Shown: positions 1-64,000 of the stretch, piece by piece
How positions within the stretch are numbered: position 1 is the stretch's first letter
How the letters are laid out: each line of letters starts with the position of its first letter
Assembly: GCA_902558705.1 (NCBI GenBank)
Contig: CACEEW010000001.1
Coordinates: 1 to 64,000, forward strand
Length of the DNA: 64,000 nt
Origin: an uncultured Pelagibacteraceae bacterium
GTDB taxonomy: Bacteria; Pseudomonadota; Alphaproteobacteria; Pelagibacterales; Pelagibacteraceae
Reading direction: 5' to 3'
The notes under the pieces: generated by a model
What the model was told of the DNA's origin: nothing
The model's database searches: none
Seen by the model: the letters and a program-made list of their open reading frames with translations, nothing else
Made by a program: the position numbers and the translations under genes

Positions 1-2
1 TT

Positions 3-1013
3 AAAAAGTTTAATAGATATTCCTTACCGAACAATTGTAATAGGTATATAGATTTTTTAAAATTAATTTTTTGGTCCTTAAATTTTTCTATTAAAAATAA
101 AGCTAATTTTAATTATATTTTATTTCATTTTTTTAAAATTTATTTTAGAAATCACTCAATCTTTCTTAACATAGAGGCAAAATTTTTAATTCAGGAAAGA
201 TATAATTTTACTTCTCCAATTAAAAATGAAATATTTAAAGCTTATGGCGGTATTCTTTCTACAGTTGTTCAGAGAAATATTTTCCAAAGAAATGGTCCTG
301 GGATGTTTATTTATTCAGACGTGATTTTTTCTTTAGGTGAAGAAACTTGTAAAATTTTAGAGGATTTAGATGGAGAAGTTAAGGAAATTCATCCTGTTGG
401 ATCTTTATTTATGGAAAAAAATTATTTTGATAGACCAAATTCATCAATAAATCCCAGTAAAATTCATGCATATGATTTATTGGTGGTGGCAGCCCCACAT
501 GTTTGGGATTTTATTTCTGGCTATGAGAGATACTATGATGATTATTATTTGCACTTTGAATGGATTAAAAAATTTGCAATCGAAAATCCTGATCTAAAAA
601 TCGGCATCAAACATAAAAATAAATTAGAAAATCCAAAAGAACTTAAAATTTTTGAAAAGATTGATAATGTATTCCACTTGATTGATGAAACAAAATGGAA
701 AGATACTTATCTTTTTGCAAAAAATGCAAAATCAATTTGCACTTGGAGCTCAACTCTAGGTCATGAATTTTTATCTATTCAAAAAGAGTGTTATTATGTT
801 GATCCGGATTATAACAATCAATCATTTTTACCCAATTATGATTTTTATAAACCGATAAGACTTAATACGTATGAAAAATTTGTGAATACAATTAAAAGTC
901 AAATTAGGGGTGAAAAAAATATGTCAGTTTTAAATAATTCTAATAAGTTTTGTTTAAGTAGCGAAAATGTAAGTCAAAAAATAGCAAAATTTTTTCAAGA
1001 TAGATTAAAGTGA
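3..1013 (+). CDS. Hypothetical surface polysaccharide biosynthesis-type protein, partial (5' end outside window)
   Basis: Frame 3 is open from base 3 (KKFNRYSLPNNCNRYIDFLKLIFW...) straight into the listed ORF at 303, so the ORF-track start is probably internal. Context is glycosyltransferase genes. Confidence 0.6.
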   Translation, partial: KKFNRYSLPNNCNRYIDFLKLIFWSLNFSIKNKANFNYILFHFFKIYFRNHSIFLNIEAKFLIQERYNFTSPIKNEIFKAYGGILSTVVQRNIFQRNGPGMFIYSDVIFSLGEETCKILEDLDGEVKEIHPVGSLFMEKNYFDRPNSSINPSKIHAYDLLVVAAPHVWDFISGYERYYDDYYLHFEWIKKFAIENPDLKIGIKHKNKLENPKELKIFEKIDNVFHLIDETKWKDTYLFAKNAKSICTWSSTLGHEFLSIQKECYYVDPDYNNQSFLPNYDFYKPIRLNTYEKFVNTIKSQIRGEKNMSVLNNSNKFCLSSENVSQKIAKFFQDRLK

Positions 1014-2011
1014 AAAACTTATTTGTAATTACAAATGACAGTTTAGACAAAAAAAAAAATTATTTATTCACTAATAGTTCTGACTTAGAAAATATTCTGG
1101 GAGCGTTTCAAAAAAAAGCAATCTTTATATTATGTAGGAAATTTAAGACTAAAAAAAATTTTAAATTTAAAGAAAATAAAATTAAAATTATTAATTTTTT
1201 TAAATTTTTAAGAGATGCAAAAGAAAACGATAAAATTTTATTTATTTCAATTACACCTTTTAACTTTATCAATTTAATTCTTTTAAAAATTTTTTTAAAA
1301 AAAAAAATTGATACTTATCTATATTTAAGAAGTGATGGATTTAAAGAATATAAGATAAAATTTAAACTTTTTGGATATTTTTTTTATGGTCTGATGTTTG
1401 TTTTCTTCAAAAAGTTTACAAAAATAATATCTTGTTCAAAGCATTTTAGTCATGTGAAGAAATATACTTATGTAGATCCTTCAAAAATTGATAAAAATTG
1501 GTTAATTAATCGAGTTAAACCAAAATTGGCTCAAATAAAACTTCTTTATATTGGAAGAATGAAAAAAGAAAAAGGAATTTTTTCTTTAATAAATTTATTG
1601 AAAAATACACCAATTAAGTATCAATTAACAATTTTAGGCTCGAAATATAATAATATTATAAAAGCAAATGAAAATTTAATTATTTATAAAAAAGAACTAT
1701 ATGATCATAAAAAAATTAAAAAATATTATGATAATTGTAATCTATTTGTTCTGCCATCATACACTGAGGGTAATCCTCAAGTAATAAAGGAGAGTTTTGC
1801 GAGACAAAGACCTGTTATTGTTTTTGAGGATTTAAACTTCTTATCAAAACAATACAAAGGCATCATTGTAAGTAAAAGAAATAAAAAAAACTTACATGCT
1901 TCTATAAAAAATATTTTTAAAAATTATAATTATTTTTATCATTTATCAAAAAAAAATAAAATAGTTCTAAAAGAAAATTTTCAAAAAAATATAAGAAGTA
2001 TAATTTTTTAA
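1010..2011 (+). CDS. Glycosyltransferase family 4-like (group 1)
   Basis: GTG start overlaps the upstream TGA. C-terminal 'LLYIGRMKKEKGIFSLINLL...LFVLPSYTEGNPQVIKESFARQRPVIV' is the GT-B group 1 signature. Confidence 0.85.
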   Translation: MKNLFVITNDSLDKKKNYLFTNSSDLENILGAFQKKAIFILCRKFKTKKNFKFKENKIKIINFFKFLRDAKENDKILFISITPFNFINLILLKIFLKKKIDTYLYLRSDGFKEYKIKFKLFGYFFYGLMFVFFKKFTKIISCSKHFSHVKKYTYVDPSKIDKNWLINRVKPKLAQIKLLYIGRMKKEKGIFSLINLLKNTPIKYQLTILGSKYNNIIKANENLIIYKKELYDHKKIKKYYDNCNLFVLPSYTEGNPQVIKESFARQRPVIVFEDLNFLSKQYKGIIVSKRNKKNLHASIKNIFKNYNYFYHLSKKNKIVLKENFQKNIRSIIF

Positions 2012-2712
2012 TTCTTTAAAAATTTTTTTAATAAAACCCTTAGTATGCTTATGTCATCTTGATCATGAACATCAAATGTTCTATTAACAATTAAAGGAAA
2101 TACTCTTTTACCCATAAATTTCCAAGGTTCATCCCCATTTTGTTTTTTTATTGAAGATGATCTTATTGCCCAAAAATTATGACATAAAAAATAACTTGCA
2201 GGTAAATATTGTCTATTTGAAGAAATTTTTTTTTTAGAACTTATGAAAGACTTTAAAAATTTTCCCTTTTTAATTTTTGCCCTATAAGGATTATGGTCAT
2301 TATAAGAATAAGAGGGAATAACAGAGGAAAATTTTTTATTTTCCTTTAGTATATTTATACTTTTTTTAATCCAAGAACTTTTAATCATTGGTGCATTTGC
2401 TAATAAAATAATTAAAATATCTGGATAATAACCATCATCATTAATAAAATTTAAAGCATGATTTATTACATCTATATGAAGTGTATTTTTTTTGGATAAA
2501 TTCCTAGGTCTTTTTATTTTTTTATATCCTAATTTAGAAGCATAATTTAGAATTTTATTATCTTCACTAGAAACGTAATATCTATCTATTTCTTTACATT
2601 TTTTCGCCTCAAAGCAAGAATAATGCATTAGTGGTTTGCCTAAAATTTTGATTAGATTTTTATTTTTTAGCTGGCTTGAGCCTTTGCCAGTTAAAATCGC
2701 TGCAATTTTCAT
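2008..2712 (-). CDS. Acylneuraminate cytidylyltransferase family protein (NeuA-like)
   Basis: N-terminal 'AAILTGKGSSQLKNKNLIKILGKPLMHYS', then 'LLANAPMIKSSWI' and C-terminal 'FDVHDQDDI' resemble CMP-acidic-sugar synthetases. Confidence 0.8.
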   Translation of the reverse strand: MKIAAILTGKGSSQLKNKNLIKILGKPLMHYSCFEAKKCKEIDRYYVSSEDNKILNYASKLGYKKIKRPRNLSKKNTLHIDVINHALNFINDDGYYPDILIILLANAPMIKSSWIKKSINILKENKKFSSVIPSYSYNDHNPYRAKIKKGKFLKSFISSKKKISSNRQYLPASYFLCHNFWAIRSSSIKKQNGDEPWKFMGKRVFPLIVNRTFDVHDQDDISILRVLLKKFLKN

Positions 2713-3479
2713 GTTCTTTTATTTAATTGTGCAATTCTTTTTTTAAATCTTGGATTTTCAGTTTTTAAAAACATATAAGTATTAAATATTTTTTCAAATT
2801 TAAGTGCATCCTCTAGTGCTGTCATATCTTTAGAAAAATCATCGATATTAAATACAACTTTTCTTGTTTCAATTTTATTGATTTTTTTTAACAGACTTTT
2901 ATTTTGATTTAAAATCTCAAAAGTTTTTTTATCAACTGAACCACCAATAGTTATTTTGTTTTTTTTATTAGATTTTTTAATTTTTTTTATAAGATAATTT
3001 ATTAAACTAAATATTTTTTTTGAATTAGGTTTAATTTTTTTATCAAAAAAACTATTTGCCAAATCTGTTCTGCCAATTGTGTATCCTGTTATCTTATTTT
3101 TTGATATTTTCAAAATTTTATCTATTTCTTTTACTGAATTTATTGTTTCAATATTTATTTCTAGGTTTAAAGATTTTGGATTTTTAATTTCATTAGTCAT
3201 GTTTATAAATTTTAAAGCTGCAAAACCAGTTTCTACCATAGGGGCAACAACATATTGAGATCCAATTCTGATTGATTGGATATAATCATTTTTAGCTTCA
3301 GCACCACCTATTTTTATTTTATGGTTGAGGTTAAATTTATTACAAATTTTTTGTATAAATTTAGCTTCTTCAATCGTTGATCCCTCAGCTTCAAATTCAG
3401 TTTTAAGTCCAAAAATTTTATATTTATTTTTTAACTTTTTGACATTTTGTATAAGGCTATTAGTAATTTTTTTATTCAT
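2709..3479 (-). CDS. HpcH/HpaI aldolase / citrate lyase family-like protein
   Basis: 'GLKTEFEAEGSTIEEAKFIQKI...KIGGAEAKNDYIQSIRIGSQYVVAPMVETGFAALKF' matches the aldolase/citrate lyase-like TIM-barrel pattern. 4-bp overlap with the NeuA-like gene. Confidence 0.7.
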   Translation of the reverse strand: MNKKITNSLIQNVKKLKNKYKIFGLKTEFEAEGSTIEEAKFIQKICNKFNLNHKIKIGGAEAKNDYIQSIRIGSQYVVAPMVETGFAALKFINMTNEIKNPKSLNLEINIETINSVKEIDKILKISKNKITGYTIGRTDLANSFFDKKIKPNSKKIFSLINYLIKKIKKSNKKNKITIGGSVDKKTFEILNQNKSLLKKINKIETRKVVFNIDDFSKDMTALEDALKFEKIFNTYMFLKTENPRFKKRIAQLNKRT

Positions 3480-3570
3480 ATAATTTTGCTAAGGTAATTA
3501 CATAATTTATTAAAACTGTAAAGTTTTTTAGTTTTTTATGAATTATGTGGTAAATAATACTTAAAAACAA

Positions 3571-4632
3571 ATGAAATTTAATAAAAATCTAATCAACATT
3601 AAAAGAGATGGTGACTATAATTTTGATCGCTCTAAATTTTTGAGACTTGACAGAAATGAAAGAGTAATCCCTTATGAAAAAAAAGATTTATTAAAAGTTA
3701 GTAAAATAGTTAATGACTATTTTCTACAAGCTTATCCTTCTTACAAAATAGATCTCTTAAAAAAAATTTATTTAAAAAATAAATTGCACAAAAAAAAAAA
3801 TTATGATGTAACAATTACCCCTGGAGCAGACATAGCAATAAGATATATTTTTGAACTTTTTACTGATTGTAAAAATAAAAAAATATTATCAATTGACCCT
3901 ACTTACGGAATGGTTAATGTTTATGCAGATATCTTTAGATATAAAGTAAAAAAAATTCATGAGAAAAATTTAAAAGAATTTACTAATAAAAAGAATTACA
4001 ATGATATACAGTTTGTATATTTGGCAAATCCAAACAATCCATCTGGTGAAAATATTAAGACAGACATATTACATAAAATTCTTAATATATGCGTAGAAAA
4101 AAAAATTTTGCTTATTTTAGATGAGGTATATATAGATTATTCATCTCAAAAGTCGTTTTTAAAAGAAATTAAAAATAAAATAAATAATATTTTAATTTTA
4201 AGATCTTTTTCAAAATCAATTGGATTAGCAGGTTTAAGAGTAGGATATGTAATAGGATCAAAAAAAAACATTAGAATATTTAATTCAACTAGACCACCTC
4301 ATGATACAAGTTATTTATCAATTAAAATAGCCAATTTTTTATATGATGGAGAAAAAAAATATCTACAACAAATAAAGAAGTCTAGAAAATTTGTCGTTGA
4401 ATTTTGTAAAAAAAATCAATTAAAGTATAAAATGACTAATGCAAATTTTTTTCATTTATATTTTGATAAACAAAAAATAAAAAATATTTTTTTTAAATTA
4501 AAAAAGAATAAAATTTTAGTTAAATCGAATTATTTAGGAAGTTTAGTTAAAACAGACCAAAGCATTAGAATTACACTAGGAAGTAAAGATCAAATGAAAT
4601 TTTTTTTCAAAAATCTAATGAAAGTGCTTTAA
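3571..4632 (+). CDS. PLP-dependent aminotransferase class I/II (histidinol-phosphate aminotransferase-like)
   Basis: 'ITPGADIAIRYIFELF', 'LANPNNPSGENI', 'LILDEVYIDYS', 'LRSFSKSIGLAGLRVGYVIGS' (PLP lysine). Confidence 0.88.
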   Translation: MKFNKNLINIKRDGDYNFDRSKFLRLDRNERVIPYEKKDLLKVSKIVNDYFLQAYPSYKIDLLKKIYLKNKLHKKKNYDVTITPGADIAIRYIFELFTDCKNKKILSIDPTYGMVNVYADIFRYKVKKIHEKNLKEFTNKKNYNDIQFVYLANPNNPSGENIKTDILHKILNICVEKKILLILDEVYIDYSSQKSFLKEIKNKINNILILRSFSKSIGLAGLRVGYVIGSKKNIRIFNSTRPPHDTSYLSIKIANFLYDGEKKYLQQIKKSRKFVVEFCKKNQLKYKMTNANFFHLYFDKQKIKNIFFKLKKNKILVKSNYLGSLVKTDQSIRITLGSKDQMKFFFKNLMKVL

Positions 4633-4638
4633 TTTAAA

Positions 4639-5706
4639 ATGATTAAAATTGGTATTTTAGGTTTAGGCAGAATTGCAGGACACCATGTGAAAGCTATTTT
4701 AAAAAATAAAAAAATTAAAATTGTTGCAGCTTGTGACTTAAATTTTATTAAGAGAGATAGTTTTTCGAAAAAACATAGAGTGAAATGTTACTCACATTAT
4801 GATTTGATGCTTAGAGCACATCCGGAGATTGATATTGTTGCAATAATGAGTCCGTCAGGTATGCATTTTGAGCATGCTTTGAAAATTTTGAATAAATTTC
4901 AAAAACATTTAATAATAGAAAAACCAACAACTTTGAGAACATCAAATTTAAAAAAAATCTTTAAAACTGCGGAGAAATTAAAAAGAAAAATTTATCCTGT
5001 ATATCAAAACAGAAATAATAAGTGTGTGATAAAATTAAAAGAGGAGATTAATAGAGGAAAGCTAGGAAAGATAAAAATTGCCAATTTGACACTTAGATGG
5101 TGTAGACCACAAAGATATTATAATTTGGCGGAGTGGAGAGGTACTTTTTCACATGACGGTGGAGCAGCAACACAGCAAGGGATACATTACCTTGATTTGT
5201 TAAGATATTTAGCTGGCGATTTAAAAAATGTTTTATGTAAGATGAAAACTTATGGAGCTCAAATTGAGGTTGAAGATACAGCAATTGGTATATTCGATTT
5301 GAACTCTGGTGGTGTTGGCTCTTTTGAAATTACTACCTCGGCCCGTCCAAGAGATTTTGAGGCAACGATATCTTTAATTGGGTCAAAAGGAGTTGCCAAA
5401 ATTGGGGGGTTAGCCTCAAATAAATTATTGGAATTTTCACCAGAACCAAAATTATGTAAAAAATTTAGTGAAAAAATTAGTGATGCATATGGTTTAGGGC
5501 ATTATAAAATATATAATGATGTTTATTTAGATTTTACTAATAAAAAAAGTTATCCTTTAAAAAAAGAAGATTGTATAAAGACAATTCAATTATTAAATTC
5601 TCTTTACATATCTAGTGAAAAAAATAAAAGGGTTGCAATCAATTCTTGTAATGATTCTGTAAAACTTGGTAGGAGAAATTTAAAAATATCAAAAATATAT
5701 AAGTAA
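4639..5706 (+). CDS. Gfo/Idh/MocA family oxidoreductase
   Basis: N-terminal Rossmann 'IGILGLGRIAGHHVKAI', 'HLIIEKPTTL' (EKP motif), 'HDGGAATQQGIHYLDLLRYLAGD'. Confidence 0.93.
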   Translation: MIKIGILGLGRIAGHHVKAILKNKKIKIVAACDLNFIKRDSFSKKHRVKCYSHYDLMLRAHPEIDIVAIMSPSGMHFEHALKILNKFQKHLIIEKPTTLRTSNLKKIFKTAEKLKRKIYPVYQNRNNKCVIKLKEEINRGKLGKIKIANLTLRWCRPQRYYNLAEWRGTFSHDGGAATQQGIHYLDLLRYLAGDLKNVLCKMKTYGAQIEVEDTAIGIFDLNSGGVGSFEITTSARPRDFEATISLIGSKGVAKIGGLASNKLLEFSPEPKLCKKFSEKISDAYGLGHYKIYNDVYLDFTNKKSYPLKKEDCIKTIQLLNSLYISSEKNKRVAINSCNDSVKLGRRNLKISKIYK

Positions 5707-5724
5707 TTCTTTTTTTACGTTTTT

Positions 5725-6306
5725 TTAAAACTTTACAAATTCCGTATTTCTTTTAATTATTTTTTTTATTTCATTTCTATTTTTATTTTTCAAATATTTT
5801 TTAAATACCTTTATAAGAATTTCACAGTCTTCTATCGCGTTATGGGCTCTTTTATTTTTTTCATTTTCTTTAAAATAAAATTCAGTGTCAGTATCACCTA
5901 AAATTTTTCTTAGATTAATAAACTTTACATTGATACCAATTTTTTTATTAATAAATTTTTTATAGTTCATCTTCATTATTTTAAGATCATCACCATTACT
6001 TAAAAAAACATTATCTTTTTTTAAAATAGGTATAATTTTTTTTATTCTTTTTGAAAAGATATCACCATTTTTATTTAAAAATTTTTGAGTAATTTTTGTT
6101 AATTTAATCAGTCTTTTTGGAATTTTTTGTTCTGTTTTAAAATAAATATTTGTTTTTATTTTTTTACTTGATTCTGTGCTGAATTGGATACATCCAAGTT
6201 GAAAAATTTCTGGGTATAAGATTTTTTGAAATTTTATTAAATTTTTGTAGCTAGACTTTGCATTTGATAAAGAAAAATATTCTAGATCAATTACAGCAAA
6301 TTTCAT
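5725..6306 (-). CDS. DEDDh-type 3'-5' exonuclease-like protein
   Basis: ExoI-like 'FAVIDLEYF' (DxE) and ExoIII-like 'HNAIEDCEIL' (HxAxxD) motifs. Confidence 0.65.
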   Translation of the reverse strand: MKFAVIDLEYFSLSNAKSSYKNLIKFQKILYPEIFQLGCIQFSTESSKKIKTNIYFKTEQKIPKRLIKLTKITQKFLNKNGDIFSKRIKKIIPILKKDNVFLSNGDDLKIMKMNYKKFINKKIGINVKFINLRKILGDTDTEFYFKENEKNKRAHNAIEDCEILIKVFKKYLKNKNRNEIKKIIKRNTEFVKF

Positions 6307-7070
6307 AATTTCTTTAATTTTCTTAATTTTTGTCTGATTTTTGTTGCGGAAATTTTTTCAATTTTTTTCCCTAAATTTACTTTTTGGATCTTGTATCCAA
6401 CTGTTCTACCATAAATTATATTTGTTATATTTGGTACTTTTGAAATTTTATATCTTGATTTAAAATCTACTAAATCTTGATTGATATTCTTTTTTACTTG
6501 ATTATAAGTGTATGGATTGTCATTTACACCATGGACATCTCTAACTAATACATTTACTTGACCAGTTATCATTATTGATTTTTCAAATAATTTTCTATGC
6601 CCTTCATGCCATGGTTGCCATCTTCCCAACATTTGCACTGTAGGTTTTTTATTGTCCCATCTGTACGGTTTCAACTTATCTATTAATTTGATTAAGTTTA
6701 AGTTTATATTTTTTTCATTAATTCTTAAATGATATTTTTTTGGTGGCCTAAATAATTTATTCATCGATTTAAAACGTCCTTTTTGAATAGTGTCCATCCA
6801 TACAATTATATTTGGTTTAAAAATATCTATTTGTTTTTTTAAAGGACAGACGAAATCTGCAACCACAATTTTTTTTTTTGAGAGTTGAGCCAATTTTTTC
6901 ATTCTTTTTACTTGTCTTATTATGCCCTGTTCACTGAAGTCCCAATCATTATATTTTCCTCTGATTTTATCAGCATTTAACCATTCAGCATTTATAATTT
7001 TTGAAAATCTTTTAGCCAAGTAAGTTTTACCTGAACCCGGAAGACCCATAATTAAAATTTTTTTTTTCAA
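6303..7070 (-). CDS. Fusion of adenylylsulfate kinase-like P-loop kinase and nucleotidyltransferase domain
   Basis: N-terminal Walker A 'GLPGSGKTYLAKRF' and CysC-like 'WLNADKIRGKYNDWDFSEQGIIRQVKRM'. C-terminal 'GRWQPWHEGH' (HxGH) and 'KISATKIRQKL' (ISxTxxR-type). Confidence 0.75.
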   Translation of the reverse strand: MKKKILIMGLPGSGKTYLAKRFSKIINAEWLNADKIRGKYNDWDFSEQGIIRQVKRMKKLAQLSKKKIVVADFVCPLKKQIDIFKPNIIVWMDTIQKGRFKSMNKLFRPPKKYHLRINEKNINLNLIKLIDKLKPYRWDNKKPTVQMLGRWQPWHEGHRKLFEKSIMITGQVNVLVRDVHGVNDNPYTYNQVKKNINQDLVDFKSRYKISKVPNITNIIYGRTVGYKIQKVNLGKKIEKISATKIRQKLRKLKKL

Positions 7071-7230
7071 TTGAAAGTATATTTTTTTTAAATAGGTGGT
7101 TTTTTATATATGTTTTTTTATATTTATCAATACTTTGAGATTTTTAAAATCAAAGACATTTAATTGCCTAATTTTTTTAATATAAGTTAAAAGATTAATC
7201 AAATTTGGAATATTATATTATTGAAATAAC

Positions 7231-8499
7231 ATGGAAAATTTTAAAAATTCTATAAATATTCAATTCTTATTTCTAAGTATAATTTTTCTTTTACCAATTT
7301 TGCTAACCTCAGGTATTGCTGTTGCAGAGGTTTTTTTATTTTTTTTTACTTTTTATGGCGTATATAAAATTCTTACTGAGAAAAAATTTTATTTAGTAAA
7401 AAATAAAGAAATTATTTTTTTATTCATATTTTCTTTCTATATAGCCATTAATTCTATCGTTAATAATGTAAATGTTGATAAGTATTCTTCAATTTTTTTT
7501 TTTAGACACGTTTTTTTAGTCATTTCAATTATCTATATTTATGAAAAATGTTATCAAGATCATAAAAAAGTTATCAAACTTTTATATTTATTTTTTATTA
7601 TTTTATTTACAGATAGTTTAATTCAGTTTTTTTTAGGGAAAAATATATTAGGTTATGTCACGATAAATAATAGAGTTTCTAGTTTTTTTGGCGATGATTT
7701 GATTTTAGGTAGTTTTTTAATTTCTTTTTTTCCAATAATATTAATATTTGTTTTATCAAATAAAAATTTATTATGTAAAGATATTTTTTTTGGTTTTTAT
7801 TTTTTTACTATTTTTTTATCAGGTGAAAGAAGAGCTTTCATAATATTTTTGTTATCCATACTATTTATAATAATTTTTTCAAAAGATACTAGAAAACTTA
7901 TTTTTAAAAGTTTAACAATATTTATATCTCTAATTTTAATTAATTCATTTATCATTAAAGGCACTTTTGATCCATTAAATAGAATTTTTATTAAAACTTA
8001 TAATGAAACAATTAATTATAATAAAAAAGCTGAGATTAATAATCATCTAATTTCTGAAAATAAAAGAAAAATTATTATTTTTAGTCATGAGCATACTGAG
8101 CATTATAGATTGGCGATACATTTAATAAAACAAAAACCAATATTCGGCCATGGCCCCAAAGGTTTCAGAGACTATTGTAGGGGAGTAAAATATGACTCAG
8201 AATTTGGAATGTGCACGACTCATCCCCATCATCTTTTATTACAGATAATTGTTGAATTAGGTATAATTGGGTTAATATTTTATTTATTTGCAGCATTTTA
8301 TGTTATTAAAAACTTTATTAATTTATTAAAATTTAATAATAGAAATAATACCCCAGCAATTTTAATGACCTTAGCTTTAGTAAATATTTTTATACCTGTA
8401 GTTCCTAGTGGAAATTTTTTCAATAATGGAAATTTAATGCTGTGTTTTTACTCTATTGGTCTTTATTTATATTTTTATAAATTTAATTTTAGGAGTTAG
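7231..8499 (+). CDS. O-antigen ligase/polymerase-like membrane protein
   Basis: Multiple hydrophobic helices and a large loop ending 'KQKPIFGHGPKGFRDYC...CTTHPHHLLLQIIVELGIIGLIFYLF', typical of WaaL/Wzy. Confidence 0.85.
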   Translation: MENFKNSINIQFLFLSIIFLLPILLTSGIAVAEVFLFFFTFYGVYKILTEKKFYLVKNKEIIFLFIFSFYIAINSIVNNVNVDKYSSIFFFRHVFLVISIIYIYEKCYQDHKKVIKLLYLFFIILFTDSLIQFFLGKNILGYVTINNRVSSFFGDDLILGSFLISFFPIILIFVLSNKNLLCKDIFFGFYFFTIFLSGERRAFIIFLLSILFIIIFSKDTRKLIFKSLTIFISLILINSFIIKGTFDPLNRIFIKTYNETINYNKKAEINNHLISENKRKIIIFSHEHTEHYRLAIHLIKQKPIFGHGPKGFRDYCRGVKYDSEFGMCTTHPHHLLLQIIVELGIIGLIFYLFAAFYVIKNFINLLKFNNRNNTPAILMTLALVNIFIPVVPSGNFFNNGNLMLCFYSIGLYLYFYKFNFRS

Positions 8500-9498
8500 A
8501 TGGATCTATTAATATTAATTTCAAGTTTAATAATCGTAAATTCGGTATTTCATCTAAATATACAAAGATTAGGTAAGTTTATTAATATCTATGATAGTCC
8601 TGATGGGAAATTAAAGAAACATAGAATCAATACACCCCTTACAGGAGGTGTAATATTTTTTATTAATTTTTTATTTTTTCTTGTTCTGGATTTAATATTT
8701 CTCAATATTTTTGAAGATTTTAATAAAAGAGAATTATTTTCATTATTTTTTATTGTGAGCACTTTCTTTTTTTTAGGTTTGTACGATGATAAGTTTAAAA
8801 TGTCTGCATACTTAAGAATTGTATTAGCTTTATCAATTTGCTTAATTGTTATAACATTAAATAATGATTTAGTGATATCAACTTTTAAAATTTCTTTTTA
8901 TAAAAATCAAATTTTTTTAAACAATCTAAAAATGATATTTACCATATTTAGCATTGTTGCTTTCATCCATGCTTGCAACATGATGGATGGCATAAATTTA
9001 CAATTAACACTTTTTTATATTATTTTAGCAATTTATCTATTTTTAACATCATCTGTATTTGCCTATGTTTATATTTTTATAATTATTACTCTTTTTTCAA
9101 TTTTAATTTTAAATTTTAAAAAAAAAATTTTTCTTGGTGATTCTGGCGCTTATTGTATTGCCAGTATTTTGTCTTATTTTATTATTATTGAACATAATGT
9201 TTATGACAACATAAAATTTGCTGATGAAATTTTTTTAATGATGATATTACCTGGTTTTGAATTAATTAGATTGTCTATTCTAAGGTTGATTAAAGGAAAA
9301 AATATATTCGAAGGTGATCTAAATCACATACATCACATACTTATTCAAAAAAAAAATTCTTTATATCTAACTAATTTAATTACATCTTCTTTTCCTATAA
9401 TATCATTAATTGGGATTATTTATTTTCAAAATATGTATATTTTGATTTTTTTTATTCTACTAGTTTATTATTTAATTTTAATTTTTTTAAAACGTTAA
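8500..9498 (+). CDS. WecA-like undecaprenyl-phosphate sugar-1-phosphate transferase
   Basis: 'KKHRINTPLTGGVIFF', 'GLYDDKFKM', 'NMMDGINL', 'FLGDSGAY', 'DLNHIHHIL' motifs. Confidence 0.9.
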   Translation: MDLLILISSLIIVNSVFHLNIQRLGKFINIYDSPDGKLKKHRINTPLTGGVIFFINFLFFLVLDLIFLNIFEDFNKRELFSLFFIVSTFFFLGLYDDKFKMSAYLRIVLALSICLIVITLNNDLVISTFKISFYKNQIFLNNLKMIFTIFSIVAFIHACNMMDGINLQLTLFYIILAIYLFLTSSVFAYVYIFIIITLFSILILNFKKKIFLGDSGAYCIASILSYFIIIEHNVYDNIKFADEIFLMMILPGFELIRLSILRLIKGKNIFEGDLNHIHHILIQKKNSLYLTNLITSSFPIISLIGIIYFQNMYILIFFILLVYYLILIFLKR

Positions 9499-9499
9499 A

Positions 9500-11755
9500 A
9501 TGATTAAAAACTATATTATTGGTAAAAGAAGTAATTTATCAAAAAATTTAAAAAAAATTATTCCCAATTCAATTCTAATATCATTAAAAGAAAAAAAAGA
9601 TGTTGAAAGATTACTAAAAGAAAAGAAGAGATATAATATTATTTTTAATAATTTTTATCCTGTCTCAAGATTAAATAAAATTTCTACAAATAACTTAGAT
9701 ACCTTTGTGAATGAAACTATCGCCATGTCAGCCTTTTTTCTAAAAAGATTAAATTATAGATTAGTCAATAAAATACTTTATACTAGTTCATCATCTGTTT
9801 ACGATTCTATTGAGAATACAAAATTTTCTAAAGATACTTTTAATAGGAAATTATATGCTTCATTAAAGTTGAGTAATGAAAAACTTTTTTTAAATACCGC
9901 AAATTTAAAAAAAGTACAATGTCATATCATTAGACTATTTAATTTATATGGTGGTGAGGATAATTTTTCGATTATACAAAAGATAGTTAATTGTCATTTG
10001 TACAAAAATAAATTTATATTATTTAATAATGGTGATGGAATAAGAGATTTTATTAATGTAGCAGATGTTTGTAATATTTATAAATCTATACTTAGAACAA
10101 AAATAAATCTACCTCATTATCTAGACCTAGGGTCTGGTTGTGGCACCTCAATTAGGTCAATTTTAGATTATACAAAATTTCCCCAAAAAAAAATAATTCA
10201 TAAAAAAACAAATTTTGATGAAACTTTTTCATCTATTGCAGATGTTGATTGGTTAAATAAAATAAATTTTAAAGGTAAATTTGACTCAGCACTTGAAACT
10301 TTTCTAAAAAAAAAAATTAAAAAAAGAATAACAGGGAGAATGATTAGATTTCAAAATGAAAAAAAGAATCGGATAGAAACCAACAATGAAGGAGTCGTAA
10401 TTTATGGTGCTGGAAATGCCGGAAAGCAAATTTATCATGAATTGATTAAAAATAAAGAAAATATCTTATTTTTTATTGATGATGATATTAATTTAAATAA
10501 TAATTCTTTTAATAATATAAAAATTATTTCTTATGATTATTTTAAGAAGATAAAAAAGTTTTATAGCATTAATAAGATAATTTTTTCTATTCCTTCAATT
10601 AAAGAACAAAAAGAAAAGATAATACTTAATAATTTAAAAAAGGATAATTTTGATGTTAGAGTGATACCAAGTAAAAAATTTTTAACATCAAGCATTTTAA
10701 GCTTGAATGATTTAAGGTTTTTAAATTTAGAACAATCTATTAACTTAGAAAATTTAAAATTTGATAGAATAGATTACTTTAATCATAAGAAAGTATTAGT
10801 GACAGGGGGAGCAGGCTCAATTGGTAGTGAAATTTGTAGACAATTAATCAGACAGAAATGTAAGAAAGTTTTTTGTTTAGATAATAATGAATATGGAATT
10901 TATAAGATCAGAGACTTAATTGATAAAACTAAAAAAATCGATATGATTTTAGGAGATGTTACTAATTATGATTTTTTGGTAAATTTTTTAAAAACGCATA
11001 AAGTAGATACAGTTATTCATTGTGCTGCATATAAACATGTAAATATTTTAGAAAATAATTTACAACAAGCTATTCAAAATAATACAATTGGAACCTACAA
11101 TTTATGTAAAGCATCTCTTGAGAATAATGCAGATTTTTTATTAATTTCAACGGATAAGGCTGTAGAACCTACTAGTGTATTAGGTTATTCAAAAAGAGCT
11201 GCTGAAAATGTTACTAGATATTTTTCTGCAAAAAACTCGAAGAAAATTGTAAATATTGTGAGATTTGGAAATGTTATAGGAAGCTCTGGTTCAGCAATAC
11301 CAAATTTTCTAAATCAGATTAATAATGATTTGCCAATTACAATAACCCACAAAAAGGCATCTAGATATTTTATGTCTATAAATCAGGCGTGTTATCTGGT
11401 TTTAAAGACATTTGATTTAAAAATTCGTAATAAAGTTTTTTTTCTTGAAATGGGAAAACCAATCTTTATTTATGATTTAGTTAAAAAATTAATTAACTTA
11501 AAAAAAAGAATTTTACCTAATTACAGCCCAATTATTAAAATGAGTGGTTTACAAAAAGGAGAAAAATTAAAAGAAGTTCTTTATTTTAGAAATAAAAAAA
11601 ATAAAACACAAAACAAAATGATTTATTACCTAAATGAAAAAGAAATTAATTCAGTTAAAATAGAATATTACTTAAAAAAAATTTTGCTGGGAATAAATAC
11701 CCTTTCAAATAAAAGTTTAAAAAATTTTATAATAAAAATTTCAGGTTTAAACTAA
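9500..11755 (+). CDS. Fused NAD-dependent epimerase-like domain and CapD/FlaA1-like polysaccharide biosynthesis protein
   Basis: N-terminal half: extended SDR-like 'YTSSSSVYDS...YASLKLSNEK...RLFNLYGG...DGIRDFINVADV'. C-terminal half: 'VVIYGAGNAGKQIYHEL' then 'KKVLVTGGAGSIGSEICRQLI...STDKAVEPTSVLGYSKRAAE', CapD-like. Confidence 0.85.
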   Translation: MIKNYIIGKRSNLSKNLKKIIPNSILISLKEKKDVERLLKEKKRYNIIFNNFYPVSRLNKISTNNLDTFVNETIAMSAFFLKRLNYRLVNKILYTSSSSVYDSIENTKFSKDTFNRKLYASLKLSNEKLFLNTANLKKVQCHIIRLFNLYGGEDNFSIIQKIVNCHLYKNKFILFNNGDGIRDFINVADVCNIYKSILRTKINLPHYLDLGSGCGTSIRSILDYTKFPQKKIIHKKTNFDETFSSIADVDWLNKINFKGKFDSALETFLKKKIKKRITGRMIRFQNEKKNRIETNNEGVVIYGAGNAGKQIYHELIKNKENILFFIDDDINLNNNSFNNIKIISYDYFKKIKKFYSINKIIFSIPSIKEQKEKIILNNLKKDNFDVRVIPSKKFLTSSILSLNDLRFLNLEQSINLENLKFDRIDYFNHKKVLVTGGAGSIGSEICRQLIRQKCKKVFCLDNNEYGIYKIRDLIDKTKKIDMILGDVTNYDFLVNFLKTHKVDTVIHCAAYKHVNILENNLQQAIQNNTIGTYNLCKASLENNADFLLISTDKAVEPTSVLGYSKRAAENVTRYFSAKNSKKIVNIVRFGNVIGSSGSAIPNFLNQINNDLPITITHKKASRYFMSINQACYLVLKTFDLKIRNKVFFLEMGKPIFIYDLVKKLINLKKRILPNYSPIIKMSGLQKGEKLKEVLYFRNKKNKTQNKMIYYLNEKEINSVKIEYYLKKILLGINTLSNKSLKNFIIKISGLN

Positions 11756-11759
11756 ATTA

Positions 11760-13514
11760 TTGATGAAAATTTTTCTTAATTTTTGGAAATTCTTAGATAA
11801 AAGAGAAAAAATTTCTTTCGCAACAATAATTTTTTTTTCAATCATTCAGGCCTTATTGGAATTAATAGGAATTGCTGCAGTAATTCCATTTGTAACATAC
11901 TTATTAAAACCAGACTCAATCGCAAATATTGGTTTTGTATCTGGATATATTGATTTAAAAGATATTTCTTCAAAACAAAATATAATATTAATTTTTTGTA
12001 TAGCTTTATTTTTAATTTTTCTTATTAAAAATTTGATAATTGTTTTCACAAACAATTTAACTTATAAATTTATTTACTTAATAAGATCTAAATTATATAA
12101 AGATCTTCTTAATAAAATACTTCATCAGAATTATCTATTTTTTGTAAAAAAAGGAATTTCAGAAATATTTAATATAACTTTTTCTGAAGTTACCAACTAT
12201 GCAGCAAATATAGTAAGACCAATTATAATTCTTATTACAGAATTTTTAATAACATTTTCAATAATTTTCTTAGTAATTCTCTCAGGATTTATAAAAGAAT
12301 TAATACTTATTATTCCAATAATTGTTTTAGCTGCATTAATTCTTAAAAAGATAAATAAATCTATTAAAAATTGGTCAAAATCTAGAATTTTTAATAATGA
12401 AAAGATCTTTAATTTAAATTTTAGTTTATTGAACGGTATAAAGGAAATACTAATTTACGGAAAAATAAAAAAAATTTTAAGTAATTTCAATAAGTCATTA
12501 AACTCTTTAGAAAAAATAGATGCTAAAAATGCTGTAGTTGTTACTATACCTAAAGTACTTTTAGAACAATTTATTATTTTAGTATTCATATTAATAATAT
12601 TATCAATGCATTATTCAGGAAAGAATAGTGATAATATAATAATAATTTTAAGTTTTTACTTAGCTGCAGCTTATAGACTTGTGCCATCTATTAATAAAAT
12701 TTTTGTTTCTTATCAACAAATAAAATTTGGAAAACCCTCTGTACCGCTGATTGAAGAATATTATAATTTAAAAAATAAAAGTATTTATAATGATGAATTT
12801 TACAATGAGAAAAATGAAGTAAATTTTAAGAAAGTTTCATTTAACAAAGAAATAAAACTTCAGGACATTTCTTTTTCTTTTTCAAAAAAAAATAAAATAT
12901 TAGATAATTTAAATTTTTCAATTAACAAATTTGATTTAGTAGGTATTTGTGGTGAAAGTGGATCTGGTAAATCTACTTTTGTAAATATACTTACAAGATT
13001 AATTGAACCTGATAATGGAAAATTATATATTGATAAAAAAAAGATTGAAAGTCTTGAAGATATAAGAAATTATCAAAACCTATTTAATATAACTTCGCAA
13101 GATAGCTTTTTATTAAACGGTACTATTAAAGAAAATATAATTTTTGGAAATGATTCAGAAGTGTCACTAGAAAAAATTGAAGATTCAATCAAGTTTGCAA
13201 GATTAGAAAAAATGATAAATGAATTACCAGATGGGATTGATACTGACATAGGTTTAACTTTTAAAAAACTATCTTCTGGACAAAAACAAAGAATTGCAAT
13301 TGCAAGAGCTTTTTATTTAGATAAAGATATAATAATTTTTGATGAAGCTACAAATGCATTAGATGAAGAAAATGAGAGAAAAATTATGGAAAATCTAAGT
13401 AAACTTAAAAATAAAAAAACTGTAATCATAATATCTCATGATAGAAAAAATTTAGAAATATGCGATAAAGTATTTGAATTTCAAAATAGAACATTAAAAC
13501 ATATAAAACTATAA
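11760..13514 (+). CDS. ABC transporter, fused permease and ATP-binding protein (MsbA/PglK-like)
   Basis: N-terminal TM domain; Walker A 'GICGESGSGKSTF', signature 'KLSSGQKQRIAIARAF', Walker B 'DIIIFDEATNALD'. Confidence 0.93.
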   Translation: MMKIFLNFWKFLDKREKISFATIIFFSIIQALLELIGIAAVIPFVTYLLKPDSIANIGFVSGYIDLKDISSKQNIILIFCIALFLIFLIKNLIIVFTNNLTYKFIYLIRSKLYKDLLNKILHQNYLFFVKKGISEIFNITFSEVTNYAANIVRPIIILITEFLITFSIIFLVILSGFIKELILIIPIIVLAALILKKINKSIKNWSKSRIFNNEKIFNLNFSLLNGIKEILIYGKIKKILSNFNKSLNSLEKIDAKNAVVVTIPKVLLEQFIILVFILIILSMHYSGKNSDNIIIILSFYLAAAYRLVPSINKIFVSYQQIKFGKPSVPLIEEYYNLKNKSIYNDEFYNEKNEVNFKKVSFNKEIKLQDISFSFSKKNKILDNLNFSINKFDLVGICGESGSGKSTFVNILTRLIEPDNGKLYIDKKKIESLEDIRNYQNLFNITSQDSFLLNGTIKENIIFGNDSEVSLEKIEDSIKFARLEKMINELPDGIDTDIGLTFKKLSSGQKQRIAIARAFYLDKDIIIFDEATNALDEENERKIMENLSKLKNKKTVIIISHDRKNLEICDKVFEFQNRTLKHIKL

Positions 13515-13522
13515 ATTTTATA

Positions 13523-14533
13523 ATGATTAAGAATAAGAAAATTTTAATTGTAGGAGCAGGCGGTTTTATTGGAGGTCATTTAGTTAAAAGACTAATGGAC
13601 GATGGAAATTTTATTGTAGCTACTGATATCAAACCAAAAGAGTATTGGTTTCAAGAATTTGAAAATGTAGAAAATCATTTTTCAATGGATATGAAGGATA
13701 TAAGTAATTGTAGAAAAGTTACCAAAAATATTGATTATGTATTTAATATGGCCTGCAATATGGGAGGAATGGGCTTTATTGAAAATAATAAAGCTGAATG
13801 TATGCAGTCTGTGTTGATTAATACTAATTTGTTAATTTCATGTAAAGAAGATGGGATTAAAAAATATTTTTTTTCATCAAGCGCATGTGCATATAATAAA
13901 TCCAAACAACAAGAAGTTTTTATAGAAGGATTGAAAGAGGAAGATGCCTATCCAGCTGATCCAGAGGATGGATATGGATGGGAAAAATTATTTAGTGAAC
14001 GTATGTGTAGACATTTTATGGAAGATTATGGTTTGCAGGTTAGAGTAGCTAGATATCATAATATTTACGGTCCTTATGGGACTTATGATGGAGGTAGAGA
14101 AAAAGCTCCAGCCGCATTGTGTAGAAAAGTTATAAAAGCAAAAAGAAATAATGAAAACAAGATTGAGGTTTGGGGAGATGGTAAACAAACAAGAACATTT
14201 TTATATATTGACGATTGTATAGAGGGAACACTCAGACTATTTGAGTCCGATTATTTTGACCCGGTTAATATAGGAAGTGATGAACAGGTTTCCATAAATC
14301 AAATGATCGAAATAATTAGCGATATTTCAGGAATTAAAAAATTAGAAAGAGTATATCAATTAGATAAGCCAAAAGGTGTTAGAGGCAGATCTAGTAATAA
14401 TGATTTAGTTAAAAAAGTTTTAAATTGGAGTTTTAAGATGAAATTAAAAGAAGGTCTTAAAAAAACATATGATTGGATTAGTACTGAAACAAATAAGCAT
14501 GGTTCGAATTTAAGTAGATTTACAAAATCTTAA
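13523..14533 (+). CDS. NAD-dependent epimerase, GDP-mannose 3,5-epimerase-like
   Basis: 'GAGGFIGGHLVKRL', 'NMACNMGGMGFIENN', 'EEDAYPADPEDGYGWEKLFSE', 'RVARYHNIYGPYGTYDGGREKAPAALCRKV' closely resemble the plant GME motifs as I recall them. Confidence 0.8.
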   Translation: MIKNKKILIVGAGGFIGGHLVKRLMDDGNFIVATDIKPKEYWFQEFENVENHFSMDMKDISNCRKVTKNIDYVFNMACNMGGMGFIENNKAECMQSVLINTNLLISCKEDGIKKYFFSSSACAYNKSKQQEVFIEGLKEEDAYPADPEDGYGWEKLFSERMCRHFMEDYGLQVRVARYHNIYGPYGTYDGGREKAPAALCRKVIKAKRNNENKIEVWGDGKQTRTFLYIDDCIEGTLRLFESDYFDPVNIGSDEQVSINQMIEIISDISGIKKLERVYQLDKPKGVRGRSSNNDLVKKVLNWSFKMKLKEGLKKTYDWISTETNKHGSNLSRFTKS

Positions 14534-14555
14534 ACTATATTTTAATTAATTATTA

Positions 14556-15287
14556 ATGATCAGCAAAATAATATTTAGAAAAATCAAATTTCATAACATC
14601 AATTTTAAAGATTTTAAAAAATATATTATCAAAAAGGGTTTATTTGTATTTCCAGCAGGACCAGCTTTAGCAAATATTAAAAAGTCTGATGGATATTATG
14701 AGTCAATCAAAAAAGCTGACTTTGTTTTTTTTGACAGTGGTTTATTTGTTTTGTTGCTAAAGACTTTCAAAAATATTAACGTTGATAAGTTTTCAGGTTA
14801 TAAATTTTTAAACTTGTTTTTTGACTACTTAAAGGAAAACAGAGACAAAAAAGTATTTTGTATTGATCCGAACTCAAAGTTTTCACGATCAAATAAAACA
14901 TTTTTAAGAAAGTTAGGTATTAAAAAGATATATAATTATTTGGCTCCACAGTATAACCCCTTAGATTTATCAGATAAAAAACTTTTAACTATACTCAAAA
15001 AAAAAAAACCTAATTTTATATTAATCAATATAGGTGGAGGTACTCAAGAAATTTTGGGACTATATTTAAAACAAAAATTAGGTTTTAAAACAACTATCCT
15101 ATGCACCGGTGGTGCAATTTCATTTTTTACAGGAGACCAGGCACCAATAAATAATTTTTCAGATAAATTTTACCTAGGCTGGTTAATTAGATTAATTTAC
15201 AACCCAATTGTTTTTTTTAAAAGATATGTATTTGGCCTAAGATTAATACCGATGGTGATTTTCAATAAAATTACAATTATCAATTAA
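14556..15287 (+). CDS. WecG/TagA/CpsF family glycosyltransferase
   Basis: 'FFDSGLFVLLLK', 'KPNFILINIGGGTQEILGLYLK', 'CTGGAISFFTGDQAPINNF', 'LGWLIRLIYNP'. Confidence 0.8.
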   Translation: MISKIIFRKIKFHNINFKDFKKYIIKKGLFVFPAGPALANIKKSDGYYESIKKADFVFFDSGLFVLLLKTFKNINVDKFSGYKFLNLFFDYLKENRDKKVFCIDPNSKFSRSNKTFLRKLGIKKIYNYLAPQYNPLDLSDKKLLTILKKKKPNFILINIGGGTQEILGLYLKQKLGFKTTILCTGGAISFFTGDQAPINNFSDKFYLGWLIRLIYNPIVFFKRYVFGLRLIPMVIFNKITIIN

Positions 15288-15413
15288 TGATATTATCAAT
15301 ATATGACTTACTTGAATTGTTTGGATAAAACAATTACAGAATAAGTAATTTATATAAAATACATATGAAAAAAAAAATAGCCTTGATATTTAAAATTTTA
15401 AAGAAGCATTGAA

Positions 15414-17064
15414 ATGTTTTTTTTTCAATTATTTATTCTTTTAGTAAGTATAATATTAATATCTTTTTCAATATCAGGTAATGGATTAATAATTACAAGA
15501 AATTTAAAAAGAAATTTTTTTTTAGATTTTTTTTTTGGATTAATTGTCATATCACTTATAATAACTACCGTTCATTTTTTTTTTAAAATTAATATTATAA
15601 TAAGTTCTGTAATATTTCTATTAGGATTAATTTTGTTTTTAAAAAATATAAATTTGAATTTTTTAAAATATTTAGAAAAAAAAATGATTATTTACCCAAT
15701 CATTTTTTTGCTTTTATTGCCAATGCTGGTATCTCAAAAATATCACGAGGATTTTGGATATTATCATCTGCCTTACGTATTAGCATTTTTAGAGAATAAA
15801 ATAGTTTTTGGTTTTGCTAATATAGATAAGCCATATGTATTTAACTCCATTTGGTTAAATCTTAATTCGATATTTTTTTTTAAGAACAATAATTTTAACT
15901 TTCTTACGTTACCTAGTTTTTTGTTATTCATTTTTTTTTATTTTTTTTTCAATAAATAAACTATTTAAGAAAAACGAATTTAAAAGTAGCGACTACTATT
16001 TAATAATAACATTATTTTATTTTATAATTAAATTTACAAGAATCTCTGAGTTTGGAGTTGACCTACCTGCAATTATCTTTTCAATTTTAAGTATTTATTA
16101 TTTCATTAAATTTTTTGAGATCGATAAAATTTCAGAGAAAAAAATAATTTTTTATTATAATTTAGCTTTTTCAATATTTTCTGTATTGATAAAGTTTAGC
16201 ACAGGACCAATCATATTTTTAACGATTTATTTATTTGTTAAAAATTTTAAAGAATTAAAATCTTATATATTTGGTTATAGATTTTTAATAATTTATTTTT
16301 TTATAGTTATTTTTTTGATTCAACAATTTATTTATACAGGGTGTTTATTTTTTCCCTCTAGCCTGACTTGCTTAAATGTCAGCTGGTTTAATGTTGATTA
16401 TATTCATTTATCTAAACAAATTGAGTTAATAAATAAAAGTTATTCTATTGCAAAAGATATTTACCAACCTCAAGAATATCTTGAAAATTTTAATTGGTTT
16501 TCTTTTTGGTTAAAAAGAAATTATGTTGAAATTAGCGAACATTTGTTAACAATTATACTACCATCTTTAATTTTTATTTTTTTCTTAAAAAAAAAAACAA
16601 ATTCAAGATTTTTCATTAAAGAAAAAAAAATAATTTATTTTTTTCTTTTAATAAATTTATTTTTTTGGTTAAATTTTTCTCCAGTTTATAGATTTGGGGC
16701 ACATCTATTTATTACTTTATCATTTATTGTTCTTTTAGATTTATTTAATACCAGAATTTTTTCAAAAAAAATATTTATTATTTTTATTTCAATCTTTTTT
16801 ATATTTAATTTTTCAAAAAATTTAAAGAGAATATTTGAAAGTCCAGAAATTTTCTTGGGTATTCAAAAAATGAACAATAAGTATTTATTAAATGAATTGA
16901 GTAGTAATGAATATGTCAAAGTATATATTCCTCATATTGAAAAAAATAAAAAAAATGGTTGGCAGGGAAGACTTTGTTGGGACATTCCTTTTATATGTTC
17001 ATATAATAAAATTAAAATAGATAAAAAGTATGGATATTTGTTTATTAATAAATTAAATAATTAG
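15414..17064 (+). pseudogene. GT-C-like polytopic membrane protein, apparent +1 frameshift near two T9 runs
   Basis: ORFs 15414..15959 (frame 0) and 16186..17064 (frame 1). Frame 1 is open from the poly-T region: FSINKLFKKNEFKSSDYYLIITLFYFIIKFTRISEFGVDLPAIIF..., directly continuing the first ORF. T9 runs at 15931-15939 and 15941-15949. Confidence 0.8.
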
Positions 17065-17067
17065 TCC

Positions 17068-17790
17068 ATGATCGATAAAAAATCATTTAAACTTTCAATA
17101 CTGATCCCTTGTTATAATGAAAAAAATACAATTGATGAAGTACTCAAAAAAATAATTATGTGTCTTAAAAACTATAATTTTTTAAATTATGAAATAATAA
17201 TTGTAGACGATAATTCAAGTGATGGGACTAGTGAAATACTAAAAAAATTTGAGATAATAGATAAAGTAAAAGTTTTTTATCACAAAAAAAACTCTGGAAA
17301 GGGAGGAGCAGTCCATACTGCAATAGAAAATTCTGACGGTGACATTGCAATTATTCAAGATGCAGATTTAGAGTATGATCCGTTTGATTATGATAAATTA
17401 CTTTTACCTTTTTTTGAAACTGATGCAGATGTTGTCTATGGTTCAAGATTTTTAGGTGGAGGAAAGTATATAAGGACACATTTTTTTTGGCATTATTTGG
17501 CAAATAAAATTTTAACATTTGTCTGCAATATTGTTACAAACTTAAATCTTACAGATATGGAGACAGGTTATAAGGCTTTTAAAAGCTCTGTTCTTAAAGA
17601 AATTACTCTTGTTGAAAAAACATTTTCTTTTGAACCTGAAGTCACCATTAAGCTCGCTAAAAAGAAGAAAAAATTTTATGAGGTTCCAATTACTTACAAA
17701 GGTAGATCTTACGAGGAAGGAAAAAAAATAGGATTAAAGGATGCATTTATAGCAGTTAAGACCATTGTTTTGTATTCTTTTAGAAAATAA
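17068..17790 (+). CDS. Glycosyltransferase family 2 (polyprenyl/dolichyl-phosphate hexose synthase-like)
   Basis: 'LSILIPCYNEKNTIDEVLKKI', 'IIVDDNSSDGT', 'AIIQDADLEYDP', 'VVYGSRFLGG', 'DMETGYKAF'. Confidence 0.93.
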   Translation: MIDKKSFKLSILIPCYNEKNTIDEVLKKIIMCLKNYNFLNYEIIIVDDNSSDGTSEILKKFEIIDKVKVFYHKKNSGKGGAVHTAIENSDGDIAIIQDADLEYDPFDYDKLLLPFFETDADVVYGSRFLGGGKYIRTHFFWHYLANKILTFVCNIVTNLNLTDMETGYKAFKSSVLKEITLVEKTFSFEPEVTIKLAKKKKKFYEVPITYKGRSYEEGKKIGLKDAFIAVKTIVLYSFRK

Positions 17791-17830
17791 ATTTATTTTG
17801 ACTTAGTATAAAGTTTGGGTATAACTACTC

Positions 17831-17948
17831 CGCCTGGTGATTATAGCGAAGAGGTAATACCCGATCCCATTCCGAACTCGGAAGTCAAGCTTTTCAGCGC
17901 CGATGGTACTTTGTCTTAAGACATGGAAGAGTAGGACTTTGCCAGGCT
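17831..17948 (+). rRNA. rrf: 5S ribosomal RNA
   Basis: Conserved 'ACCCGATCCCATTCCGAACTCGGAAGTCAAGC...CGCCGATGGTACT', with terminal stem GCCTGG (17832-17837) / CCAGGC (17942-17947). Confidence 0.95.
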
Positions 17949-17961
17949 AAATTCAAAAATT

Positions 17962-18087
17962 ATGAAAATAAAAAGTTCACTAAAATCAGTAAAAAAAAGA
18001 GACTTAAACTCAAAACTTGTAAGAAGAAGAGGAAGAGTTTATGTCATAAATAAAATGAATCCAAAATTTAAAGCCAGACAAAAATAA
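17962..18087 (+). CDS. rpmJ: 50S ribosomal protein L36
   Basis: Manual translation [41 protein letters not shown]; below the ORF-track length cut-off. Confidence 0.92.
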
Positions 18088-18093
18088 TTTTGT

Positions 18094-18204
18094 ATGGATA
18101 ATAAAAACCATAAAGATACCTGGAATAATTTTACTAAGTTTGTATTGTGGGGAACAGTCGCAGTTATTGGAGTTTTAGTTTTAATGGCAATATTCTTACT
18201 ATAA
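18094..18204 (+). CDS. Small single-TM protein, aa3-type cytochrome c oxidase subunit IV-like
   Basis: Manual translation MDNKNHKDTWNNFTKFVLWGTVAVIGVLVLMAIFLL*: short polar N-terminus then one TM helix, resembling alphaproteobacterial aa3 subunit IV. Confidence 0.65.
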   Translation: MDNKNHKDTWNNFTKFVLWGTVAVIGVLVLMAIFLL

Positions 18205-18213
18205 GATTGATGT

Positions 18214-19302
18214 ATGAAAATTGCATCTATTTTAGAAAATCAAAAAATTGAAAAAAGAATAACAATTACTCCAGAAATTGCAAAAAAATATATTTCACTT
18301 GGTCTTGAAGTTTCTTTATCTGAAAATTATGGAAGTCATCTTGGAATAAATGATGAAGAATATAAAAAATTAGGAGCATCTATTTTAAAAGATGAAAAAC
18401 AAATAATTACTAATTCAGATATTCTTGTACAATTAACTTTATTAGATGAAGACAAAAGTTCTTTATTAAAAGAAAATCAAACACTTATTGGTGTACTAAA
18501 TCCATATGATAATAAAGATAAAATAAATAATTTAGTCAAAAAAAATATTAATATTTTTTCATTAGAATTACTTCCAAGAATAACAAGGGCTCAATCTATG
18601 GATATATTATCTTCACAGGCAAATCTTGCAGGTTACAAAGCAGTAGTAGAATCTTTTGCTAATTTTGAAAAAGCAATTCCGATGATGATGACCGCAGCAG
18701 GTACAATTCCAGCTGCAAAAGTATTGGTGGTTGGTGCTGGAGTTGCAGGCCTACAAGCAATTGCAACAGCAAAACGAATGGGAGCAATTGTGTTTGCAAC
18801 AGATGTTAGAATGGCCTCAAAAGAACAAGTTGAAAGTTTAGGGGGAAAATTTTTAACAGTTGAAGGTGCAGAAAATTTAGAGACTAAAGGAGGTTACGCT
18901 AAAGAAGCATCAGATGATTTCAAAAAAAAACAAGAAGAATTATTATCAGAAACATTAAAAAAAATAGATATAGTAATTTGTACAGCTTTAATTCCAGGAA
19001 AAAAAGCACCATTAATTATTAAAGAAGACATGATTAACAATATGCAGTCAGGTTCAATCATTTATGATCTTGCATCTATTCAAGGTGGAAATACAGCATA
19101 TACTAAAGTTGATGAAGTTATAGATAAAAATGGTGTAAAAATAATGGGAGAGAGTAATATTTTAAACAAACTTCCAACCTCTGCATCAAATTTATATGCA
19201 AAAAATGTATTTAACTTTGTCCAAAATTTATATGATAAAGAAAATAAAAAAATAAATATAAATTTAGAGGATGAGATAATTGAGAAAACTCTGATAAAAT
19301 AA
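18214..19302 (+). CDS. pntAA: NAD(P) transhydrogenase subunit alpha part 1
   Basis: 'KRITITPEIAKKYISLGLEV', 'PRITRAQSMDILSSQANLAGYKAV', 'KVLVVGAGVAGLQAIATAKRMGA'. Confidence 0.96.
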   Translation: MKIASILENQKIEKRITITPEIAKKYISLGLEVSLSENYGSHLGINDEEYKKLGASILKDEKQIITNSDILVQLTLLDEDKSSLLKENQTLIGVLNPYDNKDKINNLVKKNINIFSLELLPRITRAQSMDILSSQANLAGYKAVVESFANFEKAIPMMMTAAGTIPAAKVLVVGAGVAGLQAIATAKRMGAIVFATDVRMASKEQVESLGGKFLTVEGAENLETKGGYAKEASDDFKKKQEELLSETLKKIDIVICTALIPGKKAPLIIKEDMINNMQSGSIIYDLASIQGGNTAYTKVDEVIDKNGVKIMGESNILNKLPTSASNLYAKNVFNFVQNLYDKENKKININLEDEIIEKTLIK

Positions 19303-19306
19303 AATT

Positions 19307-19615
19307 ATGGAAATAGATCCTTTTATATTCAGATTAAGTATTTTTATCCTTTCGATTTTTATTGGGTACTATGTGGTTTGGAGTGTAACTCCATCATTAC
19401 ACACACCTTTAATGTCTGTTACTAATGCTATTTCATCAGTGATTATTGTTGGGGCAATTATTGCTGGATTAGCTGGAAACTCCGATACTATATTTAACAC
19501 TTCAAGTATTTTTGGTTTTTTAGCAATATCATTAGCAGCAATAAATATTTTTGGGGGCTTTCTGGTAACTCAAAGAATGCTTGCAATGTATAAAAAAAAG
19601 AAAAAGGATAAATAA
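19307..19615 (+). CDS. pntAB: NAD(P) transhydrogenase subunit alpha part 2
   Basis: 'YYVVWSVTPSLHTPLMSVTNAISSVIIVGAI' membrane domain; between pntAA and pntB. Confidence 0.95.
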   Translation: MEIDPFIFRLSIFILSIFIGYYVVWSVTPSLHTPLMSVTNAISSVIIVGAIIAGLAGNSDTIFNTSSIFGFLAISLAAINIFGGFLVTQRMLAMYKKKKKDK

Positions 19616-21012
19616 TGTTATCAGCAAATTTATCAGCAGTTTTTTATTTAATTTCAGGAGTATTATTTATTTTAGCTTTAAGAGGACTTTCTTCACCAGA
19701 AACTTCTAGACAGGGAAATTTCTTTGGAATTTTAGGAATGATTATTGCAGTCACAGTTACTTTTTTATCAATTGGTAATTTTTCAACTGGACTAATAGTT
19801 GTTTTAATCTTTCTTTTAATAGGAGGACTAATTGGTGCTTTTATAGCTTATAAAATTCCGATGACAGCGATGCCAGAATTAGTTGCTGGTTTTCATAGTT
19901 TAGTTGGACTTGCGGCTGTATTTGTTGCAATAGCTGCCTTTTTAAATCCAGAAGCATTTAATCTAGGATCTCCTGGTAACATTAAACTTGGAAGCTTAAT
20001 TGAAATGTCAATTGGAGCAGCAGTTGGTGCAATAACTTTTTCAGGTTCAATTATTGCTTTTTTAAAACTACAAGGGATAATGTCAGGATCACCTATCACT
20101 TTTAAAGGACAACATCCACTTAACGCTCTAATACTAATTTCAATAATAATAATTACTTATTTGCTTTGTTCCACTCAATCATCAAATCTATTTTGGATAT
20201 TATTGGCTATTTCTTTCTTGATTGGCTTTCTCTTAATAATTCCAATTGGTGGTGCAGATATGCCAGTAGTAATTTCTATGCTAAACTCTTACTCTGGTTG
20301 GGCAGCAGCAGGAATTGGATTTACTTTAGAAAATACTGCTTTAATAATTACTGGAGCTTTAGTTGGCTCTTCTGGAGCAATCCTATCTTACATAATGTGT
20401 AAAGGAATGAATAGATCATTCTTTAATGTAATTCTAGGAGGGTTTGGTGCAACTGAACAATCAGCCTCAGCACAGAATAAAGAACAAAAACCTGTAAAAA
20501 GTGGAAATGCGGATGACGCTGCTTTTCTAATGAAGAATGCCTCATCAGTTATTATTGTGCCAGGTTATGGTATGGCAGTGGCTCAAGCTCAACATGCTTT
20601 AAGAGAAATGGTAGATACATTAAAAAAAAATGACATTAAAGTTTCTTATGCAATTCACCCAGTTGCTGGCAGAATGCCAGGTCATATGAACGTATTACTC
20701 GCTGAAGCAAATGTACCTTATGATGAAGTTTTTGAATTAGAGGAAATTAATAATGATTTTGCTAACGCAGATGTTGCATTTGTTATAGGAGCTAATGATG
20801 TAACAAACCCTGTGGCAAAAACTGACCCTCAAAGCCCAATTTATGGTATGCCAGTCTTAGATGTTGAAAAATGTAAATCAGTATTGTTTGTAAAAAGAAG
20901 TTTGTCACCAGGATATGCTGGAATTGACAATGATCTTTTTTATAAAGAAAATACTCTAATGCTGTTTGCAGATGCAAAAAAAATGACTGAAGATATAACT
21001 AAAAATTTATAG
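19615..21012 (+). CDS. pntB: NAD(P) transhydrogenase subunit beta
   Basis: 'VIIVPGYGMAVAQAQHALREMVDTLKK', 'HPVAGRMPGHMNVLLAEANVPYDEV', 'DVTNPVAKTDPQSPIYGMPVLDV'. Confidence 0.97.
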   Translation: MLSANLSAVFYLISGVLFILALRGLSSPETSRQGNFFGILGMIIAVTVTFLSIGNFSTGLIVVLIFLLIGGLIGAFIAYKIPMTAMPELVAGFHSLVGLAAVFVAIAAFLNPEAFNLGSPGNIKLGSLIEMSIGAAVGAITFSGSIIAFLKLQGIMSGSPITFKGQHPLNALILISIIIITYLLCSTQSSNLFWILLAISFLIGFLLIIPIGGADMPVVISMLNSYSGWAAAGIGFTLENTALIITGALVGSSGAILSYIMCKGMNRSFFNVILGGFGATEQSASAQNKEQKPVKSGNADDAAFLMKNASSVIIVPGYGMAVAQAQHALREMVDTLKKNDIKVSYAIHPVAGRMPGHMNVLLAEANVPYDEVFELEEINNDFANADVAFVIGANDVTNPVAKTDPQSPIYGMPVLDVEKCKSVLFVKRSLSPGYAGIDNDLFYKENTLMLFADAKKMTEDITKNL

Positions 21013-21021
21013 GTTAATCAC

Positions 21022-21720
21022 TTGAAAACGAAAATATTTTGTGACATTGCAGAGCTAGATAAAATTAGAAGATTTAATAAAAAAAAAATTGTTAAAGGTT
21101 TTACAACAAACCCAAGTTTAATGAGGAAGGCTGGGGCCAAAGATTATAAATCTTACTCACAAAAAATTTTGAAGATTTGTAAAAATAAGCCTGTTTCACT
21201 CGAAGTTTTTGCTGATGAATATAATGAGATGAAAATACAAGCTCTAAAAATAAATACTTGGGCAAAAAATGTATATGTAAAAGTACCAGTTGTAAATTCT
21301 AAAGGAAAATTTATGGGTAAAATTATTAGAGAGTTAAATAATCAGAAAATAAAATTAAACATAACTGCTGTATATACTGCGATGCAAACACAAAAAATTC
21401 TCAAAGTGATCGATAAGAAAACTAAAGTTATCATATCTATATTTGCAGGCAGAGCAGGCGATGCTGGAAAAGACCCAGTTCCTGAATTTATAAAAAGTAT
21501 TTCTTTAGCCAAAAGATTTAAAAATGTTGAAATTCTCTGGGCGAGTGTTAGAGAACCTTATAATTATTTACAAGCTAAACAATTGGGATGTCACGTAATT
21601 ACAGTTCCTCCTTCAACGATTGAAAAAATAGAAAAATTTGGAGAAACATTTGATATGCTGACTGTAGGGACTGTTAAAAATTTTCTTATAGATAGTAAAA
21701 AATCTAAATTTAAAATTTAA
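21022..21720 (+). CDS. Transaldolase/fructose-6-phosphate aldolase family protein
   Basis: 'VKGFTTNPSLMRKAG', 'VSLEVFAD', 'YVKVPVVNS', 'LNITAVYT', 'SIFAGRAGDAGKDP'; TTG start. Confidence 0.88.
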   Translation: MKTKIFCDIAELDKIRRFNKKKIVKGFTTNPSLMRKAGAKDYKSYSQKILKICKNKPVSLEVFADEYNEMKIQALKINTWAKNVYVKVPVVNSKGKFMGKIIRELNNQKIKLNITAVYTAMQTQKILKVIDKKTKVIISIFAGRAGDAGKDPVPEFIKSISLAKRFKNVEILWASVREPYNYLQAKQLGCHVITVPPSTIEKIEKFGETFDMLTVGTVKNFLIDSKKSKFKI

Positions 21721-22392
21721 TTATATTTTTTTTCCTATAAAAATTAAATTTGATTTCAAGAATAAAAATTTGATATATCTAAATTCACTTTTTACTTTTT
21801 CATTTTCTACAAAACTATTAAAATCTGATTTAGATAATAAATTTAAGTTTTCTTCTTTTGAGAAAAAAGTAAGTCCTATATTTTTTAAGATTTTTCTATG
21901 AATATTTTTTGGAAGCCAATGAATAAAAGGGATTTTAGTATGAAATTCTAACGGATGATATCTGTTAGGGGTAGAAATTATTATCATTTTTTTACTCAAC
22001 TTAATCATATTATTAATCATTGCTTTTTGGTTATCATAGTTTCCTACATGCTCTATAGTTGCATTAGATATAACAAGATCAGACTTTAAATTTTCTATTT
22101 CAAATTCTGAAAAGTTTTCAGTTATTGACTTTTGAAGTGTTTTTTTGAAAAAAGATGAGGTAATTAATTGATCTGAGATTGAGTAAAAATTTTTAACATT
22201 TTTTAAATTTTTAACAATAAAGTTACTACTTTTGTTTTTAGTGTCATTAGTCGTTCCAATGTCCAAAACCTCATTAATATTATTCAAAATAATTTGATCA
22301 TTTATTATGTCAACAATTTGCGATCTTTTTTTTGTAATAATTTTATCGAAAATTTTAAGATGATTACTAGAATATATTTTATTGTTTTGCAT
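21721..22392 (-). CDS. Class I SAM-dependent methyltransferase
   Basis: 'INEVLDIGTTNDTK', 'SDLVISNATIEHVGNYDNQKAMINNMIKLSKKMIIISTPNRYHPLEFHT'. Confidence 0.8.
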   Translation of the reverse strand: MQNNKIYSSNHLKIFDKIITKKRSQIVDIINDQIILNNINEVLDIGTTNDTKNKSSNFIVKNLKNVKNFYSISDQLITSSFFKKTLQKSITENFSEFEIENLKSDLVISNATIEHVGNYDNQKAMINNMIKLSKKMIIISTPNRYHPLEFHTKIPFIHWLPKNIHRKILKNIGLTFFSKEENLNLLSKSDFNSFVENEKVKSEFRYIKFLFLKSNLIFIGKKI

Positions 22393-22398
22393 TAAATT

Positions 22399-22475
<77 letters not shown>

Positions 22476-22481
22476 GTATAT

Positions 22482-22688
22482 TCAAATTCTGTTTTTTAAC
22501 TTGTTTAGTTTTTTAACTCTTTTTATATTTTCTTGAAGAATTCTTTTTTTCTTTTCCGAAGGCTTCTCGTAAGTATTTTTAAGCTTAATTACTTTAAAAA
22601 AACCATCTCTTTGGAGTTTTCTTTTTAACACTCTAAGAGCTTGTTCAATATTGTTATCTTTCACTTCTATTTTAATAACTACCTCCAA
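22482..22688 (-). CDS. rpsU: 30S ribosomal protein S21
   Basis: 'MEVVIKIEVKDNNIEQALRVLKRKLQRDGFFKVIKLKNTYEKPSEKKKR'. Confidence 0.93.
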   Translation of the reverse strand: MEVVIKIEVKDNNIEQALRVLKRKLQRDGFFKVIKLKNTYEKPSEKKKRILQENIKRVKKLNKLKNRI

Positions 22689-22749
22689 AAAAATGGTTAA
22701 TTAACATTTTTATATTTTCATGTCTATAAATTTTATTCAAAATAACCTT

Positions 22750-23319
22750 TTATAGTGATTGTTTGAGTTTTTCTTTCTCTTTTTTTTCTCTTTTGATTCT
22801 TCTTTCTGCTTTTTCAGTTGCATTAATCAAATCTTTTTGAGAAAATAAATTTAAAGCCACAGGATCTTTAGCGTTTAAGTTATTATAATTCCAATAACTT
22901 TTATTTCTGATCGATGTTACAGAATTTTTTGTAATACCTACTAATTTTGCAATTTGAGAGTCTTTAAGAATATTATAATATTTTATTAACCACAAAGCTG
23001 AGTCAGGTTTATCTTGTCTTTTTGATAATGGAACATATTTCTTAATTTTTTGTTCTGAATTTGATATTTCGATATCATTATTTTTAATTTCTAGTGGTCT
23101 TGTTTCATCTTTTGATGATAATTCTATCTCTTCTCTTGATAATTGTCCTGAAATAATTGGGTTATATGCTTTGATACCCTTTGCAACCTCACCATCAGCA
23201 ATTCCCTGAATTTCAACTTCATGTAGTTTACAAAAATTTGCTATTTGTCTAAAAGTTAATGTTGTATTTTCAACTAACCATACAGCTGTCGCCATTGGCA
23301 TTAAAGGAGCATTTGACAT
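22750..23319 (-). CDS. trcR: DUF1013 / TrcR-like cell cycle transcriptional regulator
   Basis: 'NAPLMPMATAVWLVENTTLTFRQIANFCKLHEVEIQGIADGEVAKGIKAYNPI...GITKNSVTSIRNKSYWN'. Confidence 0.85.
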   Translation of the reverse strand: MSNAPLMPMATAVWLVENTTLTFRQIANFCKLHEVEIQGIADGEVAKGIKAYNPIISGQLSREEIELSSKDETRPLEIKNNDIEISNSEQKIKKYVPLSKRQDKPDSALWLIKYYNILKDSQIAKLVGITKNSVTSIRNKSYWNYNNLNAKDPVALNLFSQKDLINATEKAERRIKREKKEKEKLKQSL

Positions 23320-23550
23320 CTAATTTTTATTTTCTGATCTAAAGTTTTGGAATTTTTTATTAAACTTACTTATTCTACCCTTATCCATAAGTTTTTGTTT
23401 TCCACCAGTCCAAGCTGAATGAGATTTTGGGTCAATTTCCAATTTAAGAAGATCGCCCTCAGCGCCCCAGGTTGATCTTGTTTCAAATTGAGTTCCATCT
23501 GTCATCTCAACTTTGATAGTGTGATAATTTGGATGTATTTTTTTTTTCAT
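23320..23550 (-). CDS. rpmE: 50S ribosomal protein L31
   Basis: '[29 protein letters not shown]...[31 protein letters not shown]'. Confidence 0.95.
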
Positions 23551-23585
23551 GTCGAGACTTATAGCAAAAGAAATTTTTAAAACAA

Positions 23586-24323
23586 TTAAAAGTTATCTAG
23601 TTTTTCAATTAATTTACCATTAATTTCAACAGAAGAAGCTAAAACTTTTATATTTTTGATATTAGCAAGATCAATTTCATTAACTATCCCACCTGCTTCT
23701 TTTACAATAATTATTCCAGCAGCAATATCCCATAAATTCAAATTATTCTGAAAATATCCATCAAATCTTCCTGACGCAACATAAGCCATATCTAAAGCTG
23801 CTGACCCTGTTCTTCTAAAAGTTAAATCTGTTTTATTTTCAATTTTTCCAGTTGCAAATAAACAATCATTAATATTATTTTTTTTTGAAACCCTTATTCT
23901 TTGATTATTAAAGAAAGCACCATTATTCTTTTCTGCATAAAATAATTCATTTTTAATGGGATCAAAAATTAGACCACTTATAATTTCATTTTTAAATTGT
24001 AATGCAATAGATATTGCAAAATGAGGTATACCATGTAAAAAATTAACTGTTCCATCTATTGGATCTATAATCCAGTTATAGGATTGGTCTTTATTTTTTT
24101 CAATACCACTTTCTTCACTCAAAATTGAATATTTCGGTCTAGCCTTTTTCAGTTCGTCTAACAATATTTTTTCAACTTTAATATCTGAATTTGTAACAAA
24201 ATCTTGAGGACCCTTTTTTGAAACTTGCAATTTTTCTAATTCACCAAAATCTCTTATCAATATCTTTGAGGCTTTTTCACTTGCTTTAATCATAATGTTT
24301 AGATTTGCTGAAATAGAATTCAT
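23586..24323 (-). CDS. suhB: Inositol monophosphatase family protein
   Basis: '[13 protein letters not shown]', 'ILSEESG', '[25 protein letters not shown]', '[17 protein letters not shown]'. Confidence 0.92.
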
Positions 24324-24327
24324 AAAA

Positions 24328-24888
24328 TTAAATTTTTTTTATATATTCCAAGTTTCTTGTATCTACAATAATATCATCTCCAGACTCAATGAATGGAGGA
24401 ACTTGAATATTTAAACCATTTTCCAAGGTTGCTGGTTTATAAGAGGAGGAAACAGTCTGACCTTTTAAAGCCACATCAGTAGTTTTTATTTTACAAGTTA
24501 CTTGATTTGGTAAATCAATTGAAATAGGTATATCATTATGAAAGCTTACAGACACCTCTAAGTTTTCAATAAGTAACTTTCCTTTTTCACCTACTAAATC
24601 CTTTTTGATTTCTATTTGCTCGAAAGATATAGGCTCCATAAAAAAATAATTGTTTTCGTCTTCGTATAAAAAATTATAATTTATTTCGTCTAAAGATGCT
24701 TTCTCAACACTCTCACTTGATCTAAATCTCTCATTCAATTTTGTATTTTTGTTTACACTTTTCATTTCAACTTGTGCGAAAGCACCACCTTTACCAGGTT
24801 TTACATGTTGTGTTTTAAGAACTTGCCATAAATCATCTTTATATTCTAGCAACATACCTACTCTGATTTCTCCTGCATTAATTTTCAT
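24328..24888 (-). CDS. efp: Elongation factor P
   Basis: 'MKINAGEIRVGMLLEYKDDLWQVLKTQHVKPGKGGAFAQVEMKSV...TSSYKPATLENGLNIQVPPFIESGDDIIVDT' pattern. Confidence 0.96.
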   Translation of the reverse strand: MKINAGEIRVGMLLEYKDDLWQVLKTQHVKPGKGGAFAQVEMKSVNKNTKLNERFRSSESVEKASLDEINYNFLYEDENNYFFMEPISFEQIEIKKDLVGEKGKLLIENLEVSVSFHNDIPISIDLPNQVTCKIKTTDVALKGQTVSSSYKPATLENGLNIQVPPFIESGDDIIVDTRNLEYIKKI

Positions 24889-25499
24889 ATTATTTTCTTA
24901 ATTGCATCCTTAGGTTTTAGTTTTTTATTTTTCCAAATGTAGCCTGAGATAGCTAAAAAGTTTGCTTTATTCAATAAGAGATTTTTATAATTATATAAGC
25001 TAATGCCGCCTATTGCTACAATTGGAGTTTTTGTGATCTTCCTAACTTTTTTAATTAGATTTATTGGTGCTTTATATTTAATTTTTTTAGTTTTTGAAGA
25101 ATAGAATGCTCCGAAAGCTATGTAATCTGCCTTATCATTTATAGCAATTTTTGCTAATTTGATCGAATTATGACAAGTAATTCCTATTATTTTATTTCCA
25201 ATTAATTTTCTTGCTTCAGAAATTTTCATGTCTTTTTGTCCTAAATGACAACCGTCAGCATTTAATTTTTTTGCGAGATAAACATCATCGTTTATTAAAA
25301 ATTTAACATTGAATTCTTTGCATATTTTTTTGATTTTGGTTCCAATTTGAAGTTTTTTTTTAAAACTTTCTTTTTTAAGTCTTAATTGAAAAAAACTAAC
25401 TTTTTTTTGTTTAATAACTTCTCTTAATTCATTATAAAAAGACTTATTAATTTTTAATGGTGATATTAGATAAATAAATTTTTTTTTATTAAATTTCAA
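24885..25499 (-). CDS. thiE: Thiamine-phosphate synthase
   Basis: 'FFQLRLKK', 'FLINDDVYLAKKLNADGCHLGQKDM', 'IGITCHN', 'ADYIAFGAFYSSKTK', 'PIVAIGGI'. Confidence 0.9.
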   Translation of the reverse strand: MKFNKKKFIYLISPLKINKSFYNELREVIKQKKVSFFQLRLKKESFKKKLQIGTKIKKICKEFNVKFLINDDVYLAKKLNADGCHLGQKDMKISEARKLIGNKIIGITCHNSIKLAKIAINDKADYIAFGAFYSSKTKKIKYKAPINLIKKVRKITKTPIVAIGGISLYNYKNLLLNKANFLAISGYIWKNKKLKPKDAIKKII

Positions 25500-26496
25500 G
25501 ATCTCTAGACCATCTACCTTGGGCTGCTAATGTATTCATCTTTGCACGATGATTAAATACCTTTTGGGTGCCCTCGATATTTCCTGTATCTTTTGACCAA
25601 ATTTTTAAAGCACTCTGTTGTAGTGCTCTTCCATAAGAGAAACTCATTATAAAGTTAGTATTATTATATTTATTTATTAAATTCAGATTTTCTGTTGCCT
25701 CAATTTCAGATTGCCCTCCAGACAAAAAGGCAATTCCTGGCACCTCTGAAGGCACGGAGTTTTTTAAACATTGTAAAGTAAGTTTTGCCACCTCTTCATT
25801 TGAAATTTTGTCTTTTGATTTATTTCCAGCCAAAATCATATTTGGTTTTAATATAATTCCTTTCAAATCAACTTTGTTCAAAATTAATTCTTCAAAGCAT
25901 TTTTTAATTACTTCAGATGTTTTTTTATAACATTCATTAGCAGAATGATCACCATCCATTAAGACTTCTGGTTCAACTATTGGAACCATGTTACATTCTT
26001 GAACTAAAGCAGAATATCTTGCTAATGCATGAGCATTAGACTGCATTGATAGCTTGCTTGGGTAACTTTTAGATATATTATAAACACCTCTCCATTTAGT
26101 AAATTTTGCACCGAGTTTAAAATATTCTTTTAATCTTTCTCTTAATCCGTCAAGGCCTTCAGTAATTTTTTCTTCAGGTGAGCCTGCTAAAATTTTAGCA
26201 CCTGTATCAACTTTTATACCTGGAAATGATCCCATCTTTAATATTAATTCAGGTATTTTATTTTTTTTTAATGTTTCTTGTTTTATTGTTTCATCGTATA
26301 AAATTACTCCCCCAATACACTCAGTCATACTTGTTGCACTAAAGAGCGTTTCTCTAAACAATAGTCTATTTTCTGGAGTTGATGAAACTTTTACACTCTC
26401 CAGTCTTTTTGTCATTGTTCCATTACTTTCATCTGCCGCTAAAATTCCTTTTCCTTTTTCTAAAATTTTAAGGGCTAAATTATTTAATTCAGACAT
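25489..26496 (-). CDS. Class I fructose-bisphosphate aldolase
   Basis: 'GKGILAADESNGTMTKRLESV', 'VPIVEPEVLMDGDHS', 'LKGIILKPNMILAG', 'GIAFLSGGQSEIEATENLNLIN'. Confidence 0.96.
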   Translation of the reverse strand: MSELNNLALKILEKGKGILAADESNGTMTKRLESVKVSSTPENRLLFRETLFSATSMTECIGGVILYDETIKQETLKKNKIPELILKMGSFPGIKVDTGAKILAGSPEEKITEGLDGLRERLKEYFKLGAKFTKWRGVYNISKSYPSKLSMQSNAHALARYSALVQECNMVPIVEPEVLMDGDHSANECYKKTSEVIKKCFEELILNKVDLKGIILKPNMILAGNKSKDKISNEEVAKLTLQCLKNSVPSEVPGIAFLSGGQSEIEATENLNLINKYNNTNFIMSFSYGRALQQSALKIWSKDTGNIEGTQKVFNHRAKMNTLAAQGRWSRDLEI

Positions 26497-26497
26497 A

Positions 26498-27679
26498 TTA
26501 TTTTAAAGCTTTTATACCAGGTAGTTCTTTTCCTTCAAGGTATTCCAAAAATGCACCACCAGCAGTTGAAACAAAGTTGAAATCTTTAATTGCATTGTTT
26601 TGATTTATAAGAGCCACTGTATCTCCACCACCAGCAACTGAGTAAATTGAATTGTTACGATTTTTATTAATAATTGCTTTAACAATTTCATGACTACCAC
26701 TTGCAAAGTTTGGATTCTCAAAAAAACCTGCTGGACCATTCCAAAGAACCGTTTCACTAATTTTAATAATATTTTTAATCTTATTTATTGTTTTTGGTCC
26801 AATATCTAGGATTAAATCATCATCAGTAATTTCATTTAACTCTTTTAATTGAGACTTATCATGAATATTTTTTCCAACCAAAACATCCTCCGGGTAGGTT
26901 ATTTCACAAGAGTAATTTTTTGAAGTTTCAAAGATTTCTTTAATTATTGTTTCGCAGTTCTCTTCCTTAATTGATTTTCCTATTGAGTTTCCTTGATGAC
27001 TTAAAATATTATTGGCCATCCCACCAACAATGATAATATTATCAAATTTTGGAATAAAATTTTTGATTATCCCAATTTTGGTAGATATTTTCGAACCACC
27101 AATTATGCAAGTAATAGGCCTTTTAATATTTGTTGTAACCTTTTTTAAAGCACTTATTTCTGTTTCTAACTGTAATCCAGCAAAAGATGGTAAAAATTCT
27201 GTAATTTTAGATATAGAAGCATGAGCTCTATGAGAACAAGAGAAAGCATCATTTACAAATATGTCAGCCAGTCCAGCTAAATGTTTTGAAAAATTAGAAT
27301 CATTTTTTTCTTCCTCTTCATAAAATCTTATATTTTCTAAAAAAACTATCTGATCATTAGGTTCTTTAAATAAATCCTCTTTCTTTAATTCAAAAATATT
27401 ATTATTTACAATTTTAATTTTTTTGTTAATTTTTTTTTCTAAATTTTCACAAATTGGCCTCATAGATAGATCTTTATTCACTTCTCCTTTAGGGCGACCA
27501 ATATGAGAAATTACTATGATTTTAGAGTTTTTTTTTAGTAAAAACCTTAATATAGGTAAGATTTTATCAATTCTAGTTTGATCTGTAATTACTCCATTTT
27601 TTAATGGAACATTTAAATCCAATCTTAATAAAACTTTTTTGTCTTTAAGATTTTCATAGTCTTTTATATAATTCATCAA
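26498..27679 (-). CDS. pgk: Phosphoglycerate kinase
   Basis: 'KKVLLRLDLNVPLKNGVITDQTRI', 'FLENIRFYEEEEKND', 'VLWNGPAGFFENPNFASGS', 'SVAGGGDTVALI'. Confidence 0.97.
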   Translation of the reverse strand: MMNYIKDYENLKDKKVLLRLDLNVPLKNGVITDQTRIDKILPILRFLLKKNSKIIVISHIGRPKGEVNKDLSMRPICENLEKKINKKIKIVNNNIFELKKEDLFKEPNDQIVFLENIRFYEEEEKNDSNFSKHLAGLADIFVNDAFSCSHRAHASISKITEFLPSFAGLQLETEISALKKVTTNIKRPITCIIGGSKISTKIGIIKNFIPKFDNIIIVGGMANNILSHQGNSIGKSIKEENCETIIKEIFETSKNYSCEITYPEDVLVGKNIHDKSQLKELNEITDDDLILDIGPKTINKIKNIIKISETVLWNGPAGFFENPNFASGSHEIVKAIINKNRNNSIYSVAGGGDTVALINQNNAIKDFNFVSTAGGAFLEYLEGKELPGIKALK

Positions 27680-28677
27680 GAGATCTTGTGAAGATATTCC
27701 GCTATATCACACATTCTATTAGAAAATCCCCATTCATTATCATACCAAGCAGAAATTTTACCCATATTTTTACCTACAACATTTGTTAAACTTGCATCAA
27801 TAATTGATGAAGCAGGATTATGATTAAAATCTATAGATACAAGTTTTTCTCTAGAGACTTCAAGTATCTGATTTTTTTTACTAAAGTCTTCAAATGCAGA
27901 ATTAATTTTATCAATGTTTAAATCTTTTTTTGTACAAAAAACTAGTTCAACCAAAGAAACATTTGGAGTTGGAACTCTCATAGCAATGCCTTCTAATTTT
28001 CCTTTAAGGGAAGGTATAATCTCTCCAATTGCTTTAGATGCACCAGTTGAAGTTGGTACAATTGATTGGCTTGCAGATCGAGCCCTTCTAGGATCTTTGT
28101 GAGAATTGTCTAAAATTCTTTGATCACTAGTAAAAGCATGAATTGTTGTCATAAAACCTTTTTCAATTTGAAAATTTTCATTCAGAACATGTGCTAAGGG
28201 TGCAAGACAATTTGTTGTACATGATGCTGCCGAAATAATTTTATCATTCTTTTTTAATTCTTTTTCATTTACTCCAAATACAATAGTTTTGTCAGCCTTC
28301 TTACACGGAGCTGAAACAATGACTTTTTTTGCTCCATTGCTTAAGTGAGTTTCCAATTTGTCTTTAGAATTAAATTTACCTGTACATTCAAATACGTAAT
28401 CTACATCGTATTTTTTCCAATTAATATTTTTTAAATCTGTTTCCTTAGTATAAGTGATTTTGTTATTATTAATAATCAAATGATCATCATTAAAGTCTAA
28501 TTTAGCGTTAAACTTTCCATGAATGGAGTCATGTTTAAGAAGAGTTGAACAAGATTCAGAATCTGTTCTGTTGTTTATATGTTTAATTTCTATTTTCTTA
28601 TTATTACTTTCTATAATAGATCGGACAATCATTCTTCCTATTCTACCCATTCCATTAATTCCAACTTTTATTTTCAT
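27676..28677 (-). CDS. gap: Glyceraldehyde-3-phosphate dehydrogenase
   Basis: '[15 protein letters not shown]', '[21 protein letters not shown]' (catalytic Cys), '[15 protein letters not shown]', '[12 protein letters not shown]'. Confidence 0.97.
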
Positions 28678-30614
28678 AATTTTTTTTTGATCTTTTCTGT
28701 AATTTTTTCTAAATTTAATCCAAAATGATCGTATATTTCTTTATATGGAGCACTTTTTCCAAAATCATCTATCCCAAAATTCAATCCGTTTTTGCCTGTA
28801 TATTTTTTCCAATAATGAGTTTCAGAGGCCTCAATGGACACAACAAGTTTAGTTTCACCTAAAATTTTATTTTTATAGCCTTCACTTTGTTGATCAAATA
28901 ATTTGTGACAAGGCATTGATACTACTTTTGAATAGATACCATCTGTGGCTAATTTATGACTTACATCACAAGCCAAACTAGTTTCTGATCCAGTTGCTAT
29001 TATTGTTACACTTATGTCGTCTCCAGTTCTTAAAATTTCATAAGCTCCCACTGATGACTCGTTTTTGGAAGAATTTTTTACCCTGACAGGCTTCATTCCT
29101 TGTCTGGTTAAAGCAATGACACTCGGTGTATTTTTATTTTCAAGTGCTAATTGCCAACATTCAAAAGTTTCAATAAGATCTGAAGGTCTAAAAACATTTA
29201 AATTGGGAATTGATCTAAGACTTGCCAAATGTTCTATAGGTTGATGAGTGGGGCCATCTTCACCTAAACCAATAGAGTCATGTGTAAATATATAAATTAC
29301 TCTTTGTTTCATCATAGCAGCTAATCGGATTGATGGTTTGCAGTAATCACTAAATATTAAAAAAGTTCCACCATAGGGAATTAAATCACTATGTAACGCA
29401 ATCCCATTCATTATTCCGCACATAGCATGTTCCCTTACTCCATAATGAATATAGTTTCCTAAAAAATTACTTGGTTTTATTATCTTATGAGATTTTGTTT
29501 TAGTATTATTTGAGCCAGCTAAATCAGCTGACCCACCAATTAAATTTGGTAATTTAGCTACAATGTCTAAAAACATTTCAGAAGTTTTTCTTGTAGCAAG
29601 TGGTTTTAAATTTTTTAAATATTCATTTTTTTTCTTTTCTATTAAGTTTTTAAGTGGACCAAGACTACTATTCTTAAAAATTTTCTTATATTTACTTTCG
29701 TGTTTTTTTGCTTTCTCTTCAGCTTTTTTTCCAATACTCTTCCATTCATTTAATAAGTTATCAGGTATTTTAAAAGACTCATGATTCCATTTCAGTTTTT
29801 TTCTAACTAATTTAATCTCATCTTCACCTAAAGGGCTTCCATGTGATGATGCTTTACCACCTTTATTTGGAGACCCATACCCAATAGTTGTTTTGCAAGA
29901 GATTGCCATAGGTTTTTTAGATTTTTGAGCTTTACGTAAAGCTTTTGAAATTTCTTTAAAATTGTGACCATTAATTTTTAAATAGTCCCAACCATAACTT
30001 TGGAATCTTTTTTCATGGTTGTCAGAGACTGCTAAACTAGTAGGACCATCTATTGATATTGAATTATTATCAAAGAGTAAAATTAAATTTTTAAGTTTTA
30101 AATGACCAGCAAGACTTAATGATTCATGACTTATTCCTTCCATTAAACAACCATCACCTGCTAATACATAAGTTTTATGATCAATTTTATTTTTTCCAAA
30201 TTTTTTTTTCAAAATTTCTTCTGATATCGCAAATCCTACTGCGTTTGATATTCCTTGACCTAAGGGTCCAGTGGTGGTTTCTATTCCTGTATTAGGGTGA
30301 TACTCCGGATGACCAGCACAAATAGAATCTAATTGCCTAAAATTTTTGATATCATTTAATGAAACATTTTTATAGCCTGTCAAATAAAGAAGAGAGTAGA
30401 GCAGCATGGACCCATGACCTGCAGAAAGAATAAATCTATCTCTATTTATCCAACTAGGGTTTTTTGGATTAAAATTTAAGAAATCTTTGTAAAGCACTGT
30501 AACAACATCTGCCATCCCCATAGGCATTCCAGGATGACCTGAATTTGCTTTTTGAATAGCATCAATCGACAAAAATCTAATGCAATTAGCTAATTCTTTA
30601 TATTGTTTACTCAA
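28674..30614 (-). CDS. tkt: Transketolase
   Basis: '[26 protein letters not shown]', '[14 protein letters not shown]', '[12 protein letters not shown]', '[23 protein letters not shown]'. Confidence 0.97.
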
Positions 30615-30669
30615 AAAATTATCCTGTCTAGACTAAGAAGACTCTATTTAATAATATAATCATATATAT

Positions 30670-30993
30670 ATGAAATCTGTGATCGAAAAAGAAAAAAAAC
30701 TAAATTTAGCCTTAACAAAATTAAAAAATATAAATCTTCAAAATTCCGATATAAAAAAGAATATTGAAAATTTAAGTAATCAAAAAAATCAATTAGAAAT
30801 TGAAAAACAAGAATTAGAGGATAAATATAAAAGTTTAATTAATGATTATAACGATTTAACAAAAAAATTAGACAAATTTCAAAATCAAGAAAGAATTGAT
30901 CAAAAAAAACAAATTGAATTCTCAGAAAAAATTGATGAATTAAATCAAGAAACAGATACTTTGTTAGATGAAATAGATAAATGGCAAACGTAA
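30670..30993 (+). CDS. Small coiled-coil protein (DUF4164-like)
   Basis: Highly charged heptad-like sequence; 13-nt overlap with the downstream zapA-like gene, a familiar alphaproteobacterial neighbour. Confidence 0.7.
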   Translation: MKSVIEKEKKLNLALTKLKNINLQNSDIKKNIENLSNQKNQLEIEKQELEDKYKSLINDYNDLTKKLDKFQNQERIDQKKQIEFSEKIDELNQETDTLLDEIDKWQT

Positions 30994-31424
30994 GTATAAA
31001 ATTTAATGGTAAAGAGTTTTTGTTGTCCTGCGAAGATGGTCAAGAAGAACATTTAGAGGAATTGTTAATCCAAATAAATAAAAAATTCAATAATTTAAAG
31101 AATGATCTTGGAAATTTAGGCGAAAATAAACTTCTATTAATTACTGCAGTAAAAGTGATGGATGAATATTATGAAACTAAAAAAAAAGTTGAGGAAAAAA
31201 AAGAGGAATTAAAAAATCTTTCGAATAAATTTAAAGAACTTAAATCCTTAATTTATGAATACAGGGACAATAAGGAACAGGAAATATTGAAATTAAATAA
31301 TGATCATAATAAATTAAAAGATGAAATTGAAATAAATCAAAAAAATTATGAAAAATTAATCGATGAAGCTGCTGATGAAATTTCAAATTTTGTCGAAAAA
31401 GCAAACTTAGAAAATTTATCCTAG
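30981..31424 (+). CDS. zapA: Cell division protein ZapA
   Basis: 'ANVSIKFNGKEFLLSCEDGQEEHLEELLIQINKKFNNLK...NKLLLITAVKVMDEYYETKKK'. Confidence 0.85.
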   Translation: MANVSIKFNGKEFLLSCEDGQEEHLEELLIQINKKFNNLKNDLGNLGENKLLLITAVKVMDEYYETKKKVEEKKEELKNLSNKFKELKSLIYEYRDNKEQEILKLNNDHNKLKDEIEINQKNYEKLIDEAADEISNFVEKANLENLS

Positions 31425-31433
31425 TAAATTCTT

Positions 31434-31973
31434 GTGAATAAATCTGAAATTAGAAAAAAGATATTAAAAATTAGAAAGCAAAAAAGTTCTAAAAATTTAA
31501 ATATTAACTCAAAATATTTATTAAAGATTCTTAAAAAAAATAAAAATATTGGTAAAGTAATTGGTGGATATTATCCATTTAACTACGAGGTCGATGCAAT
31601 TAAAGTTTTAAAAAATTTAGAAAAACAAAATTACCAAATCTCTTTACCTAAAATTAAAAAAAATTCCCAGATGGATTTCTTTTGCTGGTCATTTAAAGAT
31701 CCACTTGAAATTAATAAATACGGAATTCCAGAACCAATTTCAAATAAGATGATATTTCCGAATATTTTGTTAGTACCTCTCGTTGCTTTCGATAAAAATT
31801 GCAATAGAATTGGTTATGGTGGAGGATTTTATGATAGATATATAAAAAAAATAAAAAAGATTAAAAAGATTGTAACAATTGGGCTAGCTTATTCTTTTCA
31901 AAAAATAAATCAAATACCAGCTGATAAATATGATGTAAAATTAGATTTTATAGTTACAAATAAAATAAATTAA
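31434..31973 (+). CDS. 5-formyltetrahydrofolate cyclo-ligase
   Basis: 'IGGYYPFNYEVDAIKVLKNLEKQNYQISLPKI', 'ILVPLVAFDKNCNRIGYGGGFYDRYI'; GTG start. Confidence 0.92.
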   Translation: MNKSEIRKKILKIRKQKSSKNLNINSKYLLKILKKNKNIGKVIGGYYPFNYEVDAIKVLKNLEKQNYQISLPKIKKNSQMDFFCWSFKDPLEINKYGIPEPISNKMIFPNILLVPLVAFDKNCNRIGYGGGFYDRYIKKIKKIKKIVTIGLAYSFQKINQIPADKYDVKLDFIVTNKIN

Positions 31974-32777
31974 ATGAGAATATTATTTTTAGGGGATGTT
32001 GTTGGAATTACCGGTTGTTTAAAAATTCAAAACAATCTTCATGATCAAATTAAAAAAAAAAAAATTGATTTTGTAATTGTAAATGCTGAAAATGCTGCTG
32101 AAGAAGGTGTGGGATTAACCAAAGAAATTTGCAAAAATTTTTTTAAAAGTGGTGTTAATGTTATTACTACTGGAAATCATGTTTGGGATCAAAAAGAGAT
32201 CATGAATTTTATTGATAAAGAAAATCGATTACTTCGTCCAAAAAATCTATTTGAACCTGCACCAGGTAATGGATTTGGAGTTTATACGACTAAAGAAAAT
32301 ATAAAAATTGGTGTTCTAAATTTAATGGGTAATGTTTTTATGAAAAAGTGTGATGATGTTTTTGAAATCTCAAAAATATTTACTGAAAAACATAAATTAA
32401 AAAAAGATTATGATTTTCTTATAGTTGATTTTCATGGAGAAATTACAAGTGAAAAAAATGCAATAGGACATTTCTTTGATGGAAAAGCAACTCTTGTAGT
32501 TGGAACTCATACACACATACCAACCAATGATGCTAGAGTTTTAAAAAATGGTACAGCCTACCAAACAGATGCAGGAATGTGTGGTGATTATGACTCCGTG
32601 ATTGGAATGAATAAAGATAATTCAATAAATAGATTTCTAAAAAAAGATTCAGTTAAACATTTTCCTGCTAAGGGTGATGCTACTTTAAGTGGTGTAATAG
32701 TAGATTGTAATAAAGAAACTGGTTTGGCCAATAAAGTAGATAGTTATATTTTTGGTGGTCAATTAAATGAAACTTAA
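31974..32777 (+). CDS. TIGR00282/YmdB-type metallophosphoesterase
   Basis: 'MRILFLGDVVGITGCLKI', 'VIVNAENAAEEGVGLT', 'VITTGNHVWDQKEI', 'DFHGEITSEKNAIGHFFDGKATLVVGTHTHIPTNDARVL'. Confidence 0.93.
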   Translation: MRILFLGDVVGITGCLKIQNNLHDQIKKKKIDFVIVNAENAAEEGVGLTKEICKNFFKSGVNVITTGNHVWDQKEIMNFIDKENRLLRPKNLFEPAPGNGFGVYTTKENIKIGVLNLMGNVFMKKCDDVFEISKIFTEKHKLKKDYDFLIVDFHGEITSEKNAIGHFFDGKATLVVGTHTHIPTNDARVLKNGTAYQTDAGMCGDYDSVIGMNKDNSINRFLKKDSVKHFPAKGDATLSGVIVDCNKETGLANKVDSYIFGGQLNET

Positions 32778-32785
32778 TTTAACTT

Positions 32786-33508
32786 ATGGCGGGACACTCA
32801 CATTGGGCAGGAATTAAGCATAAAAAAGGCAAGGCTGATAAGCAAAGATCTAAAATTTTTTCAAAATTATCTAAAGAAATAACAGTAGCAGCAAAGCTTG
32901 GGGATAAAGATCCAGTTATGAATCCTAGGTTAAGATCAGCAATCCAAGCAGCTAGATCTGCAAATATGCCAAAAGATAATATTGAAAGAGCTATTGATAA
33001 ATCATCAATTAATAATGATTTAAACTTTGAGAGTTTAAGATATGAGGGTTTTGGCCCCGATAAGGTTGCAGTAATTGTGGAAACACTTACTGAAAATAAA
33101 AATAGGACTGCATCAAATATTAGGACTATTTTTCAAAAAGCTGGTGGAAGTCTTGGTACACAGGGTTCTGCCTCTCATAATTTTACTCAATTAGGTATAA
33201 TTAAAGTAGACAAATCAGAGATAAATGAAGAAGAAATTTTTGAATTAGCAATAGAGGCTGGTGCTCAAGAATGTAAATCAGAAGATCTTTATCATGAAAT
33301 ACAATGTACAGTAAATGATATATATAATGTAAAAAAAGAATTGGAAAAAAAGATATGTAATTTTATATCAACTGAGATTGAATGGATACCATTTAATAGT
33401 GTACAGATACCAAAAGAAAGAACTGATGATTTAGTCAATTTTTTTGAGACACTAGAGGAAGATGACGATGTACAAAATATTTACTCAAATGCTAAATTTT
33501 TAAAATAG
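32786..33508 (+). CDS. yebC: YebC/PmpR family protein
   Basis: 'MAGHSHWAGIKHKKGKADKQRSKIFSKLSKEITVAAK...PRLRSAIQAARSANMPKDNIERAI'. Confidence 0.97.
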   Translation: MAGHSHWAGIKHKKGKADKQRSKIFSKLSKEITVAAKLGDKDPVMNPRLRSAIQAARSANMPKDNIERAIDKSSINNDLNFESLRYEGFGPDKVAVIVETLTENKNRTASNIRTIFQKAGGSLGTQGSASHNFTQLGIIKVDKSEINEEEIFELAIEAGAQECKSEDLYHEIQCTVNDIYNVKKELEKKICNFISTEIEWIPFNSVQIPKERTDDLVNFFETLEEDDDVQNIYSNAKFLK

Positions 33509-33511
33509 ATT

Positions 33512-34006
33512 ATGCTAATTATTGGTATAGATCCTGGTATATCTGGATCAATTTGTTTTTTTGAGGATGGTAAAATTCTAGATGTTATTGAAATGCCTAC
33601 AATGACCGATGGAAAAAAAAATAAAAAACAAGTTAATGGTGCTCAAATTTATAATGAGATTTCAACGAAAATTAGAGGAATTGAAAAACAACATCTTAGA
33701 GTAATAATTGAGCAGGTATCAGCTATGCCTGGACAAGGGGTGACAAGTATGTTTAATTTTGGACAATCTTTTGGTATTTTGAAAGGAATATGTTCTGCCA
33801 TGCAATTACCAATGTATTTTGTAAGACCTGCTAAATGGAAAAAATATTTTGGCCTAATTAAATCAGAAAAAGATGCCAGTAGGACTAAAGCTATAGAAAT
33901 GTTTCCATATTTTTCCTCCCAACTTTCAAAAAAAAAAGACTCAAATAAAGCAGATGCAATATTAATTGCTAGTTTTTATTACGAAACGTATAAATTAGAG
34001 GAATAA
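33512..34006 (+). CDS. ruvC: RuvC-like crossover junction endodeoxyribonuclease
   Basis: 'IIGIDPGISGSICFF', 'VIIEQVSAMPGQGVTSMFNFGQSFGILKGI', 'KADAILIASFYYE' place the acidic catalytic residues. Confidence 0.82.
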   Translation: MLIIGIDPGISGSICFFEDGKILDVIEMPTMTDGKKNKKQVNGAQIYNEISTKIRGIEKQHLRVIIEQVSAMPGQGVTSMFNFGQSFGILKGICSAMQLPMYFVRPAKWKKYFGLIKSEKDASRTKAIEMFPYFSSQLSKKKDSNKADAILIASFYYETYKLEE

Positions 34007-34057
34007 TCTTTAAAATTAAAGACAAATTCATGACACAATTAAGTGTGAGAAGGCATT

Positions 34058-34732
34058 ATGGAAGCTGATATTTCATCTCAAGCAGTAGGACTAGCGTCAA
34101 ATACTGACTTTTCTCTGTTAAACCTTTTTATACGAGCAGACATTATAGTTAAAAGTGTAATAATTATACTTATAGTCTGTTCTATTTACTCTTGGGCAGT
34201 AATTATAGAAAAGTTTAGATTATTCAAAAAAATAAACCAAACCACAGAAGAATTTGAAACAAAATTTTGGAATTCTAAATCAGCAGAATCATTTTATAAC
34301 AACCTCCCAGGAAATATTGAAGATCCAATGGCACTAGTTTTTAAAGACGCTATGCAAAACTTATTGAAAAGAAAATCGAAAATAGATTTACATGAAAGAA
34401 TGGCAACAATGTTGGAAACAGGAATAGAGAAACAAATGTCAAAGATTGGTAAAGGTTATACTTTTTTAGCTACGGTTGGTTCTACAGCTCCCTTTATAGG
34501 TTTATTTGGAACAGTCTGGGGAATTATGAATTCATTTCAGTCTATTGCAATCTCGAGAAATACAAGTTTAGCTATAGTTGCCCCAGGTATTGCGGAAGCA
34601 TTATTTGCAACTGCTTTAGGATTATTGGCCGCAATTCCAGCAGTTATTGCTTATAATAAGTTTAACAATGATTCAATTTTATATTCTAAAAAATTAGAAA
34701 ATTTTTCAAAAAGATTTTTAACTATAATTTAA
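34058..34732 (+). CDS. tolQ: TolQ, Tol-Pal system proton channel subunit
   Basis: 'GYTFLATVGSTAPFIGLFGTVWGIMNSFQSIAISRNTSLAIVAPGIAEALFATALGLLAAIPAVIAYNKF'. Confidence 0.95.
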   Translation: MEADISSQAVGLASNTDFSLLNLFIRADIIVKSVIIILIVCSIYSWAVIIEKFRLFKKINQTTEEFETKFWNSKSAESFYNNLPGNIEDPMALVFKDAMQNLLKRKSKIDLHERMATMLETGIEKQMSKIGKGYTFLATVGSTAPFIGLFGTVWGIMNSFQSIAISRNTSLAIVAPGIAEALFATALGLLAAIPAVIAYNKFNNDSILYSKKLENFSKRFLTII

Positions 34733-34734
34733 AA

Positions 34735-35151
34735 ATGGCTTTTAAATTTAATCGTTCATCTAAAGAACCAATGAGCGAAATAAATGTAACTCCATTTGTA
34801 GACGTAATGTTAGTACTTTTAATTATTTTTATGGTTACTGCACCTTTATTAACTGTTGGAGTTCAAGTTGATCTACCTGAAAGTTCTGCTGACTCTTTAC
34901 CTGAGGAGGCTGAGCCTTTAACTTTAACTATTAATTCTAAAGGTGAAATTTTTATTCAAGAGTCGAAAGTTGAATACGAAAAGATTATTGCAAAAGTTTT
35001 AGCTGTTTCAAAAAATAGGACTGATACAAGAATTTATGTGAGGGGTGATAAAACAATTAATTATGGAAGAGTACTTGAAATAATGGGCTTATTGTCCGGC
35101 TCTGGTTTTACGAAAGTAGCACTTATATCTGAGCCATATAAAGAGAGGTAA
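34735..35151 (+). CDS. tolR: TolR
   Basis: ExbD/TolR 'MSEINVTPFVDVMLVLLIIFMVTAPLLTVGVQVDLP'. Confidence 0.95.
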   Translation: MAFKFNRSSKEPMSEINVTPFVDVMLVLLIIFMVTAPLLTVGVQVDLPESSADSLPEEAEPLTLTINSKGEIFIQESKVEYEKIIAKVLAVSKNRTDTRIYVRGDKTINYGRVLEIMGLLSGSGFTKVALISEPYKER

Positions 35152-35156
35152 ACAAA

Positions 35157-35966
35157 GTGAATAGAAGCATCATTATCTCTTCTGTTTTACATCTAGTATT
35201 AATTATGATTACAGCCCTCAGCTTACCTTTTCTTGCAAAAAAACCTATTGATTTACCTCCTATAGTGTCTGTTGAGCTTATACAAATCACAGATAAAACA
35301 AATATTCCATTTGCTCCAAAAGCAAAAAAGATAATTGAAAAGATTAAAGAAAAAGAAAAAAAGTTAGTTTCCGAACAAGCACCACCAAAAAAAGTTAAAA
35401 AAATAAAACCTGATTCAGTCCCAATGCCTGACGATAAATTAAAAAAAGTTGAAAAAATAAAAGAGGATAAACAAAATCCTGAAAAAATTGATAACGAAGT
35501 AAAACAAGTATCTGAATTTGAAAAAAAAGAATTATTTGATCCAAATAATATAGCAGCTTTAATTGATAAATCTAAAACTGAAACTTCCGAAACATCTAAA
35601 AAGACTGACAAAATAACTCAAGATCAACAGAAGAGTATTGAAAGTATTGGATTATCTTTAAGTGAGGAAGATGCACTAAAAGCACAAATATTTGGATGTT
35701 GGAGCATACCTCTAGGCCTTCCTTATAATGAGAATTTACTTGTGAGAATTAAACTTCAATTAAATCCTGATGGTACAATTTCTCAATCAGAAATACTAGA
35801 TCACGCAAGGATGAATAAACCAGGTCAAGGTTTTTATAAAGTTTTAGCAGAAAGTGCTTTACGAGCAATTAAATTATGTCAGCCTTTAAGAGTACCTACA
35901 ACTGGATATGAAAGATGGAAAGAATTACAACTTAATTTTGATGCAAGGGAGATGTTAGAAGGCTAA
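35157..35966 (+). CDS. tolA: TolA-like protein
   Basis: N-terminal TM, Lys/Glu/Pro-rich middle, C-terminal 'LVRIKLQLNPDGTISQSEILDHARMNKPGQGFYKVLAESALRAIKLCQPL'; tol operon position. GTG start. Confidence 0.85.
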   Translation: MNRSIIISSVLHLVLIMITALSLPFLAKKPIDLPPIVSVELIQITDKTNIPFAPKAKKIIEKIKEKEKKLVSEQAPPKKVKKIKPDSVPMPDDKLKKVEKIKEDKQNPEKIDNEVKQVSEFEKKELFDPNNIAALIDKSKTETSETSKKTDKITQDQQKSIESIGLSLSEEDALKAQIFGCWSIPLGLPYNENLLVRIKLQLNPDGTISQSEILDHARMNKPGQGFYKVLAESALRAIKLCQPLRVPTTGYERWKELQLNFDAREMLEG

Positions 35967-35975
35967 TATACTTTT

Positions 35976-37316
35976 ATGAACAAATATTTAACTTTATTCT
36001 TAATATTATTTATACCGACAAAATCTTTAGCATTAATTGAAGTTGATATTACTAGAGGAAATTTAAATCCACTTCCAATAGCAGTTTCTCCCTTGTCAAT
36101 TGATAATGAGTCAAAACAAAATTTTGAAAAAATTTTGAGGAAAAAAAATATAGGTTTGGAAATTTCTTCAGTAATTGAGAATAATTTAAAAATTTCAGGA
36201 TTATTTAATCCATTAAATAAAGATGCTTTTCTACAAGCACCCGATATAGCAAATTTGAAACCAAGATTTGAAGACTGGAATTTAATTAAAGCTCAAGCTT
36301 TAATCACTGGAAAAGTAAGTTTTGTCAATGAAAAGTTAAGAGTTGAATTTAGATTGTGGGATGTGCTTGCAGGTAAAGAAATGATGGCACTTGCTTTTAC
36401 AACTGTACCCAATAATTGGAGACGTGTTGGGCATATTATTACTGATAAGGTTTATGAACGTTTGACGGGAGAGAAAGGTTACTTTGATACTAGAATAATT
36501 TATGTAGCTGAAGAAGGTCCAAAAACTAAAAGAATTAAAAAACTCGCAATAATGGATCAAGACGGAGCAAACAACAAATTCTTAACATTAGGAAATGAGC
36601 TTGTCTTAACTCCTAGATTTAATCCAACTAGTCAAATGGTTACTTATTTATCTTATTTTAGAAACTTACCAAGAGTATATTTATTAGACATAGAGACAGG
36701 TATCCAAGAAGTTGTTGGAGATTTTCCAGGAATGACATTTGCACCAAGATTTTCACCAGACGGAAAAAAAATAATAATGAGTTTTGCAAAAGATGGAAAT
36801 TCAGAAATTTATACAATGGATTTAGAAAATAGAATTGTAGAAAAAATTACTAATCATCCTTCAATTGATACATCACCATCATATTCACCTGATGGGAAAT
36901 ATATTTGTTTTAATTCAGACAGAAGTGGATATCAGCAGATTTATGTAATGAAAAGTGACGGAAGCAATGTAAAAAGAATTTCCTTTGGTAAAGGTCTGTA
37001 TGGTACTCCTGTTTGGTCACCACGGGGAGATTTAATTGCCTTTACAAAATTACATAAAGGTAAATTTTATATTGGAGTTATGAGAACTGATGGAAAAGGT
37101 GAAAGATTATTAACAGAAAATTTTTATCAAGAAGCTCCGTCTTGGTCGCCTAATGGAAGAGTTTTAATCTTTTATAGAGAGACTAAAACAGACACCAAAG
37201 GAGAAGGTTTTTCTGCTAAATTATGGTCTATAGATTTAACAGGCTACAATGAGAGGTTAGTAAACACTCCAACAGATGCATCAGACCCATCATGGTCATC
37301 TTTATTAAGTAATTAA
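35976..37316 (+). CDS. tolB: TolB beta-propeller protein
   Basis: Signal peptide; repeats such as '[32 protein letters not shown]' and '[26 protein letters not shown]'. Confidence 0.96.
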
Positions 37317-37401
37317 CCTAAAATATCTTGATTTTTATACTTGAAACATCTAATTAGTTGTGAAAAAGTTAATTATAAGAAATATTGACCAAGGAGCATT
37401 A

Positions 37402-37881
37402 ATGAAATTAAACAAAATTCTAAAAAACGCTTTTTTAGTTACACTGGCGTGTTTAGCATTATCAGCCTGCGCAACATCAAAAAAAACAACAGGACAAATG
37501 CAAGGTGATGTCTATACTGGTACAGATACAGTTGAATATCTAGCATCAGGAGTTCCTGATAGAGTTTTCTTTGCAACAAATGAGTCAGTGTTAACAACTG
37601 CTTCAAGAGAGACTTTAAGAAAACAAGCTGCATGGTTAAGAAAAAATTCTGATATTACTATAGTCTTAGAAGGACATGCAGATGAAAGAGGAACAAGAGA
37701 ATATAACTTAGCGCTTGGTGAAAGACGTGCTAACGCTGCTAAAGATTACCTAATGACTTATGGAATTTCTTCGGACAGAATTTCAGTTTTAAGTTATGGA
37801 AAAGAAAGACCAGTAGATTCAGGTTCTAATCCTCTATCTTGGTCAAAAAATAGAAGATCTGTTTCAGTAAAAGCAAATTAA
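37402..37881 (+). CDS. pal: Peptidoglycan-associated lipoprotein Pal
   Basis: Lipobox 'LALSAC' and OmpA-like 'ITIVLEGHADERGTREYNLALGERRANAAKDYL'. AAGGAG at 37391-37396 supports the ATG at 37402 over the ORF-track start at 37360. Confidence 0.94.
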   Translation: MKLNKILKNAFLVTLACLALSACATSKKTTGQMQGDVYTGTDTVEYLASGVPDRVFFATNESVLTTASRETLRKQAAWLRKNSDITIVLEGHADERGTREYNLALGERRANAAKDYLMTYGISSDRISVLSYGKERPVDSGSNPLSWSKNRRSVSVKAN

Positions 37882-37892
37882 TTTTAATATTT

Positions 37893-37932
37893 AAAGACCC
37901 TTGATCATTAATTTTTCAAGGGTCTTTTTTTT
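37893..37932 (+). terminator. Rho-independent terminator downstream of pal
   Basis: 12-bp inverted repeat AAAGACCCTTGA (37893-37904) / TCAAGGGTCTTT (37916-37927) followed by a T tract. Confidence 0.9.
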
Positions 37933-37959
37933 GCCATTATTTTAATCATAAGTTTAAAC

Positions 37960-38955
37960 ATGAAATATTCATCCAGTATTAAAACTATAATATTTACTTT
38001 TATAATAAATTTTTTTTTAATATTTAATTCTTTTGCAGATAATCATAATATTTATGAGATATTAGACCAACTTCAAAAAGATATTAAAACTTTAGAAAAA
38101 GCTGTGTATTCAGGATCAGTAGAATTAGAAAATAAAAGTATTGATAATTCAAATATCAGTTCAGCAGATAATTCTGAAGACGTTTTAACAAGACACCTGT
38201 TAAAACTTTCAGAAATTGAAAATCAATTTCAACAACTTACAAATAAATTTGAAGAAATTAATTTTAAACTAGATAAATTATCAAATAGAATGTCAAAGGT
38301 TCAAGCAGATAATCAAATTAGATTTCAAGACTTAGAGGTAGGATTATATTCTGGAGAAACTACTAAAAAAATTACAAAGAAAAATAATGATAATTCTAAT
38401 GAAATTTTACCTGGTAGCTCTGAGCCTCAAGATCTAGGCTCTATATCCTATAAAGACTCCACACCAAGTGACACCTCGCAGCAAACACAATCAATTGATA
38501 CTACTGCTTCTATTGTAACTGAAACATTTCAAGCTGAGGAAAAAATTCTTCCAGATGAAACACCAGATAAGCAATATAAGTTTGCAACAAGTTTTTTAAA
38601 AGTTGGTGATTACTCAACAGCAGAAAGAGCCTTTAGAGAATTTGTTAATACAAATCCAGATCACAATTTGGCAGGAAATGCACAATATTGGTATGCGGAA
38701 ACATTTAGAATTAGACAGCTTTACACTGATGCTGCTTCAGCGTATTTAGAAGGATATCAAAAATATCCAAAAGGAGAAAAAGCTCCTATAAATCTATTAA
38801 AGCTTGGTGTATCTATGGTTCAAATAGGAGAAAAAGATCAAGGTTGTAAAATGATTAACGGGATAGAAAAACAATATCCTAATGCTAATCAGTCTGTGAT
38901 CCAAAAAGCCAAATATGAGTCACAAAAATTTGAGTGTAAAAATCAAAATTCCTAA
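37960..38955 (+). CDS. CpoB/YbgF-type tol-pal accessory TPR protein
   Basis: Signal peptide, coiled-coil, then 'PDKQYKFATSFLKVGDYSTAERAFREFVNTNPDHNLAGNAQYWYAETFRIRQLYTDAASAYLEGYQKYPKG'. Confidence 0.9.
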   Translation: MKYSSSIKTIIFTFIINFFLIFNSFADNHNIYEILDQLQKDIKTLEKAVYSGSVELENKSIDNSNISSADNSEDVLTRHLLKLSEIENQFQQLTNKFEEINFKLDKLSNRMSKVQADNQIRFQDLEVGLYSGETTKKITKKNNDNSNEILPGSSEPQDLGSISYKDSTPSDTSQQTQSIDTTASIVTETFQAEEKILPDETPDKQYKFATSFLKVGDYSTAERAFREFVNTNPDHNLAGNAQYWYAETFRIRQLYTDAASAYLEGYQKYPKGEKAPINLLKLGVSMVQIGEKDQGCKMINGIEKQYPNANQSVIQKAKYESQKFECKNQNS

Positions 38956-39943
38956 GTTTTTTAGAGATAAATTAAAACATAAAGAAGTAAACTTAATATA
39001 TAAAAGATTCGAAAAATCTTTAAATATTATTGAAAATTTTGGGGTAGCTGTATCTGGAGGACCCGACAGTCTAGCTTTAGCTTTTTTAGCTAAAATTTAC
39101 TCTTTAAAGAGAGGAATTAGTCCAAAATTCTTTATTGTTGATCACAAGCTTAGACCAGAGTCAACCACGGAAGCAAAAGCTGTTCAAAAGATTTTAAGAA
39201 AAGTTTTTATAAATTTAGAGATATTAACTTGGAAAGGTAAAAAACCCAAAAATAATATTCAGTCTATTGCTAGAAAAATTAGATACCAATTGATGAATAA
39301 TCGATGTGAAAAATATAAAATTAAAAGTTTGTTAGTTGGACACCATCAAGATGATTTAATAGAAAATTTTTTCATAAGAATGGTGAGAGGTTCAGGATTA
39401 AAGGGTTTAATCTCAATGGATAAAAAAAGTAAAATTAATAACATGAATATATATAGACCTTTAATTGATCAAAAAAAAGATGATTTAGTCTTAGTTTCTA
39501 AAAAAATATTTAATTTTTATGTAAGAGATCCATCAAATAATGATGAAAAATTTCAAAGAATTAGGATTAGAAAGTTAATTGAAGAATTAAGAAAAGATGG
39601 TTTAGATAGGAACAAATTTTTAGCAACTATCAAGAATTTGAAATATTCAAATAATGTAATAAATTTTTATGTAGCTGAAAATTTAAAACAAAATACCTTT
39701 TTTTCAAATAAGGATAAAAGACTAATATTAAATAAAAGTTTTTTTTTTAAATCCTACGAAATAGTTTTTCGAGGACTTTCAGACTCACTTAAAAAGATTG
39801 GTGGGAAATATTATTCTGTTAGAGGAAAAAAATTAGAAAAAATGATCTACGATATCCAGAATAATAGGCTATTTAGGGCAACATTAGGTGGTTGTATTGT
39901 TGAAAAGGTCAATCACACAATAATTATCTCAAAAGAGGGATAA
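38915..39943 (+). CDS. tilS: tRNA(Ile)-lysidine synthase
   Basis: P-loop 'VAVSGGPDSLALAFLAK', 'FIVDHKLRPESTTEA', 'LLVGHHQDDLIENFFIRMVRGSGLKGL'. True start probably a little downstream; overlaps the upstream CDS. Confidence 0.93.
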   Translation: MSHKNLSVKIKIPKFFRDKLKHKEVNLIYKRFEKSLNIIENFGVAVSGGPDSLALAFLAKIYSLKRGISPKFFIVDHKLRPESTTEAKAVQKILRKVFINLEILTWKGKKPKNNIQSIARKIRYQLMNNRCEKYKIKSLLVGHHQDDLIENFFIRMVRGSGLKGLISMDKKSKINNMNIYRPLIDQKKDDLVLVSKKIFNFYVRDPSNNDEKFQRIRIRKLIEELRKDGLDRNKFLATIKNLKYSNNVINFYVAENLKQNTFFSNKDKRLILNKSFFFKSYEIVFRGLSDSLKKIGGKYYSVRGKKLEKMIYDIQNNRLFRATLGGCIVEKVNHTIIISKEG

Positions 39944-40005
39944 ATATTACTGCATTATACCAAATTGCCACTTGTTAAATTTGTAATAATTCTTATTTTA
40001 TAGTC

Positions 40006-41907
40006 ATGAATATAAAAAATATAGCCATGTGGGCGATTATAGTTTTTCTAACTATTGGTCTTTATAATATGTTTAAAAATCCTCAGTCAAATGTAAGAGG
40101 AGCCGACAAAGTAATATTTTCGGAATTTTTGACTTCAGTTGAAAATGGTGAAGTTTTAAAAGTAGAAATTCAAGGTAACAATATTAAGGGAGTTTATTCT
40201 AATGGGAATAGTTTCACAACTTATTCACCTAACGATCCTAATTTAATCGAGAAACTGTCAGAAAAAGGGGTAAGTATTTCTGCTGCACCTTTAGAAGAAA
40301 AAATGCCGTCTCTATTTGGTGTTTTACTTTCATGGTTCCCTATGTTGTTGTTAATTGCTGTTTGGATTTTCTTTATGAGACAAATGCAGGGTGGTAAAGG
40401 TGGAGCCATGGGTTTTGGAAGATCAAAAGCAAAAATGATGAATGAGTTAAAAGGAAAAGTCACATTCAATGATGTTGCAGGTGTCGAAGAAGCAAAAGAA
40501 GAAGTTGAAGAAATTGTAGAGTTTTTAAAAGATCCAAAAAAATTTAGTCGATTAGGTGGAAAAATTCCAAGAGGAGCTTTATTAGTTGGACCTCCTGGAA
40601 CAGGAAAAACATTACTTGCAAGGGCAATAGCTGGAGAGGCAGGTGTTCCCTTCTTTACTATTTCAGGATCAGACTTTGTTGAAATGTTCGTAGGTGTTGG
40701 AGCCTCAAGAGTAAGAGACATGTTTGAACAAGGAAAAAAAAATTCTCCATGTATTATTTTTATTGATGAGATAGATGCTGTAGGAAGAAGCAGAGGAGCT
40801 GGTTTAGGTGGAGGTAATGATGAAAGAGAACAAACACTTAATCAGCTTTTAGTAGAGATGGATGGCTTTGATACTAACGAGGGTGTTATAATAATTGCAG
40901 CAACAAACAGACCCGATGTACTAGACCCAGCCTTATTAAGACCAGGAAGATTTGATAGACAAGTTGTTGTCTCTAATCCAGATATAATCGGAAGAGAAAA
41001 AATTTTAAAAGTGCATGTGAAAAAAATAAAAATGGGTCCAGATGTAAATTTGAGAACTATTGCAAGAGGAACACCAGGATTTTCTGGAGCTGATCTTGCT
41101 AATTTAGTTAATGAGTCAGCTTTATTAGCAGCAAGAAAGAATAAGAGAATTGTAACTGTTAATGAGTTTGAAGAAGCAAAAGATAAAGTTATGATGGGAG
41201 CTGAAAGAAGATCAATGGTCATGACTGAAGATGAAAAAAAATTGACAGCATATCATGAGGGAGGACATGCTTTAGTTTCTTTTAATATGCCGGTTTATGA
41301 TCCAATACATAAAGCAACAATAATACCTAGAGGTAGAGCATTAGGTATGGTTATGAATTTGCCGGAAAGAGATAAACATGGTCACTCAATTAAATATTTA
41401 AAAGCTAGATTAGCTGTATGCTTTGGGGGCAGAGTTGCAGAAGAAGTTATTTTTGGAAAAGATAATATATCAACAGGAGCTGGTGGGGGTAATGGATCAG
41501 ATATTAATCAGGCTACTCAACTCGCTAGAGCAATGGTAACAAAATATGGAATGAGTGAGGAGATGGGACCCGTAGAATATGGTGAAAACCAAGAAGAAGT
41601 TTTTTTGGGTAGATCTGTAACACAAACACAATCTGTTTCAGAGGAAGTTGCTCAAAAAATAGATAAAGAAATTAGAAAATTAGTTGATGAAGGATACAAT
41701 AAAGCCAAAGAAATTTTAACTGAAAAAGTTGATGATTTACATAAGATTGCTAAAGCACTCATTACTTATGAAACTTTAACAGGTGAAGAAATTGAGAATA
41801 TAATTAATAAAAATATATATCCTGCCGATAAACAAGATCTAAAAGTTGAAGATGATAAAGGCTCAGCAATGGGTGCATTGGGCCTTAAACCTAAAATTGT
41901 TCATTAA
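40006..41907 (+). CDS. ftsH: ATP-dependent zinc metalloprotease FtsH
   Basis: '[51 protein letters not shown]', '[10 protein letters not shown]' (HExxH). Confidence 0.98.
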
Positions 41908-41913
41908 TTTTTA

Positions 41914-42960
41914 ATGTCTAGATATTACACAAGGGTGTGTAATTTCTACTATGGTTCTAAATCAAAAGCATTAATTAAAAAAGCAAAGTCTTTGCCATTA
42001 AATGGAAATAATCTAATTTCTTTTGATGAAATTGAAATAATTTCAAGAAAATCAGTAAAAAAATTATCAATTAAAAAAATTAATGACTTACCCCATCTAT
42101 TAAAAAAGATTGTAAAAAAAGATATCAAACTTATTACAAAAAAAAAAAAATTTAAAAATTTAAATTTTAAAACTTTACCAAAAATTATGGGAGTTTTAAA
42201 TATGACACCAGATAGTTTTTCTGATGGAGGAAAATATAATAAAAATTATTTAGCAAAAAAACGATTAAACTATTTATTTAATAGTGGCGCTGATATAGTT
42301 GATATTGGTGGGGAGTCCACAAGACCCGGTTCAAAACCTATAAGTTCTAAAATTGAATGGAATAGAATAAGATATATTTTAAATAATTTTAACAAAAAAA
42401 ATTTTTTGTCTCTTGATACAAGAAAATCACACATTATGGAAAAAGGGATTAATTTGGGTGTAGCATTAATCAATGATGTTTCAGGTCTTAGTTATGACAA
42501 AAATTCTATAAAAGTTTTAAAAAAATATAAGATACCCTTTGTATTACAACATTCTCTAGGAAATCCAGATGTAATGCAAAATAATCCAAAATATAAAAAT
42601 GTTTTGTTAGATATTTATGATTTTTTTGAAAAAAAAATGGATTATTTAAGAATGAATGGAATTGACCATAATAATATAATCCTAGATCCAGGTATAGGAT
42701 TTGGAAAAAATTTGAAACATAATTTGAAATTAATTAAAAATATATCGATTTACCATTCCTTGGGATTGCCTATATTGCTTGGAATATCAAGAAAGAAGTT
42801 TATTAGAGAATTATCTGGAAAAAATGATAGTTCATCAAGAGTAGGAGGAACAATTAGTTCAAGCATTTATGCTATGATGCAAGGTGTTCAATTGTTAAGG
42901 ATTCATGATGTTAATGAAATTCATCAAAGTCTTAAAGTCTTTAAAGAGCTAATTAAATAA
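41914..42960 (+). CDS. folP: Dihydropteroate synthase
   Basis: 'PKIMGVLNMTPDSFSDGGKY', 'DIGGESTRPGSKPIS', 'IILDPGIGFGKNLKHNLKLI', 'GISRKKFI'. Confidence 0.95.
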   Translation: MSRYYTRVCNFYYGSKSKALIKKAKSLPLNGNNLISFDEIEIISRKSVKKLSIKKINDLPHLLKKIVKKDIKLITKKKKFKNLNFKTLPKIMGVLNMTPDSFSDGGKYNKNYLAKKRLNYLFNSGADIVDIGGESTRPGSKPISSKIEWNRIRYILNNFNKKNFLSLDTRKSHIMEKGINLGVALINDVSGLSYDKNSIKVLKKYKIPFVLQHSLGNPDVMQNNPKYKNVLLDIYDFFEKKMDYLRMNGIDHNNIILDPGIGFGKNLKHNLKLIKNISIYHSLGLPILLGISRKKFIRELSGKNDSSSRVGGTISSSIYAMMQGVQLLRIHDVNEIHQSLKVFKELIK

Positions 42961-42962
42961 TA

Positions 42963-44287
42963 ATGAAATATTTTGGTACAGATGGAATTAGAGGGCACGT
43001 GAATAGTAAAAATATAAATGGTGATATGTTTTTCAAATTTGGCCTAGCAGCAGGTAAATACTTTACAAATTTAAAAAAGAAAAAACAAATTGCGCTTATA
43101 GCTAAAGATACAAGGCTTTCAGGTTATGCACTTGAACCTGCTTTAGTTTCTGGTTTAGCGTCAGCAGGAATGCATGTTTTTACCTTAGGACCTTTACCAA
43201 CCAACGGACTAGCAATGTTAACAAGATCTATGAATGCTAATTTAGGAATTATGATAACTGCATCTCATAATTTATTTGATGACAATGGATTAAAACTATT
43301 TGGCCCTGATGGACTAAAATTGTCTGACAAAATTCAAAAAAAAATTGAGAATTTAATCGATCTTAATGTAACAAAACATTTATCTAATCCAAAATCTTTA
43401 GGAAGAGTAAAAAGATTAGAGACAGGCACAGATGATTATTTAGCTATACTCAAAAAAAAAATCTCTAAGACCTTTAAATTGAAAAATATGAAAATCGTTT
43501 TAGATTGTGCGAATGGAGCTGGATATAAATCTGCCCCTAAAATGCTTAAAACCCTTGGAGCTAAGCTAACAATAATTGGAGATAAACCAAATGGTTTTAA
43601 TATTAATAAAAATTGTGGATCTACTTATCCAAACACGTTGCAAAGATATGTCAAAAAAAATAAAGCTGATTTAGGTATTTCTTTAGATGGAGATGCAGAT
43701 AGAATTATAATGTGTGATGAAAAAGGATCTATAATAGATGGTGATCAAATTATAGCTGCATTGGCTGTTTTGTGGAAAAAAAAACGAATCCTTAAAGGAG
43801 GAGTAGTAGGAACCCTAATGTCAAATTATGGTTTAGAGGATTTTTTTAGAAGAAAAAAAATTAAATTCATTCGAGCTAATGTTGGTGACAGATATGTTAA
43901 AGAAATTATGCAAAATAAAAAATTTAATTTAGGAGGAGAACAATCGGGACATATAATTCTTGGAAAATTTGCTACTACAGGTGATGGTCTTTTAGTTGCT
44001 CTTGAAGTTATTCAAGCATTAAATGGAAAAATAAAAGCAAGTAATTTTTTTGATGTATTTGAGAAAATACCTCAAGTATTAGTAAATATTAAAATTAAAG
44101 ACAAAAACATATTAAAAAAATTCTCTGTAAAAACTCAATAAAAATTGCTAATAAATTAATCAAAGGTCATGGTAGGATTCTTGTCAGAAAATCTGGTACA
44201 GAAGCAAAAATAAGAATTATGGGAGAAAGTAAAAATAAAGTTTTACTTAATAAATGTATTAAAAATATTATTAAAACAATTAATTAA
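42963..44287 (+). pseudogene. glmM: Phosphoglucosamine mutase, apparent -1 frameshift near the C-terminus
   Basis: Frame 0 ORF 42963..44141 has 'MKYFGTDGIRGHVN', 'ITASHNLFDDNGLK', 'SLDGDADRIIMCD'. The C-terminal domain continues in frame 2 as 'KIANKLIKGHGRILVRKSGTEAKIRIMGESKNKVLLNKCIKNIIKTIN*', ending at 44287. Confidence 0.9.
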
Positions 44288-44288
44288 A

Positions 44289-47283
<2,995 letters not shown>

Positions 47284-47323
47284 AAACAGTTTATCTAATT
47301 AATAATTTATTTTTTTCAATAAT

Positions 47324-48304
47324 TTATTTGCTAGTATTTCTTAGCATTTTAAGAATATTTTCAAGTTCTTGTGGCAAAATTGAGTTAAAAATCATTTCTT
47401 TATTTTTTTTTGGATGAATAAAACCAATAGTTTGAGCATGAAGAAATTGACGTTTGAGATTAATCAGTTTTTTTTCCAATGTGGGATTAATATTTTTAAT
47501 TTTTTTAAATTTCTTTTTATACTTATCATCACCAACAATACTATTGCCCATGAAATTCATATGAACTCTTATTTGATGAGTTCTGCCAGTTTCCAATTTA
47601 CATTCTAATAAACTCATAGTTGGAGTATATTCATTTTCAAAGATTTCTATTGTTTTATAATTTGTAATTGCTTTTTTTCCTTTTGTCCTACTTACCTCCA
47701 TCATTTGTCTATTTTTAGAACTTCTGGTAATAAATGTTTCGATTTTTCCTTTTGAAGGTTTTACCTTCCCCCAAATTAATAATTGATAGACTCTAGTGAT
47801 TGAATGTTTACTAAATTGAGTTGAAAGATTTTCGTGTGTTTCATTATTTTTTGCAACAACTATTAAACCAGATGTATTTTTATCAATTCTATGTACTAAC
47901 CCTGGTCTTAATTCATCACCAATATTTGATAAAGAATTTTTATCATAGTTTATTAAAGCATTAACAATAGTCTTATCAAAATTTCCTGCTCCAGGATGCA
48001 TTACAATTCCTGCAGGTTTATTTATAACAATCAAATCTTCATCTTCATAAATAATATCTAATTTATATTTAAAGGGTGTAAGTGAAGCTATTTTTGGCTC
48101 TGGAATAATTAGCTCTAGAGTATCACCGCAAGAAACTTTCTTTGATGGATCTATGTTAATTTGATTATTCAATTTTAATTTCTTATCTAAAATTAAATTT
48201 TTAATTCTTGTTCGGCTGATTTTATTTTCTTTTTTATTGATAAAAACATCAACACGAAGGTTTTTATCAGCATCTTCTACAATCAAATTTATTTTTTTTT
48301 TCAT
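47324..48304 (-). CDS. RluA/RluD family pseudouridine synthase
   Basis: S4-like N-terminus; 'DLIVINKPAGIVMHPGAGNFDKTIVNAL', 'PGLVHRIDKNTSGLIVVAK', 'TGRTHQIRVHMNFMGNSIVGDDKY'. Confidence 0.94.
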   Translation of the reverse strand: MKKKINLIVEDADKNLRVDVFINKKENKISRTRIKNLILDKKLKLNNQINIDPSKKVSCGDTLELIIPEPKIASLTPFKYKLDIIYEDEDLIVINKPAGIVMHPGAGNFDKTIVNALINYDKNSLSNIGDELRPGLVHRIDKNTSGLIVVAKNNETHENLSTQFSKHSITRVYQLLIWGKVKPSKGKIETFITRSSKNRQMMEVSRTKGKKAITNYKTIEIFENEYTPTMSLLECKLETGRTHQIRVHMNFMGNSIVGDDKYKKKFKKIKNINPTLEKKLINLKRQFLHAQTIGFIHPKKNKEMIFNSILPQELENILKMLRNTSK

Positions 48305-48327
48305 AAAATAATATATTAATATTATAT

Positions 48328-48404
48328 GCGCCTGTAGCTCAACTGGATAGAGCGCCTGACTTCGGATCAGGAGGTTCTGGGTTCAACTCCTAGCAGGCGC
48401 ACCA
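48328..48404 (+). tRNA. tRNA-Arg (anticodon UCG)
   Basis: GCGCCTGTAGCTCAACTGGATAGAGCGCCTGACTTCGGATCAGGAGGTTCTGGGTTCAACTCCTAGCAGGCGCACCA: acceptor GCGCCTG/CAGGCGC, anticodon stem CCTGA/TCAGG, loop CTTCGGA. Confidence 0.95.
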
Positions 48405-48405
48405 T

Positions 48406-49197
48406 TCATTCGCCCATGTTTATTAAGGTTCCCTTAATTCGCGCTTTTAAAAAAGAAAAGTAAAATAAAATAATTCCAAATGTTAAATAAACTAAATTTA
48501 ACAAATAAGCTTGTTTTAAATTTTCATAATTAACAAAATTATTTAAAAGTATGTTTCTAGTTTCATCAAAAATATAGACCAAAGGTAACCCTTTAGCAAT
48601 TATTTGAAAAAAATTAGGAAGAATCTCTATTGGATAATATATACAACCAAGAGGAGCTAATAAAAATAAAGATGACCAAGCAATATTTTCAAAAGATGGA
48701 CCAAATCTCATAAGACCAGCGCTTACAAACAAACCAAGTGTAATTCCAAAAATATATAAACTTAAAAATAATAATAATAGTGGTAAACCTAATTTTAGAA
48801 TTGAAACTCCAAACAATGGAGAAGTTAAAATAATTGCTGGTACTAATCCAATTAAAGTTCTTATCAAAGCTGTAAAAACTAGTGATACTATTATTTCTTT
48901 AAGTTTAAGAGGAGCTATAAAAAGATTTGTAAAATTTCTACTCCATATTTCCTCTAAAAAAAGCATATTAAAACTAATACTAGATCTAAAAAGGATATCA
49001 TAAAGTATTGCACATGTTAGAATTACCCCAAGCGTATTACTGTAATAGTCACTATAGATTGAAAAAAACTTAGAAATAAATCCCCATAGTACAATTTGTA
49101 TAGTTGGCCAATAAACTAAATCTAAAATTCTAGGTAAAGACCCTTTAATTAAATAGAAATGTCTTAAAAAAAGACCATACATTTTATTAAAATTCAT
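48406..49197 (-). CDS. ABC-2 type transporter permease
   Basis: Hydrophobic; 'RIKGTLINMGE' C-terminus, 'LFLEEIWSRNFTNLFIAPLKLKEII'; 4-bp overlap with the ATPase gene. Confidence 0.88.
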   Translation of the reverse strand: MNFNKMYGLFLRHFYLIKGSLPRILDLVYWPTIQIVLWGFISKFFSIYSDYYSNTLGVILTCAILYDILFRSSISFNMLFLEEIWSRNFTNLFIAPLKLKEIIVSLVFTALIRTLIGLVPAIILTSPLFGVSILKLGLPLLLLFLSLYIFGITLGLFVSAGLMRFGPSFENIAWSSLFLLAPLGCIYYPIEILPNFFQIIAKGLPLVYIFDETRNILLNNFVNYENLKQAYLLNLVYLTFGIILFYFSFLKARIKGTLINMGE

Positions 49198-49925
49198 ATT
49201 CTTTCTCTTGTAATTTTCAAAAAAACTTCTTCCATATTTTTTCGCCCATGTTTTTTGATTAATTGTTCTGGTTTACCACTGTCAACTATTGATCCTTTAT
49301 TCATCATCAGTACTGAAGAACATAATCTTTCAACTTCAGACATATTATGTGATGCTAGCAATATAGACGCTTTGTTTTCTTTTTGATAACTTTCTAAAAA
49401 ACTTCTCACAAAATCACCTGTCTCAGGATCTAGAGATGCCGTTGGTTCATCTAGCAGTAAAACTGCAGGATTATTAATTATTGATTTAGCAAGACTGACT
49501 CTATTTTTTTGACCTGAAGAAAGCTCTCCTGTAAGTTTGTTTATTATTTCACTCAATCTAAGTTTTTCTGTGAGCATTTCTATTTTTTTTTTTAAGTTTT
49601 TAATATCATAGAGTCTTCCGTATACTTCAAGATTTTGTTTTACTGTTAATTTTTTCGGAAGCTCAATATATGGCGATATGAAGTTAAGATGGTTTAATAA
49701 ATCAACTCTTTTCTTTTCAATTTCAATTCCATTAATTAACACTTTGCCATTTGATGGTTTTAATAATCCTAAAATCATTCCAATAGTAGTTGTTTTTCCA
49801 CATCCATTAGGACCGAGTATTCCAATAATCTCATTTTTATTAACTTTAAAAGAAATATCTTTAACAGCATCCTTATTGTTATAAATTTTTGATAATCCAA
49901 TTACTTCCAATGGAACTTGCATCAA
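49194..49925 (-). CDS. ABC transporter ATP-binding protein
   Basis: Walker A 'GILGPNGCGKTTTIG', 'GELSSGQKNRVSLAKSI', 'LLLDEPTASLDPETGDF'. Confidence 0.95.
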   Translation of the reverse strand: MMQVPLEVIGLSKIYNNKDAVKDISFKVNKNEIIGILGPNGCGKTTTIGMILGLLKPSNGKVLINGIEIEKKRVDLLNHLNFISPYIELPKKLTVKQNLEVYGRLYDIKNLKKKIEMLTEKLRLSEIINKLTGELSSGQKNRVSLAKSIINNPAVLLLDEPTASLDPETGDFVRSFLESYQKENKASILLASHNMSEVERLCSSVLMMNKGSIVDSGKPEQLIKKHGRKNMEEVFLKITRERI

Positions 49926-50854
49926 AATTTTGAAGCCCTTAACAATCTATCATTGATAGTTATACCCAGTCCTTTGTAAGGAATCTTTCCAACGACAATA
50001 GATTTAAATTTACTTTTTTTTATTTTTCTGAGTGTTGTGTATAAATTTTTTGCAGCTTCTCTTAGACTACCTTTTTTAGATAAAAAAAAATAGTTTGGTT
50101 TTGTCTTTTTAATTCTTTTAAACAATATATAGGCCTCGTTATCTTTTGCCTTTCTTACATTCATCTTTAATGGAATTCCAGGAGAATAGTGGAGCTTATA
50201 TTGACCTGGAGCAGTAATCTTTAATGGATTATTTTTTATTTTTATTTTTTGATTTAATGCTTTTTCAATATTACTAATTTCTAAACCTCCCAACCTTAAG
50301 ATTTTTGGTTCTTTTCTAAGATCAATTATTGTCGACTCTAAACCTATTTTAGACTTTCCACCTTCTAAGATATATTTAATTTTATTTCCAAAATCCTCCT
50401 TTACATCTATTGATCTTACAGCACTTACCTTTGAGGATAAATTAGCACTTGGTGCTGCCAGAGGAAATTTCAGTTTTTTTAACAGAGCTCTTGTTACAGG
50501 ATGTTTTGGAAATCTTATAGCCAAAGAGTTTTTTTTGTTAGTTGCAATTTTAGAAATTCTTGAATTTTTATGTAAACTTAAAATAAATGTAATTGGCCCT
50601 GGACAAAATTTTTTATATAAGTCTAAAAATCTACTATCAAAATTACAGTCTTTTCTTAATTGTATAATGTTGTAATAATGAACTATAAGAGGGTTATCTT
50701 TTGGTCTTTTTTTTAATCTATATATCTTTTCACAAGCTTTATTTGAGTATGCATTTCCTGATAAACCATAAACAGTCTCGGTAGGTATAGCCACACACTC
50801 ATTTTTATTTAAGTGTTTTATAGCTTTTTTAATATTTGCAAGATTAATTTTCAT
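49922..50854 (-). CDS. L-threonylcarbamoyladenylate synthase (Sua5/TsaC family)
   Basis: 'CVAIPTETVYGLSGNAYSNKACEKIYRLKKRPKDNPLIVH', 'RFPKHPVTRALLKKLKFPLAAPSANLSSKVS', plus Sua5-type C-terminal extension. Confidence 0.93.
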   Translation of the reverse strand: MKINLANIKKAIKHLNKNECVAIPTETVYGLSGNAYSNKACEKIYRLKKRPKDNPLIVHYYNIIQLRKDCNFDSRFLDLYKKFCPGPITFILSLHKNSRISKIATNKKNSLAIRFPKHPVTRALLKKLKFPLAAPSANLSSKVSAVRSIDVKEDFGNKIKYILEGGKSKIGLESTIIDLRKEPKILRLGGLEISNIEKALNQKIKIKNNPLKITAPGQYKLHYSPGIPLKMNVRKAKDNEAYILFKRIKKTKPNYFFLSKKGSLREAAKNLYTTLRKIKKSKFKSIVVGKIPYKGLGITINDRLLRASKF

Positions 50855-50874
50855 GTATTATCTCAGAGTATTAT

Positions 50875-51129
50875 ATGAAAGATAAAAATTTACCAAATGA
50901 TTATAGCTCTCTATCTCTAGAGGAACTAACTAATGAGGCAAATAAAATGATTGAATATTTAGAAAACCAAAAAGATCTGGAAAATTCCATGGAAAACTAT
51001 CAAAATCTTATCAAACTTAATAATATAATTGAGAAGAAGTTTCAAAGAAATATCAAAGATATAAACATAAAAACTAAAGAAAAGATTACAAAGATTTTTA
51101 ATAAAAAAGATGCAAAGTTCACTAAATAA
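50875..51129 (+). CDS. xseB: Exodeoxyribonuclease VII small subunit
   Basis: Short protein with 'SLEELTNEANKMIEYLENQKDLENSMENYQNLIKLNNIIEKKF'; directly upstream of ispA-dxs. Confidence 0.75.
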   Translation: MKDKNLPNDYSSLSLEELTNEANKMIEYLENQKDLENSMENYQNLIKLNNIIEKKFQRNIKDINIKTKEKITKIFNKKDAKFTK

Positions 51130-51982
51130 AATAGCTAAAGATACTGATTCTTTTTTAAAAGGTTTTATAAAAAAACAAAAAAAATCTGAATTAATAGTAC
51201 CAATGAAATATGGTTTATTTTCTGGGGGCAAAAAAGTTAGATCAAAAATTCTGATTGATGCTGGGTCAATATTTAAAATAGACTACAAAACATTAATAAT
51301 GATAGGCTCTGCTATTGAGTGTATACATGCTTACTCTTTAATTCATGATGACTTGCCTTGCATGGATAATGATACAATTAGAAGAGGCAAACAATCGACA
51401 CATATTAAATTTGGTGAATCAACAGCTGTTTTAGCTGGAAACTCACTTTTAACTATGGCGTTTGAAATTTTGACTCATAAAGATTTAAATACTTCTCAAG
51501 CCGTAAAAGTTAATCTTGTAAATAAACTTTCAGAATGTGCAGGCCATATTGGAATTGCTGGGGGACAATATCTAGACTTAAGTTATGAACATAAGAAAGT
51601 ATCTAAAAAAAGAATCCTTGAAATGGAAATAAAAAAAACTGGTAAATTATTTAGTTTTTGCTGTGTAGTACCTTTAATTTTAAAAAAAAGAAATAAGAGT
51701 GAAATTAAGAAATTCGAAAATTTAGGCTCAGACATTGGATTATTATTTCAAGTTGCCGATGATTTAATTGATCATAAAGGCAGTTTATTGACAGCAGGAA
51801 AAAAAACTGGAAAAGATAAAAAGAAGGGTAAAGCAACTCTAATTAGTTTACTAGGACATAAAAATACTATTAAGTATGCAAATAAATTAATTTTAAAAAT
51901 TAATAATAAATTGAAAAAATATGGTTCAAAATCTAAAGATTTATCAGAGACCTTAAATTATATTTTGAATAGGAATAAATGA
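51110..51982 (+). CDS. ispA: Polyprenyl synthetase (farnesyl diphosphate synthase)
   Basis: '[17 protein letters not shown]', '[24 protein letters not shown]', '[15 protein letters not shown]'. Confidence 0.94.
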
Positions 51983-53892
51983 AAAAAGAATATGAATTTT
52001 TAAATCAAATAAATTTTCCTTCAGATTTAAAGAAGATACCTGAGTCGAAGTTACAAAAAGTAGCTGATGAATTAAGAGAGGAAATAATTGATGTAGTTTC
52101 CGTTACTGGAGGTCACTTAGGAGCAAGCCTTGGAGTTGTTGAGCTTAGTGTTGCGCTTCATTTTATTTTTAATACCCCTAGTGATAAATTAATTTGGGAT
52201 GTGGGACATCAGTGTTACCCACATAAAATTTTGACTGGAAGAAAAGATAAAATAAGAACATTAAGGCAAGGAGGTGGCCTATCAGGCTTTACAAAAAGAT
52301 TAGAGAGTGAATATGACCCTTTTGGTGCAGCACATAGTTCAACTTCAATCTCCTCAGCTTTGGGTATAGCTGAAGCTAATAGACTTTCCAATAAGTCTGA
52401 TAATGTTATTGCAGTTATTGGTGATGGTGCCATCAGTGCAGGTATGGCATATGAAGCCATGAACAATGCTGGTGCATCTAAAACTAAAATGATTGTCATA
52501 CTAAATGATAATGATATGTCTATAGCTAGACCTGTTGGAGCTATGGGCACTTATTTAGCTAAAATTTTTTCAGGTAAAATTTATTTTAGTTTGAGAGAGA
52601 CTATAAAATTAATTACATCTGCTTTTTCAAAACGATTTAGTATAAAAGCAGGTAAAGCTGAAGACTTGCTTAGATCTGCTGTTACTGGAGGGACGTTATT
52701 TAGTTCACTAGGATTTTATTATATTGGCCCAATCGATGGACATGATTTAAGCTCTTTAGTTCCAATCTTAAGAAATGCTAAGGACTCAAAGCATGAGGGA
52801 CCAATTTTAATTCATATCAAAACAAAAAAAGGAAAAGGGTATTCATTTGCTGAGCAAGCAAAAGATAACTATCATGGAGTTTCAAAGTTTAATGTAGAAA
52901 CTGGAGAACAAATTAAAAGCATTATTAAGACACCTTCTTATACTAAAGTGTTTGCAGATACCCTGACTCAACATGCAAAAAAAGATAGTAAAATAGTTGC
53001 TATTACAGCTGCAATGCCTGATGGGACTGGTTTGAATAGTTTTCGTAAAGAATTTCCAGACAGAACTTTTGACGTTGGAATTGCAGAACAACATGCAGTT
53101 ACGTTTGCCGCTGGTTTAGCAACTGAAAATTTTAAACCTTACGCTGCAATATATTCAACGTTTCTTCAAAGAGCCTATGATCAAGTTGTTCATGATGTAG
53201 CCATTCAAAGTTTACCAGTACGATTTGCAATAGATAGAGCAGGTTTAGTAGGTGCAGATGGACCAACCCATGCAGGAAGTTTTGATACAACTTATCTATC
53301 AACATTGCCCAATTTTGTAGTTATGGCAGCTAGTGATGAGGCTGAATTAGTAAGAATGATAAATACCTCAACAGAAATAAATGATAGACCTTGTGCATTT
53401 AGATATCCAAGAGGTACTGGGCTAGGTTCAATATTACCTTCAATTAACGATAAGATAGAGATAGGTAAATCAAAAATTATTAAAGAGGGAAAAAAATTAG
53501 CTATCCTAAATTTTGGAGCAAGATTAAATGAAACTTTAAAAGCAGCTGAAAATTTAAAAAAAAAGGGAATAGACATAACAATTGTTGATGCAAGATTTGC
53601 AAAACCTTTAGATGAAAATTTAATTTGGCAACTTGCAACCACACATGAAGCTATTATGACTATTGAGGAAGGCTCTATAGGTGGATTTGGTTCTCATGTT
53701 GTTAATTTTTTAACCAAAAAAGGTTTAATGGATAATAATCTAAAATTTAGATCAATGAATTTACCAGATATTTTTATTGATCAAGATACACCTGAAAATA
53801 TGTACAAAATAGCTAATTTAGACTCTAATTCAATTGAAGAAAAAGTTCTTGATCTATTGAATTCTAATATTGTTCTAAAAAAACAAAAATAA
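51979..53892 (+). CDS. dxs: 1-deoxy-D-xylulose-5-phosphate synthase
   Basis: '[25 protein letters not shown]', '[18 protein letters not shown]', '[18 protein letters not shown]', '[18 protein letters not shown]'. Confidence 0.98.
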
Positions 53893-53898
53893 TTTACA

Positions 53899-54981
53899 TT
53901 AACCGCACTGAGCTTTGTTCATTAAGTAATGATCTAATAAAACACATGAAAGCATAGCCTCACCTACTGGGACAGCTCTTATACCTACACATGGGTCATG
54001 CCTTCCTTTTACAGATATGGTAGTATTTTTTCCAAGTTTATTAACTGTTTTTCTGCTTTTTAAAATTGAAGAAGTAGGTTTCACTGCAAATGAAACAATT
54101 ATTTCTTGTCCAGAAGATATACCCCCAAGTATTCCTCCTGCATTATTTGAATCAAATTTTAACTTCTTTTTAGTTTGTGAAATTTCATCAGAATTTTCTT
54201 CCCCAGATAATTGAGCAGAGTTCATTCCTGAACCAATATTTACTCCCTTAACAGCATTAATACTCATCATAGCTGAAGCAATATCAGAATCTAATTTTGA
54301 GTAAATTGGTGCACCTAAACCAGCTGGAACTCCATTAGCTCTTACTTCGATTATTGCTCCACAAGAAGACCCTGCTTTCCTAACACTTAAAAGATATTTC
54401 TCCCATATTTTTAACATTGACTTATCGGGGCAAAAAAATGGATTTTTATAGATTATTTTGTTGTCCCATTTTGTTGTATCACAGCCAAGAATTCCAAGCT
54501 GTGTTACCGCAGCAGAAATCTTAAATTTTTTACCTAATTTATTTTCCAAAACTTTTTTAGCAATAGCACCTGCAGCAACCCTTGCTGCTGTTTCTCTGGC
54601 AGATGATCTTCCTCCTCCTCTGTAATCTCTAATTCCATATTTTTTAAAATATGTATAATCTGCATGCCCAGGTCTAAACTTATCTTTAATATCTTTATAA
54701 TCTTTTGAACGCATATCTTCGTTATAAATTATCAGTGATATAGGAGTTCCAGTCGTTTTGCCCTCAAATACCCCAGAAAGAATTTGAACTTTATCTCCCT
54801 CTTTTCTTTGGGTGGTAAATTTAGACTGTCCTGGCTTCCTTTTATCTAATTCTTTTTGAATATCTTGTTCTTTTAGTTGAATTAAAGGAGGACAACCGTC
54901 AATAATACAGCCAATAGCTGGACCATGGGACTCTCCCCAGGTAGTGAAACGAAAAAACTTTCCAAATGTATTAAATGACAT
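53899..54981 (-). CDS. aroC: Chorismate synthase
   Basis: '[27 protein letters not shown]', '[39 protein letters not shown]'. Confidence 0.98.
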
Positions 54982-55014
54982 TATTTATATTATATAGATT
55001 ATTTTGTTAAAATT

Positions 55015-55641
55015 ATGAATCAAAAAAACTCATTAGGCCTAAATAAATGCTTTCTCGATCTTGATGATCCATTTAAACTATTTGAGGAATGGTTTGAAGT
55101 GGCAAAAAAGAAAGAAATAAATGATCCAAATGCTTTGGCTTTAGGGACTGCCAGCAAAGACGGAGTTCCATCAGTTAGAATGGTTTTACTTAAAGGTTTT
55201 GATAAAGATGGGTTCATTTTCTATACAAATTTAAAAAGCCAAAAAAGTAAAGAATTAAAAGAAAATCCAAATGCTACAATGTGCTTTCATTGGAAAAGCT
55301 TATTAAGACAAATTAGAATTGTTGGAAAACTAAATCTAGTAGATGATAAAATAGCAGACGATTATTACAGCACCAGGGCTTATGAAAGCAGAATAGGAGC
55401 ATGGGCTTCTAAACAAAGCAGTATTTTAAAAAGTAGGAATGAACTTTTAAATAATTTAGAAAATTTCAAAAAAAAATATAGTGATAAAGATAAAGTACCA
55501 AGACCAGATCACTGGTCTGGCTGGAATTTAAAACCATCAAGTATCGAATTTTGGTTAGATGGAGATAATAGAATACATGAAAGGCTGAAGTATACTTTAG
55601 ACAACAATAATAATTGGGAAAAAAGCCTTTTAAGTCCTTAA
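55015..55641 (+). CDS. pdxH: Pyridoxamine 5'-phosphate oxidase
   Basis: 'NALALGTASKDGVPSVRMVLLKGFDKDGFIFYTNLKSQKSKEL', 'ESRIGAWASKQSS', 'DNRIHERLKY'. Confidence 0.95.
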   Translation: MNQKNSLGLNKCFLDLDDPFKLFEEWFEVAKKKEINDPNALALGTASKDGVPSVRMVLLKGFDKDGFIFYTNLKSQKSKELKENPNATMCFHWKSLLRQIRIVGKLNLVDDKIADDYYSTRAYESRIGAWASKQSSILKSRNELLNNLENFKKKYSDKDKVPRPDHWSGWNLKPSSIEFWLDGDNRIHERLKYTLDNNNNWEKSLLSP

Positions 55642-56651
55642 AAATTTCTCGATAAACTAAAAGAGGTTAAATTTTCTAGAATATTTTTTTCGTTAGAGTC
55701 TTTAAATATTGATAAAGAATTTGAGGCTAAGTTAATATAGTGCTGGGCTTTTTGATAGCATGCTTTAATTATATCATATTTTTTTATTAAGGATAAAGTG
55801 TAATCTAAATCATTCTCATTTCTTAAACTTTTAGAAAAAGCATCTTTCAGTTTTTCTCTCTCTTGATTATCTGCTTTTTGAAATAATAAAATTATAGGAA
55901 GGGTTATTTTACCTTCATAAAAATCTTGTCCAATTTTTTTTCCAAATAATTTAATTTCCGAATTATAATCCAAAGTGTCATCAGCTATTTGAAATGTTAA
56001 GCCGAGATTTCTTCCATAAAATTCTAAAGCTTCCTTTTCTTTAGTCTGCATATCAGATAATATAGCTCCAACCTTAGTAGCTGCAGCAAATAACTCTGCA
56101 GTTTTCGCTGATATAATTTTTAAATATGTTTCTTCTAACATATCAACTTCTCCGTGATGTTGAAGTTGTAATATTTCTCCTTGAGCAATTTTTGAGGAGG
56201 TTGAAGATAGTAACTTTAAAACTTCTATATTTCCATCTTCTACCATCATTTCAAAACATCTGCTAAGAAGATAATCCCCAACCAATACAGAGGAGTGATT
56301 ATCCCAAACTTTATTCAAAGTTTTCTTACCTCTTCTTAAGGAACCATTATCTATCACGTCATCATGCATTAAAGTTGCAGCATGAATTAGTTCAACACAG
56401 GCAGCAAGATTTATGTCTCTTGTACCTTTTGAGTAACCACACATTTTAGCCGAACCTAAAGTTAACAAAGCTCGTAATTTTTTGCCACCAGTATCGAGAT
56501 GGTAGTCAGTCATTTTTTGAACCAAATCAACTTTACTTACAAGTTTTGACTTTATCTTATCCTCTACGAGCAGCAATTTATCTTCAACCGAGTCTTTAAG
56601 TTGAAAATAAGAATTATTAATTTGATTTTTGAGCTGGATTACAGTTCCCAT
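55638..56651 (-). CDS. Long-chain polyprenyl diphosphate synthase (octaprenyl/decaprenyl)
   Basis: 'GGKKLRALLTLGSAKMCGY', 'ATLMHDDVIDNGSLRRGKKTLN', 'GLTFQIADDTLDYNSE'. Confidence 0.92.
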   Translation of the reverse strand: MGTVIQLKNQINNSYFQLKDSVEDKLLLVEDKIKSKLVSKVDLVQKMTDYHLDTGGKKLRALLTLGSAKMCGYSKGTRDINLAACVELIHAATLMHDDVIDNGSLRRGKKTLNKVWDNHSSVLVGDYLLSRCFEMMVEDGNIEVLKLLSSTSSKIAQGEILQLQHHGEVDMLEETYLKIISAKTAELFAAATKVGAILSDMQTKEKEALEFYGRNLGLTFQIADDTLDYNSEIKLFGKKIGQDFYEGKITLPIILLFQKADNQEREKLKDAFSKSLRNENDLDYTLSLIKKYDIIKACYQKAQHYINLASNSLSIFKDSNEKNILENLTSFSLSRNF

Positions 56652-56766
56652 TTATGAGAACAAATTAGTATAATAAGTTTGTATTTATTACTTATCAATT
56701 GACGCACCTGAATCTTCAATTATAAGGTGTCTTTATATTCAATTAAAAATTCTATAAAGGTTAAAA

Positions 56767-57573
56767 ATGTTCTCTTTTTTAAAAAAGAAAAAAATCATCC
56801 CACATATTAAATTAAGTGGAGTAATAGGAAATGTTGGAAAGTTTAAACAAGGTATCGATTTTTCTGGTCAAGAAGAGATTATTTCAAAAGCTTTCTCCTT
56901 AAAAAAAGCACCATGTGTTGCAATTACTATAAATTCACCAGGGGGTTCTCCTGTCCAATCTCATTTAATTTATAACTTTATAAGACAGAAGGCTAAAAAA
57001 AATAAAAAAAAGGTTATTGTTTTTGCTGAAGATGTTGCTGCTTCAGGAGGGTACTTAATTGCATGTGCTGGAGATGAAATATATGCAAACTCAAGTTCCA
57101 TTATTGGTTCTATAGGAGTTATTTATTCTTCTTTTGGTTTTACGGAACTTATAAAGAAAATTGGAGTTGAGAGAAGAGTTCATACTGCAGGAAAAAACAA
57201 AAGTACTCTAGATCCTTTCCTTGATGAAAAAAAAGAAGATATCGATCGACTTAAAAATATTCAGTTAGATTTACATAAAGATTTTATTGATGTTGTTGAA
57301 AAAAGTAGAGGCTCAAAATTAAAAAAATCAGAGGTAGAGCTATTTTCAGGAGAATTTTGGTCAGGACGTAAAGCTAAGTCTCTTGGTTTAATAGATGAAA
57401 TTGGAGATGCCAATCAAGTATTAAGAGAAAAATTTGGAGAAGATGTAGTAATTAAAAAATTTGAAAAATCTAAAGGCTGGTTAAGTAAAAAATTATCATC
57501 ATCGAATGATCACGTAGATCAACTCGCAAATATATTAGATGAAAAATCTGTATGGCAAAGATATGGTCTCTAA
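56767..57573 (+). CDS. S49 family (SppA-like) signal peptide peptidase
   Basis: '[68 protein letters not shown]'. Confidence 0.92.
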
Positions 57574-58444
57574 AAGTATAAAAAAAAAAGTAAAGTTTCA
57601 AACTTTTCAGGATACAATTTTAAATTTACAAAAGTTTTGGAGTAAACAAGGTTGTATAATTTTACAGCCTTATGATATGGAGGTTGGAGCTGGAACATTT
57701 CATCCTGCAACTACCTTAAGATCTCTTGGACCTAAACCATGGAAAGCTGCTTATGTTCAGCCTTCAAGAAGACCGACAGATGGAAGATACGGAGATAATC
57801 CAAATAGACTTCAGCATTATTATCAATTTCAAGTAATTATAAAACCATCTCCATCCAATATAAAAAAACTATACTTAAATAGTTTATCATTAATTGGCAT
57901 TGATCATAAAAATCATGATATCAGATTCGTTGAAGATGATTGGGAGAGTCCAACACTAGGGGCTGCTGGTCTGGGTTGGGAGGTATGGTGTGATGGTATG
58001 GAAATAACCCAGTTTACATATTTCCAACAAATGGCCGGTTTTGAATGCAAACCAGTTTCAGTTGAAATAACATATGGCTTAGAAAGAATTTGTATGTTCA
58101 CTCAAGAAAAAAAGAATGTTTATGATTTAATTTGGAACAATGAGAATGTTGAATATAGGGAAGTTTTTCATCAATCAGAAAAAGAATTTTCTGCCTATAA
58201 TTTTGACTATGCGAACACAGGAAATCTTTTTAAAATGTTTGATATGTTTGAGGGTGAGGCTAAATCATTAGTAGAAAAAAAAATTTCTTTACCAGCATAT
58301 GATCAATGTTTAAAAGCAAGTCATATATTTAATATATTAGATGCCAGAAAAGCAATTAGTGTTGCTCAAAGAGCAGAATATATTGGAAGGATAAGAGAAA
58401 TTACAAAGTCTGCTGCTGCAATATGGATTGATACTCAAGTTTGA
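57539..58444 (+). CDS. glyQ: Glycyl-tRNA synthetase alpha subunit
   Basis: '[71 protein letters not shown]'. Start may be 57563. Confidence 0.97.
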
Positions 58445-58445
58445 G

Positions 58446-60518
58446 ATGGCAGAATTTTTTTTAGAGTTATTTAGTGAGGAAATTCCAGCAAGACTTCAAA
58501 AAGACTTGCGAAATAAACTTTTAGAAGAATTTCAAAATTTTTTTTTAGAAAAATCAATTAAATCAAAAAAATGTTTTTCATTATCCACACCTAATAGATT
58601 AATAATAGTTTTTGAAAATTTAGATAAACAAATTAAAATACCGTCTGAAAAAATAAGAGGTCCAAGGACCAGTGCTCCTGAAGAAGCATTAGAGGGCTTT
58701 ATTAGGTCAAACAATATAGAAAAAAAAGATCTGTTTAAAAATGAAACTGAAAAAGGTGAGTTTTATTATTATAAAACAAAATCTAAATCATTAAAGACAA
58801 GTGATTTACTGATCGAGTTTATTCCTAAATTACTTGAAAATTACCAATGGAAAAAATCAATGAAATGGGGAGAATTTGATCTCAATTGGGGAAGACCTTT
58901 GAAATCAATATTGTCTTTATTCGACAAAAAAACACTTAATTTTGAATTTCATCATTTATCATCCTCATGTTCTACTTATATAGATAAAGATTTTGAGGAA
59001 AAAAAAAAGAGTTTTACAGACTTTAGATCTTATGAAAAATATTTTAAAAAACAAGGATCACTTGTAGATCAAGATAAAAGGAAAGAGTTCATAAAAAAAG
59101 AATTTTCAAAAATACTTAATAAAAGAAAACTAAATATTAAAGATAGCCCAAGATTATTTGATGAAGTAATAAATATAGTGGATAATCCAAATGTTTTATT
59201 GTGTAGCTTTAATAAAAGATTTTTATCTATTCCAAAAGAAATTTTAACTTTAACTATGCAATCTCATCAAAAATACTTTCCAACATTTGATAATAATGGT
59301 GTGATTACAAATAAATTTTTAATTGTCTCAAACAAAAAAGATCAAAAAGGACTGATAAAGATTGGAAATGAAAGAGTTATTGAGGCGAGGCTCAGTGATG
59401 CAGAATTTTTTTGGAATAAAGATAAAACTCAAAATTTAGTAAAAAAAGTATCTGAATTAAAATTAATGAATTTTTTTAAAGGATTAGGAACATATTTTGA
59501 CAAAATTCAACGATTGAGAAAATTGGGTGGAATTATTTCTGATGAGTTGTTGATTAGTAAAGAAAAAGTAGAGTTGTCAGCTTCAATTTGTAAAACAGAT
59601 TTGACTTCCAATTTAGTTGGAGAATTTCCTGAGCTCCAAGGAATTATGGGTGGATATTTTGCATTACATCAAGGTTTTGATAGAGATGTTTCATTAGCAA
59701 TAACCGAACAATATTTACCAATTGGTTTGGATACTAAAACTCCCAAAAAACCTTTTAGTATCGCTTTATCTGTTTCAGATAAAATAGACACTTTAGTCGG
59801 TTTTTTTGGGATTAATGAAAAACCCACAAGTTCAAAAGATCCATTTGCATTAAGACGAACTGCACTTGGTATAATTAGAACAATAATTGAAAATAAAAAA
59901 AATTTTAAAGTAAATGATCTATTGAGTTATTCTTCAGGCTTATATCAAGATCAAGGGTATAACCTAAATAATCAAAATTTACAAAAAGAATTACATAATT
60001 TTTTAAAAGATAGATTCAAATATTACATGAAAGAAAAAAAAATCCGTTTTGATATAATTGAAGCTACTATCTCCTCTTTTTCGCTAAATAATTTATTCTC
60101 GTCTTATGAAAAAGCGAACCGACTAAATAACATTATTAATAATCAACAAGGAATAGATATTATCTCAAGTTATAAAAGAGCATCAAATATATTAGATAAT
60201 GAATTGAAAAATATTGAAATAGAAATTACCAATACAACTGATCCTGGTATTTTTAAAACAGATATTGAGAAAAATTTATATAAAAAAATTAATGAGATTA
60301 AAAAATACTATTCAAATATTAATAACGATGAAAACTATGAACAATCATTGACGATTTTGGCAGGTGCAAAGAAAGAAATTTTCGAATTTTTTGACAATGT
60401 CAAAGTTAATGAGGAAAATGAAACTTTACGAAAAAACAGATTGGAACTTATTAATATGTTATGTAAAACATTTCAAAATTTTATAAACTTTCAATTATTG
60501 AAAACAAATAATGAATAA
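58446..60518 (+). CDS. glyS: Glycyl-tRNA synthetase beta subunit
   Basis: 'MAEFFLELFSEEIPARLQKDL', 'MKWGEFDLNWGRPLKSIL', 'SHQKYFPTFDNNG', 'SKDPFALRRTALGIIR'; start chosen at the internal Met after TGA of glyQ. Confidence 0.96.
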   Translation: MAEFFLELFSEEIPARLQKDLRNKLLEEFQNFFLEKSIKSKKCFSLSTPNRLIIVFENLDKQIKIPSEKIRGPRTSAPEEALEGFIRSNNIEKKDLFKNETEKGEFYYYKTKSKSLKTSDLLIEFIPKLLENYQWKKSMKWGEFDLNWGRPLKSILSLFDKKTLNFEFHHLSSSCSTYIDKDFEEKKKSFTDFRSYEKYFKKQGSLVDQDKRKEFIKKEFSKILNKRKLNIKDSPRLFDEVINIVDNPNVLLCSFNKRFLSIPKEILTLTMQSHQKYFPTFDNNGVITNKFLIVSNKKDQKGLIKIGNERVIEARLSDAEFFWNKDKTQNLVKKVSELKLMNFFKGLGTYFDKIQRLRKLGGIISDELLISKEKVELSASICKTDLTSNLVGEFPELQGIMGGYFALHQGFDRDVSLAITEQYLPIGLDTKTPKKPFSIALSVSDKIDTLVGFFGINEKPTSSKDPFALRRTALGIIRTIIENKKNFKVNDLLSYSSGLYQDQGYNLNNQNLQKELHNFLKDRFKYYMKEKKIRFDIIEATISSFSLNNLFSSYEKANRLNNIINNQQGIDIISSYKRASNILDNELKNIEIEITNTTDPGIFKTDIEKNLYKKINEIKKYYSNINNDENYEQSLTILAGAKKEIFEFFDNVKVNEENETLRKNRLELINMLCKTFQNFINFQLLKTNNE

Positions 60519-63168
60519 ACTAATTTTAAATTTTAAATCGAAAGATACACAAAAAATTAAAAATCCTAAAAATTTTTTGGGTGGAAAAGGTGCTAACCTT
60601 TCAGAAATGGGAAGAATGGGACTTCCAGTACCACCAGGATTTACGATTACCACTAAGGTTTGTGAAGTTTTTTATAAAGATAAAAAGAAATTGAATTCTA
60701 AATTAATTAACCAAATTAAAAAAGAGTTAAAAGTTATTGAAAAGGACGTATCAAAAAAATTTGGAGACTTAAAAAATCCACTTTTATTATCTGTAAGATC
60801 TGGGGCTAGAGTTTCAATGCCTGGTATGATGGATACAATTCTTAATCTTGGTTTAAATGATAAAACTGTAATTGCTTTAGCTAATAAGACTTCAAATGGT
60901 AGATTTGCCAAAGATAGCTACAGAAGATTTATACAAATGTATGGTAACGTTGTAATGGGTGTTGAAGGTTATCATTTTGAAGAATTAATAGAAAATTATA
61001 AGTTAACAAAAGGAGTGTTATTAGATACTGATTTAGATGAAGATGATTGGGATGGCCTAATAAAAGATTTTAAAAAAATTGTTAAAGAAAAAACAAATAA
61101 AAAATTTCCTCAGGATGTTAATCAACAATTACTAGGTGCAATAAGTGCAGTATTTCTTTCTTGGGAAAGTAAAAGAGCAAAAGTTTACAGAAAATTAAAT
61201 CAGATACCTTCTGAATGGGGAACTGCAGTGAACGTGCAGTCAATGGTATTTGGAAATATGGGAAATGATTGTGCTACTGGTGTAGTTTTTACAAGAAATC
61301 CTTCTGATGGATCAAATGATATTTACGGAGAATATTTGATTAATGCTCAAGGTGAAGATGTTGTTGCTGGGACAAGAACACCACGGTACATAACTAAAAA
61401 AGCAAAAAAAGAAGCTAAAGTTAAAGAAGCATCCATGGAAGAATCGATGCCTAAAGTTTATTCAGAGTTATTTAAGATCTTAAAAAAATTAGAAACTCAT
61501 TATAAAGATATGCAAGATGTAGAATTTACCGTTGAAAATAATAAACTCTGGATTTTACAAACTCGTTCAGGGAAAAGAACATCAAAATCAGCTGTAAAGA
61601 TAGCCGTAGATATGGTTAAAGAAAAATTAATTACAAAAAATCAAGCTATATTAAGAATTGACCCAAACTCTTTGGATACTTTACTTCATCCAACTTTAGA
61701 TGAAAAAAGTTCTATTCAAGTAATTGCAAATGGTTTACCCGCATCACCTGGTGCTGCAAGTGGTAAAGTAGTCTTTTCTTCAGAAGAAGCTCAAAGATTA
61801 AATGACATGATGCAAGACACTATTTTAGTAAGAGTAGAAACATCTCCTGAAGATATTCAAGGAATGCACGCTGCAAAAGGAATTTTAACAGCTAGAGGTG
61901 GAATGACTAGTCATGCAGCAGTAGTTGCAAGAGGAATGGGTAGGCCTTGTGTTTCTGGTTCTAGTGAAATTGATATTAATTATGAGCAAAAAATTTTCAA
62001 AACTTCATCTACTGAAGTTAAAGAGGGTGATATAATTACTATAGACGGTTCTACTGGAAGAATTATTACAGGAGATGTTCCAACTGTAAAACCTGAAATT
62101 TCAGGAGATTTTTCAAAATTAATGGGGTGGGCAGACAATGTAAGAAAATTAAAGGTAAGAACAAATTCTGAAACACCGTTAGATACCAAAACAGCAAGAG
62201 ATTTTGGAGCAGAGGGGATTGGACTTTGTAGGACTGAACATATGTTTTTTGATGAAGAAAGAATTTTATCTGTAAGAGAAATGATATTATCTAAAACTCA
62301 CGAAGATAGAGCTAAAGTTTTAAAAAAGCTTTTACCACATCAAAAAAAAGATTTTATTGAAATATTTAAAATCATGCATGGATTTCCAGTAACAGTACGA
62401 TTACTCGATCCACCTTTACATGAATTTTTACCTAAATCTGATAAGGAGATTTTAGAGGTTGCAAATGCTGTTGGAACAAATGTGAAAGAGTTAGTGTCTA
62501 GAATTGAAGAATTGCATGAACAAAATCCAATGCTTGGTCATAGAGGTTGCAGATTAGCTATTTCATTTCCAGAGATTTATGAAATGCAATGTAGGGCAAT
62601 TTTTGAGGCCTTGTCAGATCTTAAAAAGAAAAAACAAAAATCTGCATTTCCTGAAATAATGATACCACTAGTATCAACAGAAGTTGAAATAAAAATTATG
62701 AAAGATCTTGTCATTAATATTGCAAAAAAAGTTCAAAAGGAAAAAAAAGTTAAAATAGAATTTTTAGTGGGTACAATGATTGAATTACCCAGAGCTGCTA
62801 TCAAAGCAAAAGACATTGCTAAACATGCTGAATTTTTTAGTTTTGGCACTAATGATTTAACACAAACCACTTTTGGAATTAGCAGAGATGATAGTGGTAA
62901 GTTTTTAAATGATTATATTGAGAATAAAATATTCTTAATAGATCCATTTATTTCTATTGATGAAGGTGTAAAAGATTTAGTAGAAATAGCTGTAGCTAAA
63001 GGCAAGAAACAAAATAAAAAAATTAAATTAGGTATATGTGGTGAACACGGTGGTGATCCAGAAAGTATATTTTTCTGCTCGAAAGTGGGACTAAATTATG
63101 TTTCCTGTTCTCCTTATAGAGTCCCTATTGCAAGACTTGCAGCAGCTCAAGCTGAAATAAAAAAATAA
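60511..63168 (+). CDS. ppdK: Pyruvate, phosphate dikinase
   Basis: 'GGKGANLSEMGRMGLPVPPGFTITT', 'LTARGGMTSHAAVVARGMGRPCVSG' (catalytic His), 'EFFSFGTNDLTQTTFGISRDD'. Confidence 0.98.
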   Translation: MNKLILNFKSKDTQKIKNPKNFLGGKGANLSEMGRMGLPVPPGFTITTKVCEVFYKDKKKLNSKLINQIKKELKVIEKDVSKKFGDLKNPLLLSVRSGARVSMPGMMDTILNLGLNDKTVIALANKTSNGRFAKDSYRRFIQMYGNVVMGVEGYHFEELIENYKLTKGVLLDTDLDEDDWDGLIKDFKKIVKEKTNKKFPQDVNQQLLGAISAVFLSWESKRAKVYRKLNQIPSEWGTAVNVQSMVFGNMGNDCATGVVFTRNPSDGSNDIYGEYLINAQGEDVVAGTRTPRYITKKAKKEAKVKEASMEESMPKVYSELFKILKKLETHYKDMQDVEFTVENNKLWILQTRSGKRTSKSAVKIAVDMVKEKLITKNQAILRIDPNSLDTLLHPTLDEKSSIQVIANGLPASPGAASGKVVFSSEEAQRLNDMMQDTILVRVETSPEDIQGMHAAKGILTARGGMTSHAAVVARGMGRPCVSGSSEIDINYEQKIFKTSSTEVKEGDIITIDGSTGRIITGDVPTVKPEISGDFSKLMGWADNVRKLKVRTNSETPLDTKTARDFGAEGIGLCRTEHMFFDEERILSVREMILSKTHEDRAKVLKKLLPHQKKDFIEIFKIMHGFPVTVRLLDPPLHEFLPKSDKEILEVANAVGTNVKELVSRIEELHEQNPMLGHRGCRLAISFPEIYEMQCRAIFEALSDLKKKKQKSAFPEIMIPLVSTEVEIKIMKDLVINIAKKVQKEKKVKIEFLVGTMIELPRAAIKAKDIAKHAEFFSFGTNDLTQTTFGISRDDSGKFLNDYIENKIFLIDPFISIDEGVKDLVEIAVAKGKKQNKKIKLGICGEHGGDPESIFFCSKVGLNYVSCSPYRVPIARLAAAQAEIKK

Positions 63169-63198
63169 ATTAATAATTAGTATCTTTTATTCTATTTA

Positions 63199-64000
63199 CT
63201 ATTTTTTTCTTAAAACTGCCAAAGAGCTTGTAGTTTCTAAAAACAAAATCATTATTTTTTTATCTTTAGAAATTATCATATCTCTTACTCTTTCATTTAG
63301 AGGTATGTATTTATGTTTGATTACTTTTTTTCTTTTGTTATCAAGCTTTATTAAATGTAATCCCAAATCTTGTTCCACTATTTCATTACCCATCGCTCCA
63401 ATTAAAAATTGATCATCATTATTAGTTATAGAAATGATTTCACTAATCCCTATTGATGGAACAAAATATTTTATAGGTTCCTCAAATCCAAACTTTTTAT
63501 GAGATTTATTTAGTGGTGCTTCTTTCAAAATTTTATCGGGATGGTTTTTATAATAATGTTCCCCGTAAGAGGAGATGGGCCAACCAAAATTTTTTATTAT
63601 GTTGAATGGTTTGTGATTTATGTTTATTTCATCGCCTCCTTTAGGCCCATGTTCTGTGGAGATAATAAAATCATACCTTTTACTGTAATATATACCTTGT
63701 GCATTTCGATGACCAAACGAAACAACTTCAGCTTTTTTTGAGTCTAAATTAATTTCTAAAATTTTTCCGTAAAAACTTTTTTTATTTTGTGCTAGTGGTC
63801 TATTTCTAAACTCTCCAGTGGTTAATAAGATTGAGTTATTTCTTATATACATTCTTCCACCAGCCCCTTGACCAGCGTAATATTGATGATCATTATCTTC
63901 ATTTACACACTCAGGTATTTCATAAAAAATTTTAAAAGTTAATTCCTTTTGAGTAATTTTTGATTTGAGTAATCTAAAATTATAACAATTTTTATCCAAT
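63199..64000 (-). CDS. PQQ-dependent sugar dehydrogenase-like beta-propeller protein, partial (N-terminus outside window)
   Basis: 'LLTTGEFRNRPLAQNKKSFYGKILEINL', 'SFGHRNAQGIYYSKRYDFIISTEHGPKGGDEINI', 'YFVPSIGISEI'. Open to the window edge; apparent start is TTG. Confidence 0.82.
   Translation of the reverse strand, partial: LDKNCYNFRLLKSKITQKELTFKIFYEIPECVNEDNDHQYYAGQGAGGRMYIRNNSILLTTGEFRNRPLAQNKKSFYGKILEINLDSKKAEVVSFGHRNAQGIYYSKRYDFIISTEHGPKGGDEININHKPFNIIKNFGWPISSYGEHYYKNHPDKILKEAPLNKSHKKFGFEEPIKYFVPSIGISEIISITNNDDQFLIGAMGNEIVEQDLGLHLIKLDNKRKKVIKHKYIPLNERVRDMIISKDKKIMILFLETTSSLAVLRKK

Follow-up and report, generated by a model that had tools for sequence, protein, structure and literature searches.

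A candidate compact PAPS synthase with a small NMN adenylyltransferase-like domain in SAR11 bacteria and phages

A 64,000-nucleotide stretch of DNA from an uncultured Pelagibacteraceae bacterium (GCA_902558705.1, contig CACEEW010000001.1, positions 1 to 64,000), here called the window, encodes a member of a two-domain protein family that we name K-N, for its kinase (K) and nucleotidyltransferase (N) domains. The K-N family is probably a compact sulfate-activating enzyme, that is, a PAPS synthase in which N makes APS and K makes PAPS. We infer both chemical steps: in the ATP sulfurylase reaction, N would join the AMP of ATP to sulfate to form APS, with release of pyrophosphate, and K would then add a phosphate at the 3'-OH of APS, producing PAPS, the sulfotransferase donor. 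This reading is based on the APS-kinase-like K domain, the linkage of K-N to sulfotransferase genes, a fusion in Rhizobium sp. BK376, the replacement of Sat at its usual position, the linkage to aprABM and the near-absence of Sat and CysD. We also lean, less firmly, towards regarding N as a third, independently evolved ATP sulfurylase, besides Sat and CysDN, with an NMN adenylyltransferase-like origin, and K-N as the main source of PAPS in SAR11 and many phages. PAPS synthases are known, whereas the papers searched describe no version built on a small NMN adenylyltransferase-like sulfurylase; no paper on an enzyme of the K-N type was found in the open literature, a search outside which most subscription journals fall.

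The open reading frame begins with a TTG start codon, contains no internal stops and carries, in this order, the motifs GLPGSGKT, NADKIR, DFSEQG..RQVKRM, GRWQPWHEGH and ISATKIR (Table 1). The PHROG profile phrog_10255 matches residues 3-249 of the 255 with E = 1.1e-50; this family match is near full length, but the family is labelled 'kinase' only, a name without tested function. Relatives turned up in 421 viral stretches, the best of them about 58% identical over the full length, and in 72 of the 101 SAR11-order genomes, which together with the PHROG match confirms that the frame is a real gene and not a chance one. Against Pfam, the window protein scores 20.7 bits with APS_kinase (PF01583), 0.4 bits under the cut-off of 21.1, and 21.6 bits when neighbouring matches in the window frame are added; the K domains of its relatives score above the cut-off. 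CTP_transf_like reaches 17.4 bits against a cut-off of 21, the NCBIfam model for archaeal NMN adenylyltransferase 19.8 against 181.2, and the Pfam search returned no match to PF01747 (Sat) in the window protein.

Table 1. Position of the K-N gene and its features in the window, numbered from the first letter of the window.
Feature	Positions	Strand	Assignment or basis
K-N gene, 255 aa, APS-kinase-like domain and HxGH nucleotidyltransferase domain	6303..7070	minus	Proposed compact PAPS synthase
K domain, APS-kinase-like P-loop, residues ~1-120	6711..7070	minus	APS kinases best in PDB profile and fold searches
Walker A GLPGSGKT, residues 9-16	7023..7046	minus	G9, L10, P11, G12, G14 and K15 invariant in alignment
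R50I, family position conserved in at least 90%	6921..6923	minus	Conservation count
D102S and T103M, kinase lid motif	6762..6767	minus	Consensus GRFEDTN, window GRFKSMN
N domain, minimal HxGH nucleotidyltransferase, residues 139-255	6306..6656	minus	Profile and structure comparison
HEGH motif, residues 155-158	6597..6608	minus	H155, G157 and H158 invariant
YGRTVGY loop, residues 220-226	6393..6413	minus	Motif census; GRD-loop likeness only
ISATKIR motif, residues 240-246	6333..6353	minus	Sequence

We compared a profile built from 28 K-N relatives with those of the PDB. The best match of the K half is the APS kinase 2yvu (6.5e-12), further matches include the Aquifex SAT/APS kinase (2.4e-10) and human PAPSS1, and the NadR kinase domain stands far down the list. 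The AlphaFold model of the window protein (pLDDT 87.7) finds as its best fold match 3uie, the structure of an APS kinase from Arabidopsis in complex with AMPPNP and APS. The nearest solved relatives of the N half are NMN adenylyltransferases (2.3e-11), aligned over the first half only, about 70 of the 124 profile positions. Further on, the corresponding part of the adenylyltransferases is replaced by a family-specific segment that contains YGR(G/D/K/T)VGY. A motif census revealed YGRGVGY or YGRDVGY in most relatives and YGRTVGY in the window. The GRD loop of ATP sulfurylase contacts APS (PMC3779200), and the YGRDVGY of many K-N members recalls this loop, a resemblance at the level of sequence. 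Modelled alone (pLDDT 89.1), the N domain matches HxGH nucleotidyltransferases generally, with E values of 0.014 or worse, ATP sulfurylase and SAT/APS kinase being two of the many enzymes matched. Such generic matches do not discriminate between substrates, and this search was rejected as a substrate test. The original prediction, which described a 255-residue frame joining a kinase to an HxGH domain and proposed a fold comparison, is borne out by the motifs, the PDB profiles, the PHROG match and the folds, with an APS kinase best for the whole protein and generic HxGH matches for N alone.

The K-N family is also present in five named phages, other SAR11 genomes, SAR116, rhizobia and one planctomycete. 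A survey of neighbouring genes in SAR11 and phages, which the original prediction had proposed, revealed sulfotransferase and aprABM neighbours. In a second phage clade, many K-N loci have a PF13469 sulfotransferase directly upstream or a few genes off. Sulfotransferases confirmed by Pfam adjoin K-N in SAR116 (L184, L185), Bradyrhizobium (L187, L196), the planctomycete (L192), phages (L085, L101) and a SAR11-type genome bin deposited as a euryarchaeote (L170); a further candidate, in L213, gave no Pfam match. These adjacent sulfotransferases belong to several Pfam types. In Rhizobium sp. BK376, Sulfotransfer_2, APS_kinase (1.2e-14) and CTP_transf_like domains occupy a single stop-free frame of 555 residues. 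A sulfotransferase lies at most two genes away from K-N, or is fused to it, in 11 of 47 clusters formed at 90% identity, 8 of 31 at 80% and 5 of 15 at 70%. Using HMMs seeded partly with K-N-adjacent sulfotransferases, we counted sulfotransferases among 11 of 177 genes near K-N and 0 of 431 far from it in the 90% clusters (P about 1e-6), and again none among the far genes at 80% and 70% (P = 2e-5 and 0.002). A whole-genome search with PF13469 is free of that weakness: its 14 matches come from six genomes between 0.9 and 8.8 Mb in size, and 9 of them, by coordinates matched by hand, fall at K-N loci, including three of the five in B. macuxiense. PF13469 found no match in the K-N-bearing genomes G106, which has a sulfotransferase of another type, and G114, or in three named phages. 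Within the stretches read, no sulfotransferase accompanies K-N in the T4-like phage clade or in most SAR11 copies, the window included. The original prediction was correct in seeing none in the window; its genome has two, both on other contigs. SAR11-wide co-occurrence of K-N with sulfotransferases was discarded as uninformative: 77 of the 101 SAR11-order genomes have a sulfotransferase above cut-off, and K-N-free genomes also carry them, some with CysDN.

Gene order in related clusters links N to sulfate activation from another side. One SAR11-order genome (G074) has the order APS_kinase, ATP-sulfurylase (PF01747, 6e-43), pyruvate-kinase-like gene and sulfotransferase, and another (G088) has ATP-sulfurylase followed by the pyruvate-kinase-like gene. 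In G013, APS_kinase (1.5e-30) is followed by a 117-residue N paralog and then the pyruvate-kinase-like gene, so the paralog occupies the position of Sat. This paralog, in locus L136, matches PF01467 at 2e-7 and PF01747 at 0.0034 and shares 44% identity with the N domain of the window protein. In several SAR11-order genomes, pyruvate-kinase-like proteins (PF00224; 323-341 or about 449 residues) are encoded next to a gene for a sulfotransferase, an APS kinase or an ATP sulfurylase; examples are L136, L152, L153, L154 and, in the window's own genome, L161 (contig C22, 1502-2473).

Genes for both known sulfurylases are scarce in the order: Sat occurs in 2 of the 101 genomes and CysD in 6, all six without K-N. 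CysQ-like phosphatases are general, mostly under the CysQ cut-off. The presence of aprBA and cysC in Ca. Pelagibacter, where sat and cysDN are missing, has been noted in the literature, and among seven SAR11 strains surveyed cysC and aprA occur in the same five, cysD in HIMB59 only and cysQ in all (PMC5069961). The cysC of that survey may be K. In a second SAR11 family, K and N adjoin aprABM (aprA identified by TIGR02061, aprB and aprM by reading), and K-N is present in 24 of 24 aprA-positive and 0 of 16 aprA-negative genomes; the genes are linked, so this co-occurrence represents few evolutionary events. AprBA could make APS from sulfite and AMP in SAR11, and N could run backwards, converting APS and pyrophosphate to ATP and sulfate. 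In the first SAR11 family, that of the window, K-N does not correlate with aprA (P = 0.42), and co-occurrence with aprA fails there as a general proof. The separate K and N genes of this family sit among genes for C1 and methylated compounds: Rieske oxygenase, DMGDH-like, MetF-like and GcvT-like neighbours were read by eye at L118, L119, L123, L125 and other loci, and selenium-binding or methanethiol-oxidase-like genes near some. Housekeeping cysteine synthesis was rejected as the role of the window gene on the grounds that CysD and Sat are missing in its family, in line with the original prediction, which held a part in cysteine synthesis to be unlikely.

In SAR11-order genomes K and N are nearly always two separate genes, mostly adjacent; the genome of the window has a fused copy only. 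Among the 80 viral stretches kept, all or nearly all K-N genes are fused. In the phylogenetic tree, separate SAR11 genes are nested inside fused SAR11 copies, and a second group of separate genes, comprising the second SAR11 family and one alphaproteobacterium, is placed elsewhere. These two positions suggest that a fused gene was split twice with adjacency retained. The window copy groups with fused SAR11 copies (support 97/94) on a long branch of 0.7; this grouping led us to reject the idea that the window gene came straight from a phage, with the caveat that long branches may attract. A NADAR-domain gene overlaps K-N in the Casjensviridae phage loci L116 and L117 (7565-8008 in each; PF08719 at 2.6e-26 in L116, annotated in L117). 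The wide family, the separate genes in SAR11, the aprABM adjacency and the sulfotransferase neighbours and fusions had not been foreseen.

The window gene is located in an island of surface-polysaccharide genes (Wzy_C, Glycos_transf_4, Polysacc_synt_2, WecG). The original prediction proposed an unusual phosphate, sulfate or nucleotide donor for surface modification. From these choices the gene context of the family selects sulfate, and we infer the tie to surface polysaccharide from the make-up of this island. The last 4 bases of K-N overlap the start of a DEDDh exonuclease gene (5725-6306; PF00929, 4.6e-12), and no such gene was noticed next to the other fused copies from SAR11 that were compared. 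A class I/II aminotransferase gene near K-N (3571-4632) has a homolog in L170 (4540-5589), where a sulfotransferase adjoins K-N. Elsewhere in the window's genome, locus L002 (contig C9, 81-3185) encodes a fusion of PEP mutase with a cytidylyltransferase domain (TIGR02320 above cut-off) and an adjoining 433-residue cupin/HTH protein, methylphosphonate synthase-like by eye; the locus suggests phosphonate synthesis.

The K half of the window copy deviates at V36I, R50I, R81I, D102S and T103M, where 90% or more of the relatives agree, and four of these changes (R50I, R81I, D102S, T103M) are non-conservative. The arginine that follows FS..(D/G), R50, the counterpart of an APS-contacting arginine in fungal APS kinase, is retained in nearly all relatives but lost here: GI replaces GR or DR in 2 of 115 sequences counted, the window frame and its own re-fetched copy (L005). 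The deviations of the N half are conservative (I174V, F187Y, E229Q). With eight deviations in total, the window copy has the most among SAR11 copies; reduced, changed or absent kinase activity is possible. It is conceivable, if doubtful, that this copy is a paralog in decay, or one that has changed, and that its kinase has ceased to act on APS; this would be compatible with sulfate activation by the family at large. The four non-conservative kinase changes, the number of deviations, the long branch and the TTG start point in this direction; the intact frame, the retained P-loop, D34, R37 and every invariant N-domain residue, and the mildness of the N changes argue against it. Our confidence in a fully active window copy is lower than in the function of the family.

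Several observations count against sulfate activation as the family function. Among solved structures, N is closest to NMN adenylyltransferases, and its fold match is generic for HxGH enzymes; the T4-like phage loci and most SAR11 loci lack a sulfotransferase; the first SAR11 family shows a C1-gene context and no tracking of aprA; some K-N genomes are PF13469-negative; a NADAR gene overlaps K-N in two phages; and four conserved kinase residues are missing from the window copy. The kinship of N is what would be expected of an enzyme of NAD salvage, a NadR-like protein with reversed domain order in which K would be the kinase for nicotinamide riboside and N would adenylate the resulting NMN, and the NADAR gene that overlaps K-N in phages AhaSv and Bhz60 would fit as well. 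K, however, matches APS kinases far better than the NadR kinase domain, and N has only the first half of an NMN adenylyltransferase, with the YGRxVGY segment in place of the rest, and we rejected NAD salvage as first choice on these grounds. It would also leave the sulfotransferase and aprABM linkage without explanation, and a separate nadD is above cut-off in 52 of the 101 SAR11-order genomes and just under it in many more. We consider NAD salvage very unlikely.

It is improbable, too, that the SAR11 pair serves mainly sulfite oxidation, with AprBA supplying APS, N converting APS and pyrophosphate to ATP and sulfate, and K providing PAPS as a side branch. In the second family, the position beside aprABM and the fact that K-N and aprA occur together without exception favour such a role, as do the missing Sat and the sulfite detoxification proposed for AprBA in Ca. 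Pelagibacter (PMC5069961). That co-occurrence nevertheless reflects one linked locus and not independent events, and is absent from the first family, and phages and rhizobia pair K-N with sulfotransferases instead. Sulfurylase chemistry is common to sulfite oxidation and sulfate activation, and only its direction differs. The least probable of these alternatives, in our judgement a slim prospect, is that K-N makes another activated group for surface glycans. APS-kinase-like proteins can take other substrates; in Campylobacter phosphoramidate synthesis, one phosphorylates a CDP derivative. The polysaccharide island of the window and the glycosyltransferase-like neighbours of T4-like phage copies, read by eye, are in keeping with this, but the linkage and fusion to sulfotransferases, the replacement of Sat by an N paralog and the aprABM adjacency speak against it.

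SAR11 is among the most abundant bacterial groups of the ocean, and K-N is a candidate for its missing ATP sulfurylase, a gap described previously (PMC5069961). Sulfate activation by K-N would account for the supply of PAPS to sulfotransferases in cells without sulfate reduction. At present, cysC genes in phages are interpreted as part of assimilatory sulfate reduction (PMC10914622 and PMC8190135 are examples), whereas the K-N phages with an adjacent sulfotransferase point to sulfation. If N is indeed a third sulfurylase and K-N the main PAPS source in SAR11 and many phages, the phage genes reported as cysC for sulfate assimilation would, at least partly, serve sulfation.

K-N combines features of several known systems. 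N belongs to the HxGH superfamily, as Sat does; many N domains have a GRD-like loop, and in related clusters an N paralog occupies the position of Sat, whereas the overall sequence match is not significant (best 0.0034, one paralog) and N has about one third of the length of Sat. The QxRN loop of Sat, for sulfate and phosphate, is absent from N, which has GRWQP there, residues of the NMN adenylyltransferase type. The archaeal NadM-type NMN adenylyltransferases share with N the GRFQPFHxGH-like motif, the NPF segment of the first half and ISxTxIR, but the second half of N cannot be aligned with them and has PNITNIxYGRxVGY in its place. CysC (PF01583) and K have in common the fold, the P-loop and the FS..R and FVCP-type motifs; the lid region of K is shorter and different (GRFEDTNKMF..P), and the window copy is without R50. 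The HxGH motif is essential in PAPSS1 (PMC11697783). Animal PAPSS1 and PAPSS2 resemble K-N in domain order, kinase then HxGH nucleotidyltransferase, and in the proposed overall reaction. The animal PAPS synthases are about 624 residues long, whereas K-N has 255, and its sulfurylase part is a small NMN adenylyltransferase-like domain in place of Sat.
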